Positions 1 through 64,000 of a DNA stretch of 64,000 nt are shown here, piece by piece. A program made the position numbers and the translations under genes. Below the pieces are notes generated by a model. It did not search any database. It was not told where the DNA came from and saw only the letters and a list, made by a program, of their open reading frames with translations. The stretch is from Streptomyces sp. S4.7 (GTDB lineage: Bacteria > Actinomycetota > Actinomycetes > Streptomycetales > Streptomycetaceae): assembly GCF_010384365.1 (NCBI RefSeq), contig NZ_CP048397.1, forward strand, positions 4,278,001 through 4,342,000. Direction: 5' to 3'. The stretch's first letter is position 1. Every line of letters starts with the position of its first letter.

Positions 1-2
1 CG

Positions 3-416
3 GAGGCCGAACTCAGACTTAACCAGCGGACGGCCGGCAGCGACCCGCCGTACATCGCGTACTTCGACGAAGTGGAGCTTGCTGCCGAGATAGGCCACTG
101 CTTTCGCGACCTGGGACGTTCCATCGAAGCTGCGCAGCGAGGTGGGGTCTCCATCTTTGGCGACGGCCTGAACAACCGAAGCGACTTCTTCGCGACGATG
201 GTTCAGGCTGAGACATACATCAATCAAGGGGAGATCGGCCGTGGATTCGAAATAGCGCTGAGCGCGCTGCAACTCGGCGAGGGGTTGAAGTCTGCGCGCT
301 GCATTCAGTACGTGCGGGAATTCCAGGGGCGCGTCACGAGCGGGATGAGGCGGGTCGCGGAGTTCCGCACATTCGAGGAACAGGCCCGTGGCTTCCGCCT
401 ATGGCAACAGGCGTGA
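3..416 (+). CDS. C-terminal part of an XRE-family regulator with TPR-like helices (5' end outside window)
   Basis: The reading frame is open from base 3, so the gene begins before the window. About 137 residues are visible. They run through YIAYFDEVELAAEIGHCFRDLG, here seen as the helical pattern YFDE..LAAE.G.C..DLG, to the stop at 414-416. This pattern is typical of the TPR-like C-terminal half of actinobacterial XRE regulators, where it is thought to bind a ligand or partner. The DNA-binding domain is not visible, so the call rests on the tail alone. An internal GTG at 72 is probably not the start, because the homologous-looking helix begins upstream of it. It converges with the kinase gene and the two stops are only 5 bases apart. 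Confidence 0.6.
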   Translation, partial: EAELRLNQRTAGSDPPYIAYFDEVELAAEIGHCFRDLGRSIEAAQRGGVSIFGDGLNNRSDFFATMVQAETYINQGEIGRGFEIALSALQLGEGLKSARCIQYVREFQGRVTSGMRRVAEFRTFEEQARGFRLWQQA

Positions 417-421
417 CGTTT

Positions 422-1324
422 CTAGAACGGCGCCCAGTCCCGGCGAGACCCACCCGATCGTAGGCTTTGCACCCGCTTCTCAACTTCCTCGGCCGCGCGT
501 GAATTGGTGCTGGCATTCTGGGAAAGCCACGTGACCATCAGAAGTTCCCGGATGCTTCGCAGAACTGTGTACCCGGACCATTCCCGCACGTCGAACCCGT
601 ACCCAGCGACAAAATCGGCGTACTCGGCTTCCGTGTGCCAGCCAAAGCTGTCGTAGTACATGGCAGTCTGCATGAGGTCCCACTCGCGGGGGCCTATAAC
701 GAAACCATCCATGTCGATGACCTTTGGGTGACCGGCCGCGTCGTGCAGGACGTTACCCACGTTGAAGTCCCCGTGCAGATGACCCGCCGGAAGCTCAAAG
801 CGGAGGCGGCCGTACTCAGCAACCAAATCTTCGGCCATAGACTGGAGAAAAGCGCGGGTGGCGTCCGGAATGGCGGCACCCTTCAAACGCTGCGTAACTC
901 TATCGAAAGGTTCAAGCGACGGGAGCGAAAAGGGAGGCGACTTCAAATCGTGAAGCCGCCGCAGCAGCGCGCCCATTTCTCCTGTACTCGCGTACGCATC
1001 TCCGTCGGAAAGACCTTCCCAGAACGTCACCGGGTGGCCCTGAATAACAACCGGCTGTTCGGCCGCCGTGACGAGTCGCGCCGCCGGATACCCCTCGGAC
1101 GCGAGCCATTCCGCCACGGCCACTTCCCTGCGTACGGAGGGAAGCCGATCGGGACTGCGGCCGACCCGGGAGACGATACGGCCGCCGTCTAGACGGAACA
1201 CGGCATGGTCGCCGAACCGCAGCATCTCGATCCCGTCCGTGCCCACGTCCGCGACCTCGCACGCCTTGCGCAATATGGCGCCCGCCGCGCCAGCGTCGAA
1301 CTCAGTCCTTTCGGTCGTCGTCAT
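422..1324 (-). CDS. Aminoglycoside-phosphotransferase-family kinase
   Basis: This is a 300-aa protein of the APH/choline-kinase fold (PF01636 type), a soluble enzyme that moves the ATP gamma-phosphate to a small-molecule hydroxyl. The catalytic loop HGDFNVGN is at residues 184-191 (Asp186 would be the catalytic base). The metal-binding IDMDGF follows at about 203-208, then the family-typical GPREWDL. The length is normal for the family. The ATG overlaps the stop of the upstream GntR gene as ATGA, so the two are translationally coupled and the GntR protein probably controls it. The substrate cannot be read from the sequence; antibiotic inactivation, homoserine-like or thiamine-like kinase roles are all possible. 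Confidence 0.8.
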   Translation of the reverse strand: MTTTERTEFDAGAAGAILRKACEVADVGTDGIEMLRFGDHAVFRLDGGRIVSRVGRSPDRLPSVRREVAVAEWLASEGYPAARLVTAAEQPVVIQGHPVTFWEGLSDGDAYASTGEMGALLRRLHDLKSPPFSLPSLEPFDRVTQRLKGAAIPDATRAFLQSMAEDLVAEYGRLRFELPAGHLHGDFNVGNVLHDAAGHPKVIDMDGFVIGPREWDLMQTAMYYDSFGWHTEAEYADFVAGYGFDVREWSGYTVLRSIRELLMVTWLSQNASTNSRAAEEVEKRVQSLRSGGSRRDWAPF

Positions 1325-1773
1325 GCCGTCTGAGTCCCCCGTCCGGCCGGCAACGCACGTACTTCCCGCCCCCGCGCGGCACCCTTACCGATGAGGCCTT
1401 GCCCCTCCATCTGCGCGATGGCAGAACGGACGGCCGTCCGCGACGCTCCGAACCGTTCGCACAGCTCCTTCTCTGTGGGGAAACGGTCGCCGATGCTGAC
1501 CCCGTCGACCCGCAACAGGTCGGTCACCTTCTCGACCAACGGTCGGCGGTCGCCGCTCCCTGCGACGTACCACCCAGCTCCCTGAACCGACTCGATGACG
1601 CCCTCAGCCCTGAGCGCGGCAAGGGCCCGCTCGATGGTGCTGCGGCTCACGCTGTACTCACTCACCAGCGCCGACTGAGACGGCAGCGCCTCAGCGATCT
1701 CGCCGTTCCTGATCTTTTCGTGAAGGGATTCCGAGACCTCCAGGTACGTACCTCGCGGACTGACCTGCGGCAC
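1321..1773 (-). CDS. GntR-family regulator made of two tandem winged helices
   Basis: A 150-aa DNA-binding protein. I chose GTG at 1773, because AGGAGAGGAGACC lies just upstream as a ribosome site; a longer reading to 1884 adds residues of no visible family. Two GntR-type winged helix-turn-helix units follow one another. The first covers roughly residues 8-70 (LPSQSALVSEYSVSRSTIER, then a GAGWYV wing). The second covers roughly 78-143 (FPTEKELCERFGASRTAVRS, then a GRE wing). No effector-binding domain follows either one, which is unusual for GntR proteins. It is the first gene of an operon with the downstream kinase (ATGA overlap). Confidence 0.75.
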   Translation of the reverse strand: MPQVSPRGTYLEVSESLHEKIRNGEIAEALPSQSALVSEYSVSRSTIERALAALRAEGVIESVQGAGWYVAGSGDRRPLVEKVTDLLRVDGVSIGDRFPTEKELCERFGASRTAVRSAIAQMEGQGLIGKGAARGREVRALPAGRGTQTA

Positions 1774-1986
1774 GTGGTCTCCTCTCCTCTGGCCTCGACA
1801 GCAACCCAGTGTCGCGTCACGTGTCAAGTTTTCCACGTCCCGCAGGACACGCCGATGGCCTTGCCTCCCTGTTCCGGTCGGCATCGCTCGGGCTCAGGAG
1901 CCGCATCCCGTCTCATGCCAGCCTCGAAGTGACGGGGTGTAGGTGAGAGACACGCGCTTACGGATCAGAAGGCGGTCTGGTGGCCG

Positions 1987-3138
1987 TCAGAGGGCTTGGA
2001 GACGCGAGCTCCGGCGACGGCGGTCACCAAGACTGATGACGTTGTCCATCGCCCGCGCTGCTGGGTCGATGGCAATGTCGGGCGCCAGCGACCGCATAAG
2101 CACTGGGTGGAGCCCCAGTTCTTCGGAGGCCTGGAGGAGAGACGGGGGCTCACCATACTTGCGGCCTAGCATCGCCCTCATGAGGGTTGGCTGTTCCGCG
2201 TGGACTACCACAGGCTCACTGGTCCTCCAGCCCCGAGCGCCGAGCTGCTTGTAGAGACTTTCTCGGCGAGTCTGATCGATGTGTCCGAGATCGTAGGCGC
2301 GGTTGATGAGCGCTTGGATGGACACCCCCCACCGCTTTTTGAGAGCAGCGAACTCTCTGAGCATCAACGGTCCGTTGAAAGCCTCTGCAGCCCGCTCTCT
2401 CGGCAACAGGAATGCGCCGGCGAACCGATGTGCCTCACTCTCCGCGCGCTTGGAATCCAGCCCGTTACGGCGCGCCGGGTGGAGCACTAGGTGCCCCAGC
2501 TCGTGCGCTGTCGTAAACCGCTGCCTGTCTCCGCTACCGGCGGAGAAGTAGCTGATCATGGATGGCTCAGATGTTCCTCGCCAGCAGGAGGCACCGGAAT
2601 GTCCCACCACGATGTCCTCCCCTTGGCCTTGGGAGTCCACCAGCATCAGAGGGACGACAGGGATACCCGCACGCTCGCAGGCCCGGATAACGTGCCCAAT
2701 CACTCCGTCAGCGCCGATTCCCAGAGCTGCGCGGGTCTGTGCAGCAAGGTCTTCGATGTCGTCGGAGGTGATGTCCCCTTCTGCCCGGGGCAGAGAGGTC
2801 CGGCGCACCTTTGTGTCTGTCATCAGGCGTACGGAAACCCGGTATGCCTCTCTGACTGTCGCCTCGACGCGGGAGACCTCCTTGGCCGACGCGCTGGCCT
2901 TCTTGCGGAACAGCAGCGTGTCGGCAGGGAGGTCAGAAGGGTCAACGTCGAAGAACGACATGGGTGTGCCAGTTGCCTCTGCGATGCGCACCAGCACGTC
3001 GTCGGTAACGAGTTTGATCCCTTTCTGGATCTGCGAGATGAGTGGTTGTGACACCCCAGCAGCCTGCGCAAGCTCCCCCTGAGTGAGCCCCATGAGGAGC
3101 CTCAGAGTTCGAATACGCTCCGCTGGATCACGTGCCAC
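1987..3138 (-). CDS. XRE helix-turn-helix fused to ImmA/IrrE-type zinc metalloprotease
   Basis: A 383-aa fusion. Residues ~6-62 form an XRE domain (GELAQAAGVSQPLISQIQKG). Residues ~150-250 hold an ImmA/IrrE peptidase domain with the zinc motif HELGHLVLH (HELGH at 212-216) and a downstream ESEAHRFAGAFLLP helix that supplies the third ligand. Family members cleave a repressor or antitoxin to derepress phage, mobile-element or DNA-damage genes (ImmA, IrrE). GTG at 3138 is preferred because AGAGGG sits 8 bases upstream; GTG 3147 is the alternative. It overlaps the upstream gene by 11 bases. Having repressor and protease on one chain suggests a self-contained sensor. Target and trigger are unknown. 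Confidence 0.8.
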   Translation of the reverse strand: MARDPAERIRTLRLLMGLTQGELAQAAGVSQPLISQIQKGIKLVTDDVLVRIAEATGTPMSFFDVDPSDLPADTLLFRKKASASAKEVSRVEATVREAYRVSVRLMTDTKVRRTSLPRAEGDITSDDIEDLAAQTRAALGIGADGVIGHVIRACERAGIPVVPLMLVDSQGQGEDIVVGHSGASCWRGTSEPSMISYFSAGSGDRQRFTTAHELGHLVLHPARRNGLDSKRAESEAHRFAGAFLLPRERAAEAFNGPLMLREFAALKKRWGVSIQALINRAYDLGHIDQTRRESLYKQLGARGWRTSEPVVVHAEQPTLMRAMLGRKYGEPPSLLQASEELGLHPVLMRSLAPDIAIDPAARAMDNVISLGDRRRRSSRLQAL

Positions 3139-3760
3139 TTCCTTCACCCTCTTCGCGCTGGTCTTCTTCAAACTCGAAGGGCAATGCCAGGCCCTTGTCG
3201 TCTGGGACGAACTCCCAGTCCGTGAACGACTCAGTGTTTCTGGGAAGCTCGAAGTCGAGGTCAAACTTGGGCTGCCGACCCGGCTTCCACTCACCGATCG
3301 GACGAACGATGCGTACGGAGATCTCCCCGCCCTCCTCCGGCGGAGAGAGCCAGACAGCGAGGAGGTTGCTCGCCTCCACACCGAATAGATCGACAGTTCG
3401 ATTGTAGTAGTAGCTGATCCGTGCCTTGTTGCGGCCCGGCGCCGGGATCATGTCAAACGGTGTCGCGTGCAGGAGCCGCAGGGTCATCATCCCGTTGCGA
3501 AGGTGCAGGCGCCCGCTGGAGTTCTTGACTGGCTCCCAGCCTCCGAGGTCAAGTCCTTCGTCGTTTCGCTGCTCGATGAAGCGACGCGCATGGTCCCGGG
3601 CCAGATCAGTGCGGCCCTTGGTGTAGCCCCCGCCCGTCATGCCGGACTCGTCATAGTGGCCGTGGGCGGCTGTGTAAGCGTGGTCAAGAGCCTCATGTAA
3701 CGGACCAGAGAGGCCTTCGGCTGCCGAAGTGATGATCGAAGCGTCCTCGGGTGTGAGCAT
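3128..3760 (-). CDS. Unknown 210-aa partner of the XRE-ImmA protein
   Basis: A 210-aa soluble protein without a signal peptide or membrane segment. The N-terminal half is helical with many His and Asp residues. The C-terminal half looks like beta structure (ISYYYNRTVDLFGVE, LLAVWLSPPEEGGEISVRIV, a WEFVPDD stretch) and ends in an acidic tail. I do not recognise a family. It is the first gene of a two-gene operon and its 3' end overlaps the XRE-ImmA gene. Its ATG lies inside one arm of a perfect palindrome with an AT-rich core, and no ribosome site precedes it, so the mRNA is probably leaderless. By position it could be the toxin, or the target, of the downstream protease-regulator. Confidence 0.6.
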   Translation of the reverse strand: MLTPEDASIITSAAEGLSGPLHEALDHAYTAAHGHYDESGMTGGGYTKGRTDLARDHARRFIEQRNDEGLDLGGWEPVKNSSGRLHLRNGMMTLRLLHATPFDMIPAPGRNKARISYYYNRTVDLFGVEASNLLAVWLSPPEEGGEISVRIVRPIGEWKPGRQPKFDLDFELPRNTESFTDWEFVPDDKGLALPFEFEEDQREEGEGSGT

Positions 3761-3789
3761 GGCGGTTATTTTATAACCGCCATGCTCAC
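3753..3789. promoter_or_regulatory. 37-bp perfect palindrome over a leaderless start (probable autoregulatory operator)
   Basis: The arms GTGAGCATGGCGGTTAT (3753-3769) and its exact reverse complement (3773-3789) are separated by TTT. On the minus strand the centre reads TATAAA and the ATG at 3760 lies 9 bases after it, so the palindrome holds both a -10 box and the start codon. A repressor dimer here would shut off the 210-aa gene and the XRE-ImmA gene. The other arm carries a mirror-image ATG at 3782, which opens only a 14-codon frame. Confidence 0.65.
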
Positions 3790-4218
3790 GGTATCAATCT
3801 CGCCGCACGCATCTACGGGGCGCACTTGAGGTGGTCATGCGGGACAAACGGGTTAGACCCGCTCTGGATGATCGGGCTCCAAGCGTCAAGGGTTTTCTGT
3901 GACGGACGTATCTCGCCAGATACGTCCAATGTGCCACGTCATGGACAGGGCCTCCAGCCCCTCAGCGAAGGGGGCAGCGAGCCGCGCACCCCTTCTGACC
4001 TGCCCCGTGAACCCCTACGAACGCCCCAGGACGGCCACGCTCACAGTTGGAACGCGCGCGTGCCGCGGACATCGCATCCTCGAATCGGCATGGGCGGACC
4101 TGCTTGCTCTGGGGAGCTCTCAGTTCAGGTCATCGACGGTCCTTAAGGTGGAGTGGGGTCGCCTGCGAAGGCAAGTGTTCGCCTGTTTCGCGGTGTGAGT
4201 GCCTGCGACGATGTCAGC
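3790..4218. other. Long intergenic stretch with one strong hairpin
   Basis: No convincing gene is seen here. The open frames present (for example 3826-4146) have no family features and poor ribosome sites. A perfect 10-bp stem, GGACGTATCT with loop CGCC and AGATACGTCC, lies at 3904-3927. It lacks a T tract and may be an operator or a structured RNA element rather than a terminator. GTG at 4153 could extend the next gene upstream. Confidence 0.4.
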
Positions 4219-4611
4219 ATGTCGACGCCTGGAACGCCTCTCCCCGCTGCGCTCATCCCCGACTGCACCGAACTGGAAGCTCACCGTGCTGCCTACAAGA
4301 GCGCAAAGACCAACGATGCGATCTTTGTCTGCATCGCTCGCCAGGGATCGCGCTGGAAGGTGGAGCTTGACGCATTCTCCAGCAGCGGGCCCAGCATCCC
4401 GGAGCAGGCAGTTGCTGTCCTGCAGTCCGCGATTGAAGTACTGGTAGCTGACGGCACGGTGACGCAGGCCAACATTGCGCCGGACTACATCTCCATCAGG
4501 GCGATCGAGGGCGAGCGGAAGGCACGCGAAATCGCGGCTGCGCTCCAAGCCGCCATGCACGGACTCCGGCAGCTATACATCGCCGTTCCAGTCCCGCGCG
4601 GCCGGGCTTAG
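4219..4611 (+). CDS. Hypothetical protein of about 130 residues
   Basis: The product is 130 aa from ATG 4219, or 152 aa if GTG 4153 is used; neither has a good ribosome site. It shows an alternating pattern AIFVCIARQGSRWKVELDAF that looks like a beta hairpin, then a long amphipathic helix (IPEQAVAVLQSAIEVLVADG) and a second helix rich in Ala near the end. There is no signal peptide or membrane segment. I do not recognise a family. It lies immediately before the left copy of the att-like repeat. The start is uncertain. Confidence 0.45.
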   Translation: MSTPGTPLPAALIPDCTELEAHRAAYKSAKTNDAIFVCIARQGSRWKVELDAFSSSGPSIPEQAVAVLQSAIEVLVADGTVTQANIAPDYISIRAIEGERKAREIAAALQAAMHGLRQLYIAVPVPRGRA

Positions 4612-4687
4612 CCTCTGAGGCTCGCGCCGGCGTTCGGGGCAGCGCGGTGAGCAGAGGTTAGGCATAGCCCTCTTCGCCCCGTGAGCG

Positions 4688-4872
4688 GCGGTCTCAGTCG
4701 CGGTCTCATTTGCCATCGGGTCCGGCACTTTCCGCCGCCGTCTGCTGGCATCCGTGAACCCTCGCTGAGCAGGTCGTACGTCCGTATCGCGGATGGCCGT
4801 GGACGCCCTCGGACCGCGATCGGGCAACTTGTAATGCGCGCCTCTGACTCGGGATGCGTTATGGCGGCTCAT
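4688..4872 (+). repeat. Left copy of diverged ~185-bp att-like repeat
   Basis: It aligns end to end with 7451-7634. Shared blocks are GCGGTCTCAG, GCGGTCTC, ACCCTCG, CGGAC near the middle, GATCGG, CTxGTAATGCG and a terminal GGCGGCTC. The first 151 bases match a 150-base block in the right copy without large gaps. The tRNA-like tail here (CTTGTAATGCG at 4828-4838 to GGCGGCTC) has lost its T-arm, so this looks like a decayed attachment site. Confidence 0.7.
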
Positions 4873-4907
4873 CCGCGTTCGAGTGCGGCGTTTGATAGAC
4901 GTACACC

Positions 4908-6179
4908 ATGATCCCTGCGACCCGCTCAGCCGAGCCGAGTACCCGGTTCGAGCACCTTGGTGACGCTGACCTAGTGATTGACGCGGTCTACGCCGGTGGG
5001 ACCTTCGGGCACTCTGGCGATGACCCCATCAGCAAGCTCATTCCCGGTACCGGCAACCAGGGAGGATTTCGCTACGCGGGGTCTCCGGCACAGGGGACCG
5101 TCCGCCTGGCTGTGCTGTACACCAGTGGCGGTGCTGTGGACTGGCCGGACCACCTGGATGTGGAGACCGGTACCTTCACGTACTACGGCGACAACCGGAC
5201 CCCGGGTAAGGGGCTTCACGAGACGCCGCGCAAGGGCAACGTGCTGCTGCGCGATGCCTTCGAGCTCTCACATGGCACCGCACAGCAACGGGCCAGCGGC
5301 GTGCCGCCGTTCCTGCTCTTCGAGAAGGCTGCGCCTGGCCGGAGTGTCCGTTTCCGCGGGTTGCTGGCTCCCGGGGGGCCGACTCTGGCGCCGGACGATG
5401 AACTCTCCGCCATCTGGCGGGCAACTGGCACCCGCCGGTTCCAGAACTACCGCGCGCGCTTCACGGTGTTGGACGAAGCCAGTGTCCCGCGTACCTGGAT
5501 CCGCCACCTACTGGCGGGTGGCGATCCTCTCGGGGGCGACTGTCCGGAAGCCTGGCGGACCTGGGTTGCAAGCCGTGTCTACAGGCCGCTGCTGGCCCCT
5601 GCTACGACGGTCATACGCTCGACAGCTCAGCAGTTGCCCGATGATCCGGTCGGGCAAGCCATGCTGTCGGAGATCCGGGAGTACTTCCGCGGGCGGGAAA
5701 CAGAGTTTGAGGCATGTGCTGTGGCTATCTGGCGTCTGATTGCGCCGGCCACCGGGACGGTGGACGTGACACGTCCCAGCCGTGACGGTGGCCGCGATGC
5801 CGTCGGCTCGTATGTCCTTGGGCCGCCGGCGGCTCCCATCAGCATCGACTTCGCCCTGGAGGCCAAGTGCTACGGGCCGGGCAACAGCGTTGGGGTTAGA
5901 GAGGTCTCCCGGCTCATCTCCCGAATTCGACACCGGAACTTCGGAGTGCTCGTCACTACCTCGCACTTCAACCAGCAGGTCCAGAGCGAGGTGCACGAAG
6001 ACGGGCATCCGATCGCCCTGGTCTGCGGGCGTGACATCACAGACGCGCTCCGCCAGCACGGCAGGACCACTCCCGCGGCGGTGAAGGACTGGCTGCAGCA
6101 GAGCTTCCCTGGAACTCAGGCGGGCCTGGAACAGAGACTCGATCAAACCGCTGCGCAAGATCCTTCACGTGGCAGATAG
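4908..6179 (+). CDS. Modification-dependent restriction endonuclease, AspBHI-like N-terminus plus Mrr catalytic domain
   Basis: A 423-aa protein. Residues ~15-200 resemble the N-terminal domain of AspBHI-type enzymes (GFRYAGSP near 53-60, a FTYYGDNRTPGKGLHETPRKGN stretch read as FTYYGDN..PG..LHETP.KGN near 90-111). That domain is known in the MspJI/AspBHI group to recognise modified cytosine. Residues ~263-400 form an Mrr-type PD-(D/E)xK nuclease, with DGGRDAVG at 293-300 and EAK at 318-320, so the catalytic acids and lysine are present. It probably cuts foreign DNA carrying 5-methylcytosine. The HNH gene downstream overlaps it by 11 bases. No methyltransferase lies nearby, as expected for type IV-like restriction. 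The modification recognised is inferred from the family. Confidence 0.8.
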   Translation: MIPATRSAEPSTRFEHLGDADLVIDAVYAGGTFGHSGDDPISKLIPGTGNQGGFRYAGSPAQGTVRLAVLYTSGGAVDWPDHLDVETGTFTYYGDNRTPGKGLHETPRKGNVLLRDAFELSHGTAQQRASGVPPFLLFEKAAPGRSVRFRGLLAPGGPTLAPDDELSAIWRATGTRRFQNYRARFTVLDEASVPRTWIRHLLAGGDPLGGDCPEAWRTWVASRVYRPLLAPATTVIRSTAQQLPDDPVGQAMLSEIREYFRGRETEFEACAVAIWRLIAPATGTVDVTRPSRDGGRDAVGSYVLGPPAAPISIDFALEAKCYGPGNSVGVREVSRLISRIRHRNFGVLVTTSHFNQQVQSEVHEDGHPIALVCGRDITDALRQHGRTTPAAVKDWLQQSFPGTQAGLEQRLDQTAAQDPSRGR

Positions 6180-6987
6180 TTGGCATATGCCTGTCGAGAC
6201 CAGTGAAAACGACGAGACCCGAGCGCCCGACGGGACGCCGTGGTGGGACCTCACCATCCAGCCCGGCACAAAGGCGAAGCCCTTCGGCCAGGAGAAGCGC
6301 CTCGCCGCCTGGCTGTGGTTCAACAAGAGCCTGGGCGACACGTTCACGATGCGCGAACTTCGTGCTGCCCTGGGGCCGGATATCGCCGACAACGCCGAGC
6401 ACCTCAACCGACGCCTGCGGGAACTCCGCAAATGCGACTGGAGCATCCCTTCCCAGCGGACCGACAGCACCTTGGCTCAGGACGAATACCGGCTCAAGGC
6501 CAAGGGCGGACAGATCTGGCTTCCCGGCGAGAGGGACAAGTACAAGAAGTTCGCCCCCAGCGCGCGCATCCGCCGCCTGGTCATGGACCAGGACGGTTCG
6601 CGGTGCAGGATCTGCGGACTGGGGCCCGACGACACGTACTACGAGGACGGGGAACGGGTCCGGCTCACCATCGGTCATCTGGTTCCGCAGGAGCGGCTGA
6701 AGTCACGAGGGGCCCGGGACGATCTCAGCAACTGGCGCACTGAGTGCTCCCGCTGCAACGAGACTGTGCGTGATGAGGTCCCCGACCCGGAACAGCTCGA
6801 CGAAGTCCTGGCTGGGCTCAAGCGGCTCACCGCCAAAGAAGCAGGACAGCTTCTCGAATGGATGCGGAAGGGCGAGCGACCGCGTTCCCGGGTCGACCAG
6901 GCGTACGACCGCGCACGCCGACTGGCTGCGCCGGACCGTGCCCGAGTTATCGGGAAGTTGGCCGAGCGCCTTGGCGAGACAGGCTGA
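6169..6987 (+). CDS. HNH endonuclease with N-terminal helical domain
   Basis: This is 272 aa from GTG 6169; ATG 6187 is an alternative. Both starts keep the gene next to or overlapping the upstream nuclease. Residues ~40-92 form a winged-helix-like unit (FTMRELRAALG, NAEHLNRRLRELRK). Residues 146-196 form an HNH nuclease with two zinc CxxC pairs (C146/C149 and C193/C196), the catalytic His170 in TIGHLVPQ and Asn188 in DLSNWRTEC. The C-terminal ~70 residues are helical and charged. The architecture is that of restriction enzymes. Coupled translation with the AspBHI-like gene suggests that they act together as one defence module; this is inference. Confidence 0.8.
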   Translation: MADSWHMPVETSENDETRAPDGTPWWDLTIQPGTKAKPFGQEKRLAAWLWFNKSLGDTFTMRELRAALGPDIADNAEHLNRRLRELRKCDWSIPSQRTDSTLAQDEYRLKAKGGQIWLPGERDKYKKFAPSARIRRLVMDQDGSRCRICGLGPDDTYYEDGERVRLTIGHLVPQERLKSRGARDDLSNWRTECSRCNETVRDEVPDPEQLDEVLAGLKRLTAKEAGQLLEWMRKGERPRSRVDQAYDRARRLAAPDRARVIGKLAERLGETG

Positions 6988-7097
6988 CCACCAGGCCGTA
7001 CATGGGTCGCAGCAGGGTTGCAGCAGGACGCGGAGGCCTCGGACCAGTTCCGGGGCCTTCTGCGTGTAGAGAGCAGCGAGGCGTTACGGTTCGGCGC

Positions 7098-7382
7098 ATG
7101 GGCATTCCAAGGTGGGCCGGTCGCGTGACGGCCGCAGTCGTTGTGGCCGGGGCGTTGATCATTCGGCGTGCGCTCCAGGATGCTGCGGCGCAGTCAGAGT
7201 CCGCCTCGGACTCCGGGTACGACTGGTCCCAGAACGAGACCAATTGGCACTGGCGTTGCGAGTGCGGCGCCAAGTCTCGCGGCGGCGATATCAAGGCTGA
7301 CACGGAGTACAACGCCCAGCGGCACCAGTGGCGCGCAGGTACGGGGCACCCGATGCCTGAGGTCTATCAGAAGCCCTTGTAG
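7098..7382 (+). CDS. Small membrane-anchored protein of unknown function
   Basis: A 94-aa protein. The N-terminus (RVTAAVVVAGALII) is a single membrane segment or uncleaved signal. The rest is a short hydrophilic domain with a WRCECG motif and a conserved-looking His/Trp pair (QRHQWRAGTGH), which could bind a metal. The ribosome site is weak. It is the last gene before the right att-like repeat and may belong to the nuclease module. I do not recognise a family. Confidence 0.45.
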   Translation: MGIPRWAGRVTAAVVVAGALIIRRALQDAAAQSESASDSGYDWSQNETNWHWRCECGAKSRGGDIKADTEYNAQRHQWRAGTGHPMPEVYQKPL

Positions 7383-7450
7383 GTCGTAGCCGCCGGGAGC
7401 TGTCGACGGGCAACGCTGGAGGCGTTGTGGCCGAAGGGGACGAGGGCGGC

Positions 7451-7634
7451 GCGGTCTCAGTTGCGGTCTCGCTTGCCACCCGTTCCGGGGCTGTCCGCTC
7501 ATGTCCACCGGGGCCTGACAACCCTCGTGACCAGGCGCGGAGCCGACTCCACAGACGCTCGCGGACGTCCCCGGACCAAGATCGGACAACTCGTAATGCG
7601 TAGGTCTCGGGTTCGAATCCCGAAGGCGGCTCTG
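7451..7634 (+). repeat. Right copy of att-like repeat, ending in the 3' half of tRNA-Thr(CGT)
   Basis: This is the counterpart of 4688-4872, 2763 bases further on. The last 42 bases (7590-7631) read as a tRNA 3' half: anticodon loop CTCGTAA (7590-7596), 3' anticodon strand TGCGT, variable AGGTC, T-stem TCGGG/CCCGA around TTCGAAT, acceptor 3' strand AGGCGGC and discriminator T. The 5' bases do not pair with it (GACAA instead of ACGCA before the loop), so it is not a functional tRNA. Identity that starts at the anticodon loop and runs to the tRNA end is how actinomycete integrative-element att cores usually look. Confidence 0.8.
7590..7631 (+). other. tRNA-Thr(CGT) 3' fragment, probable attR core
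   Basis: The T-arm and 3' acceptor strand are complete, while the D-arm and 5' acceptor strand are absent. The intact tRNA gene should lie at the other junction of the element, outside this window to the left. Confidence 0.75.
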
Positions 7635-7639
7635 TGAAG

Positions 7640-7680
7640 GCCCCAGAACTCACTCGCCGTGATCTGGGGCTTTTGCTTTT
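7640..7680 (+). terminator. Intrinsic terminator behind the tRNA fragment
   Basis: The stem GCCCCAGA (7640-7647) pairs with TCTGGGGC (7663-7670) across a 15-base loop and is followed by TTTTGCTTTT. It is probably the original tRNA-Thr terminator, left on the chromosomal side of the attachment site. Confidence 0.75.
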
Positions 7681-7847
7681 ACCGGGGCCGGGGGCCGGGG
7701 CGTGACCCGGCGCCGGGGGCGGAGGTGACCCCCCTCGTGGCTTCGGATCCTGGCCCGGCTCCAGGAACGCGGCGGTCGGCGAGCCCGAGGCGGACCCCTG
7801 ATCCTCAACGAGCCACAACGATCAGTTGTGCGTGCCTAAGGTGAGCC

Positions 7848-8174
7848 GTGGACACCGAGGCACTGCGATCGTTCGTCCGGGCCGCCCGGCTCGGGCAGTT
7901 GCGGCGTGGCGCCGATGAGCTGGGCGTGACGCAGCAGGCGGTTCCCAAGTGGATCGCCGCGCTGGAGCGGGAGTTGGATGTCCGTCTGTTCACCCGTACC
8001 GCCCGGGGAGTCGAGCTGACGCTCGACGGCCAGGCGTTCCTCCCCCACGCGCGGAGCATCGTCGCGGGTGTCGAGCGTGCCGTCGCCGCGGTCAGGCCGG
8101 GCTCCCGTGCCCTGCGGATCGACGTGCTCGGTCTGCGAAGCGCGCGGGCCGTCGCTCTGCACTACTACTGGTAG
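7848..8174 (+). pseudogene. LysR-family regulator truncated after the DNA-binding domain
   Basis: 108 residues remain of a family that is normally near 300. The LysR winged helix is intact (LRSFVRAARLGQLRRGADEL, then VTQQAVPKWIAALERELDVR and LFTRTARGVELT), and the linker helix follows. The frame then stops at TAG (8172-8174) just after the first strand of the effector domain (LRIDVLGL). No effector domain is found in another frame. It is the first chromosomal gene after the right att-like repeat, so the truncation could be old and unrelated to integration. The start is GTG 7848. Confidence 0.7.
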
Positions 8175-8227
8175 GGCGATGGCGAGTCCTGTATCAGTCA
8201 CCGGAACACCGGATAAGGATCGTGGCA

Positions 8228-8770
8228 ATGTCCAGCGACCGTCTCATGCGCATCCACAGCGACGAGTTCCGAGCCATGGCCGACAGGGTCCTGAGGGCCA
8301 CCGAGCTGACCACCCGCCTGAATGTCCTGCCCTTCGACGACGACGCGGCCAAGGCGGAACTGTTCGAACAGATCCTCGGCAGGCCGCTGCCGCCGAGAGT
8401 CACGATCTATCCGCCCTTCTACACGGACCACGGCCACAACTTGGAGCTGGCCGAGCGCGTGTTCATCAACCAGAACTGCACGTTCCTGGACTACGCCGGC
8501 ATCCGGCTCGGCGAGCGCGTGATGGTCGGTCCGAAGGCCACGTTCATCACGGTCGGCCACCCCGTCGATCCCGAGGAGCGAAGGGGGTGGCTGAGCGGAG
8601 CGCCCATCGATGTGGCGGAGAACGTGTGGATCGGCGCCGGTGCCACGATCCTTCCCGGTGTCAGCATCGGCCGTGACGCCGTGGTCGCCGCAGGGGCCGT
8701 CGTGACGGAGGACGTTCCGGCGGCAAGCCTGGTGACCGGCAGCAAGGCGACCGTCCACCGGCGGTGGTGA
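8228..8770 (+). CDS. Sugar O-acetyltransferase, maltose/galactoside acetyltransferase type
   Basis: This is 180 aa from ATG 8228, with AGGA about 8 bases upstream. Residues ~1-45 match the small helical N-terminal domain of maltose acetyltransferases. The rest is a left-handed parallel beta helix of hexapeptide repeats. The family's active-site stretch is present (NQNCTFLDYAGIRLGERV, then FITVGHPVDPEERRGW with the catalytic His, then VWIGAGATILPGVSIG). The enzyme moves acetyl from acetyl-CoA to a sugar or similar hydroxyl in the cytoplasm. A second member of the family lies at 24513-25079. The substrate is not evident. Confidence 0.85.
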   Translation: MSSDRLMRIHSDEFRAMADRVLRATELTTRLNVLPFDDDAAKAELFEQILGRPLPPRVTIYPPFYTDHGHNLELAERVFINQNCTFLDYAGIRLGERVMVGPKATFITVGHPVDPEERRGWLSGAPIDVAENVWIGAGATILPGVSIGRDAVVAAGAVVTEDVPAASLVTGSKATVHRRW

Positions 8771-8795
8771 CCACGACCTCGCCACAGGGGCCAGG

Positions 8796-8850
8796 GCGCT
8801 GAAACCGCTCTGAAACAGCGCTGAATGCGCCCTGCCGCAGCCTCTGCGGC
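8796..8850 (+). promoter_or_regulatory. Three 11-bp direct repeats (SARP-type operator) and a 7-bp inverted repeat before a truncated ABC gene
   Basis: GCGCTGAAACC (8796), GCTCTGAAACA (8807) and GCGCTGAATGC (8818) are spaced exactly one helix turn apart, as in SARP-activated promoters. GCCGCAG-CCT-CTGCGGC (8834-8850) abuts the ATG at 8851. A SARP gene lies just downstream on the other strand, now truncated. That the two belong together is inferred. Confidence 0.5.
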
Positions 8851-9165
8851 ATGACGACAACGACTCCCGAATCACACGCCATAGCGGCCAAGGGGCTGCG
8901 CAAGTCCTACGGGGACAAGCTCGTCCTCGACGGCATCGACCTGCGCATCCCGGCGGGCTCGGTGTTCGCGTTGCTGGGACCGAACGGTGCCGGGAAGACC
9001 ACCGCCGTGAAGATCCTGTCGACGCTGATCATTGCCGACGGCGGACAGGCGCGGGTCGGCGGTCACGACCTCGCCGCCGATCCGCAGTCGGTGCGCGCCG
9101 CGATCGGTGTCACCGGGCAGTTCTCCGCGGTCGACGGTCTGATCACCGGCGAGGAGAACATGCTG
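8851..9165 (+). pseudogene. DrrA-like ABC transporter ATPase, N-terminal fragment
   Basis: About 105 residues remain of a ~320-residue drug-exporter ATPase. The Walker A motif GPNGAGKTT and the Q-loop region (IGVTGQFSAVDGLITGEENM) are intact. The signature, Walker B and switch motifs are missing. After GEENML (about 9165) the reading frame runs into the reverse strand of a SARP gene and yields only Arg/Pro-rich nonsense. The loss is a clean junction, not a single frameshift. It cannot work as an ATPase. Confidence 0.8.
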
Positions 9166-10258
9166 CCTGCTCGCAGTTGTCCAGGACCAGCAGCGCCGGC
9201 CCGGTGCCGAGCGCGCCGAGGATGCCGGACACCAGCGCGGCCGGGCCGGTGCCGCCCCCGGCGCCGGGCCGCCCCTCGCCCGTACCGAGCGCGGAGGCCA
9301 CCTCGGCGGCGACGTCCGCGTCCGCGGTGACACCGGCGAGCGGCACGAAATACTCCACCCGCTGCTCGGCCCGGCGGCTGACGGCGTGTGCGATCCGGGT
9401 CTTGCCGAGACCGCCGGGGCCGACGACGGTGACCGCGCGAGAGGTGCGCAGCAGCCCCTGGAGGGCCGCGATGTGGTCGTCCCTGCCGAGGAGCGGGTTC
9501 GGCTCGTGCGGCACGCCGTGTCTGACCACGGGCGCCTCACCGAGCAGCAACTCCTGCTGTACGGCCTTGAGTCCGGCGCCCGGATCCGTGCCGAGATCGT
9601 CGCGCAGCTCGCGGCGGTACGCCTCGTACCGCGCCAGCGCCGCGGACGGGCCCGTCGTCGCCGCCACGCCGCGCAGCAACTCGGCGAGCACCTCCTCGTC
9701 GCGCGGGTGCTCCGAGGCGGCCAGGCCCAGCGGACCGGCCGCCTCCGCGCGCCGTCCCAGGCGCGCGAGCGCGAGCGCACGCGTACGTATGAGGGCTCCG
9801 CGCACCGGCTCGCGCTCGGTGCGCAGCGCGTAGACGGGGTCGTCGGTGTCGCCGGCCCCGTCGGGCGTGCCCTCCCACAGCGCGAGGCCGGCCTCGGCGG
9901 CGGTGAGGGATCCCGCGTAGTCCCCGGACCTGGCCCGCTCCGCGCTCGCGGCTGCGTGCAGCAGCAGGGCGGAGGTGTCGACCTGGTCCTCGGCGAGGGC
10001 GAGCCGGTAGCCGGTCGGTGTGCTCGCGATGAGATCGGCGCCCAGTTGCGTCCGCGCCCGGGAGACGAGTACCTGTAGTGCCCGACCCGGCCGCTCCGGC
10101 AACTCGTTTGGCTGCCACAGCCCTTCCACCAGCCGCTCGGTGCTGCATCCCGTACGCAGGTCGCCCGCGAGCAGCGCGAGGAGCCCGCGCAGCCGGGGAG
10201 CGGTGACCTCGTGTCCGCGGTGGGCGACACGTGGCAGCAGGGTCAGGTCGGTAGTCAC
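9166..10258 (-). pseudogene. SARP/AfsR-family activator truncated inside its NB-ARC ATPase domain
   Basis: About 365 residues are left from GTG 10258. Residues ~1-85 form the OmpR-like winged helix, ~90-240 the bacterial transcriptional activation domain (BTAD), and ~255 onward an NB-ARC/AAA region with the P-loop VGPGGLGKTR and LLVLDNCEQ (Walker B). The frame then crosses into the antisense of the ABC ATPase fragment and stops 7 codons later (9143-9145). SARPs activate antibiotic biosynthesis genes. The DNA-binding and BTAD parts are complete, so a short SARP-like protein could still be active. The C-terminal AfsR-type TPR region is gone. Confidence 0.75.
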
Positions 10259-10479
10259 CCGTGCAGATTAGCCAAGGGGCCATCGGGTGGAGCTGCCGCT
10301 GCCGCCTCTGTTGGGTGTCCCACCCACCGAACGCGACGGAACCCGTCTGGGAACCTTCTGGATCGAGGTTCGGGGACGGGTTCGGATCAGCGGGGCGGCG
10401 GCTGATCGTGGTACTCGGGCCGCCGGGCCCTTGTTGGACGCCACGCCGCCCGTCAGGCGGCGTCGAGGGCTCCAATGAT
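10259..10479. other. Non-coding spacer upstream of the SARP fragment
   Basis: No gene or clear promoter is seen. An open frame crosses it from 10261 but has no family features before ~10480. Confidence 0.4.
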
Positions 10480-10857
10480 CTTGCGGGCCATCACGGCTCG
10501 CTGACCGCGTACGCCACCCTCACCGAGGCGGCCCTGCTGCTCACACCAGGGCCGAGGCGGCAGATCTCCGCCTCCTCGCCCGCGGCACTGCTGGCCGCCG
10601 TCGCGCCGGTGGTCTCACCGGCGTATCCGCTGGAGGAGCAGCTGAGCTACGCGGCGCGCGAGCGCAGGCCCGGCCAGTACGAGCAGGTGGCCGCCCTGCT
10701 GTCCTCGGCGCCGGGCGAGTTCCACCGCCGGATGCGCGCGGTCGTCTACCGGCTGCTCGATCTCGGCGAACCGGCCCACGCGCCCGTCGTGTCACCCCTC
10801 CCGCTGCCACCGGCGCTCGACCGCTGGGAGGCCACGGACCTGGGACTGGCACAGTGA
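10480..10857 (+). pseudogene. Unrecognised gene fragment
   Basis: About 125 codons show Streptomyces-like third-position GC and a helical, Ala-rich product (TEAALLLTPGPRR, EEQLSYAARERRPGQYEQ, FHRRMRAVVYRLLDLGEPAH). No start codon or ribosome site precedes the good part, so the 5' end appears lost. Its stop overlaps the next start as GTGA, the sign of a former operon. No family is recognised. Confidence 0.35.
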
Positions 10858-11408
10858 CGGTCCGGCCCCCGGCGCCGGCGCGGTCCGGGGCCCGGTGGGC
10901 GGACGCCGCGTGGTGCGCGGTGCGGTTCGGCCGTCCGGGCGGCCGGGGGCGCGGGCCGGTCTCGCGCCCGGTGTCGGTGCTCTGGCGGCCGGTGGGCGGG
11001 GCGGGTGCCCCGGCCTCGGTGCCCTGCCACACCCTCGCCCGGCTCGACGGGGCCTTCGAGGGACCGCGGGAGCCGTACGCGTGCGACGTACACCTGCGCG
11101 TGGATCCGGACGCCTCCGAGCGGCGGGACACGGTGTGGTACGCCGATGTGCTCGTCGTCCGCGAGCCGTTGACGACGACGGCGGCCCGCCGCCGTGCGAC
11201 CGAGTTGATCGCGCGGTATCCGGGCTCTCTCGTCGCCGCCGTACCCGACTCCTCGCACGGGTGCGTCCTGGCGGTGCGGGACGGTGCGGACGTATGGGCC
11301 GACCGCCGGCGACTGCCGGCGAACCTCGCGGGCGCGGGCCCTGCTCGACCTCAGCACGGTGTGCGTCCACGCGGGGAAGTACGACGAGGGTCACTCGACG
11401 GCGCGTGA
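10854..11408 (+). pseudogene. Unrecognised protein, probably broken near base 11330
   Basis: The frame is open for 184 codons from GTG 10854. A plausible globular sequence (VRDGADVW and LIARYPGSLVAAVPDSSHG are typical stretches) continues to about 11330. The remainder is the wrong frame of the TPR gene that follows, so the C-terminus looks replaced at a junction. No signal peptide, membrane segment or catalytic motif is seen. It shares a GTGA overlap with the fragment before it. Confidence 0.35.
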
Positions 11409-12327
11409 GGCGCTCGGGCTCGCCCAGTCCCTGAAGGACACGGTGCTGGAGAGCGAGTCCATTCATCAGATGTCGATCCCGATGTGGCACACCGGGCAAT
11501 TGGCACTCGCGCAGACCCTTCGGGAACGTGCCGTGTTTTTGCGTAAGCAATCGGGCAACATTCTGCAAATGGCGCGCAGTCGCAATTTTCTCGAAATCAT
11601 CCATCTCCACCTCGGTCAGGACCGGGATTCCGTCGACTACTTTCAGCTCGCCCGTTCCGGATTCACCGATGCGGGTGATGACCGCGGGCGGTACCGGACA
11701 TTGAACAACGTGGCCGAACTCTGGCAGAAGCTGGGTAACAAGGAATACGCCGAGAGGTATTACCGGGAAGCGCTGGACGTCTCGAAGACCATGGGAAGCA
11801 GAGGAGACCGGGCAACTCTCCAGATGAATCTCGCGAGCGTTCTGACCGATCGCGGAAATACCGACGAAGCGCTTGCTCTGTATGCGAAGTCGCTGCCCGC
11901 CCTGAGGGCCGTCGGCGATGTGCAGGGGGAGGGAACGGCCTTGAACGGGACCGGCAGGGCGTACCGGGCCGCGGGGCTCAGCGAGCAGGCGCTGCCGCAT
12001 CACATCGCCGCCCTGGCGGTCATGCGCCGTATCCGTGCCGCTGCCGAGGAGGTCGGAGTGCTGTACGACCTGGCACTGGCGGAGCTGGACACGGGCCGAG
12101 TGGACCAGGCCGCGGCGCACCTGGCCCAGTCGCGGGCCGTCAGCCGCAGGATCGGGGCGCGCGCCGACGAGGAGCGGGCCGCGCTGGCGCTGGAGCGGCT
12201 CGGGCGGTCGGGGAGTCCGGAAAGCCAGGACGTCCGACAATGTGGTATGCGCACCTCTTTGGCATATGCGCCGGAATATGCCAGGACCTGCTCTTTCCAT
12301 GGTCCGGGCGGTGCGGAGAGGGCATAG
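11284..12327 (+). pseudogene. AfsR-type TPR region without its DNA-binding and ATPase domains
   Basis: The 347-codon frame from GTG 11284 is a row of tetratricopeptide helices, from RARALLDLSTVCVHAGKYDE through TLNNVAELWQKLGNKEYAER and LQMNLASVLTDRGNTDEALA to VLYDLALAELDTGRVDQAAA. This is the C-terminal half of AfsR/SARP or NB-ARC-TPR regulators. The winged helix, BTAD and NB-ARC parts are missing, so it looks like a 5'-truncated gene joined to foreign sequence near 11330. It is also possible that it is made as a TPR-only protein. Bases ~11440-11900 have noticeably more A/T at third positions than the neighbours. A small secreted-peptide-like gene follows 99 bases downstream. Confidence 0.6.
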
Positions 12328-12426
12328 GGAAGCGATAGCATTCTCGTGGGCAACAGCGGAGCAACCGAACTTCGAATCCCGCTGCTTCTTGCCTGCCCCA
12401 AAAATTGGAACAGAAGGAAAATATCC

Positions 12427-12570
12427 GTGTCGTTGAACAGCGCTCGCGTCTCCCGCACCCGCGCCACGAGTAAGGGGCGAATCGCCGTACTGATGCTTAT
12501 TGGTAAGGCGCTGGTTTGCATGGCGTACATAGCCCCGTCGATGAGTACGGGAGGGCCGGGCAGCATTTGA
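12427..12570 (+). CDS. 47-aa peptide with signal-sequence layout, possible pheromone precursor
   Basis: This short gene starts at GTG 12427 with AGAAGGA 8 bases upstream. The product has a basic N-terminus (residues 1-17, four Arg and one Lys), a hydrophobic core (about 18-36, IAVLMLIGKALVCMAYIA) and a short Pro/Ser/Gly tail (PSMSTGGPGSI). That is the layout of an exported pre-peptide or a membrane microprotein. It lies after a TPR-type regulator remnant and before a strong hairpin terminator. Gram-positive TPR regulators often sense processed peptides encoded next door; applying this here is inference. It could equally be a small membrane protein. Confidence 0.5.
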   Translation: MSLNSARVSRTRATSKGRIAVLMLIGKALVCMAYIAPSMSTGGPGSI

Positions 12571-12587
12571 GGGAGTCGAGAACGGAG

Positions 12588-12619
12588 TGCCGGACCACGG
12601 AAGCGTGGCCCGGCATTTT
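12588..12619 (+). terminator. Terminator after the small peptide gene
   Basis: The stem TGCCGGACCACG (12588-12599) pairs with CGTGGCCCGGCA (12604-12615) with one A-C mismatch and a GAAG loop, followed by TTTT. It ends the peptide transcript 18 bases after its stop codon. Confidence 0.75.
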
Positions 12620-12842
12620 GCTGTCGGCGGGGATGGCGAGGCGGTGGTGGAGGGTGGCCGGCGCGGCGCGGGTGGTGAGGTCGGTCGTCTCGAGTACGTC
12701 GAGGAACGTCAGCCACAGGTCCTGCGTCGGGGCCATCGCCATCTCCTCCTCGACCCGCGGTGACAGAAGGCCGCGGACGGCGTCGGCCCCCGGGGCGGAG
12801 GAACCCGGGGGCCGATCGAGAGTGGTTACCGTACGGACGAGG

Positions 12843-14579
12843 TCAGTTGGAGTCGACCAGGTCGTGCGCCGGCACCTTCACGGTACGCGCGCCCGGCTTG
12901 CCGCCGAGGACGACCTTGCGCAGCGCGCTGTTGTTGTCGAGGTCCGTCTCCTTGAGACGGTTCTCGGGGTTGGCGAGCACCTGGATGTAGTAGGTGCCGT
13001 TCGCCAGGTTGGTGATGTCGAAGGACTGACCCGGCAGGTCCTGCGTGTACGTGTCGCCGGAGCCGACGTCCAGCACCTCACGGACGGAGATCGAGTTCTC
13101 CTGGCCGCACGCGGTGGACAGGTCGGTGTTCCCCGGGTGCCAGTTGGCGTTCTTCACCGTGTAGTCGACGGCGTCGGTGTTCGCCAGGCAGAACGCCTCC
13201 TTGCCGCTGCGCACGGTCTCCTTCTGGTCCGCCTTCAGCAGCCGGTAGCTGGCGAAGTCGGTGAAGTGCCAGTGCTCGTGGCCCGGCCGCGGGTCCCACT
13301 CCATGGTGCCGGTCGGGGTGTAGCCGACCTGCTTGCCCTCCGCGTCGTAGAAGTACTGGTAGGCGTCCATCAGCTCCTTGCCGGGGCTGCGGAAGCCGTC
13401 CACGACGAGCTGCGCCGGACCCGCGTTCCAGACGTTGGCGCTGAAGGCGAGGTAGTCCTTGCCCTTGACGTCCTGGCCGCCGTCGCTGATCTCGATGCCG
13501 TAGGCGGGCAGCGAACGCAGGTCGGGCTTCGGAACGTCCGGGACCAGGGCCTTGCCGGTCGGGCGCTTGGCGTTGGGCTCAACGGCGGGCGCCTTGCGTG
13601 AGCCGTCCGTACGGCCGGGGCCGTCACCGACGGGAGCCGTCGCGGTCCTCAGCGAGGCCTTCTTCAGTGCCCACGGCAGGGCGGGCGGCGCGGGGATCAG
13701 CGGGCCGTGGCCCACGTTGTACGAGGGACCGGCGCCACTCGTCGGGGCGGCGGGGGCCTCGGAGCGCGTCGCGCCGTGGCCGGCGTGCCCGGACATGCCC
13801 TTCATGTTCGCCATGTCGTGGCCGCTGTGGCCGGATGCCGCGCTCTTGCCGCGCAGCCCGGCGGCGCCCTCCTCGTCATCCCAACTGCGCTCGCGCACCG
13901 TCAGGTTGATGATCTGCGGCTTGCTGGAGATGCCGAAGAGGTCGCGGTAGCGCTTGGTCACCGACACCTTGGCCTGGTACTTGCCGGCGGCGAGCTCGAC
14001 CGGTGTGGAGGAGTAGCCCGCGTACGTGTTGGACGCCCAGCCCTTCTCGACGCCCCACACCGAACCGAGGGTGAACGCGTTCTCCGGGCAGCTCTCCGGG
14101 TACTTCGACTTGGCCGGTCCGTCGGGGTCGATGCGCCCGGCGGCGTTGTTCGGGCAGTACTTCTCGGTCTTGTTGACCACGACCTCGCGGTTCGTGTCGG
14201 TGATGGTGATCTGCGCGAAGCCCGGCAGCCCCGAGAAGTCCTTGACCAACCCCGCCGGCAGGGCCTTGGTGCTGGTCTTGTCCCCGTCGTGGATGACCTG
14301 CTCCGCGACGACCGGGTCCTTGTACGACTTGCGGGTCACCTTGAGTTCGAAGGGCGCGCCCTCGGCCGTGAGGTAGGTACCGAGGTCGAGGTAGACGCCC
14401 GGGTCCTCCTTCCACGAGTCGAGCGTCAGCATCTTGGTCGCGGCGATCAGGCTGAGCTTCGGCGTGGTCTGCGCCGCCTCGCCTTCGGGCGCCGCGGCCA
14501 CGACACCCGCGGTCACGGCGAGCGCCGCGGTGGCGGCCATCACCGAACGCCGGAGCCGGACGTTGTGCGTTCTGGTCAT
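12843..14579 (-). CDS. Secreted lysyl oxidase-like protein (LoxA type) with His/Met-rich insert
   Basis: A 578-aa exported protein. Residues 1-36 form a signal peptide (basic start, then AATAALAVTAGVVAAAPEGEA). The lysyl oxidase-like domain covers roughly 360-560 and has the copper motif GHEHWHF at about 433-439 plus Cys pairs in FCLAN and TACGQE. Lysyl oxidases use copper and a lysyl-tyrosyl-quinone cofactor to oxidise primary amines outside the cell; a Streptomyces LoxA is known to affect development. The N-terminal ~200 residues contain paired cysteines (YCPNN, ESCPEN) and resemble an extra beta domain. A His/Met-rich segment at 250-269 (GHSGHDMANMKGMSGHAGHG) links the two and may load or store copper. 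The ribosome site GAGGA precedes the ATG closely. Confidence 0.8.
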   Translation of the reverse strand: MTRTHNVRLRRSVMAATAALAVTAGVVAAAPEGEAAQTTPKLSLIAATKMLTLDSWKEDPGVYLDLGTYLTAEGAPFELKVTRKSYKDPVVAEQVIHDGDKTSTKALPAGLVKDFSGLPGFAQITITDTNREVVVNKTEKYCPNNAAGRIDPDGPAKSKYPESCPENAFTLGSVWGVEKGWASNTYAGYSSTPVELAAGKYQAKVSVTKRYRDLFGISSKPQIINLTVRERSWDDEEGAAGLRGKSAASGHSGHDMANMKGMSGHAGHGATRSEAPAAPTSGAGPSYNVGHGPLIPAPPALPWALKKASLRTATAPVGDGPGRTDGSRKAPAVEPNAKRPTGKALVPDVPKPDLRSLPAYGIEISDGGQDVKGKDYLAFSANVWNAGPAQLVVDGFRSPGKELMDAYQYFYDAEGKQVGYTPTGTMEWDPRPGHEHWHFTDFASYRLLKADQKETVRSGKEAFCLANTDAVDYTVKNANWHPGNTDLSTACGQENSISVREVLDVGSGDTYTQDLPGQSFDITNLANGTYYIQVLANPENRLKETDLDNNSALRKVVLGGKPGARTVKVPAHDLVDSN

Positions 14580-14784
14580 CGTTCCTCGTTTTCCGAGTAT
14601 TCCGAGTTCTCCGAATGCCTGCGTGGACGGTGGACGAACAGCCGGCGCGAAGTACGGTCTCCGATCGCGGAACCGTCTCCCCTGCCAGTGAGAGGCGGGA
14701 GAGGGAGCTGTGGGTTGTCTGTGAACCGGTGGGAGCTCAATCGTTGGCCGAAAGTCGCCCTCGGGGGACGGATCCGGCCGCGCC

Positions 14785-17484
14785 CTACCGCAGCTGTGCC
14801 GTCAGGCTGCGCCCGTGCGTCCGGTGGGTGTCGACGTCGATCCGCGTGCCGCCGGGTACCTTGCGGACGCGGACCCCGTCGTCGGACGACACGGCGCGCA
14901 GCCAACGGCCGCGCACGGTGACCGAGACCGTCTTCCGCCGCATCGTCGGGTCGCAGACCGAGATCGAGACCGTGCCGTCGTTCGACGTCCGCAGGAGCAC
15001 CGACGCGGCGCCGTCGATCGACAGACGGTCGGCGCGGTGGGTGCCGGGCGTGAAGGTGTTGACGGCGAGGAGGGACAGTCCGCGGTGTTCGACGGCCTGG
15101 ACGCGGGTGGTGTTGGCGACGACCGACAGGGGCCCGCGCCCCGCGCCGTTCCCGTGCTCGCGCCCTCCGTCGTGCCGCCCTCCGTCGTGCCCGTGCCCGG
15201 CGCGGTACGCCTTCAACTGCCGTTCCGTGGCGTTCGGTACGAGCGCGTGCGCCATCGACAGCCGCCGCGCACCGTCCGGTTGGTCGACGGACAGGGAGAA
15301 CACCCGCTTGGTGACCGGGGTGTCGGGGTTGGACGTACGCACGACCCGTCGGCTCCTGGTGACCGTGTCGAGCGTGACCGTCGGACGGCTGTCGCCGCCC
15401 CCGTCCAGGAACACGTACCCGACCGAGATCCCCTGTCCGGCGTCGGCGTAACGCAGCCAGGCCACCGGGCCCGGCGCCGTACCACCGCCCCCCGGCCACG
15501 CCGCACCGTCGCGCAGCCGCCCCGTCACCGTGACGGCGTCCGAGGCCGCGGCGATCCTGCTGTCGAGCGTGGTCGTCACCGCGCGGCCCGCCGCGTCACC
15601 GACCCCGGCCGCCAGGACGACGATCTCGTCGTCGAGCATGAACCACGACTTGGTGGCGGTGGCGTTGCGGTGGACGACGAAGTCGTCGGGCAGCTCGCCG
15701 GCCTGCTTCGCGGCGTACGCGACGTCGTCGCCCAGCACGAGGCCGACCGCGCCGTACGCGCCGAGGCGGGCGCCCCCGGACACGGTGTTGGTGCCGCGCG
15801 GGAAGTAGACGTACGTGTTCTGCGACTCGGAGGACGAGGTGAAGCCGCGCTCCGGGTTGTCGTACCAGGCGGTGCCGTACAGCTCGGGGATCGTCCGCCG
15901 GGTCTCCACGGGCGCGGTGACGCCGGCCAGCCGGTACGGCGACACGGTCGTGTAGTAGTCGATGCCGAAGGACCGGGTCTGGTCCTGGCCCGCGAGGTAC
16001 AGATAGTGCGCGCCGTCGCCCTGGAACCACGGCATCAGGTTCTCGCCGCTCATGTACTCGTACTTGCTGATCCGGTCCGAGCTGCGGGCCAGCGCGAACG
16101 CGTAACCGGGGCGCCGGTGCACGGTCTTGTCCATGGCGTTGAACGCGGTGTGGCTCTCGGCGTCGCCTAGGTCCGCGGCCGGGACGGACGTGTCGGCGAG
16201 GATGTCGGCGTAGCGCGCGACGCTGACAGGTGAGACGAAGACGGCCGGGTCGAGCGCGGCCTTCGACGTCTGGCGGACGAACTTCACGTACCCCTGGAGG
16301 GCGGTGGCGTCGGCCCCGGTGGAGTGTCCCGAGAGGTCGACGACGGCCTCGACGACCACGGCGACGTCCGTGTAACCGGTCGCCGTCCGCGACACCCCGC
16401 GGCCCTTGACGATCTCCATCATCCAGCCCTCGAAGATGAGCGGGGCGAAGCCGTCGGCCACCCAGCCGCGCACCACGGCCACCAGATCGGCGGTGCCGGT
16501 GCCGGTGTCGCTGTCGTTTTCGGTACCGGCGTCGGCGTCGGTACCGAGGTAATCGGTGCCTTCGAGGATTTTGACGGTCTGCACGGCGCGGGTGAGCAGG
16601 ACCTTGCCGTACGAGCCGGTGTAGGCGACGGAGTCGTGCTGGATGAAGGAGCCGTCCGCGTAGAAGCCGTCGGTGACGCCGTGTCGGGGGCGGTACGGAT
16701 CGACCGTCGCGTACACCGTCAGCTGGTCGGCGACCGCCTTGACCACGCGCGCGTCGTCGCCGGTCACCGCGCCCTGGAGGATCCGGTTGGTGGTGATGTC
16801 GGCGAGGTTGGCGCCGGTGTGGAAGCGTGAGTCGAGGTCGACGTCACCGTCCTTGCCGTTGCGCAGATAGGCGTCCATCGAGGAGACGTAAGTGGTGGTC
16901 AGATCCGGCCTGTACGCGGCGAGTTCGTCCTTCAACAGGACGAGGATCCTGCTGACGCTCGCGGAGATGCCGATCTCCCAGTTGAACCAGTTGCCGTAGT
17001 AACCCTTCGACTGGTCGCCGTAGTACGTGTCGTGGAGCAGTACCAGGCCGTCGATGACGCGTCGTTGGACGCTCGTGTCCTCCCGGAGGTCCGAGGCAGC
17101 GGGGCCGGGTGTGCGGGTGGCGAGGGCGATCTCGTACAGGTACTGGTACGAGGTGTTGAGGTTCGCGTCGCTGGTGCCGAGCGCGACGCCCTTGAAGAGT
17201 TCCCCGGGTCCGGCGCCGTCCAGTGCGGTGAGGCGGGTGCGCGCCGTCGAGTCGATGGCGGCGAGCTTGGCGGCCACCTCGGGGCGGGCGTTGGACTCGG
17301 CCGTGCCGGCGAAGATCGCGACGGTGTTGGCGAGGAGCGCGGCGTGGTTGGCGCCGGGGTCGGCGGCGCTCGTGGCCGTCGTGGCGGCCGGCCGCCCGGC
17401 GGCTCGCGCCCGCAGGGGCGCGGCGACCGCGAGCAGGGTGGACGCGGGCAACATCGTCAACAGGGTGCGGCGCGAGAGCTGCAA
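14785..17484 (-). CDS. Tat-exported polysaccharide lyase, family 8 (hyaluronate/xanthan lyase type)
   Basis: I chose TTG 17484 (899 aa), because GGAG lies 7 bases upstream and the protein then begins with a twin-arginine signal (QLSRRTLLTMLPAS) and an AxA cleavage region. The alpha/alpha toroid carries the PL8 catalytic Asn in NWFNWEIG and His/Tyr in DGSFIQHDSVAYTGSYG. The substrate-binding RP.YAFALARSSDRI and GENLMPWFQGDGAHYLY blocks follow, with a beta-sandwich C-terminus. The enzyme beta-eliminates uronic-acid polymers such as hyaluronan, chondroitin or xanthan; which one is not clear. A LacI-type palindrome lies 25 bases upstream of the start. The gene runs alone, towards the lysyl oxidase-like gene. 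Confidence 0.85.
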   Translation of the reverse strand: MQLSRRTLLTMLPASTLLAVAAPLRARAAGRPAATTATSAADPGANHAALLANTVAIFAGTAESNARPEVAAKLAAIDSTARTRLTALDGAGPGELFKGVALGTSDANLNTSYQYLYEIALATRTPGPAASDLREDTSVQRRVIDGLVLLHDTYYGDQSKGYYGNWFNWEIGISASVSRILVLLKDELAAYRPDLTTTYVSSMDAYLRNGKDGDVDLDSRFHTGANLADITTNRILQGAVTGDDARVVKAVADQLTVYATVDPYRPRHGVTDGFYADGSFIQHDSVAYTGSYGKVLLTRAVQTVKILEGTDYLGTDADAGTENDSDTGTGTADLVAVVRGWVADGFAPLIFEGWMMEIVKGRGVSRTATGYTDVAVVVEAVVDLSGHSTGADATALQGYVKFVRQTSKAALDPAVFVSPVSVARYADILADTSVPAADLGDAESHTAFNAMDKTVHRRPGYAFALARSSDRISKYEYMSGENLMPWFQGDGAHYLYLAGQDQTRSFGIDYYTTVSPYRLAGVTAPVETRRTIPELYGTAWYDNPERGFTSSSESQNTYVYFPRGTNTVSGGARLGAYGAVGLVLGDDVAYAAKQAGELPDDFVVHRNATATKSWFMLDDEIVVLAAGVGDAAGRAVTTTLDSRIAAASDAVTVTGRLRDGAAWPGGGGTAPGPVAWLRYADAGQGISVGYVFLDGGGDSRPTVTLDTVTRSRRVVRTSNPDTPVTKRVFSLSVDQPDGARRLSMAHALVPNATERQLKAYRAGHGHDGGRHDGGREHGNGAGRGPLSVVANTTRVQAVEHRGLSLLAVNTFTPGTHRADRLSIDGAASVLLRTSNDGTVSISVCDPTMRRKTVSVTVRGRWLRAVSSDDGVRVRKVPGGTRIDVDTHRTHGRSLTAQLR

Positions 17485-17506
17485 GGGAATGCTCCAAACT
17501 CGGCCA

Positions 17507-17518
17507 GAAAGCGCTTGC
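17507..17518. promoter_or_regulatory. LacI-family-type operator before the lyase gene
   Basis: The palindrome AAGCGCTT (17509-17516), within AGAAAGCGCTTGCC, has the central CG of LacI/CcpA-class sugar repressor sites. A direct repeat TCCAAAC flanks it at about 17492 and 17524. Induction of the lyase by a sugar product would fit. Confidence 0.5.
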
Positions 17519-17649
17519 CGTATCCAAACAACCGGGGTTGGGCCTGTCAATGAATCGGCGCGCCCGCCTCTCCGGTTGAGGTGGACGGGTGGCGGCCGGG
17601 AGGGGGAAAGGGCAGGTCGGAGGCGTGTCGACGGTTCGTTGCCGGATCA

Positions 17650-17679
17650 CTATACACGGTATGTATACGCAGTGTGTAG
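17650..17679. promoter_or_regulatory. Probable autoregulatory operator of the PadR gene
   Basis: The AT-rich block has TATACAC, GTATAC and GTGTGTA half-sites (17651-17678) in an otherwise GC-rich region. PadR proteins bind such TATAC..GTATA dyads, often at their own promoters. It ends 11 bases before the ATG at 17690. Confidence 0.45.
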
Positions 17680-17689
17680 AGTGTTCGCC

Positions 17690-18214
17690 ATGTCAATCGG
17701 ACACACCCTCCTCGGGCTTCTCGAATCAGGCCCTCAGCACGGCTACAACCTGAAGCGCGCCTTCGACGACTCCTTCGGCCACGATCGCCCCCTGCACTAC
17801 GGGCAGGTCTACTCGACCATGTCCCGGCTGCTGAAGAACGGGCTCGTCGAGGTCGACGGGGTGGAGGCCGGCGGGGGCCCCGAGCGGAAGCGGTACGCGA
17901 TCACCGAGGCCGGCATCACCGACGTCGAGCACTGGCTCGCGCAGCCGGAGAAGCCGGAGCCGTATCTCCAGTCGACCCTCTACACGAAGGTCGTCATCTC
18001 GCTGCTCACCGGCCGCAGCGCCGCCGACCTGCTCGACACGCAGCGGGCCGAGCATCTGCGGCTGATGCGCGTCCTGACCGAGCGCAAGCGGCACGGCGAC
18101 CTCTCCGACCAGCTCATCTGCGACCACGCGCTGTTCCATCTGGAGGCGGATCTGCGCTGGCTGGAACTGACGGCCGGGCGCCTGGACAGGCTCGCCGATG
18201 AGGTACGCCGATGA
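17690..18214 (+). CDS. PadR-family transcriptional regulator
   Basis: A 174-aa protein. Residues ~1-80 are a PadR winged helix (LGLLESGPQHGYNLKRAFDD, then YGQVYSTMSRLLKNGLV and the wing ERKRYAITEAG). Residues ~95-174 form the C-terminal dimerisation helices (type Vir_act_alpha_C). It usually represses an adjacent multidrug exporter. Here the next gene overlaps as ATGA but is only the last part of an FtsX-type permease, so its transport target appears largely lost. The ribosome site is weak. Confidence 0.85.
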   Translation: MSIGHTLLGLLESGPQHGYNLKRAFDDSFGHDRPLHYGQVYSTMSRLLKNGLVEVDGVEAGGGPERKRYAITEAGITDVEHWLAQPEKPEPYLQSTLYTKVVISLLTGRSAADLLDTQRAEHLRLMRVLTERKRHGDLSDQLICDHALFHLEADLRWLELTAGRLDRLADEVRR

Positions 18215-18921
18215 GCGCCGCGTCCTCGTCGTCGTCCCCCTCCTCGTCCCCGTCCGGGTCCTCGCCGGTCTCCGAGCCGGCATCGGCATCGGCCTCGGTA
18301 TCGGCATCGGCCTCGGCCTCGGCATCGGCCTCGGTATCGGCGTCGGCCGCGTCCCGAGCCCCCGGCATCCCGGCGGCCCCCGAAGGCTCGCTGCTCACCG
18401 CGACGGTCAGGGCGTCGATCAAGGTCGATCCGCGGGTGCCCGACGCGGCGGAGTACGTACGCACAACGGCGGCGCACATCGATCCGACGCTGCGGATCAA
18501 CGCGCTCAAGGACCTGGAGCGCGACAAGCAGTACGGGAGCGTCCAGACCGGGCTGCTCGTGGGCGGCACCCTCACGATGATGCTGATCGCGGCGAGCCTG
18601 CTGGTCTCCCAGATCGAGCAACTGCGCGAGCGCAAGCGGATGTTGTCGGTCCTGGTGGCCTTCGGTGCGCGGCGCCGGACGCTCGCCTGGTCGGTGCTGT
18701 GGCAGACGGCCGTACCGGTCGTGCTGGGCACCGGGCTCGCGATCGCCGGCGGTCTCGTCCTGGGGGACTTCATGCTGGGGATCATCGGGAAGTCGATCGA
18801 CGACTGGTGGGTCTTCGTCCCGTACGCGGCGGTCGGAGCCGCGGTGATCATGCTGGTGACGGTGGCGAGCATGCCGCCGCTGTGGCGGATGATGCGGCCG
18901 GACGGCCTGCGTACGGAGTAA
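18211..18921 (+). pseudogene. C-terminal remnant of an FtsX/MacB-type permease behind a Ser/Ala repeat
   Basis: The 236-codon frame starts at ATG 18211, inside the stop of the PadR gene. Residues ~1-52 are low-complexity Ser/Ala. Residues ~55-100 match the extracytoplasmic tail, and ~110-236 are the last three membrane segments of an FtsX permease (TMMLIAASLLVSQIEQLRER, then FGARRRTLAWSVLWQTAVP). A complete system would have an ATPase and a ~800-aa permease between PadR and this tail; both are missing. A deletion that fused the operon's first start to the permease end would explain it. It is unlikely to transport anything. Confidence 0.65.
18280..18348 (+). repeat. Simple 6/12-bp tandem repeat (GCATCG/GCCTCG)
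   Basis: About eleven tandem hexamers alternate between GCATCG, GCCTCG and GTATCG, and encode the Ser-Ala run of the permease remnant. The tract could have helped the deletion by slippage. Confidence 0.8.
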
Positions 18922-18962
18922 TTCGGTCGACACCCCGACGGCCGGTTCGGCAGGCTCCGTTC

Positions 18963-19604
18963 ATGGACGCTCATTTCTGGCCCCTGTACGGACTCCGGAT
19001 CACGACCCCGCGCCTTGAACTGCGGCTTCCGGATCTGGCGAGCCTGTCCGAACTGGCGGCCGTCGCCGCCGCCGGGGTGCACGACGAGGACCGGATGCCG
19101 TTCTCCGTCCCGTGGACGGACGCGAGCCCCGAGGAACGCGGGCGGGCGACCTTCCAGCATCTGCTCGGCACGGTGGCCGCCTGGACCGCGCGGGAGTGGA
19201 CGCTGAGCCTGGCCGTCAGCTGCGAGGGGACGGTCGTCGGGCGCCAGGACCTGGGCGCGACGGACTTCGCGGTGACGGGCGAGGCGCACACCGGCTCGTG
19301 GCTGGGGCAGGAGTACCAAGGGCGCGGCATCGGTACGGAGATGCGGGCGGCGGCGCTGCACCTGGCGTTCGAGGGCCTGGGGGCGCGGTATCTGACGTCG
19401 GCGGCGATGTCCGACAACGCGCGGTCGCTGCGCGTCTCGGAGAAGCTCGGCTACCGCCCGGACGGGCTGGAGACGGTGGCGGTACGGGGTGCGGCCCGTA
19501 CTCAGGCGCGGCTGCGCCTGGACCGCGCGGGCTGGGAGGCGAACCGTACCGTCCCGGTCGAACTGCACGGTCTGGAGCCGTCGTTGGCGCTCTTCGGGGT
19601 CTGA
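18963..19604 (+). CDS. GNAT-family N-acetyltransferase
   Basis: A 213-aa protein with the RimJ/RimL-type layout. The N-terminal strands read LRITTPRLELRLPD. The acetyl-CoA loop GQEYQGRGIGTEMRAA (about residues 116-131) has the Q/R-x-x-G-x-G/A signature. Helix and strand ALHLAFEGLGARYLTSAAMS and NARSLRVSEKLGYRPDG, typical of the fold, follow. Substrates in this group range from protein N-termini to antibiotics and cannot be assigned. It stands alone, 41 bases after the permease remnant. Confidence 0.85.
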   Translation: MDAHFWPLYGLRITTPRLELRLPDLASLSELAAVAAAGVHDEDRMPFSVPWTDASPEERGRATFQHLLGTVAAWTAREWTLSLAVSCEGTVVGRQDLGATDFAVTGEAHTGSWLGQEYQGRGIGTEMRAAALHLAFEGLGARYLTSAAMSDNARSLRVSEKLGYRPDGLETVAVRGAARTQARLRLDRAGWEANRTVPVELHGLEPSLALFGV

Positions 19605-19756
19605 TGCCCCCGGTCCCGCCGGGGGCGAGAACCGGCCGTACCCGCGAGCCCGGCATCTGCCCAGCCGCTCCCTCGAAGCCTCACCAAATATTCATGAACG
19701 GCCTAATCCGCCTGCTTCCGGGTCGAGTGCGTACAACGCGGCAGCCCGATACCTCC

Positions 19757-19805
19757 TTGACACACCTATTGGTCTGAGCCAACATCCCGATTGGCCTGTA
19801 CCAAG
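19757..19805 (+). promoter_or_regulatory. Two tandem DasR-like (dre) sites and a -35 box before nagZ-type gene
   Basis: ATTGGTCTGAGCCAAC (19768-19783) and ATTGGCCTGTACCAAG (19790-19805) each match 9 of 12 core positions of the dre palindrome TGGTCTAGACCA. Their centres are 22 bp apart, so they lie on the same face of the helix. TTGACA (19757-19762) just upstream is a perfect -35 hexamer. DasR is the GlcNAc-responsive GntR repressor of Streptomyces, which suits the gene downstream. Confidence 0.6.
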
Positions 19806-19857
19806 TTCAAGGGCGGTTCGCTGAGCCGGCCGAGCGATGCGCCTTCGGAGGACCCGC

Positions 19858-21423
19858 ATGGAGCCGAGCAGCCGTCACGACCGACTGACGCGTCTCGCCG
19901 AGACCACGCTCCAACCCGGATTCGTGGGCACGACCGTGCCCGACTGGGTCCGTCGCGGGATCGCGGGCGGCGGTCTCACCTCGGTCGTGCTGTTCGGCCG
20001 GAACATCGTCGACCCCGAACAGGTCGCGCGCCTCACCGCCGACCTGCGCGCGGAGAACCGCGACCTCATCATCGCCATCGACGAGGAGGCCGGCGACGTC
20101 ACCCGGCTCGAAGCCTGGACCGGCGCCTCCCGTCCCGGCAATCTCGCGCTCGGCGCCGTGGACGACGTGGATCTGACGGAGTCCGTCGCCCGTGACATCG
20201 GGCGCGAACTCCACGCCGCCGGCATCTCCCTCAACTACGCACCCAGCGCCGACGTCAACTCCAACCCCCTCAACCCGGTCATCGGCGCCCGCTCCTTCGG
20301 CGCCCGTACGGATGTCGTCTCCCGGCACACGGCTGCGTGGGTCCGCGGACTCCAGTCGGCCGGCGTCGCCGCCTGCGCCAAGCACTTCCCCGGCCACGGG
20401 GACACCTCGGTCGACTCCCACCACGGTCTGCCGCAGGTCTCGGCGAGCGCCGAGGAGATCGCCGCCACCGCGCTGCCGCCGTTCGTCGCCGCCATGGAGG
20501 CGGGCGTACGCGTGGTGATGACGGCGCATCTGCTCGCGCCCGCGTACGACCCCGAACTGCCGGCCACGCTGAGCCCTCGCATCCTTGTGGACCTGCTCCG
20601 CGGCGAACTGGGCTTCGACGGCCTGGTGGTGACGGACGGCATCGAGATGAGCGCGGTCACCGCCCGCTACGGCATCGACGGGGCCACCGTACGGGCCGTC
20701 AAGGGCGGCGCCGACGCGGTGTGCGTCGGCGGCGAGCACGCCGGGGAGGCGACCTTCGACCAGCTCACCGGCGCCCTCGTCCAGGCCGTGCTGGACGGCA
20801 CGCTGCCCGAGGCGCGGATCAGTGAAGCGGCGGCGCGGGTGGCCGAGTTCGCGGCCTGGTCGGGCAGCCGTACGCGCGCCGTGGCCACCGACGACGCGGC
20901 GTCCGACATCGGCCTCGTCGCCGCCCGGCGCGCGCTGCGCGTGCTGACGGGACAGAGCGGGATGGGCGGGCAGGGCGGCCGGGGCGAGCACGATGGACAG
21001 GACCGGGGCCCGGTGCTGCCGCTCGTCGGCGCGCCCCATGTGGTGGAGCTGTCGCCGACGATGAACCTGGCCGTCGACGGACAGACCCCGTGGGGCGTGG
21101 CGGCTCCGCTGAGCGATCTGCTGCCGGGCACCACCTCCGTACGGCTGACGGAGGCCGACCTGCGGGAGTCCGGCGACCTGCTGGACCGCAAGGGCCTCGA
21201 CCCGGCCGCCGAGCGTTCGCTCGTCGTCGTGGTGCGTGACGCGGCGCGGCACGGCTGGATGTCGGCGGCGATGGCGCGGCTGCTCGGGAGCCGGCCCGAC
21301 GCGGTGGTCGTGGAGATGGGCGTCCCGAACGGTGCGGCGCCCGGCGCCGTCCACCTGGTCACCCACGGCGCGACGCGCGTCTCCGGAGTGGCGGCGGCCG
21401 AGTTCCTGGCGGGGCGCCGCTGA
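19858..21423 (+). CDS. Beta-N-acetylhexosaminidase, glycoside hydrolase family 3 (NagZ type)
   Basis: This is 521 aa from ATG 19858, with GGAGGA 6 bases upstream. Residues ~10-320 form the GH3 barrel. The NagZ-specific loop KHFPGHGDTSVDSHHGLP (from 175) carries the His of the catalytic Asp-His dyad, and Asp260 in VVTDGIEMSA is the predicted nucleophile. A second alpha/beta domain follows (~360-521). It removes terminal GlcNAc from chitin or peptidoglycan fragments. No signal peptide is seen, so it probably works in the cytoplasm on imported oligosaccharides. Two DasR-like operators upstream fit control by GlcNAc-6-P. Confidence 0.88.
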   Translation: MEPSSRHDRLTRLAETTLQPGFVGTTVPDWVRRGIAGGGLTSVVLFGRNIVDPEQVARLTADLRAENRDLIIAIDEEAGDVTRLEAWTGASRPGNLALGAVDDVDLTESVARDIGRELHAAGISLNYAPSADVNSNPLNPVIGARSFGARTDVVSRHTAAWVRGLQSAGVAACAKHFPGHGDTSVDSHHGLPQVSASAEEIAATALPPFVAAMEAGVRVVMTAHLLAPAYDPELPATLSPRILVDLLRGELGFDGLVVTDGIEMSAVTARYGIDGATVRAVKGGADAVCVGGEHAGEATFDQLTGALVQAVLDGTLPEARISEAAARVAEFAAWSGSRTRAVATDDAASDIGLVAARRALRVLTGQSGMGGQGGRGEHDGQDRGPVLPLVGAPHVVELSPTMNLAVDGQTPWGVAAPLSDLLPGTTSVRLTEADLRESGDLLDRKGLDPAAERSLVVVVRDAARHGWMSAAMARLLGSRPDAVVVEMGVPNGAAPGAVHLVTHGATRVSGVAAAEFLAGRR

Positions 21424-21455
21424 CTCCGGGAGGAGGAGCGGGCGTTGAGGACCCC

Positions 21456-21480
21456 GGAAGACCCCTGGGTCTTCCGTTGT
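21456..21480 (+). terminator. Hairpin after the hexosaminidase gene
   Basis: GGAAGACC (21456-21463), loop CCTG, then GGTCTTCC (21468-21475), followed by GTTGT. It is a strong stem with a weak T tract. Confidence 0.6.
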
Positions 21481-21597
21481 CCCCAACGCCCTTGCCGCAG
21501 TGAAGAGTTGAGGCGGTGTCACATGTGCGCGAACCGCCCCGGCCGAGTAGACCTACTCGGCTGTCACCCGGTCGGCGCCGTCACTCGGCCGCCGCCG

Positions 21598-22002
21598 TCA
21601 CCCGGCCGTGTCCGCGCCGACGTTGTCGTACGGCTGCGTGATCACTTCGAGGTAGTGACCCGACGGATCGAGGAAATACACGCCCCGGCCGCCGTGGTTG
21701 TGGTTGATCCGGCCCGGGAGCCTGCCGTGCGGATCGCCGAAGAAATCGACTCCCGCATCCTTGATGCGCCCGAAGATTCCGTCGAAATCGTCCTCGGGCA
21801 CGAGGAACGCGTAATGCTGCGGGGCGATGGACTTCTCATCGACGGTCGCGAAGTCCAGAGTGACGCCGTTCGCGGTGTCCACCGGAATGAAGGGGCCCCA
21901 TTCGGTGCCGATCTCCAGATCCAGGATGTTCGCCAGGAATTCGGCGGAAGCCCGGTTGTCACGGGCGTGCACGATCGTGTGATTCAACTGTACTGATGAC
22001 AC
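21598..22002 (-). CDS. VOC-superfamily (glyoxalase/dioxygenase-fold) protein
   Basis: This is 134 aa from GTG 22002, which has GGAGG 9 bases upstream; a reading to 22041 is less likely. It has two beta-alpha-beta-beta-beta modules. The first begins QLNHTIVHARDNRASAEFLA with a metal-ligand-like His. The second ends GRGVYFLDPSGHYLEVIT with the usual D.dGh.lE pattern. An H-rich stretch (RINHNHGGRG) lies between. Such single-unit proteins act as dimers in lactoylglutathione-like lyases, dioxygenases or drug-binding proteins. The specific reaction is not evident. Confidence 0.8.
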   Translation of the reverse strand: MSSVQLNHTIVHARDNRASAEFLANILDLEIGTEWGPFIPVDTANGVTLDFATVDEKSIAPQHYAFLVPEDDFDGIFGRIKDAGVDFFGDPHGRLPGRINHNHGGRGVYFLDPSGHYLEVITQPYDNVGADTAG

Positions 22003-22171
22003 GGTGGAATGCCTCCAGAGGCATCTCACGGGAACCTCCACGCCTCACCCGGCCGGTGACCGACGCGCGATGCCCACCGGGGATCGTAGATGCTCGGCGA
22101 GCGCGGATCCAACGTTTTGCCGCCGCGCCGGATCCCCTCGGCCCCCTGGGGGCACCTGTACGGCTCCCGCC

Positions 22172-23863
22172 TCACTTGGCGTCCGAGTACCGCTCCACCG
22201 TGGCCGTCGTGAACGGGAACCGCACCGGCGTACGCCCGAAAGCGATGCGGCCCGCCAGCTCACCGGCCTCACGGATCGCCACCGCCACGTCCGCCGCCTC
22301 CTCCCGGGGACAGTGCACGATCACCTCGTCGTGCTGGAAGAAGACCAGCTCCGCCCGCATCCCGGCGGTCGCGCTCCGCAGCGCCGCCAGCATCAGCAGC
22401 GCCCAGTCGGCCGCGCTGCCCTGCACCACGAAGTTTCGCGTGAAGCGGCCACGCGCGCGTGCGTTCGTCGACGCGTACCCCGGCGTGAACTCACCGTCGC
22501 CGGGCGCCGCCTCGTCGGACTCCTGCGGGATGCCCGCCTCGCCGCCGTCCTCCGAACCGGCGGCCGGCGGACTCGTCCGGCCCAGCCATGTCCGTACGAG
22601 CCGCCCCTCCTCTCCCGCCCGCGCCGCGTCGTCGACATACGCGACGGCCTGCGGGAACCGTCTTCGCAGGGCGGCCAGATTCTTCAGGCCGTCGCCCGAC
22701 GTCTGGCCGTAGATCGCGCCCAGCAGCGCGAGCTTCGCCTGCGCGCGGTCGCCGGAGAACGCGCGGTCCGACAGCACCTTGTACAGATCGTCGTCATGCC
22801 CGGCGACCTCCATCAGCCCCCGGTCGCGCGAGATCGCGGCGAGGACGCGCGGCTCCATCTGGTCGGCGTCCGCCACGACCAGCCGCCAGCCCTCGTCGGC
22901 GACGACCGCTCCCCGTATCACGCGCGGGATCTGCAGCGCGCCGCCGCCGTTGGTCGTCCAGCGGCCGGAGACCGTGCCGCCCGGCAGGTACTCCGGGCGG
23001 AAGCGGCCGTCCCGCACCCAGTCCTGGAGCCAGCTCCAGCCGTGCGCCGTCCAGATGCGGTACAGCTTCTTGTACTCGATCAGCGGAGCCACCGCCGGGT
23101 GGTCGATCTCCTCCAGCTCCCACCGCCGCGTCGACCTCACCTGGAACCCGGCCCGCGTGAACGCCTTCACCACGTCCGCCGGCAGATCGGGCCGCACGCG
23201 CCGTCCGAACGCCTCCGAGACCCGGTCGGCCAGCTCCGCCAGGCGTCGCGGCTCGCCCCCGCCCGCGTACCGCTCGCCCAGCAGCTCGTCCAGCAGGGCC
23301 CGGTGCACATCCGCCCGCCACGGCAGGCCCGCCGCGTGCATCTCGGCGGCCACCAGCGTCCCCGCCGACTCCGACGCCGTCAGCAGCCGCATCCGGTCAG
23401 GCTCCTGCGCCGCGTCATGTCTGCGCTGCTGCTCCGCGTACACCTCCAGCAGGCCCTCGAACGGCACGTCCGCGCCGGCCTGCGGCTCGAAGAGCGAGGA
23501 CTGCGAACCGGGCTCGGCGGCGCGCGGCGGCGGATCGGGCGGTACGGGCCCCCGCCGCAGCCGCGCCCAGGCGGCGGCGGCCGACCGGGGCTCCCCGAGC
23601 CGCCCCTCATGGCCGAGCAGCAGCAGCTCCGCCGCCTCGATGTCGTAACACCGCTCGACCCGGACCCCGGCCGCCAGCAGCCGGGGCGCCAGCTCGGCGG
23701 TGGAGCGCCAGACCCACCGCGTGACCTCGGGCAGCCGCGCCCTGACCGCCTCGACGAGATCGGGCTCGCGCAGCACCGCACCGGCTGGGCGCGCGTCCGC
23801 GCCCAGCGGCACGAGCCAGGCGCCACCGCCGTCCGCCGGGGCCAGAGCCCACCGTCCGATCAT
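22172..23863 (-). CDS. Family-A DNA polymerase (PolA-like) without a 5' nuclease domain
   Basis: This is 563 aa from ATG 23863 (10 further codons are open upstream). The C-terminal two thirds is a PolA polymerase domain. Motif A is VVADADQMEPRVLA, motif B is RAQAKLALLGAIYGQTSG and motif C is FFQHDEVIVHCP, so both catalytic aspartates are present. The N-terminal ~170 residues occupy the place of the 3'-5' exonuclease domain but lack its DEDD residues in recognisable form. No FEN-like 5' nuclease is present, unlike housekeeping PolA (about 900 aa). Streptomyces species carry such a second short polymerase, and a repair role is usual. An acidic insert lies between motifs B and C. Confidence 0.85.
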   Translation of the reverse strand: MIGRWALAPADGGGAWLVPLGADARPAGAVLREPDLVEAVRARLPEVTRWVWRSTAELAPRLLAAGVRVERCYDIEAAELLLLGHEGRLGEPRSAAAAWARLRRGPVPPDPPPRAAEPGSQSSLFEPQAGADVPFEGLLEVYAEQQRRHDAAQEPDRMRLLTASESAGTLVAAEMHAAGLPWRADVHRALLDELLGERYAGGGEPRRLAELADRVSEAFGRRVRPDLPADVVKAFTRAGFQVRSTRRWELEEIDHPAVAPLIEYKKLYRIWTAHGWSWLQDWVRDGRFRPEYLPGGTVSGRWTTNGGGALQIPRVIRGAVVADEGWRLVVADADQMEPRVLAAISRDRGLMEVAGHDDDLYKVLSDRAFSGDRAQAKLALLGAIYGQTSGDGLKNLAALRRRFPQAVAYVDDAARAGEEGRLVRTWLGRTSPPAAGSEDGGEAGIPQESDEAAPGDGEFTPGYASTNARARGRFTRNFVVQGSAADWALLMLAALRSATAGMRAELVFFQHDEVIVHCPREEAADVAVAIREAGELAGRIAFGRTPVRFPFTTATVERYSDAK

Positions 23864-23998
23864 GCGTCCGAGTCTGGCAGCAGGGTCTGACAACGGGACG
23901 GAAGCGGAACCGACCCGGGCGCAACATTCGAGAGGTGGACGCCGCCGCGCGCGGCGAACATCGAGATGACGGACGGGCTCGCATCTACGGAGGCTGAC

Positions 23999-24369
23999 GT
24001 GCAGGCGATCGTTTTCGAGGAGTACGGGGGTCCTGGGGTGCTTCAGCTCAAGGACATCGAGCAGCCGCGACCGGGGCCCGGCCAGATCGCAAGGGCGCGC
24101 TGCCGGACTCGATCACCCTGCGCAGCGGCACGACGGACCGTGTCATCACGATCGCCGACCCGACGGCCGCCGAGCACGGGGTGCCGTTCTCCTCTGGCGG
24201 CTCGACCCCCGAGGAGAGCCGCGCGGGCCTCACCGAACAGGCCCGGCCGGCCGCGGACGGCACGCTGCGCGTCCTGGTGGCGCAGACCTACCCTCTGGCC
24301 GCGGCGGTCCAGGCCCAGTCGGCGAGCGAGTCGGGCCACACACGCGGAAAATTGATCATCAAGCCCTGA
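23999..24369 (+). pseudogene. Quinone oxidoreductase (zinc-type dehydrogenase family) with internal deletion and frame change
   Basis: The first ~30 codons from GTG 23999 (GGAGG 7 bases upstream) match the start of NADPH:quinone reductases (QAIVFEEYGGPGVLQLKDIE). At about 24090 the match jumps to the end of the same family in another frame: GALPDSITLRSGTTDRVIT, then LVAQTYPLAAAVQAQ, ending HTRGKLIIKP. The cofactor-binding middle (roughly 150-200 residues) is gone and the two parts are out of frame, so no active enzyme can be made. Confidence 0.8.
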
Positions 24370-24390
24370 CCCGCCCCCAGCGGTCGTGTC

Positions 24391-24416
24391 CAGCCCGTCC
24401 GGCCTCTGAGGACGAA
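24391..24416. repeat. Copy of a common Streptomyces intergenic repeat
   Basis: CAGCCCGTCCGGCCTCTGAG followed by GACGAA resembles a short motif that I recall as dispersed between genes throughout Streptomyces genomes. Further on, GCCCGCCGGACCGGGTG occurs twice (near 24424 and 24456). Confidence 0.45.
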
Positions 24417-24512
24417 CCGGCCGCCCGCCGGACCGGGTGCGTCCCGGCTCCCGCCCGCCGGACCGGGTGAACCCCGCCTCCGCCGACAGCACCCGGCGGA
24501 CCTCGGCCCCGC

Positions 24513-25079
24513 TCACCCCAGCTTGCGAATCACCCGCGCCGGATTGCCGACCGCCAGAACCCCCGCCGGCAGATCCTTCGTGACCACGGACCCCGCGCCC
24601 ACCACCGTGTTCTCGCCGATCGTCACCCCGGGACAGACGATCACTCCGCCGCCGAGCCAGACGTTGTCGCCGATGGTCACGGGTGACGCCCGCTCCCAGC
24701 CCGCCCGGCGGCGCCCGGTGTCCAGTTCATGGGTCGGCGTGAGCAGTTGGACGTTCGGGCCGATCTGGACGTCGGAGCCCACGGTGATCGGCGCGGGGTC
24801 GAGGAAGACCGCGCCGAAGTTGATGAACGTGCGCGCACCGATGCTGATGTAGGTGCCGAAGTCGCAGTTGAACGGCGGCCGGATCCGCACGCCCTCACCC
24901 ACCGAGCCCAGCAGCTCCCCCAGGATCCATCCGCGGCCGTCCGCGTCGGGCATCCCCTCCCCGCCCGTCCCGTTGTACGCGGCGCACAGGCCGGCCCGCC
25001 GCCGGGACGCCTCCTCCAGCTCCTCGTCGTCCGGCAGATACCACTCGCCGGCCAGCATCAGCCGCTTGTTCTCGCCCAT
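24513..25079 (-). CDS. Sugar O-acetyltransferase (LacA/Maa type)
   Basis: This is 188 aa from ATG 25079. The N-terminal domain (MLAGEWYLPDDEELEEASRR) is typical of maltose and galactoside acetyltransferases. It is followed by hexapeptide repeats with the active-site block FNCDFGTYISIGARTFINFG, the catalytic His in LLTPTHELDTGRRRAGWE, and NVWLGGGVIVCPGVTIGENT. Residue order and length are complete. The acceptor sugar is unknown. It ends close to the quinone reductase remnant and is read alone. Confidence 0.88.
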   Translation of the reverse strand: MGENKRLMLAGEWYLPDDEELEEASRRRAGLCAAYNGTGGEGMPDADGRGWILGELLGSVGEGVRIRPPFNCDFGTYISIGARTFINFGAVFLDPAPITVGSDVQIGPNVQLLTPTHELDTGRRRAGWERASPVTIGDNVWLGGGVIVCPGVTIGENTVVGAGSVVTKDLPAGVLAVGNPARVIRKLG

Positions 25080-25299
25080 GTGGGTCCGTGTCCTCTCGTC
25101 GGGGTTCCACCACGCTAGGTCGGTATGCCGGATCGCGTGGCCGGACCTCGGATCCTGTGGACAGACGGGAGACCATGCAGGTCGAGCAGTAGTTCTATAT
25201 GCACACCCTGTGGATAACCCGCGTTCTGGGACCATGGACGGCGGTCCGTCGTCACGACGGCCGGGGCGGGACGATCAAGAGGTAAGGGGAGACGGTTCC

Positions 25300-26571
25300 A
25301 TGCCGACTGCGCCAGGCACGGTCGACGGCGCGTTCGCCGCCGCGCTCTACGCCGACCCGGCCGCGGACGGCGGCAGAGGGCTGGACACCGGTGCCTCACT
25401 GCTGGCCGCCGACCCGGCGGCCGACCCGGACCTGCGCGGACGGGGCGAACAGTTCCTGCGCCGGGCCTGGGAGCGTGGCTGGCAGCCCGCCGACGTCGTA
25501 CGGCTCGTCCGCCGCGACCTCGACGAGACGCACACCCGGCTGGTCGCCGAACTGATCACGGCCGAGGCCGTCCGGTACGAACGGGTGGCCCCGCGCTGGA
25601 GCGCCCAGCTCACCGAGATCGCGGCGGACCTCGAAGCCGATCGCAGGGCCGGGGCGGTTCCCCGGTCCGCCGACCGCTTCTCGTACGCGACCACCGCGCT
25701 GGAGCTCTACCGGCTGCTCGTCAGGCTGCCCGCGGTCGAACCCGTGGGACCCGTGCCCGGCACGCCCGTCCATCTCCCGGCGGCCGACGGCGAACCGCGC
25801 ATGCTCACCCGGATCCGCGCCCTGCTCGCCAAGGCCGAGGGCACCGACTTCCCCGAGGAGGCCGAGGCGCTGAGTGCCAAGGCCCAGGAGCTCATGGCCC
25901 GGTACAGCATCGACGAGGCCCTCCTCGCCGACCGGGCCCACCGGGGCGACCTGCCGGCCGCCTGCCGGATCGGGGTGGACGCGCCGTACGAGACGGCGAA
26001 GGCGATTCTGCTCGACGCCGTCGCGTCCGCCAACCGCTGTCAGTCGGTGTGGAACAGCGGTTTCGGCTTCTCCACCGTGGTCGGTTTTGAGCCGGATCTT
26101 CAGGTGGTGGAGCTGCTGTACACATCGCTGCTCGTCCAGGGGACCGCGGCGATGACCCGCGCGGAGGCCGCTCAGCGGGCGTCGGGCCGCAGGCGGACGA
26201 AGACCTTCCGGCAGTCGTTCCTCATGGCCTACGCCCACCGGATCGGCGAACGGCTCGCTGCCGCGGCGGAGCAGGTGACCGCCGACGCGGCCGGCGCGGA
26301 GGCGGCCGGTGACGGCGGAGCCACGCGAACGCCCGACGGGGGAGGGCGATTGCTGCCCGTTCTGGCCGCACGGGACCTGGCCGTCGCCGACCGCGCGGAG
26401 CGGATGTTCCCCGAGACGGTGCGCACGAGGGTGCGTGGTGTGAGTGACGGCGAGGGATGGGTACACGGCACGGCGGCGGCGGACCGGGCCCGCGTGCCCG
26501 GTGACGGGCGGACCGGCGGCCGTGGGAACGGCGGAGCCGACCCGCACCGCCGACTGCGCCCCGGAGCCTGA
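25300..26571 (+). CDS. DUF2786-domain protein
   Basis: This is 423 aa from ATG 25300, with GGGGAGA 7 bases upstream. The DUF2786 motif is clear at about residues 170-210 (LTRIRALLAKAEGTDFPEEA, then EALSAKAQELMARYSIDEAL). A second conserved-looking block follows (AKAILLDAVASANRCQSVWN to FRQSFLMAYAHRIGERL). The N-terminal ~150 residues are helical and rich in Arg and Glu. The tail is disordered, with Gly and Arg. The function of DUF2786 is not known; phage and plasmid members exist, and the region FRQSFLMAYAHRI resembles DUF7168-type extensions. A strong bidirectional terminator follows. Confidence 0.8.
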   Translation: MPTAPGTVDGAFAAALYADPAADGGRGLDTGASLLAADPAADPDLRGRGEQFLRRAWERGWQPADVVRLVRRDLDETHTRLVAELITAEAVRYERVAPRWSAQLTEIAADLEADRRAGAVPRSADRFSYATTALELYRLLVRLPAVEPVGPVPGTPVHLPAADGEPRMLTRIRALLAKAEGTDFPEEAEALSAKAQELMARYSIDEALLADRAHRGDLPAACRIGVDAPYETAKAILLDAVASANRCQSVWNSGFGFSTVVGFEPDLQVVELLYTSLLVQGTAAMTRAEAAQRASGRRRTKTFRQSFLMAYAHRIGERLAAAAEQVTADAAGAEAAGDGGATRTPDGGGRLLPVLAARDLAVADRAERMFPETVRTRVRGVSDGEGWVHGTAAADRARVPGDGRTGGRGNGGADPHRRLRPGA

Positions 26572-26602
26572 CCGCGTCGCCGTCAACCGCCGGTGCCCTA
26601 TG

Positions 26603-26642
26603 AAGAGGGCGCCGGATTCAGCTGAGTCCGGCGCCCTCTTTA
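26603..26642. terminator. Bidirectional terminator between convergent genes
   Basis: A perfect 14-bp stem, AAGAGGGCGCCGGA (26603-26616) with TCCGGCGCCCTCTT (26627-26640) around a 10-base loop, has A and T runs on both sides. It serves the DUF2786 gene and the convergent lipoprotein gene. Confidence 0.85.
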
Positions 26643-26662
26643 TGAGGAGAAAGCGGTCTCCA

Positions 26663-27151
26663 TCAGGGCGCCGGAATGTCCGTCGGCAGCCCCCCGGGCA
26701 GCTTGCCCGGTTCGGTCTTGGCGAGGCTGTCCTTCGCGCCGCCCTCCCACGAAAGCACCAGTGTCTTCCCGTCGTTGGAGTCGATCGACCCCATCGTGCG
26801 CTCGGTGTTCCCGTCGGCGCACTTGAGCGACAGCATCGGCTCGCCGCCCATCTCCTCGACATCGCCCTGGCAGATGTGCTCGTCGGCGATGAGCGCGGCC
26901 TTGCCCTCTTTGACGGACAGCGCGACGGCCTTGCCCTCCGTCGTCCCGGCCCAGGTGCCTTCCAGGCTGTCGGCCGAGGCCTCGTCGGCGGGAGCGGATT
27001 CGCCGCCGCCGGCGTCGGGTCCGCCCGGGGCGGACGTGCCGGCTCCCTTGTCCTTGGCGGAGTCACCGCTGTCACCGCCGCCACAGCCGGTGAGAGTGAG
27101 TGCGGCGACGGCTCCGGCCGCGACGACGCTGGTTCGTACGATCTTGCGCAT
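26663..27151 (-). CDS. Secreted lipoprotein of unknown function
   Basis: This is 162 aa from ATG 27151 with GGGGGA upstream. A lipoprotein signal ends in LTLTGCGGG, so Cys is lipidated at about residue 25. A low-complexity Gly/Ser/Ala/Asp linker follows. A small folded domain comes last (LEGTWAGTTEGKAVALSVKE, HICQGDVEEMGGEPMLSLKC with a likely disulfide, and TLVLSWEGG), with the look of a small beta barrel. It probably sits on the outer face of the membrane. No family name is certain. Confidence 0.75.
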   Translation of the reverse strand: MRKIVRTSVVAAGAVAALTLTGCGGGDSGDSAKDKGAGTSAPGGPDAGGGESAPADEASADSLEGTWAGTTEGKAVALSVKEGKAALIADEHICQGDVEEMGGEPMLSLKCADGNTERTMGSIDSNDGKTLVLSWEGGAKDSLAKTEPGKLPGGLPTDIPAP

Positions 27152-27324
27152 GGCAAAGTCCCCCTTCGGTTCCAAGACCGCGCCAAGCTACCAGGACGCC
27201 CTTCGCCGACCCCGCCGTCGAGTTCCGGACGAGTACCTGAACACATGGCACCGAAAGGGCTTTCCGTGCGTCTCATTGAATGGGGTGTTCTGCGCGTGAG
27301 TCTGTAGTCAAGGGAACACCCCCC

Positions 27325-27348
27325 GTGCACGTGCATCTGCTCATGCAT
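27325..27348 (+). promoter_or_regulatory. 24-bp operator, copy 1, before the DUF397 gene
   Basis: GTGCACGTGCATCTGC (27325-27340) followed by TCATGCAT matches 22 of 24 bases with the reverse strand of 28368-28391. It ends 67 bases before the DUF397 start. It contains the 10-bp palindrome TGCACGTGCA. Confidence 0.65.
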
Positions 27349-27415
27349 TGGCATGTGAACACAGCTATGATCCGAGCTAGTTGACACCTGCACCTTGCAA
27401 CTCGGGGAGCGTCCT

Positions 27416-27652
27416 GTGCACCACGCGTACAACGGCATGGCGGCCACCGAGCTTCACGGAGTGGTCTGGCAGAAGAGCCGGCACAGCAATTCGCAGGGTT
27501 CCTGCGTGGAGTTCGCCAAACTGCCCGGCGGGGGTGTGGCGGTACGGAATTCACGCCACCCCGAAGGACCCGCCCTCGTGTACACCCGGGCCGAGATCGT
27601 GGCCATGCTGGCGGGTGTGAAGGACGGGGAATTCGATCATCTGACGGCCTGA
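27416..27652 (+). CDS. DUF397 protein (BldB/AbaA-orfD-like small regulator partner)
   Basis: This is 78 aa from GTG 27416, with GGGGAG 6 bases upstream; ATG 27437 is an alternative. The DUF397 core is complete: VVWQKSRHSNSQGSCVEFA, GGVAVRNSRHPEGPALVYT, then a final helix. In Streptomyces such proteins pair with XRE/DUF5753 regulators and HATPase proteins in whiJ/abaA-like clusters that affect development and antibiotic production. Both partners lie within 2 kb here, on either side of a shared operator sequence. Confidence 0.88.
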   Translation: MHHAYNGMAATELHGVVWQKSRHSNSQGSCVEFAKLPGGGVAVRNSRHPEGPALVYTRAEIVAMLAGVKDGEFDHLTA

Positions 27653-27751
27653 GACCCGGGCCCTGTTTTTCTGATCAGCCCCTGGCTCCCAAGGGCTCGG
27701 AGGTCCGCTCCAGGGTCGCCGGGGCCCCCGGAGTGGCCGGACCGCCCGTCG

Positions 27752-28246
27752 TCATTCGGCCCGGAGCCGGAACAGCGCCCAGACCACCTTGCCGTGCAGC
27801 GACCCCGCGAGCGGATGCCAGCCCCACGTATCGCTGAACGAGTCCACGAGGAACAGCCCTCTGCCGGACTCCGCGGCGAAGTCCTCGTCCGACTCGCGGG
27901 CCGTGGGGCCCGCGTGACTGGGATCGCGCACCGCGCACACCAGCCGGGTCGTCCAGCGCATCAGATGCAGCCGTACGGGCGGTTCCTGGGGCTCGCGCGG
28001 CGTGTCAGAGGGGAGGGCGTGCCGCAGCGCGTTGGTGACGAGTTCGGAGACCACCAGCGCGACATCGTCGAACCGGTCGTCAAGTTCCCACTGACAGAGT
28101 GTCGTACGGGTGAACTGTCGTGCCCCGCGCACCGCCTCGTAGCGGGCGGGCAGAGCGCACGAAGCGGAGCTGGAGACGGCTGCGGGATCGATCGGCGGAA
28201 GCCCCTGCCTTAACGGCTCGAGCACGGTCGATCCATTCGTCCCCAT
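27752..28246 (-). CDS. Anti-sigma-factor-like ATP-binding protein (HATPase_c_2)
   Basis: This is 164 aa from ATG 28246 (GGGGAG 8 bases upstream). It is a GHKL fold of the RsbW/SpoIIAB group. The N-box helix is FDDVALVVSELVTNALRHAL. The G1 box is VRDPSHAGP, with Asp in the nucleotide position, and ESGRGLFLVDSFSDTWGW supplies the G2 loop. Such proteins bind or phosphorylate sigma factors or their antagonists, or bind XRE partners in abaA-like clusters. Its promoter side carries the second operator copy. Confidence 0.85.
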   Translation of the reverse strand: MGTNGSTVLEPLRQGLPPIDPAAVSSSASCALPARYEAVRGARQFTRTTLCQWELDDRFDDVALVVSELVTNALRHALPSDTPREPQEPPVRLHLMRWTTRLVCAVRDPSHAGPTARESDEDFAAESGRGLFLVDSFSDTWGWHPLAGSLHGKVVWALFRLRAE

Positions 28247-28367
28247 GCGAGGCACTCCCCGGGATTCGCGGCCGTAGCGATACTGCGGTGGTACAGCGTC
28301 ACAACACGTCAAACACGAACGAGCACGCAGGTGCGGCGAGGCCCATGGTTCCCAATGCGCAGGGCAG

Positions 28368-28391
28368 ATGCAAGGGCAGATGCACGTGCAC
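28368..28391 (-). promoter_or_regulatory. 24-bp operator, copy 2, before the ATP-binding protein gene
   Basis: Read on the minus strand this is GTGCACGTGCATCTGC then CCTTGCAT, the same orientation relative to its gene as copy 1. It starts 122 bases before the ATG at 28246. A further GGGCAGATGCA half-copy adjoins it at 28362-28372. Confidence 0.65.
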
Positions 28392-28584
28392 GCGCCCGAC
28401 TTGGCCCAAGATGTGAGCTTCCGCAATATTTCTCCTGTCGACCACTTTCCCGCTCCTTCCCAAAGGCTTCCCATTTCTGTAATCGAATGAGTACGGGCTG
28501 ATGCGTTTGATGGCACAATCCGGCTCTCAGGGTTCGGGGGTACTCCGAGGGCGTCGAGGGAAAAATAGTGGGAGATGGACCGTA

Positions 28585-29466
28585 ATGGGGAGGGTTGGAG
28601 ACGTGACCGCAGTCGAACCGGGCGGATCCGTGGTGCGGCGCATACTGCTGGGCTCGCAGTTGAGACGACTGCGCGAGTCGCGCGGCATCACGCGTGAGGC
28701 GGCCGGTTACTCGATCCGCGCGTCCGAGTCCAAGATCAGTCGTATGGAGTTGGGGCGGGTGAGTTTCAAGTCCAGGGACATCGAGGACCTGTTGACGCTC
28801 TACGGAGTCGCCGACGAGATGGAGAGAGGGTCCCTGATCGGCCTCGCCCGCGAGGCCAACGTCGCCGGCTGGTGGCAGAGCTTCGGTGACGTACTCCCCG
28901 GCTGGTTTCAGACATACATCGGACTCGAAGGCGCCGCCTCGCTGATCCGTATCTACGAAGTCCAGTTCGTGCACGGCCTGTTGCAGACCGAGGCGTACGC
29001 GCACGCCGTGGTCAGGCGCGGCATGCCCAACGCCCCCCAGGACGAGATCGACCGCCGCGTCGCACTGCGCCAGGAGCGCCAGAAGGTGCTCGTCTCCGAG
29101 CGCGCCCCGCGATTCCACGCGGTGCTGGACGAGGCGGCGCTGCGCAGACCGTACGGCGACCGGGCCGTGATGCGCGGTCAGCTGGCGCATCTCATCGAGG
29201 TCTCCGAGCACCCGACGGTCACGCTCCAGGTGATGCCCTTCAGCTTCGGCGGGCACGCGGGCGAGAGCGGCGCCTTCACGATGCTGCGCTTCCCCGAGTC
29301 CGATCTCTCCGACCTCGTCTACCTGGAACAGCTCACCAGCGCGCTGTATCTGGACAAGCGGGAGGAAGTCACCCAGTACGAACGGGTGATGACGCGACTG
29401 CACGAGGACAGCCTCGGGCCGGCCGAGAGCCGTGACCTGCTGCGGGGTCTGCTGCAGCTCTCCTGA
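28585..29466 (+). CDS. XRE-family regulator with DUF5753 domain (WhiJ-like)
   Basis: This is 293 aa from ATG 28585; GTG 28603, with GGAGG 9 bases upstream, is equally plausible. Residues ~20-80 form an XRE domain (LGSQLRRLRESRGITREAAG, IRASESKISRMELGRVSFKS). The C-terminal ~180 residues are DUF5753 (IRIYEVQFVHGLLQTEAYAH, LDEAALRRPYG, HPTVTLQVMPFSFGGHAGES, DLVYLEQL). WhiJ-like regulators of this type control sporulation or antibiotics, with DUF397 and HATPase partners. It is divergent from the HATPase gene across 338 bases that contain operator copy 2. Confidence 0.88.
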   Translation: MGRVGDVTAVEPGGSVVRRILLGSQLRRLRESRGITREAAGYSIRASESKISRMELGRVSFKSRDIEDLLTLYGVADEMERGSLIGLAREANVAGWWQSFGDVLPGWFQTYIGLEGAASLIRIYEVQFVHGLLQTEAYAHAVVRRGMPNAPQDEIDRRVALRQERQKVLVSERAPRFHAVLDEAALRRPYGDRAVMRGQLAHLIEVSEHPTVTLQVMPFSFGGHAGESGAFTMLRFPESDLSDLVYLEQLTSALYLDKREEVTQYERVMTRLHEDSLGPAESRDLLRGLLQLS

Positions 29467-29590
29467 ACGACCGTGACCGGTCCGATGCCTTGCGATTGCC
29501 GGGATCGGACGTTCTCGAAGCCCCTTAACTCTGACTCCGCGTAAGTATGATGACGTGACATCAGTCTCCTGTTCTGAGGTTAGGGATCAC

Positions 29591-31048
29591 ATGTCCTTCT
29601 TCGCCGAACTCGACCAGCAGTACATCGACGGCGAGTGGCGGCCCGGCAGTGGCTCGTGGGACATCATCGATTTCAACCCCTACGACGGTGAGAAACTGGC
29701 GTCGATCGCGGTGGCCACGGCGGACGAGGTGGACCAGGCCTACCAGGCCGCCGAGCGCGCACAGGTGCCGTGGGCAAACACCAACCCGTACACCAGGCGA
29801 GGCGTCTTCGAGCGTGCCCTGCGCATCGTCGAGGACCGCGAGGACGAGATCACCGAGGCGATCATCGCCGAACTGGGCGGTACGCGCCTGAAGGCGGCGT
29901 TCGAGCTGCGACTCGCCAAGGAGCTCCTGCGCGAGGCCGTACAGCTCACGCTGCGCCCCGAGGGCCGCATCCTCCCCTCGCCCGTGGACGGCACGGAGAA
30001 CCGCGTCCAGCGCGCTCCCGTCGGTGTCATCGGGGTGATCAGCCCCTTCAACTTCCCCTTCCTGCTGTCGCTCAAGTCGGTCGCCCCGGCGCTGGCGCTC
30101 GGCAACGCCGTCGTACTGAAGCCGCATCAGAACACGCCGATCTGCGGTGGATCCCTGGTGGCCAAGGTGTTCGAGGACGCGGGCCTGCCCGCCGGGCTGC
30201 TGAACGTCGTCATCACCGACATCGCCGAGATCGACGACGCGCTGATCGAGCACCCGGTGCCGAAGGTCATCTCCTTCAGCGGCTCCGACCGGGTGGGCCG
30301 GCACGTCGCCGTCGTCTGCGCGAAGAACTTCAAGCGCTCCGTGCTCGACCTCGGCGGGAACAGCGCGCTGATCGTCCTCGCGGACGCCGATGTCGACTAC
30401 GCGGTCGAGGCGGCGGTCTTCAGCCGGTACGCGTACCAGGGCCCGGTCTGCATGGCGGCGAACCGCATCCTGCTGGCCCGCTCGGTCGAGAAGGAGTTCA
30501 CCGAGAAGTTCGTCGCGAAGGTCAGGACGCTGACCGTCGGTGACCCGGCCGATCCGACGACGGTCATAGGCCCGCTCATCAGCTCCCAGCAGGCCGACGC
30601 CGTCGGCGCGCTGGTCGACGAGACCATCGAGGCCGGCGCGACGGCGCTGGTGCGCGGCACCGTCGACGGCAACCTCGTCTCCCCGACCGTGCTGACCGGC
30701 CTGGCCGCCGACTCACCCGTCCTGACCCAGGAGATACTCGGCCCGGTCGCGATCCTGCTGCCGTTCGACGGCGTGGACGAGGCGGTCAGGATCGCCAACG
30801 ACACGCGGTGCGGGCTCAGCGGCGCCATACACACCGGCGACGTCGAGCGGGGCGTGCGGGTGGCCAGGCGGATCAACACCGGCATGATCCACATCAACGA
30901 CGGCACGGGGCACACCGAGCCGATCGTGCCGTTCGGCGGTGAGAAGCACTCCGGGGCCGAGTGGCTGAACGCCGAGTCGATGGTCGACGCCTTCACGACC
31001 CAGAAGTGGATCTCGGTTCAGTACGGGCGCTCACGGTTCCCGTTCTGA
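29591..31048 (+). CDS. NAD(P)-dependent aldehyde dehydrogenase (benzaldehyde/vanillin-type) with Asp in place of the general-base Glu
   Basis: This is 485 aa from ATG 29591. Cofactor-binding blocks (PFNFPFLLSLKSVAPALALG, LKPHQNTP, FSGSDRVGRH) and the catalytic Cys287 in GPVCMAANR are present. The ALDH family has Glu in ELGG, 34 residues before the Cys; here the residue at that spacing is Asp253 (VLDLGGNSA). C-terminal family blocks (TQEILGPVAIL, PFGGEKHSGAEW) are intact. It should oxidise aldehydes to acids in the cytoplasm, by family probably aromatic ones. The Asp change could slow deacylation or mark a subgroup. It stands alone after the XRE gene. Confidence 0.85.
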   Translation: MSFFAELDQQYIDGEWRPGSGSWDIIDFNPYDGEKLASIAVATADEVDQAYQAAERAQVPWANTNPYTRRGVFERALRIVEDREDEITEAIIAELGGTRLKAAFELRLAKELLREAVQLTLRPEGRILPSPVDGTENRVQRAPVGVIGVISPFNFPFLLSLKSVAPALALGNAVVLKPHQNTPICGGSLVAKVFEDAGLPAGLLNVVITDIAEIDDALIEHPVPKVISFSGSDRVGRHVAVVCAKNFKRSVLDLGGNSALIVLADADVDYAVEAAVFSRYAYQGPVCMAANRILLARSVEKEFTEKFVAKVRTLTVGDPADPTTVIGPLISSQQADAVGALVDETIEAGATALVRGTVDGNLVSPTVLTGLAADSPVLTQEILGPVAILLPFDGVDEAVRIANDTRCGLSGAIHTGDVERGVRVARRINTGMIHINDGTGHTEPIVPFGGEKHSGAEWLNAESMVDAFTTQKWISVQYGRSRFPF

Positions 31049-31067
31049 TCCGGCGGTGGGGTCGCGG

Positions 31068-31853
31068 TCACCGGACCCATTCCTGGTCCCGTTCCTCGTC
31101 CTGGAGTGACTCCAGGAGCTCGGCGGCCCGCTCCGCGTCGTCGATGACCTCCGTGCGCTCCGCGGCCGTCAGCTCGACGGCGGCGGCCCTGCCGAGGAAG
31201 CCGCGTGCCTCCTCGGTCTCGTTCAGGCGCCGGGCGACATCGCCCCGCAGCACCAGCAGCCGGTAGAGCTGTACGGCGGTCGGCGGGGCGCCCTCCTTGA
31301 TGTCGCCTTCGTCGCCTTCGCCCGCTTCGGGGGTGTCCCGGAGGGCACGGTCGAGGATCTTCACGGCGGCTCCCAGGTCCTGCTTCGAGTCGGCGAATGC
31401 CACCGCCAGGTGCAGGGCGCGCGCGTACGGCTCCTTCGGGGCGGGCTGATGGTGCCCGTCGCTCTCCGCGTCGTTCGGCTGGCCGATCCGGACGGTGTTG
31501 CCGCCCGGGTCCGTCATGAGGAACTGCCGCACGCCGTACGACATGTCCTTCACCGGCCCGATCCGGGGCAGCCCACGGGTCGGGACCCTCCCGTACGCCG
31601 ATTTGAGCCCCGCGCGGAAGGCGCTGTGCAGCCCGTCGACGTCGTCGGTCAGCACATAGCAGCCGCTGAACGACTCGGTGGGGTCGTATTTCTTCATACC
31701 GAAGAACTGCAGCTCCACATCGCCGCGCTCGACCACCGCGTACGCGTAGGGACTCTTCTGTATGAAGGTGACCTCGAAGCCGAGTGCCGAGTAGAAGTCG
31801 ACTACCGGTTGGATGGTCCGGCAGGGGAGGAGCGGGATGGTCTTCTCTGTCAT
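31068..31853 (-). CDS. VOC-domain protein fused to TPR-like helical domain
   Basis: This is 261 aa from ATG 31853. Residues ~1-125 form a bleomycin-resistance/glyoxalase-type fold (IQPVVDFYSALGFEVTFIQK, DVELQFFGMK, FLMTDPGGNTVRIGQP). Residues ~140-261 are two or three TPR-like helical hairpins (ALHLAVAFADSKQDLGAAVK, VQLYRLLVLRGDVARRLNET, DDAERAAELLESLQDE), joined by an acidic linker. The fusion is known to me from some actinobacteria but has no assigned job. The gene is divergent from a PadR regulator, 40 bases away, with an operator-like dyad between. A drug-binding resistance role, next to a drug exporter, is the simplest inference. Confidence 0.75.
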   Translation of the reverse strand: MTEKTIPLLPCRTIQPVVDFYSALGFEVTFIQKSPYAYAVVERGDVELQFFGMKKYDPTESFSGCYVLTDDVDGLHSAFRAGLKSAYGRVPTRGLPRIGPVKDMSYGVRQFLMTDPGGNTVRIGQPNDAESDGHHQPAPKEPYARALHLAVAFADSKQDLGAAVKILDRALRDTPEAGEGDEGDIKEGAPPTAVQLYRLLVLRGDVARRLNETEEARGFLGRAAAVELTAAERTEVIDDAERAAELLESLQDEERDQEWVR

Positions 31854-31864
31854 GTCGAGTAGTC

Positions 31865-31880
31865 TAGTCAAAGTTGAATA
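31865..31880. promoter_or_regulatory. PadR operator, copy 1 (between VOC fusion and padR gene)
   Basis: TAGTCAAAGTTGAATA is an imperfect version of TAGTCAAGTTTGACTA found at 32601. It lies in the 40-base divergent promoter and could control both genes. Confidence 0.65.
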
Positions 31881-31893
31881 GAAGGGTACGGCG

Positions 31894-32535
31894 ATGTCAG
31901 CGATCCGGCTGCTGGTGCTCGGCGCGGTGCGTCAGCACGGCCGCGCGCACGGCTATCAGATCCGCAACGACCTGGAATTCTGGGGTGCGCACGAGTGGTC
32001 GAACGCCAAGCCGGGCTCGATCTACCACGCGCTGAAGCAGATGGCGAAGCAGGGTGAGCTGCTGGCGCACGAGGTCGCGCCGAGCACGGCCGGCGGCCCG
32101 CCTCGTACGGAGTACGAACTCACGGAGGCCGGCGCCGCGGAGTACTTCCGGCTGCTGCGCGAGTCCCTGGTCGAGTACGACCAGAAGATGGACGTGCTGT
32201 CGGCCGGTATCGGCTTCATCGTCGATCTGCCGCGCGCCGAGGCCGTCGAGCTGCTGAAGGAGCGTGTGCGGGCGATCGAGGACTGGCGGGCGTCGGTGAC
32301 CGAGCACTACACGCCGGAGGACGGTCCGGAGCAGCTCGGGCACATCGGCGAGATCATGAACATGTGGATCGGTCAGGCCGACTCCGGGGCCGAGTGGACG
32401 CGCGGGTTCATCAAGCGCGTCGAGGGCGGCGCGTATGTCTTCTCGGGGGAGGGTGAGCCGTTCCTCGGAGTGCTCGCCGAAGGCGAGGAGAACCCGTACG
32501 CGACTGGTGTGCCCGCCGAGGGCGACGACGACTGA
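31894..32535 (+). CDS. PadR-family repressor of the adjoining ABC exporter
   Basis: A 213-aa protein with GAAGGG 7 bases before ATG 31894. The winged helix is clear (LVLGAVRQHGRAHGYQIRND, KPGSIYHALKQMAKQGELLA, the wing PPRTEYELTEAG). The C-terminal helices are longer than in the PadR at 17690. It is preceded by one and followed by two copies of a TAGTCAA-type dyad, so it probably represses itself, the divergent VOC fusion gene and the ABC genes. A small lipophilic drug is the usual inducer in this family. Confidence 0.88.
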   Translation: MSAIRLLVLGAVRQHGRAHGYQIRNDLEFWGAHEWSNAKPGSIYHALKQMAKQGELLAHEVAPSTAGGPPRTEYELTEAGAAEYFRLLRESLVEYDQKMDVLSAGIGFIVDLPRAEAVELLKERVRAIEDWRASVTEHYTPEDGPEQLGHIGEIMNMWIGQADSGAEWTRGFIKRVEGGAYVFSGEGEPFLGVLAEGEENPYATGVPAEGDDD

Positions 32536-32554
32536 CGCGGCGGGCCGACCTCTC

Positions 32555-32616
32555 TAATCAAGTTTGACCAATCGCTTCCCCGGGGTTACCTTTCCGCCTG
32601 TAGTCAAGTTTGACTA
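32555..32616 (+). promoter_or_regulatory. PadR operators, copies 2 and 3, before the ABC exporter
   Basis: TAATCAAGTTTGACCA (32555-32570) and the perfect dyad TAGTCAAGTTTGACTA (32601-32616) are 46 bases apart. TTGACC or TTGACT inside each could act as -35 elements, so binding would block the promoter of the transporter. Confidence 0.75.
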
Positions 32617-32645
32617 CGAAGGTGCAGGGGCTGGAGGCGAAGACA

Positions 32646-33590
32646 TTGACCGACGCGACCGACGCGATCGTCATGGAAGGCGTACGCAAGCGGTACGGCG
32701 AGAAGTCCGCGCTCGACGGGCTCGACCTGGTGGTGGCGCGCGGCACCGTGCACGGGTTGCTCGGGCCGAACGGAGCGGGCAAGACGACGGCGGTCCGGGT
32801 GCTGGCCACGCTGCTGCGGCACGACGAGGGCGTGGCGCGGGTCGCGGGGCACGACGTCCGTACGGAGGCACGGGAGGTGCGCCGGCGGATCGGACTGCTC
32901 GGCCAGCACGCGGCGGTGGACGAGGAACTGAGCGGGTGGCAGAACCTGGAGATGTTCGGGCGCCTGTACCACCTGGGCTCCCGGCGGGCGGCGACCCGCG
33001 CCGGCGAACTGCTGGAGCGCTTCGGGCTCGCCGACACCGGACGCAAGGCGGTCAAGCAGTACAGCGGCGGGATGAGGCGCCGGCTCGACCTCGCGGCCTC
33101 GCTGATCACCGATCCGGCCGTGCTCTTCCTGGACGAGCCGACGACAGGGCTCGACCCGCGCGGGCGCGCCGAGGTGTGGGCGTCCGTGCGCTCGCTGGTC
33201 GGCGGAGGCACGACCGTACTGCTGACCACGCAGTATCTGGAGGAGGCCGACCAGCTGGCGGACCGGATCTCGGTCGTCGACGAAGGCCGGGTGGTCGCCG
33301 AGGGGACCGCCGACCAGCTGAAGGCGAGGATCGGCGGCGACCGCATCGACGTCGTCGTGTCGGACGCGGGTCAACTGGCGGCGGTGGTACGGCTGTTCGG
33401 CGACGAGGCGACGGTTGACGAGGAGCGCCGGATGGTCAGCGTGCCCGCCGCGAACCGGATGGCGACGCTGGCCAGGGCCGTGCGGGAACTGGAGGCGGCC
33501 GGGATCGAGGCGCAGGACATCGGGGTGCGCAGGCCGACTCTGGACGAGGTCTTCCTGCGGGTGACGCGACGTACCAAGGAGGCGGTATGA
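32646..33590 (+). CDS. Drug-export ABC transporter ATPase (DrrA type)
   Basis: I chose TTG 32646 (314 aa), since GGAGG lies 8 bases upstream; a longer frame to 32610 would start inside the operator. Walker A is GPNGAGKTT, the signature is [15 protein letters not shown], Walker B is [14 protein letters not shown] and the switch His lies in [13 protein letters not shown]. The C-terminal domain is DrrA-like ([12 protein letters not shown]). It energises the permease whose ATG overlaps its stop. Substrate is unknown; PadR control and the VOC neighbour point to an antibiotic or other toxin. Confidence 0.9.
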
Positions 33591-34375
33591 GTACGACGAA
33601 CGCCTGGGTGCTCACCGACTGCTGGACGATGACGCGGCGCGAACTGGCCCATTGGCGCCGGCAGCCGGTCCAGGTGGTCATCGGGCTGATCTTCCCGGTG
33701 ATGCTGCTGCTGATGTTCGGCTACCTGATGGGAGCGGGCCGCGGGGTCGACGGCGAGTACATCGGCTTCCTCGTTCCCGGAATGCTCGCGCTGACCATGG
33801 CCTTCGGGCTGGAGTCCACGATGCTGGCCGTCACCCAGGATCTGGGCAAGGGGGTCGTCGACCGGTTCCGTTCCATGCCGATGGCGTCCTCGGCGGTGCT
33901 GGTCGGCCGGAGCACCGCGGACATGTTCCAGTCGGCGCTGAGCCTGGCGGTGATGATCGGGGTCGGTTGCGCGGTCGGCTGGCGCTGGAACGGCGGATTC
34001 GGCGCGCTGCTGGGGGCCGTGGGGCTGCTGCTCCTGCTGCGGTTCGCGATGCTCTGGCTCGGTATCCAGCTCGCGATGGTGGCGGGCAAGCCGGAGATGG
34101 TGCAGGCGGTGCAGATCCTGGTCTGGCCGATCGGTTTCTTCTCCAACGCCTTTGCCACACCGGAGTCAATGCCGGGCTGGCTGGGCGCCGCGGTCGAGTG
34201 GAACCCGATGTCGGCGACGGCGACAGCGGTCCGTGATCTGTCGGGGATTCCGGGGCAGTTGAGCGGCTCGTGGGCGGCCGAGAACGCGCATCTGCTGGCG
34301 GTGGTGTGGCCGGTCGCTTTGACCGCGCTGTTCTTCCCTCTCGCGGTGGGGCGGTTCCGCGGGCTCAGCCGCTGA
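33587..34375 (+). CDS. Drug-export ABC transporter permease (DrrB / ABC-2 type)
   Basis: A 262-aa protein whose ATG overlaps the ATPase stop (ATGA). It has six membrane segments: [20 protein letters not shown] first, a last one near [17 protein letters not shown], and an ABC-2 core [36 protein letters not shown] is the family's conserved stretch before the final helix. With the ATPase it forms the exporter. The gadB gene converges from the other side. Confidence 0.9.
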
Positions 34376-34537
34376 CCGAACGAAGGGTTGGAACCCATCC
34401 GGGGTCCGCGGTGTACCAGAGGCGGAACCGCACGCGGCGCGTCGAGTCGCCGCGGACCTCGGGGGGAATCCATGCGCAAGATCTGGACGGGCGCGCGCCG
34501 CGTGAAGGGTGCGCGTGGCGCGGTGGACGCGCGCCGC

Positions 34538-35983
34538 TCAATGGTGGAAGGCCGTCGCCCTCGACTTGTCCCGGTCCAGCGGGTTTGGCTGGCGGCGCAG
34601 TTCCGGCAGCAGCAGCCGCAGATCGGCGAGCAGCATCGCGGCGAGGTCGGCGGAGAATCCGTTGCGGCACACCACGCGCAGGACGGACAGATCCTCGCGG
34701 TTGGCCGGGAAGGTGTAGGCGGGCATGAGCCAGCCGTGCTCCCGCAGCCGCCGCGAGACGTCGAAGACGTCGAAGTTCTTCACGTGGGGCGCGGTGGTGA
34801 AGGCGAAGACGGGCAGCTCGTCCCCGTGGGTGAGCAGCCGGAAGTCGTCCATGGCCCCGATCTCGTCGGCGAGCCCCCGGGCCACGTCCCGCGCGGTCTG
34901 CTGGACGGCCCGGTAGCCGTCCCGGCCGAGCCGCAGGAATGTGTAGTACTGGGCGACGACCTGCGCGCCGGGCCGGGAGAAGTTGAGCGCGAAGGTGGGC
35001 ATCTCCCCGCCCAGGTAGTTGACGCGGAAGATAAGTTCCTCGGGCAGTTCGGCCGAAGTGCGCCACAGCGCCCAGCCGACACCCGGGTAGACCAGGCCGT
35101 ATTTGTGCCCCGAGGTGTTGATCGAGGAGACGCGCGGGAGCCGGAAGTCCCAGACCAGGTCCTCGTCGAGGAAGGGCGCGACCATCGCGCCGGAGGCGCC
35201 GTCTACATGGACGGGGACGTCCCAACCGGTGCGCTCCTGGAGCGCGTCGAGGGTGGCGCAGAGCTCGCCGACCGGTTCGTACGAGCCGTCGAAGGTCGAG
35301 CCGAGCACGGCGACGACGCCGATGGTGTTCTCGTCGCAGAGATCGGCCGCCGCCTGCGGGTCGAGATGGAAGCGGTCGCCCTCCATGGGGATGAGACGGG
35401 CCTCGACCTCCCAGAAGTTGCAGAACTTCTCCCAGCAGACCTGGACGTTGACGCCCATCACGAGATTGGGCCGGGCGCTGCCCGGATAGCGGTCCCGGTT
35501 CTTCGCGGTCCAACGGCGCTTGAGCGCGAGCCCGGCGAGCATGCAGGCCTCGCTGGAGCCGGTGGTGGAGCAGCCGACGGCGGCGGACGGGTCCGGGGCG
35601 TTCCAGAGGTCGGCGAGCATCGTGACGCACCGCCGCTCCAGCTCGGCGGTCCGGGGGTACTCGTCCTTGTCGATCATGTTCTTGTCCCGGCACTCCGCCA
35701 TCAGCACACCGGCCTGTCTCTCCATCCAGGTGGTGACGAAGGTGGCCAGATTGAGCCGGGAGTTGCCGTCCAGCATCAGCTCGTCGTGGACGAGCTGGTA
35801 GGCCGTGGACGGCGGCATGGGGCCGTCGGGCAGCCGGTGCGTGGGCGGGGCGGACGACATGCCGCCGATCGGGTCGGCCTCCCCGAAGAAGGGGTTGAGC
35901 GACAGCCTGAGCCGCTCGGAGTGGTCGTCCGCCGGGCCTCTCATATTGCCCTCAGCGCCGTGCGTGCCGTGTTGGAGTGGCAT
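34538..35983 (-). CDS. gadB: Glutamate decarboxylase
   Basis: This is 481 aa, normal for the family, with AGGGAAG before ATG 35983. The PLP lysine is Lys294 in INTSGHKYGL, and the cofactor region STTGSSEACMLAGLALKRRW and HVDGASGAMVAPF are intact. The enzyme turns glutamate into GABA and CO2 and consumes a proton. It is used for acid resistance and for GABA or nitrogen metabolism. No glutamate/GABA antiporter gene is near. A flavodoxin-like quinone reductase lies 30 bases upstream in the same direction, and a ClC-family channel follows further upstream. Confidence 0.92.
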   Translation of the reverse strand: MPLQHGTHGAEGNMRGPADDHSERLRLSLNPFFGEADPIGGMSSAPPTHRLPDGPMPPSTAYQLVHDELMLDGNSRLNLATFVTTWMERQAGVLMAECRDKNMIDKDEYPRTAELERRCVTMLADLWNAPDPSAAVGCSTTGSSEACMLAGLALKRRWTAKNRDRYPGSARPNLVMGVNVQVCWEKFCNFWEVEARLIPMEGDRFHLDPQAAADLCDENTIGVVAVLGSTFDGSYEPVGELCATLDALQERTGWDVPVHVDGASGAMVAPFLDEDLVWDFRLPRVSSINTSGHKYGLVYPGVGWALWRTSAELPEELIFRVNYLGGEMPTFALNFSRPGAQVVAQYYTFLRLGRDGYRAVQQTARDVARGLADEIGAMDDFRLLTHGDELPVFAFTTAPHVKNFDVFDVSRRLREHGWLMPAYTFPANREDLSVLRVVCRNGFSADLAAMLLADLRLLLPELRRQPNPLDRDKSRATAFHH

Positions 35984-36013
35984 CGGCTTCCCTGTATCCC
36001 GTGGTCTGTTGAC

Positions 36014-36631
36014 TCAAGCGCCGAGGCCGTCCTTGAGGGCACGGGTGAATTTCACGACCCGCTCGGCCTGGACCCGGACTGCCGTCAGCGTCTGTTCGTT
36101 CACCGGGAGGTCGCCCTGCCCGGAGACGTGCGAGGTGCCGTACGGATTGCCGTCGACGAACTTCGACGCGTGCGTGTAGCCGGGGGTGATGAGGATGCCG
36201 CCGAAGTGGTGGATGGTGTTGTAGAGCGCCAGCAGGGTCGTCTCCTGGCCGCCGTGGGGCGTGGCGGAGGCGGTGAAGCCGCTGTAGACCTTGTCGGCGA
36301 GTTCGCCGGCCTGCCAGAGGCCGCCGAGGGTGTCCAGGAACTGCTTGAGCTGGGCCGAGATGTTGCCGTAGCGAGTGGGGGAGCCGAAGACCACGGCGTC
36401 CGCCCAGCGCATGTCGTCGGGCGTGACCTCGGCGATGTCGGCGGTCGCCCCGATGTTGGCGGCCCAGGCCGGATTGGAGTCGATCGCCGTCCGGGGGGCG
36501 AGTTCGGCGACCTTGCGGAGCCGTACGGTCGCTCCCGCCGCCTCCGCGTCCTCGGTCATGGCTCTGGCCATCGTGGTGAGGGTGCCGGTGGCGGAGTAGA
36601 AGACGACGGCGACGTTCACGGGCGTGGGCAT
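36014..36631 (-). CDS. wrbA: NAD(P)H:quinone oxidoreductase, WrbA family
   Basis: This is 205 aa from ATG 36631 (GAGGT 7 bases upstream). It is a flavodoxin fold with the FMN phosphate loop YSATGTLTTMA, the flavin-side loop GSPTRYGNISAQLKQFLDTL and the WrbA-typical GG.HGGQETTLLALYN, seen here as TPHGGQETTLLALYNTIHHF. It reduces quinones by two electrons and so avoids superoxide. It runs into gadB with a 30-base gap and may share its transcript. A MITE-like element lies 23 bases upstream of its start and may supply or disturb its promoter. Confidence 0.88.
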   Translation of the reverse strand: MPTPVNVAVVFYSATGTLTTMARAMTEDAEAAGATVRLRKVAELAPRTAIDSNPAWAANIGATADIAEVTPDDMRWADAVVFGSPTRYGNISAQLKQFLDTLGGLWQAGELADKVYSGFTASATPHGGQETTLLALYNTIHHFGGILITPGYTHASKFVDGNPYGTSHVSGQGDLPVNEQTLTAVRVQAERVVKFTRALKDGLGA

Positions 36632-36653
36632 GGCGGCTACCTCGGTGGTCGGG

Positions 36654-36823
36654 CTAGGCCCTGTCCGGCGGATCTTCGGGGGCCCGGGACGCCTGGCACG
36701 GCACCTCGCCGCGTTGTCGGAGTCGTCCAAGTACGTTTAGTACGAGCACGATCCTCCGCCTTGCGATGCACCGCACCAGACGCCCCGGGCCTGATCCCCG
36801 AAGATCCGCCGGACAGGACCTAG
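36654..36823. mobile_element. MITE-like element 1 with terminal inverted repeats and CTAG target duplication
   Basis: The body is 36658-36819 (162 bp). The ends are GCCCTGTCCGGCGGATCTTC and, inverted, GTCCTGTCCGGCGGATCTTC, with near identity for 27 bases. CTAG stands on both sides (36654-36657, 36820-36823), the YTAR duplication typical of the IS5 group. There is no transposase. The interior shares GCCGCGTTGTCGGA and CGATCCTCCG with the element at 57981. Confidence 0.8.
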
Positions 36824-36919
36824 GGCGGCAAGGACCTCAGGCGTGACGATACGGATAAAACGGTCAGCTGGCTCGCCGGCTGTCCGGCGGGTTGTCCGGC
36901 GGGGAGCGGTCGCCGGCCG

Positions 36920-38200
36920 TCACCGCAGGGCTGTGCCGTCCTCGCCGAGCTGCATCTTCGGACGTCCCGTCACCAGCAGCCAGGCGGGCAGTACGGCCAC
37001 GCACAGCAGGGGGAGCAGGTTCGGGTCCGCGGCGAGCACGGCCGCGGTGAACAGGCTCAGCCACCCCTGCCGGGTGATGGCGAGCAGCACCCCGAGCACA
37101 CCGCAGACGACCGCCACGGTCGGATGCACGGCGGGCACGAGCGCGTGGGCGAACAGCCCGAGGGAGACGCCGATGAAGACCGCCGGGAAGATCCGCCCGC
37201 CCCTGAAGCCGCACGCCGCCGAGATCACCAGGGCGACCGTCTTCACCCCGCACATCAGCGCGAACTGCCCCGCCGACCAGCCGTCCGGGTCGGACGCCAG
37301 GGTCTTCACCTCGTCCAGCCCCTTGAAGAGGGTGAGGTATCCGCCGAGCGCCCCGAGGAGGCCGAGGAGCAACCCGCCGACGGTCAGGGCGAGTACGGGG
37401 CGTCCGAGACGGTTGAAGGCCCTGTGGGCGTACGGGAAGGCGTACACGGCGGCCATGCCGAGGGCGGCGGCGACCGGTGCGATCACGATCGCGGCCAGGG
37501 CGTCACTCCAGCGGGCGCCCGGATGGTTCGGCAGGGACAGGTCGAAGGTCGGATGGTCGATCAGCGCGGCCGTGAGCCCGCCGGCCCCCGCCGCGACCAG
37601 TGGCCCGAAGAGTCTGTCCCAGAGCGACCCCGGCCCCGGTTGTGCCGCGAAGGTCTCCGTGAGGATCAGCGCGGCGGCCACGGGTGTGCCGAAGAGCGCC
37701 CCGATCGTGCCCGCCGCGGCCAGCGAGAGCCAGAGCGCCGCAGGTGCGGAGGGGGCGACCTTGCTTCCGAGCCAGCAGGCGATCGCGATGTTGGCCGCGG
37801 TGATCGGGTTCTCCGGCCCGAGGCTCACCCCGCCCGCCAGGGCCAGCGAGGTGGCCAGCAGCAGGCCGGGCACGACCCCGGGCGGCAGCGGGGGATCGAC
37901 CAGTCCGGTCGTCGCGGGGTCGGGTCCCGCGTGGCCGGGCACCTGCCGTACGACGAGACCGACCGCGAGGCCGGTCGCCGTGAGCATCACGATCATCCAG
38001 AGGGAGGAGTGCCGGCCGATGCCCAGTGCGTCGGGGAGTCCCTTCCAGAGCACGTCCTGGAGCAGCCCGGCCAGCTCGCTCACCCCGAGCAGGACCAGGC
38101 TCGCGACCACACCGACGACCAGGGAGGGGACGATCAGCGGAAGGAGCGTGCGCCCGGACGGTGAGGGTGAAGCGGACGGAGTGTCAGTGGCCACGTACAT
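36920..38200 (-). CDS. ClC-family chloride channel/antiporter
   Basis: This is 426 aa from ATG 38200. About ten hydrophobic segments are seen. ClC signatures are recognisable: GGVSLGPENP occupies the place of GxEGP and keeps the gating Glu, and CGFRGGRIFPAVFIG occupies the place of GxFxP. No CBS domains follow. Such proteins exchange chloride and protons or pass chloride. In E. coli they act as the electrical shunt for amino-acid decarboxylase acid resistance, and gadB is two genes away here. The changes in the filter motifs make selectivity uncertain. Confidence 0.8.
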   Translation of the reverse strand: MYVATDTPSASPSPSGRTLLPLIVPSLVVGVVASLVLLGVSELAGLLQDVLWKGLPDALGIGRHSSLWMIVMLTATGLAVGLVVRQVPGHAGPDPATTGLVDPPLPPGVVPGLLLATSLALAGGVSLGPENPITAANIAIACWLGSKVAPSAPAALWLSLAAAGTIGALFGTPVAAALILTETFAAQPGPGSLWDRLFGPLVAAGAGGLTAALIDHPTFDLSLPNHPGARWSDALAAIVIAPVAAALGMAAVYAFPYAHRAFNRLGRPVLALTVGGLLLGLLGALGGYLTLFKGLDEVKTLASDPDGWSAGQFALMCGVKTVALVISAACGFRGGRIFPAVFIGVSLGLFAHALVPAVHPTVAVVCGVLGVLLAITRQGWLSLFTAAVLAADPNLLPLLCVAVLPAWLLVTGRPKMQLGEDGTALR

Positions 38201-38431
38201 ACCGTAGTGGCACAAATGCCGCAAATCTTTACCCTGGAGCAGGGCCCGCACCTCACGTGGCGTGGGAGGTGCGCCGATCGCAAGCCGTGGGGGCCGGGTG
38301 GAACCTCAGTCATGGGTGGAGCGTTGATAGCTTTGGGCAGCCGACAATCGCTGACGGCGGTTGGACGACGCTGATGCAGCGACGGCCGATTTCGACGATC
38401 GACCGACTATCGACTCAGGAGCCCGGACCTC

Positions 38432-39268
38432 GTGACAACCCTTGCGCTCGGACCGAGCTGGCTCGACCCGGACTATCTGATCGGGACCTTCGGTCTGATC
38501 GGCGTCCTGGTCATCGTGTTCGCCGAATCCGGCCTGCTCATCGGCTTCTTCCTGCCGGGCGACTCGCTTCTCTTCACCACCGGGCTGCTGGTGACGTCCG
38601 GCACGCTCGACAGGCCGCTGTGGCTCGTCTGTGTCCTGATCGTGCTGGCGGCGATCATCGGCGACCAGGTCGGCTATCTCTTCGGCCGCAAGGTCGGCCC
38701 CGCGCTCTTCAAGCGCCCCGACTCCAAGTTCTTCAAACAGGAGAACGTGGAGAAGGCGCACGAGTTCTTCGAGAAGTACGGCCCCAAGTCGCTCGTGCTG
38801 GCCCGCTTCGTGCCCATCGTGCGGACGTTCACGCCGATCATCGCGGGCGTCAGCCGCATGAACTACCGGTCGTTCGTGACGTACAACATCATCGGTGGCG
38901 TGCTCTGGGGCGCGGGCGTCACGCTGCTCGGCGCCGCGCTGGGCAAGGTCGAGTTCGTCCACAAGAACATCGAGATGATCCTCATCCTGATCGTCGGGCT
39001 CTCCGTGCTGCCGATCGTGATCGAGTTCATGCGGGCCCGTGCCAAGTCCAAGAAGGCCGCCGCCGGGCCCGCCGAGCCCGTGGACCCCGCGCGGCACGCG
39101 CCTTATCCGCCGCAGCACACACAGGTACCGCAGGACTTCCAGACCCAGCAGCTGCGGGTCACGCGTGACGAGTACGGCGCCCCCCGCCCGTACACGGCTC
39201 CCGCCGCTCCCGCCGCCCCGGAGGACCCGGAGGGCCCGCCGCGCGGCGGACGCCACGCCAGGCGCTGA
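38432..39268 (+). CDS. DedA-family membrane protein
   Basis: This is 278 aa from GTG 38432. It has the SNARE-associated/VTT domain with FGLIGVLVIVFAESGLLIGF, the family signature FLPGDSLLFTTG, GDQVGYLFGRKVGP and RFVPIVRTFTPIIAGVSRM with the essential Arg residues. The last ~60 residues form a Pro/Ala/Arg-rich cytoplasmic tail. DedA proteins recycle undecaprenyl phosphate or flip phospholipids, and are needed for envelope stability and tolerance of cationic compounds. It stands alone. Confidence 0.88.
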   Translation: MTTLALGPSWLDPDYLIGTFGLIGVLVIVFAESGLLIGFFLPGDSLLFTTGLLVTSGTLDRPLWLVCVLIVLAAIIGDQVGYLFGRKVGPALFKRPDSKFFKQENVEKAHEFFEKYGPKSLVLARFVPIVRTFTPIIAGVSRMNYRSFVTYNIIGGVLWGAGVTLLGAALGKVEFVHKNIEMILILIVGLSVLPIVIEFMRARAKSKKAAAGPAEPVDPARHAPYPPQHTQVPQDFQTQQLRVTRDEYGAPRPYTAPAAPAAPEDPEGPPRGGRHARR

Positions 39269-39301
39269 CCCCGCCGGACGGCGGGCCCCGGTCCGCCAGG
39301 C

Positions 39302-40969
39302 TCAGAAGCCGCGCGTCCGCTTGGCCGCGCGGCGGCTCGACCCTCGTCCCGCGCCCGGCACCTTCAGGAACAGCCGGGAGATCTCGCCGCCGAAGTTCAC
39401 CCCGATGGCGATCGCCATGGCCAGCGCCGCGGCCTTGGACAGTGAGGCCAGCCCGTCGTCCACATGGTTCTGCGCGAGACCGAGCAGACCGAAGTACGTC
39501 GCCGAGCCGGGCAGCAGCGGCCCGATCGCCGCGGTGACGTACGGCAGCGCGGACGCGAATCGGTACCGCGAGAACAGCTGCCCGAACAGCCCCACCACAC
39601 CGGCGGCGACCGCGGTCGCCGCCACCGGCGAGATCCCGCCGGTGACATGCATCGCCCCGTAGACGGTCCAGGCCACGCCCCCGTTCAGGGCCACCATCAG
39701 CACGGTGGATCGTTCCTGCTGGAGCAGGATCGCGAAGGCGAAGCTGAGCGCCACGGCGGCGCAGATCTGGAGCACCGGCCGCCCCTCCCCGGCCTGGAGC
39801 GCCGCGTCCGGGTCGAGCTGGGCGTTCAACTGGACGCCCAGATACAGCGCGATCAGCACCCCCACCACGATCGCGATGAAGAAGTACATGACTTCGAGCA
39901 GACGCGCGGCGGCGGTGATGTAGTAACCGGTCAGCCCGTCCTGCACACCCGCCACCAGGGCCCGCCCCGGCAGCAGCGCGAAGAGCCCACCGGTGATCAC
40001 GGCGGACGGCCGGCCCTCCCAGTTCACCGCCGAGGCGGCCAGGGTCAGCGCGACCCCCATCGCGGCCGGCGGCATCGCCGCGGCCACGAACTGGTAGAAC
40101 TCCGGAATGCCGCGCCCCGCGCACAGCCACGCGAGCCGGTCGCCGAGCATCGCGCCGACCATCGCCGCGACGAACACGATCAGATCACCACCGACCAGCA
40201 CCGACGCGGAGCCGGCCAGCAGCCCGCTCGCGGCGGTCAGCGCCCACCCCGGATAGGGGTGCCGGTTACGCCTGATCTCGGCCAGCCGCCGGTACGCCTC
40301 CTCCAGCGTGATGTCCGTGTCCTCGGTGGTGATGTCGTCGACGAGCGTGTAGACGGCCGACAGCCGCGTGTAGTCGGTGCCCCGCCTGCGTACGGTCCGG
40401 CTGGCCGTCACCGGATCGTCCACCAGCGACGGCTGGTAGGAGATCGACAGCAGCGTGAAGGTGACGTTCGGCTCGCAGCGGTCGAGACCGTACGCGCGGC
40501 TGACCGCGAACATCGCGGCCTCGACGTCCTCGGCCCCCTCACCACCCGCCAGCAGCAACTCGCCGATACGCAGCGTCAGGTCGAGCACACGCGGTACGGC
40601 CGGTCCGGCCTCGTCGTGCCGCTGCACGATCTCCGCCACCGGCCGGTCCCCGACCGGCATCCGCAGCAGCGTGCGCATCCGGTCCTGCCAGGGCGCTTCC
40701 TTCGTCAGCCGGACGATCGGCACGCCCTGCGCCGGTGTGAACGCCTGGGGCGACCGGCGTGCGCGGTAGGTACTCGGCGGATCGAAGGCCGACCGCTCGG
40801 TCTCCTGTGTGCTCTCCGGACTCAACCCCTGCGGAACCGCGAATTCCGAGGTGGGACTGTCCTCCTCGGGGGCCCGCACCTGGTCCATCCCGGACGGCGG
40901 AGTGAAGGCGCTGTGCGCCTCGTCGGACGGGGGCTTACGATCCTCCGCCTCGTCCCGCTCGGCCACCAC
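39302..40969 (-). CDS. Threonine/serine exporter (ThrE family)
   Basis: This is 555 aa from GTG 40969 or 40966. Residues ~1-95 are hydrophilic. Residues ~110-260 form the cytoplasmic DUF1212 part (LDLTLRIGELLLAGGEGAED, VTFTLLSISYQPSL). The rest holds ten membrane segments, with the C-terminal DUF3815-type half fused on. Corynebacterium ThrE has the same layout and exports L-threonine and L-serine. The substrate here is taken from the family. Confidence 0.85.
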   Translation of the reverse strand: MVAERDEAEDRKPPSDEAHSAFTPPSGMDQVRAPEEDSPTSEFAVPQGLSPESTQETERSAFDPPSTYRARRSPQAFTPAQGVPIVRLTKEAPWQDRMRTLLRMPVGDRPVAEIVQRHDEAGPAVPRVLDLTLRIGELLLAGGEGAEDVEAAMFAVSRAYGLDRCEPNVTFTLLSISYQPSLVDDPVTASRTVRRRGTDYTRLSAVYTLVDDITTEDTDITLEEAYRRLAEIRRNRHPYPGWALTAASGLLAGSASVLVGGDLIVFVAAMVGAMLGDRLAWLCAGRGIPEFYQFVAAAMPPAAMGVALTLAASAVNWEGRPSAVITGGLFALLPGRALVAGVQDGLTGYYITAAARLLEVMYFFIAIVVGVLIALYLGVQLNAQLDPDAALQAGEGRPVLQICAAVALSFAFAILLQQERSTVLMVALNGGVAWTVYGAMHVTGGISPVAATAVAAGVVGLFGQLFSRYRFASALPYVTAAIGPLLPGSATYFGLLGLAQNHVDDGLASLSKAAALAMAIAIGVNFGGEISRLFLKVPGAGRGSSRRAAKRTRGF

Positions 40970-41174
40970 AGTCCTCGCCCTCGCTCACTCTCTTCGGTGC
41001 CGCTCGGGCACAGTTCGCACAACCATCCGTTCAGTATGGACACGGTCGCGGACATGGGCGCACACGAGCGGCGGACGGCGCACCCGTGAGGTGCGCCGTC
41101 CGCCGCTCGTACGTGCCGCTTTCCGGCCGCTCAGGGACTGACGGCCCCCGAGTCCCGGTCCGTGGGACGCGTGT

Positions 41175-41669
41175 TCAGTGCGCGCCGCCCTGCGCCTCCA
41201 GGCGCTTGTACGAGGCCTCGATCTCGGCCTCCGCCTCGGCGCGGCCCACCCAGTCGGCGCCCTCGACCGACTTGCCGGGCTCCAGGTCCTTGTAGACCTC
41301 GAAGAAGTGCTGGATCTCCAGACGGTCGAACTCCGAGACGTGGTGGATGTCCCTCAGGTGCTCCACGCGCGGGTCCGAGGCGGGGACGCACAGCAGCTTG
41401 TCGTCGCCGCCTGCCTCGTCCGTCATCCGGAACATGCCGATCGCGCGGCACTTGATGAGGCAGCCGGGGAACGTCGGCTCGTCCAGGATGACCAGCGCGT
41501 CCAGCGGGTCGCCGTCCTCGCCGAGGGTGTTCTCGACGAAGCCGTAGTCGGCCGGGTAGCTGGTCGAGGTGAAGAGACGACGGTCAAGGCGGATCCGGCC
41601 GGTCTCGTGGTCCACCTCGTACTTGTTTCGCGAACCCTTAGGGATCTCGATGGTGACGTCGAACTCCAC
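41175..41669 (-). CDS. ppa: Inorganic pyrophosphatase
   Basis: I chose GTG 41669 (164 aa), because GGAGGAG lies 6 bases upstream and the protein then begins [20 protein letters not shown] as in homologues; ATG 41684 lies before that ribosome site. The family-I core [19 protein letters not shown] carries the metal-binding aspartates. It hydrolyses pyrophosphate in the cytoplasm and drives biosynthesis forward. It is divergent from dacB across 187 bases. Confidence 0.95.
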
Positions 41670-41856
41670 GGGTGGCTCCTCCATGATCAACACAGATGTC
41701 GGTGATGCTGCTGTCGGTGGTACCGCGCGTCACCGGGGCCGACCCCGGGGCCGAGCAGGATCGGCCATCGCTGGCCGGGGCACCGTGCTCGTGGCAACGC
41801 GCAGTGATTAAGTGTCCCCCACGCAGCTGTGTGATCGCGAAAGGGGCTGGTCAACC

Positions 41857-43365
41857 GTGCTTGAGCCGAAAGTGTGGCAGCTCACGGCAGGTTCCGCCGT
41901 GTTCGGCCTCGTACTGGCGGCCGGGGCGGTGGCCTTGGCCGGCCCCTGGGACTCCGGTCAGCGTAAGGCCGAGCGCGAGTGGGCGGCCGCTCAGGGCCCT
42001 ACAGGTGGCGCACATCACGACGGGGAGCGCGTGCGTGTGCCCGCGTCCGCGCCCAGCGCCGTCGGCGTGCTCGCCGAACTCGGCGTGTCGGCCGCGTCCT
42101 TGTCCGCGCCGGCGGATCTGCCGGGCGACCTGACGAAGACCCTCGGGCCGCTGCTCGAATCCCCCGACCTCGGACCGGCGCCGGCTGCGTCCGTCGTCGA
42201 TGTCGCCACGGGCGAGCAGTTGTTCGGGCAGCGCGCCGACCGGCCGATGGCACCGGCCTCCACCATCAAGATCGCCACGGCGGTCGCCGCGCTCTCCGCG
42301 CTCGGCCCCGACCACCGCATCCCCACCACCGTGGTCACCGCCGACGGCGGCAAGGGTGACGACGACAAGCCCGGCGACACACCCGCCGGCGAGTCGGACG
42401 GCAAGCGCGGCAACGAGGCCGACGGCAAGGGTGAGGACCCGACGGAGATCACCCTCGTCGGCGGCGGCGACGCCACCCTCGACCGCGCGGGCCTGCGCTC
42501 CCTCGCCGCCGGCACCGCCAGGGCGCTGCGCGACCGCGGTGTGCACCGGGTGAGCGTCCGCTTCGACGTCTCCCTCTACTCCGGACCCCGGGAACACCCG
42601 ATCGGCCCCAACGACAACATCGCGCCGGTCACCGCCCTGATGGCCGGCCAGGGCCGCCTCGACGGCTCCGCCGCCGACTCCTTCGGCGGCCCGGCACCGC
42701 GCAGCGGCGACCCGGCGGGCGACGCCGCCGATGTCTTCGCGGACCTGCTGCGTGAACGCGGCCTCAAGACCTCGGGCGCGCCGGCCGCGGGCAAGGCTCC
42801 TCAAGACGCCGACCGCCTCGCGGTGACGTACTCGCGCCCTGTCTCCTCCCTGGTCGAACGCATGCTGACGAACAGTGACAACGACATCGCCGAGTCACTG
42901 GTCCGGCAGACCGCCATCGAGGCGGGCAGAGCGGCCAGCTTCGCGGGCGCCCAACAGGCCGTCCAGGCCGAGCTGAAGAAGCTGAAGCTGCCCGTCGACG
43001 GCGCGCTCCTGCGCGACGGCAGCGGCCTCAACCGCCACGACAGGCTGACCAGCGGCCTGCTCACCGCGCTGCTCGCCCGCGCGGCCGACCCCGACCGGCC
43101 CGAACTGCGGCCGGTGCTCACGGGTCTCCCGGTGGCCGGATTCAGCGGCACGCTCCAGGGCCGGTACACCGACGCGGACGCGACCACCGGCAGCGGCCTG
43201 ATCCGCGCCAAGACCGGCACGCTCACCGGAGTGAACTCCCTGGCGGGCACCGTCGTGGGCCCCGGCGGACGGCTCCTCGCCTTCGCCTTCCTGGCGGAGG
43301 ACGCCCCCGCCCCCGATACGGCCCAACGCGCCCTGGACCACCTCTCGGCGGAACTGGTGTCCTGA
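41857..43365 (+). CDS. dacB: D-alanyl-D-alanine carboxypeptidase/endopeptidase (PBP4, DacB type)
   Basis: This is 502 aa from GTG 41857 (homologues begin at this EPKxWQLTAG); an upstream GTG 41812 is open. An N-terminal membrane segment (AVFGLVLAAGAVALAG) exports or anchors it. The penicillin-binding motifs are S135-T-I-K in PASTIKIA, SDN in TNSDNDIAES and KTG in RAKTGTL. An acidic low-complexity insert (~165-190) interrupts the catalytic domain. It trims or cleaves peptidoglycan cross-links outside the membrane. Confidence 0.9.
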   Translation: MLEPKVWQLTAGSAVFGLVLAAGAVALAGPWDSGQRKAEREWAAAQGPTGGAHHDGERVRVPASAPSAVGVLAELGVSAASLSAPADLPGDLTKTLGPLLESPDLGPAPAASVVDVATGEQLFGQRADRPMAPASTIKIATAVAALSALGPDHRIPTTVVTADGGKGDDDKPGDTPAGESDGKRGNEADGKGEDPTEITLVGGGDATLDRAGLRSLAAGTARALRDRGVHRVSVRFDVSLYSGPREHPIGPNDNIAPVTALMAGQGRLDGSAADSFGGPAPRSGDPAGDAADVFADLLRERGLKTSGAPAAGKAPQDADRLAVTYSRPVSSLVERMLTNSDNDIAESLVRQTAIEAGRAASFAGAQQAVQAELKKLKLPVDGALLRDGSGLNRHDRLTSGLLTALLARAADPDRPELRPVLTGLPVAGFSGTLQGRYTDADATTGSGLIRAKTGTLTGVNSLAGTVVGPGGRLLAFAFLAEDAPAPDTAQRALDHLSAELVS

Positions 43366-43495
43366 CCGCCCTTGTCCCGCCCGTGTCCCGGAGCGGGGAC
43401 AAGGGCGGCCACACGCACCGACCAGGACCGGCCGGGACGCGAACGGCCCGGCCGACACCCCACCGCCTTCCGGCCCGAGCACGTACGGTTGACAC

Positions 43496-44626
43496 ATGAC
43501 GAGCATCGGTGGGGCCGAGATGGTGGACTGGAATCTCGCGGTCGCGACCGCGACCCGCCTCGCGCGGCCGGGACCGGAAGTGAGCCGGGACGAGGCACGC
43601 GAGATCGTCGCCGAGCTGCGACGGCACGCCAAGGCGGCCGAGGAGCACGTGCGCGGCTTCACCCGGATGATCCCGGACGGCCACGAGCCGGTGGACACCC
43701 CCGTCCTGGTCGTGGACCGGGCGGGCTGGATCAAGGCGAACGTCGCGGGCTTCCGCGAGCTGCTCAAACCACTCCTCGACAAGATGCAGGACCGCCGGTC
43801 GAACTCGGCCGGCGGCGCCGTCCTCGGCGCCGTGGGCGGCAAGGTGACCGGCGTCGAGCTGGGCATGCTGCTGTCGTTCCTGTCCTCGCGCGTCCTCGGC
43901 CAGTACGAGACGTTCGCCCCGCCCAGCCGCGACCTCCCTTCGAGTGACGGCGGCGGCGGGCGACTGCTGCTCGTCGCGCCGAACATCGTCCACGTCGAGC
44001 GCGAACTGGGCGTCGACCCGCACGACTTCAGGCTCTGGGTCTGCCTGCACGAAGAGACCCACCGCACGCAGTTCACCGGCGTCCCGTGGCTGCGTGACCA
44101 CCTTGAGGGCGAGATCCAGTCATTCCTGGAAGAGACGGACGTCGACCCCTCGACCGTCGTGGAACGCCTGCGTGAAGCGGCCCAGTCGCTCACCGGCAGC
44201 CGCCCCGAGGGCGAGGAGGAGGACGAGGGCCGGAGCCTGGTGGAGCTGGTGCAGACCCCCGGCCAGAAGGAGATCCTCGGCCGCCTCACCGCCGTGATGT
44301 CCCTGCTCGAAGGCCATGCCGACTACGTGATGGACGGCGTCGGCCCGCAGGTCGTGCCCTCGGTGGCCGAGATCCGCGAGAAGTTCCAGCAGCGCAGGGC
44401 CAAGGGCGCCAGCCGGCTCGATCAGGCGCTGCGCAGGCTGCTGGGACTGGACGCGAAACTGCGGCAGTACCGGGACGGCGAGCGTTTCGTACGCGCCGTG
44501 GTGGACGAGGTCGGCATGGACGGCTTCAACCGCGTCTGGACCTCACCCAACACCCTTCCCACGAAGGCGGAGATCGCCAAGCCGGCGGACTGGATCGCCC
44601 GGGTGCACCGCAAGGCCGAGTCCTGA
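43496..44626 (+). CDS. Zinc-dependent metalloprotease-like protein (DUF2342, F420-associated family)
   Basis: A 376-aa soluble protein. The motif CLHEETHRTQF has the HExxH zinc signature, and a downstream LEGHADYVMDGVG supplies the likely third ligand. It matches the actinobacterial family once annotated as coenzyme F420 biosynthesis-associated (TIGR03624). No protease activity is shown that I know of. It lies between dacB and tilS, its usual place in Streptomyces, 231 bases before tilS. Confidence 0.85.
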   Translation: MTSIGGAEMVDWNLAVATATRLARPGPEVSRDEAREIVAELRRHAKAAEEHVRGFTRMIPDGHEPVDTPVLVVDRAGWIKANVAGFRELLKPLLDKMQDRRSNSAGGAVLGAVGGKVTGVELGMLLSFLSSRVLGQYETFAPPSRDLPSSDGGGGRLLLVAPNIVHVERELGVDPHDFRLWVCLHEETHRTQFTGVPWLRDHLEGEIQSFLEETDVDPSTVVERLREAAQSLTGSRPEGEEEDEGRSLVELVQTPGQKEILGRLTAVMSLLEGHADYVMDGVGPQVVPSVAEIREKFQQRRAKGASRLDQALRRLLGLDAKLRQYRDGERFVRAVVDEVGMDGFNRVWTSPNTLPTKAEIAKPADWIARVHRKAES

Positions 44627-44857
44627 CGCGTACTGCCTGAAAAGAGGAGCGCCACGAGGGCGCGTGCCGGATGTCAACGTCCACAGGTGTCCACCGGAAT
44701 GGGCCAGCATCACCCATCCGAGGGACCGTGGGCGCTGGGTAGGCGTGCGATGCTCGGGGAACGGCCCGGTTCTGTCACCATCGACGCACTCTGTGTGACT
44801 GAACCCCGTCCCTACTCCGACCGAGGCACCCCCCAAACATCACGAAGGGCACCGGAC

Positions 44858-45940
44858 ATGGGTCCCCATCCTGCGGTCGCGGCGATACGCCTGGCGGTCC
44901 GCCGCGTACTCCACGACGTCATCACCGAATGCTCCGAATCCGAGAGCCCCGAGAGCCCCGGCATCGAGCGCTCCCGTCCCACCGTGACGGGCGCCGACCG
45001 GGCCGCCGCACCGCCCCCGGCCGACCGCCGGCCGCTGGTGCTCGTCGCCTGCTCCGGAGGCGCCGACTCCATGGCGCTCGCCTCCGCCCTCGCCTTCGAG
45101 GCCCGCAAGCTCTCCGTCCGGGCGGGCGCCGTCACCGTCGACCACGGTCTCCAGCCCGGCTCCGACCTCCGTGCCGCCGAAGTCGTCTCCCGGCTCGCCG
45201 CCATGCGGCTCGACCCCGTCGAGTCCGTCGCCGTGACGGTCGGTCGCGACGGAGGGCCCGAGGCCGCCGCCCGCGACGCGCGCTACGCCGCCCTCGACGC
45301 CGCCGCCGAGCGTCACGGCGCCGCCGCCGTCCTGCTCGGCCACACCCGCGACGACCAGGCCGAGACCGTTCTGCTCGGCCTCGCCCGCGGTTCCGGCACC
45401 CGTTCGCTCTCCGGGATGGCTCCCGTCTCCGGCGCCACCGGCCGCTACCGCCGCCCCTTCCTCCAGCTCGACCGGCAGACCGCCCGCAAGGCCTGCCTCG
45501 TCCAGTCGATCCCGGTCTGGGACGACCCGCACAACGCCGACCCCGCCTACACCCGCTCGCGCCTGCGCCACGAGGGTCTGCCCGCCCTGGAGAAGGCGCT
45601 CGGCAAAGGCGTCGTCGAGGCCCTGGCCCGTACGGCGCAGCTCTCCCGCGACGACGCGGACGCCCTCGACGCCTGGGCGGCCGACGCCGAGTCCGCCGTA
45701 CGGGACGACACCGGACAACTGGAATGCGCCAAGCTGTACGCGCTGCCGCCCGCTGTCCGGCGCCGTGTCCTGCGCCGGGCCGCCGTCGTCGCCGGCGCCC
45801 CCGCCGGATCGCTGTTCGCCCGGCACATCGAGGAGGTCGACCGCCTGATCACGGGCTGGCGGGGCCAGGGAGCCATCAACCTGCCGGGCCGCGTCGAGGC
45901 CCAACGGCAGGGTGGCAGACTGGTCATCCGGCAGGGCTGA
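44858..45940 (+). CDS. tilS: tRNA(Ile)-lysidine synthase
   Basis: This is 360 aa from ATG 44858 (GAAGGG upstream). The PP-loop SGGADS is at about residues 66-71. [40 protein letters not shown] and [12 protein letters not shown] complete the N-type ATPase, and a C-terminal TilS domain follows. It adds lysine to C34 of tRNA-Ile(CAU), so that AUA is read as isoleucine; it is essential. A low-complexity Ser/Glu/Pro stretch near residue 30 precedes the catalytic core. Confidence 0.93.
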
Positions 45941-46009
45941 AGCGCTGAAGCACGACGGCTGTGTCTCCCGGGGTGGCGAGTTCCGGCCTCCTGGCCGACA
46001 ACGAAAGTG

Positions 46010-46570
46010 ATGCGGGTGGACCACAAGGACATGGGCGCCGACCTCCAGTCGGTGCTCTTCACCAAGGAAGAAATCGACGCCAAGCTGGTCGAACTGGCCG
46101 CCAAGATCGACGCGGAGTACGCGGGCAGGGACGTCCTCCTCGTCGGCGTCCTCAAGGGCGCCGTGATGGTGATGGCGGACCTGGCGCGTGCGCTTTCCAC
46201 CCCCGTGACGATGGACTGGATGGCCGTGTCCTCGTACGGCGCCGGGACGCAGTCCTCCGGTGTGGTCAGGATCCTCAAGGACCTGGACACCGACATCAAG
46301 GGCAAGCACGTCGTGATCGTCGAGGACATCATCGACTCCGGCCTGACGCTCTCCTGGCTGCTGTCGAACCTCGGTTCGCGTGAGCCGGCGTCGCTGGAAG
46401 TGTGCACGCTGCTCCGTAAGCCGGATGCCGCAAAGGTCGCGATCGATGTGAAATGGATCGGATTCGACATTCCCAATGAGTTCGTTGTCGGTTACGGGCT
46501 GGATTACGCGGAGAAGTACCGCAATCTTGCATTCGTCGGCACACTCGCCCCCCATGTGTACGGCGGCTGA
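46010..46570 (+). CDS. hpt: Hypoxanthine phosphoribosyltransferase
   Basis: This is 186 aa from ATG 46010; GTG 46007 and 46019 and ATG 46031 are also in frame, and the ribosome site is weak. The PRPP loop [16 protein letters not shown] and the [17 protein letters not shown] and [11 protein letters not shown] blocks identify a purine salvage transferase that makes IMP or GMP. It sits between tilS and ftsH, the common order in actinobacteria and firmicutes. Confidence 0.93.
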
Positions 46571-46765
46571 GCCGGGCCCGGCCCCCGCCGGGCCGGGACG
46601 GGAACCCCGGCACCCTTCCCGCCGTTGGAGCATGGGAAGACCGGTTTACCGGCAGTCCCGTGCGGTCGCGGGTGACAATGCTGGGGTACGGTCCGAAGAA
46701 CAGTCTTTTCTCACAGCGACATTTACCTACGGGCAGGAGGGACGGGGCGTTCTCGCTCCGTATGG

Positions 46766-48793
46766 ATGGACGTGAAGCGATACTTCCGTGGGCCGGTCAT
46801 GTGGATCGTGCTGGCCGTCCTCGCCGTGGTCGTGTTGATGCAGGTCGTCGGCTCGTCCGGCGGCTACAAGACGGTGGACACCGGCGAGGTCGTCCAGGCG
46901 ATCGACAAGAACCAGGTCGACCAGGTCAAGCTGACCACTGGCGACGAACAGATCATCAAGATCGACCTCAAGGACGGTCAGAAGGTCCAGGGCGGCGACA
47001 AGGTACAGGCCAGTTACATCGGCTCCCAGGGCTCGGCTCTGGCCGCCAAGCTGCAGAGCAAGTTCGAGAGCGGCGACATCAAGCAGGGCTACACGGTCTC
47101 GCCCTCCAAGCAGAGCCCGTTCGTATCCGTGCTGCTCTCCCTGCTGCCCTTCGTCCTCATCGTCGTGGTCTTCCTGTTCCTGATGAATCAGATGCAGGGC
47201 GGCGGCTCCCGAGTCATGCAGTTCGGGAAGTCCAAGGCCAAACTCATTACGAAGGACACTCCCAAGACGACGTTCTCCGACGTCGCGGGGTCCGACGAGG
47301 CGGTCGAGGAGCTCCACGAGATCAAGGAGTTCCTCCAGGAGCCCGCGAAGTTCCAGGCCGTGGGCGCCAAGATCCCGAAGGGTGTGCTGCTCTACGGCCC
47401 GCCCGGTACGGGTAAGACGCTGCTCGCCCGCGCGGTCGCCGGTGAGGCCGGTGTCCCGTTCTACTCGATCTCCGGTTCCGACTTCGTCGAGATGTTCGTC
47501 GGTGTCGGTGCCTCCCGAGTGCGTGACCTCTTCGAGCAGGCCAAGGCGAACGCCCCGGCGATCGTCTTCGTCGACGAGATCGACGCCGTCGGCCGGCACC
47601 GCGGTGCGGGCCTCGGCGGTGGCCACGACGAGCGCGAGCAGACGCTCAACCAGCTGCTCGTCGAGATGGACGGGTTCGACGTGAAGGGCGGGGTCATCCT
47701 GATCGCCGCCACGAACAGGCCCGACATCCTCGACCCCGCGCTGCTGCGCCCGGGACGCTTCGACCGCCAGATCGCGGTCGACCGCCCCGACATGCAGGGC
47801 CGTCTGGAGATCCTCAAGGTCCACCAGAAGGGCAAGCCGGTCGCCCCGGACGTCGACCTCGGCGCCGTCGCCCGTCGTACGCCCGGTTTCACCGGTGCGG
47901 ACCTGGCGAACGTGCTGAACGAAGCGGCGCTCCTCACGGCGCGCAGCGACAAGAAGCTCGTCGACAACCACTCGCTGGACGAGGCGATCGACAGAGTCGT
48001 GGCGGGCCCGCAGAAGCGGACCCGGATCATGTCCGAGAAGGAAAAGAAGATCACCGCGTACCACGAGGGCGGCCACGCCCTGGTCGCGGCGGCCTCTCCG
48101 AACTCCGACCCGGTGCACAAGATCACGATTCTGTCCCGCGGCCGGGCCCTGGGCTACACCATGGTCCTGCCCGACGAGGACAAGTACTCGACCACGCGCA
48201 ACGAGATGCTCGACCAGCTCGCCTACATGATGGGCGGACGCGCGGCGGAGGAACTGGTCTTCCACGACCCGACCACCGGCGCGGCCAACGACATCGAGAA
48301 GGCGTCGGCGACGGCACGGGCCATGGTCACCCAGTACGGCATGACCGAGCGGCTCGGCGCGATCAAGTTCGGCGGCGACAACACGGAGCCCTTCGTCGGA
48401 CGTGAGATGGGCCACCAGCGCGACTACTCGGAAGAGGTCGCCGCGCTGGTCGACGAAGAAGTCAAGAAGCTGATCGAGACGGCGCACAACGAGGCCTGGG
48501 AGATCCTTGTCGAGAACCGTGACGTTCTCGACAACCTGGTCCTCGCGCTGCTGGAGAAGGAGACGCTCAACAAGGAGCAGATCGCCGAGATCTTCTCGAC
48601 GATCGTGCGCCGCCCGGCCCGTCCGGCGTGGACCGGCTCCTCGCGGCGTACGCCTTCGACACGTCCGCCGGTGCTCTCGCCCAAGGAGCTGGCCCTCACC
48701 AACGGTGCGGCCGGTACCAACGGCACGATCCCCGGTGTGACGACCGGCGAGTCCGCGGCCGAGGCCGTTCCGGAGGACCGTCCCGAAAGCTGA
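46766..48793 (+). CDS. ftsH: ATP-dependent zinc metalloprotease FtsH
   Basis: A 675-aa membrane protease. Two membrane segments ([17 protein letters not shown] and [20 protein letters not shown]) flank a periplasmic-side loop. The AAA domain has Walker A GPPGTGKT at ~211, Walker B IVFVDEID, and the second region of homology with arginine fingers in [12 protein letters not shown]. The protease motif HEGGH is at ~432, and the pore FVEMFVG is intact. The C-terminus is disordered. It degrades misfolded or regulatory membrane and cytoplasmic proteins as a hexamer. A 195-base gap after hpt suggests its own promoter. Confidence 0.96.
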
Positions 48794-48904
48794 TCCCGCG
48801 TCTCTCACCAGGCCCGGAATAGATGCCGCGCCCCACAGGTCTTAGCCTGATGGGGCGCGGCATTCCTGTTGGCGCGCACGGAACGGCAGAGGAACGAGGC
48901 CCAG

Positions 48905-49510
48905 ATGACCAACCCCGTGAAGCTGGACGGCGAGGGTGTGATCGGCGACTTCGACGAGAAGCGGGCCGAGAACGCCGTACGGGAACTTCTGATCGCGGTC
49001 GGGGAGGACCCGGACCGCGAAGGCCTGCGCGAGACGCCGGGGCGGGTGGCCCGCTCGTACAGGGAGATATTCGCGGGTCTGTGGCAGCGGCCCGAGGAGG
49101 TTCTGACGACGACGTTCGACATCGGCCACGACGAGATGGTGCTGGTGAAGGACATCGAGGTGCAGAGTTCCTGTGAGCACCATCTGGTGCCGTTCCACGG
49201 CGTCGCGCACGTCGGGTACATCCCGTCGGCGGACGGGAAGATCACCGGGCTGTCGAAGCTGGCACGGCTCGTGGACGTGTTCGCCCGCAGGCCGCAGGTC
49301 CAGGAGCGGATGACCACACAGATCGCGGACTCGCTGATGAAGATCCTGGAGCCGCGTGGCGTGATCGTTGTCGTCGAGTGCGAGCACATGTGCATGTCCA
49401 TGCGCGGGGTGCGCAAGCCCGGCGCCAAGACGATCACCTCGGCGGTACGGGGTCAGCTGCGCGACCAGGTGACCCGCAACGAGGCGATGAGCCTGATCAT
49501 GGCCCGCTGA
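48905..49510 (+). CDS. folE: GTP cyclohydrolase I
   Basis: This is 201 aa from ATG 48905 (GAGG 5 bases upstream). It has the zinc Cys/His in [12 protein letters not shown] and [11 protein letters not shown], with the substrate-binding [16 protein letters not shown]. It turns GTP into dihydroneopterin triphosphate, the first step of folate synthesis. The other folate genes lie just downstream on the opposite strand. Confidence 0.95.
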
Positions 49511-49576
49511 ACCCCCACGGACCGAGGTCCGCCCGGAGATCCGGTTCGGCCACGCCGGGACCGGTCGGGGACGGGC

Positions 49577-50101
49577 TCAGGCGCGGGCGACGCCCTTGTG
49601 GTCGTCGTCGTGATCTTCCGGCAGCTTGCAGACACGCTCCAAAAACATCGCGGCGGCGATCACCGCGATGCCGGCCAGCACCGAGAATCCCGCGTAGTAC
49701 GCCTGGTCCCGCCGGGCGGGGACGTCGAGGGAGCCGAGCAGGAAGACGCCCGTCCCGCCGTACATCCCGGCGACCAGCGCCGCGACCAGCGCGCTCGCGT
49801 GGCCGAAAACGACGGCACGGGCCGCCATCATCGGATCCACCCCCTTGGCACCGGGCCGGCGCTCACGCTGGGCGCGCAGCCGGGACCGCAGGGAGAGCGC
49901 CGTCGCCGTGAGGACGACGGCGATCACCGCGAGCACGATGGGCGCGGCGAGGGGGACGCTGGGCAGGGTGCCGAGGGAGTCCCAGAGGCGTGTCCCGCCC
50001 CAGGAGAGCACCCCGGCCACGGCGAAGATGCCGAACAGAACCCGGATCCGCAATTGCCCCACCGCGAAAGCCCGCCCTTCACCCGTACTCGTCACTGACA
50101 C
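49577..50101 (-). CDS. DUF3180 membrane protein of the folate cluster
   Basis: A 174-aa protein with four membrane segments (LFGIFAVAGVLSWGG; AAPIVLAVIAVVLTATALSL; AVVFGHASALVAALVAGMYG; YYAGFSVLAGIAVIAAAMFL) and a His/Asp-rich tail (DHDDDHKG). DUF3180 proteins keep company with folK and folB in actinobacteria; no function is known. It is the last gene of the minus-strand folate operon, 84 bases after folK. GTG 50095 is an alternative start. Confidence 0.85.
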   Translation of the reverse strand: MSVTSTGEGRAFAVGQLRIRVLFGIFAVAGVLSWGGTRLWDSLGTLPSVPLAAPIVLAVIAVVLTATALSLRSRLRAQRERRPGAKGVDPMMAARAVVFGHASALVAALVAGMYGGTGVFLLGSLDVPARRDQAYYAGFSVLAGIAVIAAAMFLERVCKLPEDHDDDHKGVARA

Positions 50102-50185
50102 ACGTCACCGCACACAGACAACCGGCGCGCACGACCGGCACCGGACACTCCGGGACGGCACCCGGGCGGTCCGCAAGCCTAACGA

Positions 50186-50782
50186 TTAGTCGGGCAGGCG
50201 GAGTTCCAGGTCCGCGCGCGGCTCCACACCCCGCTGCTCGACGACGGCGAGCAGTTCGGAGACCGCACCCCGCCCGGCGAGCAGCGCCTCGGGCTCCACG
50301 TCGTGCCAGGGCACGAGCACGAAGGCGCGCTGGTGGGCGCGCGGGTGCGGCAGGGTGAGCGCCGGGTCGTCCGACACGACGTCCGCGTACGCCACGATGT
50401 CGACGTCGATCGTGCGCGGTCCCCAGCGCTCCACCCGGACGCGGTCGAAGGCTTCCTCGACGGCCTGGGCGCGCTCCAGCAGGGACGAGGGCGGCAGTGT
50501 CGTCTTCACCACGACGATCGCGTTGAAGTACGAGGGCTGGGAGCCCGGTTCGACTCCCCACGGCTCCGTCTCGTACACCGGGGACACCGCCTTGACCCGC
50601 AGTCCCGGGGTGTCCTCCAGTGCGTCGATGGCGCCCTGGAGGGTCTCCAGCCGGTTGCCGAGATTGGACCCGAGGCTGATCACGGCGCGCTTGGGGTTGG
50701 ACAGGGTGACGTCCGCCGCGTCGACCTGGGCCACCACCGAGGCCGGTACCGGCTGGACGGTCGGGTCGCTCTGGGGATTCAT
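50186..50782 (-). CDS. folK: 2-amino-4-hydroxy-6-hydroxymethyldihydropteridine pyrophosphokinase
   Basis: This is 198 aa from ATG 50782 with CGGAG 6 bases upstream. The ATG overlaps the folB stop (ATGA). VISLGSNLGNRLETLQGAID, PVYETEPWG and RVERWGPRTIDVDIV are the HPPK signatures, including the Mg-binding DVD. It transfers pyrophosphate from ATP to the pterin, which FolP then uses. The N-terminal ~30 residues are an extra, poorly conserved arm. Confidence 0.93.
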   Translation of the reverse strand: MNPQSDPTVQPVPASVVAQVDAADVTLSNPKRAVISLGSNLGNRLETLQGAIDALEDTPGLRVKAVSPVYETEPWGVEPGSQPSYFNAIVVVKTTLPPSSLLERAQAVEEAFDRVRVERWGPRTIDVDIVAYADVVSDDPALTLPHPRAHQRAFVLVPWHDVEPEALLAGRGAVSELLAVVEQRGVEPRADLELRLPD

Positions 50783-51138
50783 ACTCGGCTCCGGGTGATG
50801 GTGATGGTCACATCGTCGAAGGGCACCGTGATCGGGGCGTCCGGCTTGTGCAGCGTCACCTCGACCTCTTCGACGCCGTCGTGTTTCAGACACTGCTCCG
50901 CGATGCGCTCGGCGAGCGTCTCGATCAGGTCGACCGGCTCGCCCCGCACGACGGCCACGACCTCCTCGGCCACGATTCCGTAGTGGACGGTTCTCGTCAG
51001 GTCGTCTCCGGCCGCGGCGGGGCGGGTGTCGAGGCTCAGCACCAGATCCACGATGAAGGTCTGCCCCTCCTCGCGCTCCCGGGGGAAGACGCCATGGTGC
51101 CCACGGGCCTTGAGGCCGCGCAGCGCGAGACGGTCCAC
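50779..51138 (-). CDS. folB: Dihydroneopterin aldolase
   Basis: GTG 51138 (119 aa) is chosen, because AGGAG lies 8 bases before it, and not GTG 51147, which abuts the ribosome site. LKARGHHGVFPREREEGQTF, TVHYGIVAEEVVAVVRGEPV with the catalytic Tyr, and LIETLAERIAEQCL match FolB. It splits dihydroneopterin to the hydroxymethyl pterin and glycolaldehyde. It is translationally coupled to folK. Confidence 0.93.
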   Translation of the reverse strand: MDRLALRGLKARGHHGVFPREREEGQTFIVDLVLSLDTRPAAAGDDLTRTVHYGIVAEEVVAVVRGEPVDLIETLAERIAEQCLKHDGVEEVEVTLHKPDAPITVPFDDVTITITRSRV

Positions 51139-51351
51139 GCGAATCACTCCTGCTGTCGTTGGTCAAGTGGGGCACTATGCCGTATGCGGACGGCCGGTGT
51201 CCCGGCTCGAATCTACTCGCGGGCTCCGACACGCCCTGCCCGTGGGGCCCCGGGCGCCGCGGAGGGTGCTCGCGACGGGCTCCGCGTGACTGGTACCGCA
51301 GGTAGTTCCAGCGGAGCGGAGCCGTCCCCCCCGTAACGTCGGTCTACCCAC

Positions 51352-51819
51352 TCACGCGGGAGTTTCGTCGTCCTGGTCGTCGTCGGTTTCGGCCAGAACG
51401 GGGGAGCCGTGGTGGGACCAGACCCGCCAGCCGTCGGGGGTGCGGCGGAACACGTTCGTGGCGACCACCAGCTGGCCCACGAGCGGGCCGAGCGCGCCGC
51501 TCTCCTCCGCCGGTCCGCCGCTGAGGATGTTCTCGGTGCAGGTCACGAGAGCGGTGTCGCCCGCGACGGACACCACGACATCCGTGAGGAAGAACTGGAT
51601 GTACTCGGTGTTGGCCATGATCAGCGCGTACGAGCGCAGCACCTCGCCGCGGCCCGAGAGCACCGGCCAGCCCGGGTGGACGCAGCTGACGCCGGGGCTG
51701 TCGCCGTCCAGCCACAGCGCGGACAGTCCGTCCAGGTCGCCGCGCTCCATGGCTTCGTAGAAGGCGGTGTTGAGGGCGTCGACCTGTTCCTTGTCGGTCC
51801 CGCTCGGCAGGCTTCTCAC
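51352..51819 (-). CDS. NTF2/SnoaL-like protein in the folate operon
   Basis: A 155-aa protein whose GTG 51819 overlaps the folP stop as GTGA. The NTF2-like cone is clear (VDALNTAFYEAMERGDLDGL, WLDGDSPGVSCVHPGWPVLS, FRRTPDGWRVWSHHGSPV). Such proteins are pocket-bearing enzymes or binders. The close coupling to folP in Streptomyces suggests a pterin-linked role, but none is proven to my knowledge. Confidence 0.85.
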   Translation of the reverse strand: MRSLPSGTDKEQVDALNTAFYEAMERGDLDGLSALWLDGDSPGVSCVHPGWPVLSGRGEVLRSYALIMANTEYIQFFLTDVVVSVAGDTALVTCTENILSGGPAEESGALGPLVGQLVVATNVFRRTPDGWRVWSHHGSPVLAETDDDQDDETPA

Positions 51820-52682
51820 CGGGCGCCCTCGACGGCGCGCGCCACGCGGACGGCGTCGGCCGTCGCCCGTACCTCGTGCACCCGGACCGCCCAGGCGCCC
51901 TCGTGGGCGGCGATGGCGGAGACCGCGGCGGTGGCGGCGTCCCGTTCGCGCGCGGGCGGCGGGGCGCCCTCGCCGGCCAGTACCCGGCCGAGGAACCGCT
52001 TGCGGGACGCGGCGACCAGCAGGGGCCGGCCCAGTGCCCGCAGGTCCGCCAGACGGGCCAGCAGGGCGAGATCGTGCTCGGCGCCCTTGGCGAAGCCGAG
52101 GCCGGGGTCGACGACCAGACGCTCGGGGGCGATGCCGCCGGCGACGACCGCCTCCATGCGCTCGCGGAGTTCGGCCACCACCTCGGCGACGACGTCCGTG
52201 TAGACGGCGCGGCTGTTCATGTCCTGGCTGAAGCCGCGCCAGTGCATGACGACGAACGGCACGCCCGCGGCGGCGACGGCGGGCACCATGGCCGGGTCCG
52301 CGAGGCCGCCGCTGACGTCGTTGACCAGGGCGGCGCCGGCGGCCACCGCCTGTTCGGCGACGGAGGCCCGCATGGTGTCCACGGACACGGTGACGCCCTC
52401 GGAGGCCAGACCCCGTACGACGGGTACGACGCGCCGCAGTTCCTCGTCCTCGTCCACCCGGGAGGCGCCGGGGCGGGTCGACTCGCCGCCCACGTCCACC
52501 AGGTCCGCGCCCTCGGTGACCAGATCGAGGCCGCGCTTGACGGCGGCGGTGGTGTCGAACCAGCGCCCGCCGTCGGAGAAGGAATCGGGCGTCACGTTGA
52601 CGACTCCCATGACCGCGCAGCGGTCCCACTCCGGCAGGCCGTCGACCGTGCCCCTTCCGCCCCGCGGGCGCAACGTACTCAT
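51816..52682 (-). CDS. folP: Dihydropteroate synthase
   Basis: This is 288 aa from ATG 52682. The barrel carries MGVVNVTPDSFSDGG, DVGGESTRPGA, VSVDTMRASVAEQA, LVNDVSGG, DPGLGFAKGAEHD and the C-terminal VRVHEV, all DHPS signatures. It joins pterin pyrophosphate to p-aminobenzoate and is the sulfonamide target. It is the first gene of the minus-strand folate operon. Confidence 0.94.
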   Translation of the reverse strand: MSTLRPRGGRGTVDGLPEWDRCAVMGVVNVTPDSFSDGGRWFDTTAAVKRGLDLVTEGADLVDVGGESTRPGASRVDEDEELRRVVPVVRGLASEGVTVSVDTMRASVAEQAVAAGAALVNDVSGGLADPAMVPAVAAAGVPFVVMHWRGFSQDMNSRAVYTDVVAEVVAELRERMEAVVAGGIAPERLVVDPGLGFAKGAEHDLALLARLADLRALGRPLLVAASRKRFLGRVLAGEGAPPPARERDAATAAVSAIAAHEGAWAVRVHEVRATADAVRVARAVEGAR

Positions 52683-52757
52683 ACGTCCCACCCTAGGCCC
52701 GTACGGGGGCGGGGACGCGCCCGCCGGGCGGGCGCGGCCTCTCCCGGGACGGCGCGG

Positions 52758-53930
52758 TCAGGAAGCGGCGATCTGCGCGACCGTCTCCAGTTCCACCTCG
52801 GTGCGCGCGATGGCGTGCGCGTCCGCGTCGATCGAGCGGCGCAGCGCCTCGTGCAGTCGGGCCGGGGTCAGGACGCCGAGGAAGCGGCCCGTCTCCTCCT
52901 TGTCGATGACGGCGATCCAGCCGGCGTCGTGCTGGAGCATCGTGGAGAACGCCTGCTTGAGTGAGGCGCCGACGGGCAGCCATGCCTCCATACGGCGGGC
53001 GTGCTCCCGCACGGTGCCGGACGAGGCGGTCTGCTCGGTGGAGATCCAGCCGTGCAGATTGTCCTCGGCGTCCAGGACGACCGCCCAGCGCGCGCCCTCC
53101 TTCGAAAGCTTCGCCGCCGCCGCCCGCAGCGGGTCGTCCAGATGCACGACGGGCGGCTGCTCCAGGTCGCCCTCCTCGATCGGCGTGACCGAGAGGCGCT
53201 TGAGGCCGCGGTCCGCGCCGACGAAGTCGGCGACGTACGGCGTGGCGGGCGTGCCCAGCACGGCGGCGGGGGCGTCGAACTGCTCGATGGTGCCCTGCCC
53301 GTAGACGGCGATCCGGTCACCGAGCCGGACCGCCTCCTCGATGTCGTGAGTGACGAAGAGCACGGTCTTGTTGACGGCGGCCTGGAGCTTCAGGAACTCG
53401 TTCTGGAGGTGCTCGCGTACGACGGGGTCGACCGCGCCGAAGGGCTCGTCCATCAGCAGGACGGGCGGGTCGGCGGCGAGCGCCCGTGCCACGCCCACAC
53501 GCTGGCGCTGTCCGCCGGAGAGCTGCTCGGGGTAGCGGTCGCCGTAGACGGACGGGTCGAGGCCGACGAGGTCGAGGAGTTCGGCAGCGCGCTCACGGCC
53601 CTTGCCGCGCTGCCAGCCCAGAAGATGGGGGACGGTCGCCGTGTTCTCCAGGATCGTCTTGTGGGGGAAGAGGCCGACCTGCTGGATCACGTAACCGATC
53701 CGGCGCCGGAGTTGAACGGGGTCGATGGTCGATATGTCGTCCTCGTCCATGAATATCCGACCTTCGGTCGGTTCGATCAACCGGTTGACCATCTTCATGG
53801 TGGTGGTCTTGCCGCAGCCGGACGGTCCGACGAGCGTGACCAGCTCGCCCGCTCCGACCTCCAGGCTGAGGTCGTCGACGGCCGTGGTGCCGTCCGGGTA
53901 CCGCTTGGTGACGTGCTCGAATCGGATCAT
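52758..53930 (-). CDS. Glycine betaine/choline-type ABC transporter ATPase with CBS domain (OpuCA type)
   Basis: This is 390 aa from ATG 53930 (GGGGAA upstream). Walker A is GPSGCGKTTTMKMVNR, the signature is LSGGQRQRVGVARAL, and Walker B is VLLMDEPFGAVDP. Residues ~255-380 hold a CBS pair that senses ionic strength in OpuA/OpuC relatives. It energises the import of osmoprotectants. The permease and binding-protein genes lie divergently across a 143-base promoter region. Confidence 0.9.
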   Translation of the reverse strand: MIRFEHVTKRYPDGTTAVDDLSLEVGAGELVTLVGPSGCGKTTTMKMVNRLIEPTEGRIFMDEDDISTIDPVQLRRRIGYVIQQVGLFPHKTILENTATVPHLLGWQRGKGRERAAELLDLVGLDPSVYGDRYPEQLSGGQRQRVGVARALAADPPVLLMDEPFGAVDPVVREHLQNEFLKLQAAVNKTVLFVTHDIEEAVRLGDRIAVYGQGTIEQFDAPAAVLGTPATPYVADFVGADRGLKRLSVTPIEEGDLEQPPVVHLDDPLRAAAAKLSKEGARWAVVLDAEDNLHGWISTEQTASSGTVREHARRMEAWLPVGASLKQAFSTMLQHDAGWIAVIDKEETGRFLGVLTPARLHEALRRSIDADAHAIARTEVELETVAQIAAS

Positions 53931-54073
53931 GGTTTCCCCATTGTGACGCGTCTTGTGTGAAGGCGATGTTGCTGGAATGTGGCGGCCTTCCGCGATTGTC
54001 GGTGGTCGGGGATAGGGTCGCCCAGACAAAGACACCAGACATACGTTCGGGGAGATAGGGGAGGCGGGGGTGG

Positions 54074-54811
54074 ATGAGCACTCAAAGCTGTCTGGCGGCG
54101 AACGAATGGATCTGCGGAGAGTATCTCCGCTCCCGTAGCCAGGAGTTGATCGATGCGACGGTCCAGCACATCGGGATCACCGTCGTCTCGGTCCTCATCG
54201 GGCTGCTCGTGGCCTTTCCACTCGCGCTGCTCGCACGCGGGAAACCGGCTTTCGCCGGTCCCGTACTCGGACTGACCACACTGCTCTACACGATCCCGTC
54301 GCTGGCGATGTTCTCGCTGCTCCTGCCGTTCTTCGGGCTGTCGACCGCGCTGGTGGTCACCGGCCTGGTGCTCTACTCCCTGACGATCCTCGTGAGGAAC
54401 ATCATGGCGGGCCTCGACTCCGTCCCCGCGGAAGCCAAGGAGGCCGCCCGCGGGATGGGGTACGGCTCCGGGCGGCTTCTCTGGGAGGTCGAGCTGCCGC
54501 TCGCCCTGCCCGCGCTGATGGCGGGGATCCGGATCGCGACGGTCTCCACGATCGCCCTGACGACCGTCGGTTCGATCGTGGGGCGCGGCGGCCTCGGCAA
54601 TCTCATCGAGGACGCGCTGCCCAGCCTGTTCAAGGCGCAGGTGCTCACCGCCTCCGTGCTCTGCGTGCTGCTGGCGGTCACCGCCGACCTGCTCCTCCTG
54701 GGACTCCAACGGCTGCTCACGCCCTGGACGCGCATACGTACGGGCAAGGGCCGCGCGCCGCGTCCGGCGCGCGCGGGGCGGACCGGCGGCCCGGTGAAGG
54801 TGGGGGGCTGA
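54074..54811 (+). CDS. Osmoprotectant ABC permease (OpuCB type)
   Basis: This is 245 aa with five or six membrane segments (VSVLIGLLVAFPLALLARGK first) and the permease EAA loop EAKEAARGMGYGSGRLLWEV, which docks the ATPase. The C-terminus is a basic tail. The second permease starts 3 bases after its stop, so the two form a heterodimer from one transcript. Confidence 0.9.
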   Translation: MSTQSCLAANEWICGEYLRSRSQELIDATVQHIGITVVSVLIGLLVAFPLALLARGKPAFAGPVLGLTTLLYTIPSLAMFSLLLPFFGLSTALVVTGLVLYSLTILVRNIMAGLDSVPAEAKEAARGMGYGSGRLLWEVELPLALPALMAGIRIATVSTIALTTVGSIVGRGGLGNLIEDALPSLFKAQVLTASVLCVLLAVTADLLLLGLQRLLTPWTRIRTGKGRAPRPARAGRTGGPVKVGG

Positions 54812-54814
54812 CCC

Positions 54815-55612
54815 ATGGGTGTCCTGGGTGACGCGTGGACCTGGTTGATCACCGGCTCCAACTGGTCCGGCGAGGGCGGGGCCCTGTCCCGGCTCGGCGA
54901 GCATGTGTACGTCAGCGGGGTCGCGCTCGCGCTCGCCTGTGCGATAGCCCTGCCGACGGCCTTCTACCTCGGCCACATCGGCAAGGGCGGCGCGCTCGCC
55001 GTCAACATCTCCAACGTGGGGCGGGCGATCCCGGTCTTCGCCGTGCTCGCGCTGTTCATGCTCTCCCCGCTGCGCAACGCCGGCTATGTGCCGACCATCG
55101 TCGCGCTCGTGCTCTTCGCCGTGCCGCCGCTGCTGACCAACGCCTACGTGGGTATGCGGGAGGTGGACCGCGCGGTGCTGGAAGCCGCACGGGGCATGGG
55201 AATGTCCGGGCGCCAGCTCTTCCTCCGGGTCGAGCTGCCCCTGGCGTACCCGATGGTGATGACCGGACTGCGGTCGGCGTCCGTGCAGGTGGTCGCCACG
55301 GCCACCATCGCCGCGATGGTGGGGCAGGGCGGCCTCGGGCGGATCATCACGGCCGGCTTCAACACGTACGACACCCCGCAGGTGGTCGCGGGCGCGCTCC
55401 TGGTGGCGCTGCTCGCGCTGCTGGTCGAGGGCGTGCTCGTGGCGGTGGACCGGGTGCTCGACCCGTCTCCTTCCGCCGCCGTCTCCCGGGCACGGCCGCC
55501 CGGCACACACGACGGCGCTCCGAACGGCGTTCCGAGCGACGCCCTCAGTCCCGGCGACTCGCTCCCGACGGGTGACTCGCTTCCGCGAGACCGGGTGACG
55601 AAGACCGTGTGA
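54815..55612 (+). CDS. Osmoprotectant ABC permease (OpuCD type)
   Basis: A 265-aa protein with the same fold as its neighbour: VALALACAIALPTAFYLGHI first, and the EAA loop LEAARGMGMSGRQLFLRVEL. The last ~45 residues are hydrophilic with a Gly/Asp/Ser repeat-like end. It pairs with the upstream permease. Confidence 0.9.
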   Translation: MGVLGDAWTWLITGSNWSGEGGALSRLGEHVYVSGVALALACAIALPTAFYLGHIGKGGALAVNISNVGRAIPVFAVLALFMLSPLRNAGYVPTIVALVLFAVPPLLTNAYVGMREVDRAVLEAARGMGMSGRQLFLRVELPLAYPMVMTGLRSASVQVVATATIAAMVGQGGLGRIITAGFNTYDTPQVVAGALLVALLALLVEGVLVAVDRVLDPSPSAAVSRARPPGTHDGAPNGVPSDALSPGDSLPTGDSLPRDRVTKTV

Positions 55613-55701
55613 CGAAGACCCGAGTGACCCGAGTGACACGACGACCGTGTGACGACCGACTTTCTCGGCCTCCCTATGGCCTCTACGGATGGTGAACTTT
55701 C

Positions 55702-56676
55702 ATGAGCAAGATCTCGCGCATGGCGGGTGCGGTACTCGGCGCTGTCGTCCTCACCGGCTCGCTCGCCGCGTGCGGCGGCGACAGCCTGGAGTCGGACGGC
55801 GGCTCCGACAAGGGCTCGGGCTCCGACAAGAAGGGCTCCCTCGTCGTCGGCGCGGCGGCCTTCACCGAGTCCAAGGTGCTCGCCGAGCTCTACGCGCAGA
55901 TCCTCGGTGACGGCGGATACGACACCTCCGTCACCACGGTGAAGAACCGCGAGCTGTACGAGCCCTCCCTGGAGAAGGGTGAGATCGACGTCGTCCCGGA
56001 GTACGCGGCGACGCTCACCGAATTCCTCAACGCCAAGGTGAACGGCGCGGACGAGGCGTTGAAGACCCCGCTCGCCTCCAGCGACACGGCCGCCACGGTC
56101 GCCGCCCTGGAGAAGCTGGCCGAGCCGCGCGGGCTGAAGGTGCTGCCCGCCGGCAAGGCGGTCGACCAGAACGCCTTCGCCGTCACCAAGGAATACGCGG
56201 AGAAGAACAACCTCAAGACCCTTTCCGATCTGGGTGCCTCGAAGCTCAAGGTGAAGATCGCCGCGGGCGACGAGTGCGAGGTACGGCCGTTCTGCGCGCC
56301 CGGTCTGAAGAAGACGTACGGGATCGATGTCGTCGGTATCGACCCGCAGGGTGTCGGCACGCCGCAGGCCAAGCAGGCGGTGAAGGACGGCAAGGACCAG
56401 CTGGTGCTCAGCACCACCACCGACGGCACGCTCGACAGCTTCGGTCTGGTGGTCCTGGAGGACGACAAGAAGCTCCAGAACGCGGACAACGTACTTCCGG
56501 TCGTCAATGCCAAGGACGCCGGTTCCCAGGAGATAGCGGACCTTCTCGGCAAACTCGGCGACGCCCTCACGACAGAGGATCTCGCGAAGCTCAACCTGAA
56601 GGTCGACGCGGAACGCGCGAAGCCCGCGGATGTCGCCAAGGAGTATCTGGAGTCGAAAGGTCTGATCGGCAAGTAG
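55702..56676 (+). CDS. Osmoprotectant-binding lipoprotein (OpuCC type)
   Basis: A 324-aa protein. The lipobox LAAC puts a lipid on Cys24. A Ser/Gly/Asp/Lys linker is followed by a type-II periplasmic-binding fold (LVVGAAAFTESKVLAELYAQ, VVPEYAATLTEFLNAK, DPQGVGTPQAKQAVKDGKDQ). It catches glycine betaine, carnitine or choline-like solutes and hands them to the permeases. The gene ends the operon. Confidence 0.9.
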   Translation: MSKISRMAGAVLGAVVLTGSLAACGGDSLESDGGSDKGSGSDKKGSLVVGAAAFTESKVLAELYAQILGDGGYDTSVTTVKNRELYEPSLEKGEIDVVPEYAATLTEFLNAKVNGADEALKTPLASSDTAATVAALEKLAEPRGLKVLPAGKAVDQNAFAVTKEYAEKNNLKTLSDLGASKLKVKIAAGDECEVRPFCAPGLKKTYGIDVVGIDPQGVGTPQAKQAVKDGKDQLVLSTTTDGTLDSFGLVVLEDDKKLQNADNVLPVVNAKDAGSQEIADLLGKLGDALTTEDLAKLNLKVDAERAKPADVAKEYLESKGLIGK

Positions 56677-56783
56677 CCGCCGGGCGCCGGGAAGTAGAGG
56701 AACGGGAGCGGAGTCGGCAACGGACGGGGAAAGATTGTCCGGCCGACCCCCATTCCGCGTCCACGCGCGGTAAATTTCGGGCC

Positions 56784-57980
56784 ATGCCACGTGGACGCCA
56801 TCGCCATTCCCCGCCCCTCCACAGGATTCTGCCGCCGTCGGCCGTGGCGGGGGCCGCGGCTCTGTGCGCCGCGGGTGCCTGGCTCCTCGCGGAACCCGTG
56901 GCGCTCCGTGGTCTGGTGGCCGTCACCGCGGCCGCCGCCGCCACCGGCGCGTACCTGATGCGCAGTTGGGACTCGGCGGCGGGCAGGCGTGTCGCGGAGC
57001 TGTTGCGCGCGCGGGCGAGCGAGGAGTGGAAGACCGAGGAGCGAATAGCCGAACTCGAAGCCGATATCGACGAATCGCGCGAGATTCGCACCAGGCTGGA
57101 GACCAAGCTGCGCGCCAAGCGGGTCGAACTCGCGAAGCTGCGCGGTGAGCACGCCGCGCTCCTGCGGCGGTACGCCACGGCGGAGACGGCGCGGGCCAGC
57201 GCGCTGGAGGGCCGGCGGCAGCTCGCGATCGAGGCGGCCCAGGAGCCCAAGGCCCTTCCCCCCGCGGGCAGTACGCCCACCGCGTCGGTGTACTTCCGGG
57301 CCGCCAAGGCCCTGGACGATCTGACGCGCAACGGCATCACGCAGCACACCAGGCGGATCCTCGAAGACGCCCGCCGGCGGCAGCTCGCCGAACGCGCGGC
57401 CCGCGAGGCCGACGCGGAGGCGGAGCGGGCGAAGCAGGCCGCGAAGGCGGCGAAGAAGGCACGCGCCGAGCGGGCGGAACGGGAGCGGGCCGAGCGGGAG
57501 AAGGCGGCCGAGGAGCGGCGCGCGGCGGAAGCGGCGACGGCCGCCGAGCAGCACACCCGCCCGTCGTCCGCGCTGCCGCTGAAGGCCCGGCCGACGTCGT
57601 CCCTGCCCGCCACCCGCCCCCATCCGGGCGCCTCGGCGATCGTCCCGTACAGCAGGCGGCACCGGCTCCAGCGCGGCCCCGAGGGAGGGTTCGACTTCTT
57701 CGGTACGCAGAAGGGCGGCCCGGCGGCGATCGAACCGTCCGCCGACGCGACGGAGGACGGATCCCCCGACCGGGCGGCCGTGGACACCGGGGCCGGACGG
57801 CCGGAGCAGGCGCAGTTGGAGCGTGCGCAGCGCGAGGACCTGGCCGATGTGGCCGGCGAGGAGGCGTTGGCCCAGCGCGGGTCCGACGAACGGGCGGTGG
57901 GTCAGGTCATCGACCTGACCGAGCACGACGAGACCGAGCCGCTGCCGCTGGGCCAGCTGCGCAGCGCGATCGGCTCCTAG
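56784..57980 (+). CDS. Membrane-anchored coiled-coil protein of unknown function
   Basis: A 398-aa protein. Two membrane segments (AVAGAAALCAAGAWLLAEPV, LVAVTAAAAATGAYLM) lie at residues ~19-60. A coiled coil covers ~68-140 (EERIAELEADIDESREIRTR). A second highly charged Ala/Arg/Glu helix follows at ~195-260. The rest is disordered, with an acidic end. The TAG stop coincides with the CTAG target duplication of MITE 2. I recognise it only as a type seen in Streptomyces, without function. Confidence 0.75.
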   Translation: MPRGRHRHSPPLHRILPPSAVAGAAALCAAGAWLLAEPVALRGLVAVTAAAAATGAYLMRSWDSAAGRRVAELLRARASEEWKTEERIAELEADIDESREIRTRLETKLRAKRVELAKLRGEHAALLRRYATAETARASALEGRRQLAIEAAQEPKALPPAGSTPTASVYFRAAKALDDLTRNGITQHTRRILEDARRRQLAERAAREADAEAERAKQAAKAAKKARAERAERERAEREKAAEERRAAEAATAAEQHTRPSSALPLKARPTSSLPATRPHPGASAIVPYSRRHRLQRGPEGGFDFFGTQKGGPAAIEPSADATEDGSPDRAAVDTGAGRPEQAQLERAQREDLADVAGEEALAQRGSDERAVGQVIDLTEHDETEPLPLGQLRSAIGS

Positions 57981-58156
57981 GTCCTGTCTTCACACTGGCG
58001 TCTGGCTCACGACGCCCGGCACGCCCGCCCGCCGCGTTGTCGGACCGCCCGAGTACGCCCGGTACGGATGCGATCCTCCGTCCTGCGATCGCACGCACCG
58101 GACGCCGTGAGCCCCGCCCTGCGGGCGGACGACGCCAGTTCGAAGACAGGACCCAG
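57977..58156. mobile_element. MITE-like element 2, related to element 1
   Basis: The body is 57981-58152 (172 bp). Its ends are GTCCTGTCTTCACACTGGCG and, inverted, GTCCTGTCTTCGAACTGGCG. Flanks are CTAG (57977-57980) and CCAG (58153-58156), a duplication with one change. The core GCCGCGTTGTCGGA and CGATCCTCCG match element 1. There is no coding capacity. Confidence 0.75.
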
Positions 58157-58249
58157 GACGCGTCCGGGCAGTAGCGCCCTCCGCCCGCGGCGAGGGCCGG
58201 GCGGGACTTCGCGGACACGCCCTGGACCTGGACGGCCGCCGGGTCGGTC

Positions 58250-59401
58250 CTACTTGTCGATGTCGCCCACGACGAAGAAGAGCGAGCCGAGGATCGCCAC
58301 CATGTCGGCCACCAGGGTGCCCGGCAGCAGTTCGGTGAGGGCCTGGATGTTGTTGAAGGACGCCGAGCGCAGCTTCAGCCGGTACGGCGTCTTCTCGCCC
58401 TTCGACACCAGGTAGTAGCCGTTGATGCCGAGCGGGTTCTCGGTCCACGCGTACGTGTGTCCCTCCGGCGCCTTGAGGACCTTGGGCAGCCGCTGGTTGA
58501 TCGGACCGGGCTCCAGGTCGGCGATGCGGTCCAGGCACGCGTCCGCGAGGTCCAGCGAGTTGTGGGTCTGTCCCAGCAGGCACTCGAAGCGGGCCAGGCA
58601 GTCGCCGTCCTCACGGGTCACGACCCTGAGCGTGTCCTGGAGTTCGCCGTAGGCGAGATACGGCTCGTCGCGGCGCAGATCGAAGTCGACGCCCGAGGCC
58701 CGCGCGATCGGTCCCGAGACCCCGTACGCGTGCACGGCCCGCGCCGAGAGGACGCCCACACCACGGGTGCGGCCCCGGAAGATCTCGTTGCCGAGGACCA
58801 GCCTGTCGTACACGTCCATCCGCGAACGGACCTCGGAGACCGCGTGCCTGGCACGGTCCAGCCAGCCCGCGGGCAGGTCCTCCTTGAGTCCGCCGACCCG
58901 GTTGAACATGAAGTGCATCCGGCCGCCGGAGATCTCCTCCATGACGGCCTGGAGCTCCTCGCGTTCCCGGAAGGCGTGGAACACCGGGGTGATCCCGCCC
59001 AGTTCGAGGGGGTAGGAGCCGAGGAACATCAGATGGTTGAGCATCCGGTTCAGCTCGGCGAGCAGGGTCCGGGTCCAGACGGCGCGCTGCGGCACCTCCA
59101 TACCGAGCATGCGCTCGACGGCCATCACCACACCCAGCTCGTTGGAGAACGCCGACAGCCAGTCGTGGCGGTTGGCGAGCATCACGATCTGGCGGTAGTC
59201 GCGCGCCTCGAACAGCTTCTCGGCGCCGCGGTGCATATAGCCGATGACCGGCTCGGCGTGCTGGATCACCTCGCCGTCGAGTACCAGTCGCAGCCGGAGC
59301 ACACCGTGTGTGGAGGGGTGCTGGGGCCCGATGTTGAGCACCATGTCCGTGCTCTCGGCCGCGCCGCCGATGCCGACCGTCGTGCGGGTGGTCTCCGTCA
59401 T
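58250..59401 (-). CDS. Orphan NuoD-like NADH-quinone oxidoreductase 49-kDa subunit
   Basis: A 383-aa protein that matches complex I subunit D/NDUFS2 along its length: [15 protein letters not shown] at 23-37, [16 protein letters not shown] from 54, the [14 protein letters not shown] region, and C-terminal [20 protein letters not shown]. No other nuo gene is near, so it is a paralogue outside the main operon. It is translationally coupled (ATGA) to a MidA/NDUFAF7-like methyltransferase. In mitochondria NDUFAF7 methylates an Arg of NDUFS2; the HRG motif is kept here (Arg58). Whether it enters complex I or another hydrogenase-like complex is open. Confidence 0.88.
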
Positions 59402-60459
59402 GGGGCCCAGTCTCTCAGAGCGGTCCCGACGGGGGTCATCAGCCAGCCGAAGTCGCCGAGACCGCCGCGGGCGGTCAGTTCGGCGGCCTGGCCGGCGGTG
59501 GCGAGCGCGCCCACGTAGGAGGCGGGGTCGGTCGCGGCGAGGGAGAGCGGCGGGCGCGCCCCGCTGACACCGAGGCGGTGCAGGGCCTCGCGCTGGCTCA
59601 GTACGAAGGCCGCCGAACCGCCCCGGGCGCCCGCGCCGCCCCTGGCGTCCGCCGCGACCGCCGCCTTGCAGGCGTCCAGCGCGACATGCGCGGTGATGTC
59701 GCAGCTCCCGTCCGGCACCGGGCGCACCTCGCGGCCGTCCCGGAAGCCGGTCAGCGTCCCGAACAGCGGCCGGTCGCCCCGTACATGGGCGTAGTCGACG
59801 GCCACCGCCAGCCCTCGGTCCAGGGTCGCCACGGCGGCGGCCCACGCCTCGTCACGGGTGCGCCCGATCTCCGCCCGCGCCCCCGGTTCGGCCGTCGGCC
59901 ACCAGCGCGCCAGCCAGTCGGCGTCCGCGCCGTCGACCGGGGCGCCGGGCCGCTCCGTACCGTCGGGGCCGACCAGGACGTACCGCACCGTCCCGTCGGG
60001 TCCGGTCTCGGCGACGTCCACCGGCACGTTGTCCAGCCACTCGTTGGCGAACAGCAGCCCGCGCACCCCGGCCGGCGGCCGGTCGGTCCACTCCACGCGC
60101 GCGTCCGGCCCCGGCGGGCGGGCGGCCCGTTCGACGGCGTACGGGGTGACGGCCAGCCCGTCCGGTACGGCGGCCAGGACCCCCGTCAGCAGCTCCCCGC
60201 GCCCCGCGCCGACGTCGACCAGCGCGATCTCGTCGGTGTCCAGCGCCTCCGCCGTCGCCACCAGCAGGCGCGCGACGGCCGAAGCGAACAGCGGGGAGGC
60301 GTGCACGGAGGTACGGAAGTGCCCGGCGGGTCCCTCAGGGCGCCGGTAGAAGCCCTCCGGGCCGTACAGCGCGCTCTCCATGGCCGCGGCCCACCCACGG
60401 GGCTCCGGGCCCCACGGAGCCCCGTGAGTCCCCTCGCGCTTACACGTCTCATCCGTCAC
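59398..60459 (-). CDS. SAM-dependent methyltransferase, MidA/NDUFAF7 family
   Basis: This is 353 aa from GTG 60459 (GGTGGAG about 10 bases upstream). The N-terminus [12 protein letters not shown] and [20 protein letters not shown], the SAM loop [43 protein letters not shown] and [11 protein letters not shown] all fit PF02636. The mitochondrial member, NDUFAF7, symmetrically dimethylates an arginine in the NDUFS2 subunit of complex I. Here the gene overlaps a NuoD (NDUFS2-like) gene, which makes that subunit the obvious candidate substrate. Confidence 0.88.
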
Positions 60460-60555
60460 GGGCCCAAGTCTCCACCTTGGGGAGTACGCGCCGACCGACC
60501 GGATCGGCCCTCCGGTTGACCCTTCTACCTTTCCCGCTTCCCTACGCTGGGTTAC

Positions 60556-61758
60556 GTGCAGCGTCTCTATGATTTTCTCCGCAGGCACCCGACGGGCGTC
60601 GACAGCTTCTGGGCTGTGGTGCTCTTCGGGTTCTCCGTGCTGTGGGTGGGGGTGGAGAGCAACACCGGCGCCGAGCGGATGCTCGTGGCCCTCGTCGTCG
60701 TCCTTCTGCTGTCGCTGACCGTCGCGCTGCGCCGACGTGCCCCGGACAAGATGCTGCTGCTCATCGCCGTCCTGGGCGTGGTCCAGCTGCTGGCCGATAT
60801 CAGCGTCAATCCGGCGGACTTCGCCATGCTGGCGCTGATCTACACGGTCGCCGCCCGAGGCGGCCCCCGCTGGGCCACCCGGCTGGGGCTGATCGGCGGG
60901 GTGGCCGCGGCGCCGCTGGCATCACTGCGCTGGCCTTCCACCGAGGCCAGCTTCAGCGGGCAGGTCTTCCTGACCGTCGTGCTGACCGTGCCCTTCGTGC
61001 TCGCCTGGGTGCTCGGCGACTCCATCCGTACTCGTCGCGCCTACTTCGCCGAGCTGGAGGAGCGCGCCACCCGGCTGGAGAAGGAGCGCGAGGCGCAGGC
61101 CAAGGTGGCCGTCGCGGCCGAGCGCGCGCGGATCGCCCGGGAGCTGCACGACGTCGTCGCGCACAACGTCTCCGTGATGGTCGTCCAGGCCGACGGCGCC
61201 GCCTATGTCCTGGACAGCGCCCCCGAGCAGGCCAGACAGGCCCTGGAGACCATCTCGGGCACCGGACGGCAGGCGCTGGCGGAGATGCGCCGGCTGCTCG
61301 GTGTGCTGCGGACCGGGGATGTGAAGGAGAGCGGCGAGTACGTGCCGCAGCCCGACGTCCGGCAGATAGAGGATCTGGTCGAACAGGTGCGGTCGGCGGG
61401 GCTCACCGTGGACTTCAAGGTCGAGGGCACCCCCCGGTCGCTGCCGAGCGGGGTGGAGCTCACCGCGTACCGGATCGTGCAGGAGGCCCTGACGAACAGC
61501 CGTAAGCACGGCGGACCCGATGTGCGAGCCAGCGTGCGTCTGGTCTACTTCGACGACGGGCTCGGACTTCTGGTCGAGGACGACGGGCGCGGCGCGGGCC
61601 ACGAGATGTACGTGGACGGCGGCGCGGACGGCCGGGGGCACGGTCTCATCGGGATGCGCGAGCGCGTCGGCATGGTCGGCGGCACGCTCGACGCGGGGCC
61701 CCGCCCGGGGGGCGGCTTCCGCATCAGCGCGCTCCTTCCACTGAAGCCCGCGCACTGA
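60556..61758 (+). CDS. Sensor histidine kinase (NarL-type partner, HisKA_3)
   Basis: A 400-aa protein. Five or six membrane segments fill residues ~15-155. A short coiled coil leads to the phosphorylation helix [17 protein letters not shown] (His198). The HATPase region has [15 protein letters not shown] (N box) and EDDGRGAG and [15 protein letters not shown] (G boxes). The ligand is unknown; the absence of an extracytoplasmic domain suggests sensing within the membrane. Its response regulator follows after 69 bases. Confidence 0.92.
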
Positions 61759-61827
61759 GCGTCCACCGGCACCACCTCCGCCCTCTTCCCCACCGACCGC
61801 TGGACCCAACGGACAAGGAACCCGCCG

Positions 61828-62505
61828 ATGTCGATCCGCGTGATGCTCGTCGACGACCAGGTGCTGCTGCGCACCGGTTTTCGTATGGTGCTGGCCGCAC
61901 AGCCGGACATGGAGGTCGTCGCGGAGGCGGGCGACGGCGCGGAGGCGATCGAGAATCTGCGCGGCACCGCCGTGGACGTCGTCCTGATGGACGTCCGCAT
62001 GCCACGGCTCGACGGTGTGGAGGCGACCCGCCGGATCTGCGCGGAGCCCGGTGCGCCCAAGGTACTCATCCTGACCACGTTCGACCTCGACGAGTACGCC
62101 TTCTCCGGGCTCAAGGCGGGCGCCAGCGGCTTCATGCTCAAGGACGTACCGCCGTCCGAACTGCTGACCGCGATCCGCGCCGTGCACAGCGGTGACGCGG
62201 TCGTCGCGCCGTCCACGACCCGGCGGCTGCTCGACCGCTTCTCGGCGATGCTGCCGAGCGGCAAGGAGAACGGCGCGGCCTACGGCGCGCTGGAGCGGCT
62301 GACCGGCCGCGAGCGCGAAGTCATGCTGCTGGTCGCCCAGGGCCTGTCGAACGGCGAGATCGCCGCCAGGCTGGTGCTCTCCGAGGCGACCGTGAAGACG
62401 CACGTCGGCCGCATCCTCACCAAGCTCGGTCTGCGCGACCGGGTGCAGGTCGTGGTGCTCGCGTACGAGTCGGGGCTGGTGCGCGCCGGGGGAGGCGCCC
62501 TCTGA
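61828..62505 (+). CDS. Response regulator, NarL/FixJ family
   Basis: This is 225 aa. The receiver domain has Asp55 (VVLMDVRMPR) with acidic Asp9 and Asp10 and the Lys in GFMLKDVPP. A LuxR-type helix-turn-helix (LTGREREVMLLVAQGLSNGE, ATVKTHVGRILTKLGLRDRV) ends it. It is the partner of the kinase upstream. Its stop overlaps the start of the NTPase gene by one base (TGATG). Confidence 0.93.
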   Translation: MSIRVMLVDDQVLLRTGFRMVLAAQPDMEVVAEAGDGAEAIENLRGTAVDVVLMDVRMPRLDGVEATRRICAEPGAPKVLILTTFDLDEYAFSGLKAGASGFMLKDVPPSELLTAIRAVHSGDAVVAPSTTRRLLDRFSAMLPSGKENGAAYGALERLTGREREVMLLVAQGLSNGEIAARLVLSEATVKTHVGRILTKLGLRDRVQVVVLAYESGLVRAGGGAL

Positions 62506-63107
62506 TGCTGCTGTGGATCAACGGGCCGTTCGGCGGCGGGAAGACACAGACCGCGCACGAGATCGCGCGGCGGCTGCCGGGCAGCGTCGTCTGCGATCCC
62601 GAGTACGTCGGGTTCGGGCTGCACCGCATGCTGCCGACGGGGCTCCGGGGCGACTTCCAGGACCTGCCCGTCTGGCGGCAGGGCGTCCACGACATGCTCG
62701 ATCTGGCGCTGCGCGGGCACGAGGGCACCGTCATCGCCCCCATGACGCTCGTCGAGGACGGCTACTTCGAGGAGATCGTCGGCCGCCTGCGCGAGGAGGG
62801 GCACGACGTACACCACTTCGCGCTGCTGGCGGCGCGCGAGACCGTCCTGAAGAGGCTCACCGAACGCGGACTCGGGCTGGGACTCATGCGGGAGAGCTTC
62901 GCCGTCAGCAAGCTGGACCACTGTCTGGAGCGGCTGTCCCGGCCGGAGTTCGGCGAGCACATCCGTAACGACGGTCTGACGATTCCCCAGGTCGCCGACG
63001 CAGTCGCCGCTTCGGCCGGGCTGCGGCTCACGCCGAACACCGACAGCGCGTTCCGCCACCGGCTGCGGCGCGCCTGGACCGGCGTCAAGCACATCCGCTT
63101 CGACTGA
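62505..63107 (+). CDS. TmrB-like P-loop NTPase
   Basis: A 200-aa soluble protein. The P-loop INGPFGGGKTQTAHEI (residues ~5-20) and the following SVVCDPEYVGFGLHRMLP and VIAPMTLVEDGYFEEIV match TmrB, the Bacillus tunicamycin-resistance ATP-binding protein, and adenylate-kinase-like relatives. Overlap with the response regulator (TGATG) makes it part of the two-component operon. A role in resistance to a tunicamycin-like nucleoside is possible by family but unproven. Confidence 0.8.
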   Translation: MLLWINGPFGGGKTQTAHEIARRLPGSVVCDPEYVGFGLHRMLPTGLRGDFQDLPVWRQGVHDMLDLALRGHEGTVIAPMTLVEDGYFEEIVGRLREEGHDVHHFALLAARETVLKRLTERGLGLGLMRESFAVSKLDHCLERLSRPEFGEHIRNDGLTIPQVADAVAASAGLRLTPNTDSAFRHRLRRAWTGVKHIRFD

Positions 63108-63108
63108 A

Positions 63109-63138
63109 CCGTAGCCGTAGCCGTAGCCGTAGCCGTGG
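63109..63138 (+). repeat. Tandem hexamer CCGTAG, five copies
   Basis: Four exact CCGTAG units and one CCGTGG lie between the NTPase gene and the convergent ArsR-type gene. It is a simple-sequence tract that may vary in length between strains. Confidence 0.85.
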
Positions 63139-63165
63139 CCCGCGGCCGTGGCGGCTCTGTTCCGG

Positions 63166-64000
63166 TCAGCGCAGCACGCCCTCCAGGAAGTCGCTGCCGA
63201 GCCGGGCCACGAGGGTCACGTCCAACTGGTGCAGCACATAGCGGCCCCGGCGGCGGGTCGTCAGCAGACCGGCCTTGCGCATCACGGCGAGATGCCGGGA
63301 CACCTCGGGCGCCGAGATCCCGTACGTGTCGGCCAGCTCGCCCGTCGTGTACCAGCCCCGCGCGAGGCTCCGGCACATCCGCATCCGCATGGGGTGCGCG
63401 ACCGCCTCCAGACGCAGCTTGACCGTCTCCACGGAGGGCGCGCCGCCCGACGGCTCCGGGCTGCCCAGCGGGTACTGGACGACCGGCTGCCAGCCGGGCG
63501 CGTACAGCGCCAGCAGATGAGGCCAGCCGAAGGCGGTCGGCACGAAGGTCAGACCCGATCCCGCGGCGCTCGTGCAGCCCGACGTGAGCTTGTCGATGAC
63601 GACGGCCCGGCCCCCCGTCGCCGTCTTCGTCAGGCTCACCGCCGGCGAGACGGCGGCGACGGCGTCCGTTAGCCCCTTGCGGCGCAGCAGTTCGGTCTTG
63701 TGCCGGGCGTCGGCGGCCAGCTGGACCCGGACGCGCCGCCAGGTCTCGGCGAAGAACGCCTCGTCGCAGTCCTCCAGGAGCCGCCGTATCCACCCCCGGA
63801 CGGCGGGCGGATCGGTCAGCATGCGCCGTACGAAGGCGGCCTGGTGCGGCCCCCGTGCCGCCGCCAGATCCAGTACGCGCTCGCGCGTCGCGCCGTCCGC
63901 CAGCGGGGACGGCGCGCCCGTGCCGTAGTGACTGGCGCAGGAGATCTCCAGCGCCGCGTCCACGTACTGCTCGTCCGGCATCGTGTCGAGGTCGTCCAGC
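63166..64000 (-). CDS. ArsR-type winged-helix regulator with N-terminal DUF5937-like domain (5' end may lie outside window)
   Basis: The frame is open to the window edge, beyond ATG 63981, so the start is uncertain. The C-terminal ~80 residues form an ArsR winged helix (MRMRMCRSLARGWYTTGELA, SAPEVSRHLAVMRKAGLLTT, the wing RRRGRYVLHQLD). The N-terminal ~180 residues are the long helical domain found in Streptomyces ArsR-like regulators (HYGTGAPSPLADG, FFAETWRRVRVQLAADARHK). No metal-binding cysteines of classical ArsR are seen. The target is unknown. Confidence 0.8.
   Translation of the reverse strand, partial: LDDLDTMPDEQYVDAALEISCASHYGTGAPSPLADGATRERVLDLAAARGPHQAAFVRRMLTDPPAVRGWIRRLLEDCDEAFFAETWRRVRVQLAADARHKTELLRRKGLTDAVAAVSPAVSLTKTATGGRAVVIDKLTSGCTSAAGSGLTFVPTAFGWPHLLALYAPGWQPVVQYPLGSPEPSGGAPSVETVKLRLEAVAHPMRMRMCRSLARGWYTTGELADTYGISAPEVSRHLAVMRKAGLLTTRRRGRYVLHQLDVTLVARLGSDFLEGVLR

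What the first reader, a model, noticed from the sequence alone, without database searches (positions are those of the whole stretch)
4688..7634. Two diverged att-like repeats bracket a nuclease module; the right one ends in a tRNA-Thr(CGT) 3' half
Seen: 151 and 150 bases align end to end 2763 bases apart, followed by tRNA-like tails. The right tail is a perfect tRNA 3' half from the anticodon loop to the discriminator base and is followed by a tRNA-style terminator. The left tail has lost its T-arm. Known: actinomycete integrative elements use tRNA 3' ends as att sites. Inference: related elements inserted one after another at the same tRNA gene, lost their integrases and left cargo behind.
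Basis: partly seen in the sequence, partly recalled or inferred. Interest (0 to 1): 0.72.

Follow-up and report, generated by a model that had tools for sequence, protein, structure and literature searches.

The report
Composite tRNA-Thr element carrying defence nucleases
A soil bacterium's mobile element, inserted in a threonine tRNA gene, carries at its end a small pair of defence-type nuclease genes bracketed by two copies of the element's attachment site; the outer copy is perfect, the inner one lacks the tRNA part, and the nuclease pair looks as if it has passed between species independently of the element beside it.

Summary
The repeats are real (4688-4838 and 7451-7600, 70%; score 71 against at most 29 in 500 shuffles). 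They are right arm plus core of attachment sites of an actinomycete integrative element. The integrase is therefore not lost. The outer site shares 97 identical bases with the tRNA locus, so element plus 2.8-kb nuclease module should excise together and restore the tRNA. The inner site keeps arm and core only; recombining there would break the tRNA in silico in 4 of 4 genomes. Three other Streptomyces genomes carry the same module (AspBHI-type nuclease plus HNH protein) at the same tRNA. Module dS is 0.02-0.24, against 0.21-0.67 for dnaX and 0.10-0.92 for the integrase, and the DNA left of the inner core differs in every pair: the module was exchanged without the backbone. Best reading: a known kind (site-specific accretion, CIME-like cargo) in a variant with a tRNA-less inner site. 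Excision, the lock on the inner site and the route of exchange are inferred.

The parts
1..4687 (.). Right part of the integrative element: APH-like kinase, GntR regulator, RmrA/RmrT-like genes and other cargo. The tRNA (G000:C1:4263343-4263417) and integrase (G000:C1:4263464-4264894, -) lie left of the window.
4688..4838 (+). Inner site: right arm (doublet at 4688-4707) and core (4818-4838) without tRNA half
4908..6179 (+). AspBHI-type modification-dependent restriction endonuclease, 423 aa
   Evidence: Pfam PF18062 and PF04471; PADLOC mREase_II 609.6 bits; PDB 4oc8
6169..6987 (+). HNH-domain protein, 272 aa
   Evidence: PF01844 24.8 bits, cut-off 21.4
7451..7600 (+). Outer site: right arm (doublet at 7451-7470) and core (7580-7600)
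7589..7632 (+). tRNA-Thr(CGT) 3' half (attR)
   Evidence: identical to the intact gene; joined to the tRNA 5' half it is called a tRNA by ARAGORN
7633..7685 (+). Terminator region shared exactly with the intact tRNA locus

Best explanation
This is the right end of a composite actinomycete integrative element at tRNA-Thr(CGT). Shown by sequence: tRNA - integrase - backbone - variable cargo - inner arm+core - nuclease module - outer arm+core+tRNA 3' half. Inferred: the integrase recombines the tRNA site (attL) with the outer attR, so element and module leave as one 22.2-kb circle and the tRNA is restored. Inferred: the inner site is the trace of an accretion that joined an element to the module at the core. 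Because no tRNA half follows the inner core, excision there would destroy the tRNA, and 3 of 4 inner sites also carry a substitution in the presumed overlap; both would keep the module tied to the element as cargo. The module is probably a defence cargo (restriction of modified DNA) that spreads between Streptomyces species while the DNA beside it changes, for example when a new element inserts at the tRNA and the old one is deleted between two cores.
For: Intact tRNA, integrase and 97-base attL/attR identity. Arm doublets at -135 (outer) and +139/+140 (integrase side) of the core in 4 genomes. Same order of parts in G132, G134 and G027. Nuclease dS 0.14-0.21 (0.018 for G132/G027) and HNH 0.13-0.24 (0.026), against dnaX 0.57-0.67 (0.21), a second flanking gene 0.48-0.65 (0.22) and integrase 0.76-0.92 (0.10); right non-coding part and outer arm 93.5-98.9% identical. 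G132/G027: backbone 92%, module 98.1%, and between them 4.6 and 5.1 kb without a match of 150 bases, up to 26 bases before the arm+core motif. attL x outer gives a tRNA in 4 of 4 genomes, attL x inner in 0 of 4. Overlap non-cognate in 3 of 4 inner sites against 4 of 47 sites with an intact tRNA half, Fisher P 0.006 (0.014 with the G164 inner site). G011 has a related integrase and a simple attR without module. Composite excision and cis-mobilisation of tandem elements are in print (PMC3218068, PMC9513070, PMC4057263, PMC5704250; passages).
Against: No excision or circle was observed. Homologous recombination could have spread the module. The 68 bases right of the inner core are only 79-90% identical while the rest of the module is 92-98%; between G132 and G027 79% against 98%, so there the exchange seems to end inside the module, not at the core. 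The C-to-T of the G000 and G132 inner cores may be one event, so the overlap test is not independent, and 13 of 23 tRNA-less sites in the survey keep CTCGTAA. The 7-base overlap is inferred. The arm doublet is intact at the G000 inner site, has 3 mismatches in G132 and was not found at the G134 and G027 inner sites. Integrase dS of G132/G027 (0.10) is also below dnaX (0.21), so that backbone may itself have moved. The translocase gene matches Pfam only below cut-offs.
Confidence: 0.72

Rival explanations
1. The module is a one-armed cassette: a circle of right arm, core and cargo is inserted by an element's integrase, acting in trans, into that element's attR, and can leave again. It borrows both the integrase and the tRNA half of its host element.
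For: The observed order is what this reaction gives. Left neighbours differ while the module is shared. G164 has another cassette between an inner core and an outer attR, and 2.6 kb of it with its right arm+core (89%) lie near tRNA-Pro(CGG) in G240.
Against: No circle seen. No second-arm doublet was found right of the inner core. Overlap changed in 3 of 4 inner sites. In G240C2 the cassette's left end is not at a core.
Confidence: 0.22
2. Whole composites were transferred, and homologous recombination between composites then replaced the module body or the backbone, without site-specific events at the inner core.
For: The lower identity of the first 68 module bases (79-90%), above all in G132/G027, fits a crossover inside the module. 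The shared parts are long enough for homologous exchange.
Against: The left neighbour stops matching within 26-40 bases of the core in the pairs examined, which needs several events ending at the same place.
Confidence: 0.3
3. The arrangement is old and vertically inherited, and the module is merely strongly conserved.
For: Same locus and order in four species.
Against: Synonymous and non-coding sites are also conserved far above the chromosome; 4 of 384 genomes carry it.
Confidence: 0.03

Closest known systems
Actinomycete integrative and conjugative elements (AICEs) at tRNA genes, with accretion at tRNA-Arg in Streptomyces (PMC9513070) and tandem elements in Frankia (PMC3218068)
   Same: Integrase beside a tRNA, direct repeats covering the tRNA 3' half, a conserved remnant at an accretion site (PMC9513070), composite excision (PMC3218068); passages read
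   Different: Here the inner repeat carries arm and core without the tRNA half, and the bracketed cargo is shared by species with different DNA beside it
Cis-mobilisable element (CIME), as defined in PMC5704250 (passage)
   Same: No integrase or transfer gene in the module; attR retained; in tandem with an element that has an integrase
   Different: attL is not retained as a tRNA half; only arm and core precede the module
PAISt of Streptomyces turgidiscabies (PMC4057263; passages)
   Same: Three att sites, with a module between the internal and an outer one; described there as a mobile gene collector
   Different: It uses an 8-base palindrome in bacA and excision at its internal site was detected; here use of the inner site would break a tRNA
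AspBHI (PDB 4oc8) and PADLOC mREase_II
   Same: Full-length similarity, residues 15-397 of the nuclease
   Different: Stands beside an HNH gene; specificity untested

Membership tests
AICE | Tyrosine integrase beside a tRNA 3'-end att site | tested here: met
   tRNA; PF00589 51.4 bits, cut-off 27.1; conserved R, R-H, H and Y boxes visible in the four-way alignment (the boxes are recalled)
AICE | Replication genes | tested here: met
   Prim-Pol PF09250 34.0 bits, cut-off 22.8; DUF3987
AICE | FtsK/TraB-type DNA translocase | tested here: inconclusive
   715-aa protein with AAA-type hits, all below Pfam cut-offs
AICE | Excision as a circle and conjugation | not testable with these tools
   needs junction PCR and mating
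CIME | Integration and transfer genes lost | tested here: met
   the two long genes of the module are nuclease-type
CIME | attR retained | tested here: met
   perfect tRNA half and core
CIME | attL retained | tested here: not met
   inner site has arm and core but no detectable tRNA half
AspBHI-type modification-dependent endonuclease | RE_AspBHI_N plus Mrr-type catalytic domain | tested here: met
   PF18062 194.3 bits, PF04471 45.6 bits; 4oc8 E 8.7e-115
AspBHI-type modification-dependent endonuclease | Cleavage of modified DNA | not testable with these tools
   needs an enzyme assay

The most novel reading that the evidence does not exclude
Streptomyces tRNA-Thr elements serve as landing pads for one-armed cassettes: a cassette carries only right arm, core and cargo, borrows the integrase and the protective tRNA half of a host element, and passes between elements and species at the core. 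Defence genes are among the cargo, and a substitution in the inner overlap then fixes the cassette.
Probability: 0.22. Interest if true: 0.68.

Novelty: new variant of a known kind. Interest (0 to 1): 0.45.

Why it matters
It gives a concrete, testable case of how an integrative element gains defence cargo. An internal attachment site that would cost the cell a tRNA if used ties the cargo to the element, yet near-identical modules stand beside different DNA in different species. It links accretion to the spread of a modification-dependent restriction enzyme, and offers natural variants of one core (one cognate, three with overlap changes) to test which inner sites still recombine.

Tried and rejected
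Left tail as a decayed tRNA half: not above chance by the gapped test, marginal for this genome alone by the ungapped one. Left core as a tRNA-Thr(TGT)-type site because of its CTTGTAA loop: the G000 inner arm scores higher against CGT-type arms (mean 51.6, n = 33) than TGT-type (38.9, n = 16), so not supported (the inner sites' own copies are in the 'none' group of that table). Exact empty site at base 7631: not found; rows outside the genus (L221-L226) were not examined. Module elsewhere: HNH protein in 38 of 384 genomes, 4 of them the carriers (96-100%), the other 34 at 31-36%; nuclease in 8 of 295, 4 of them the carriers, the other four 63-75% identical and three of those interrupted; in plasmids 2 records for the HNH protein and 15 for the nuclease, none above 80% identity. 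The one genome-contig scan gave one locus, Streptomyces griseoincarnatus JCM 4381, taken as G132 because the contig lengths agree (620290). Single-strand fold at the inner core: z = 0.29, nothing. Paper searches: AICE+restriction+attI 0 papers, AspBHI+methylation-dependent restriction+Streptomyces 0, type IV restriction+integrative+cargo+Streptomyces 1, seen in the listing only. Any statement that this variant is unreported rests on searches of an open-licence library. I read passages, not whole papers.

Full report
Observation. The repeats are at 4688-4838 and 7451-7600; a gapped alignment gives about 70% identity and score 71, against at most 29 in 500 shuffles. After the right copy stands a perfect tRNA-Thr(CGT) 3' half and a terminator; after the left copy the similarity stops at GTAATGCG.

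The rest of the element lies outside the window. The window is G000:C1:4278001-4342000, and a second perfect copy of the tRNA half lies 22.2 kb to the left, in an intact tRNA-Thr(CGT). The own-genome searches showed one CGT gene and one TGT gene. The two CGT sites share 97 identical bases, tRNA half plus terminator. Next to the tRNA, on the - strand, is a 476-aa tyrosine integrase (PF00589) without stops and with its conserved boxes, then DUF3987 and Prim-Pol genes, a Tra-like ATPase (Pfam hits below cut-off) and a DUF2637 gene. This is the layout of an actinomycete integrative element. From core to outer core it is 22,215 bases, to the inner core 19,453 (core positions).

Attachment anatomy. 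A doublet of GGTCTC boxes stands 135 bases before the outer core and 139 or 140 bases after the core on the integrase side, in the same orientation, in four genomes. I infer integrase arm sites. At the inner site the doublet is intact in this genome, has 3 mismatches in G132, and was not found in G134 and G027. In 392 genomes of the genus the right repeat matched in 42 at E <= 1e-5, and the core pattern with up to 3 mismatches in 66; the reversed control had no match in the rows shown. Of 77 distinct site sequences in the loci held (one search lists 80 places by my count; identical ones merged), 47 are followed by a tRNA-Thr half (31 CGT, 16 TGT), 7 by a partial one and 23 by none. Those without one include the four inner sites here and sites away from tRNA-Thr, three of them in the neighbourhood of a tRNA-Pro(CGG). 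I did not resolve them all; they show that arm+core also occurs at other places in other genomes.

Comparison. dS: dnaX 0.57-0.67 (0.21 for the sister pair G132/G027), a second flanking gene 0.48-0.65 (0.22), integrase 0.76-0.92 (0.10), nuclease 0.14-0.21 (0.018), HNH gene 0.13-0.24 (0.026). The right non-coding part and outer arm of the module are 93.5-98.9% identical. In G132/G027 the backbone is 92% and the module 98.1% identical, while the 4.6 and 5.1 kb between them show no match of 150 bases or more, up to 26 bases before the arm+core motif. So the module, not the backbone, was exchanged. Against a clean switch at the core: the first 68 bases right of it are only 79-90% identical, which I cannot explain and which fits homologous exchange inside the module.

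Inner site. Joined in silico, the tRNA 5' half with the outer half gives a tRNA in 4 of 4 genomes, with the inner tail in 0 of 4. The inner tail is not tRNA-like above chance in the gapped test. The anticodon-loop heptamer, taken as the overlap (recalled for such integrases, not measured), is non-cognate in 3 of 4 inner sites against 4 of 47 sites with a tRNA half (Fisher P 0.006; 0.014 with the G164 inner site). G000 and G132 share the same base, so this is not fully independent, and 13 of the 23 tRNA-less sites keep CTCGTAA. I infer that the inner site is silent or costly and the outer one is used.

Other cases. G011 has a 17-kb element with a related integrase and a simple attR. G164 has integrase fragments, an inner core, a 3.1-kb cassette (TPR-like by eye, untested) and an outer attR; 2.6 kb of that cassette with its right arm+core are 89% identical to a stretch between tRNA-Pro(CGG) and a tRNA-Pro-like repeat in G240 (the repeat seen by eye). 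G022 has four intact tRNA-Thr(CGT) halves 4.8-8.8 kb apart with another arm type. G201 has an interrupted relative of the nuclease near the right end of a 7-kb stretch between tRNA-Arg(CCG) and a 114-base repeat of it, 89%. Of 24 same-genus loci of the relatives search, 23 were readable: 3 (own included) have a close integrase within about 1.5 kb 3' of the tRNA, 1 a distant one, 19 none.

Cargo. The nuclease is similar to AspBHI over its whole length (4oc8, E 8.7e-115) and scores 610 bits to PADLOC mREase_II; the second gene has an HNH domain. A role in restricting modified phage or plasmid DNA is inferred. It was found at 95% or more only in the four carriers (8 of 295 genomes at E <= 1e-50), and the HNH protein likewise.

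Verdict. Composite excision as one unit is the best-supported reading. Whether the module spread mainly with homologous exchange (0.3) or as a cassette inserted into attR (0.22) stays open; these rivals concern how the module moves and overlap with the best explanation. The kind is known (PMC9513070, PMC3218068, PMC4057263, PMC5704250; passages). The tRNA-less inner site and the exchange of the module across species make it a variant.

Noticed in passing
window 3753-3789: 37-base palindrome (34 of 37 positions equal to its reverse complement) over the start of an ORF matching PADLOC RmrT, beside an RmrA-like HTH/M78 gene; a candidate operator.
   Followed up: partly
window 7686-11400: Right flank looks like a mosaic of truncated genes (LysR-like, ABC ATPase, BTAD-type regulator, named by eye); parts match other chromosomal places in relatives.
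   Followed up: no
L239 and L240 (G022:C151): Four intact tRNA-Thr(CGT) 3' halves 4.8-8.8 kb apart with a different arm type.
   Followed up: partly
L106 and L107 (G137:C1:7889937 and 7911410): The same arm+core twice, 21.5 kb apart, with 8.3 kb around them 99.4% identical and an integrase and Prim-Pol relative next to the first: looks like a tandem element dimer.
   Followed up: no
L242 (G201:C172) 825-7952: 7-kb stretch between tRNA-Arg(CCG) and a 114-base repeat of it (89%) with an interrupted AspBHI-like nuclease near its right end.
   Followed up: partly
window 4839-4907: The bases right of the inner core are much more diverged (79-90%) than the rest of the module.
   Followed up: no
window 7633-7685 and G000:C1:4263418-4263470: attL and attR terminators are identical in this genome but differ in the three relatives, so this element may come from, or be homogenised with, a very close relative.
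   Followed up: no
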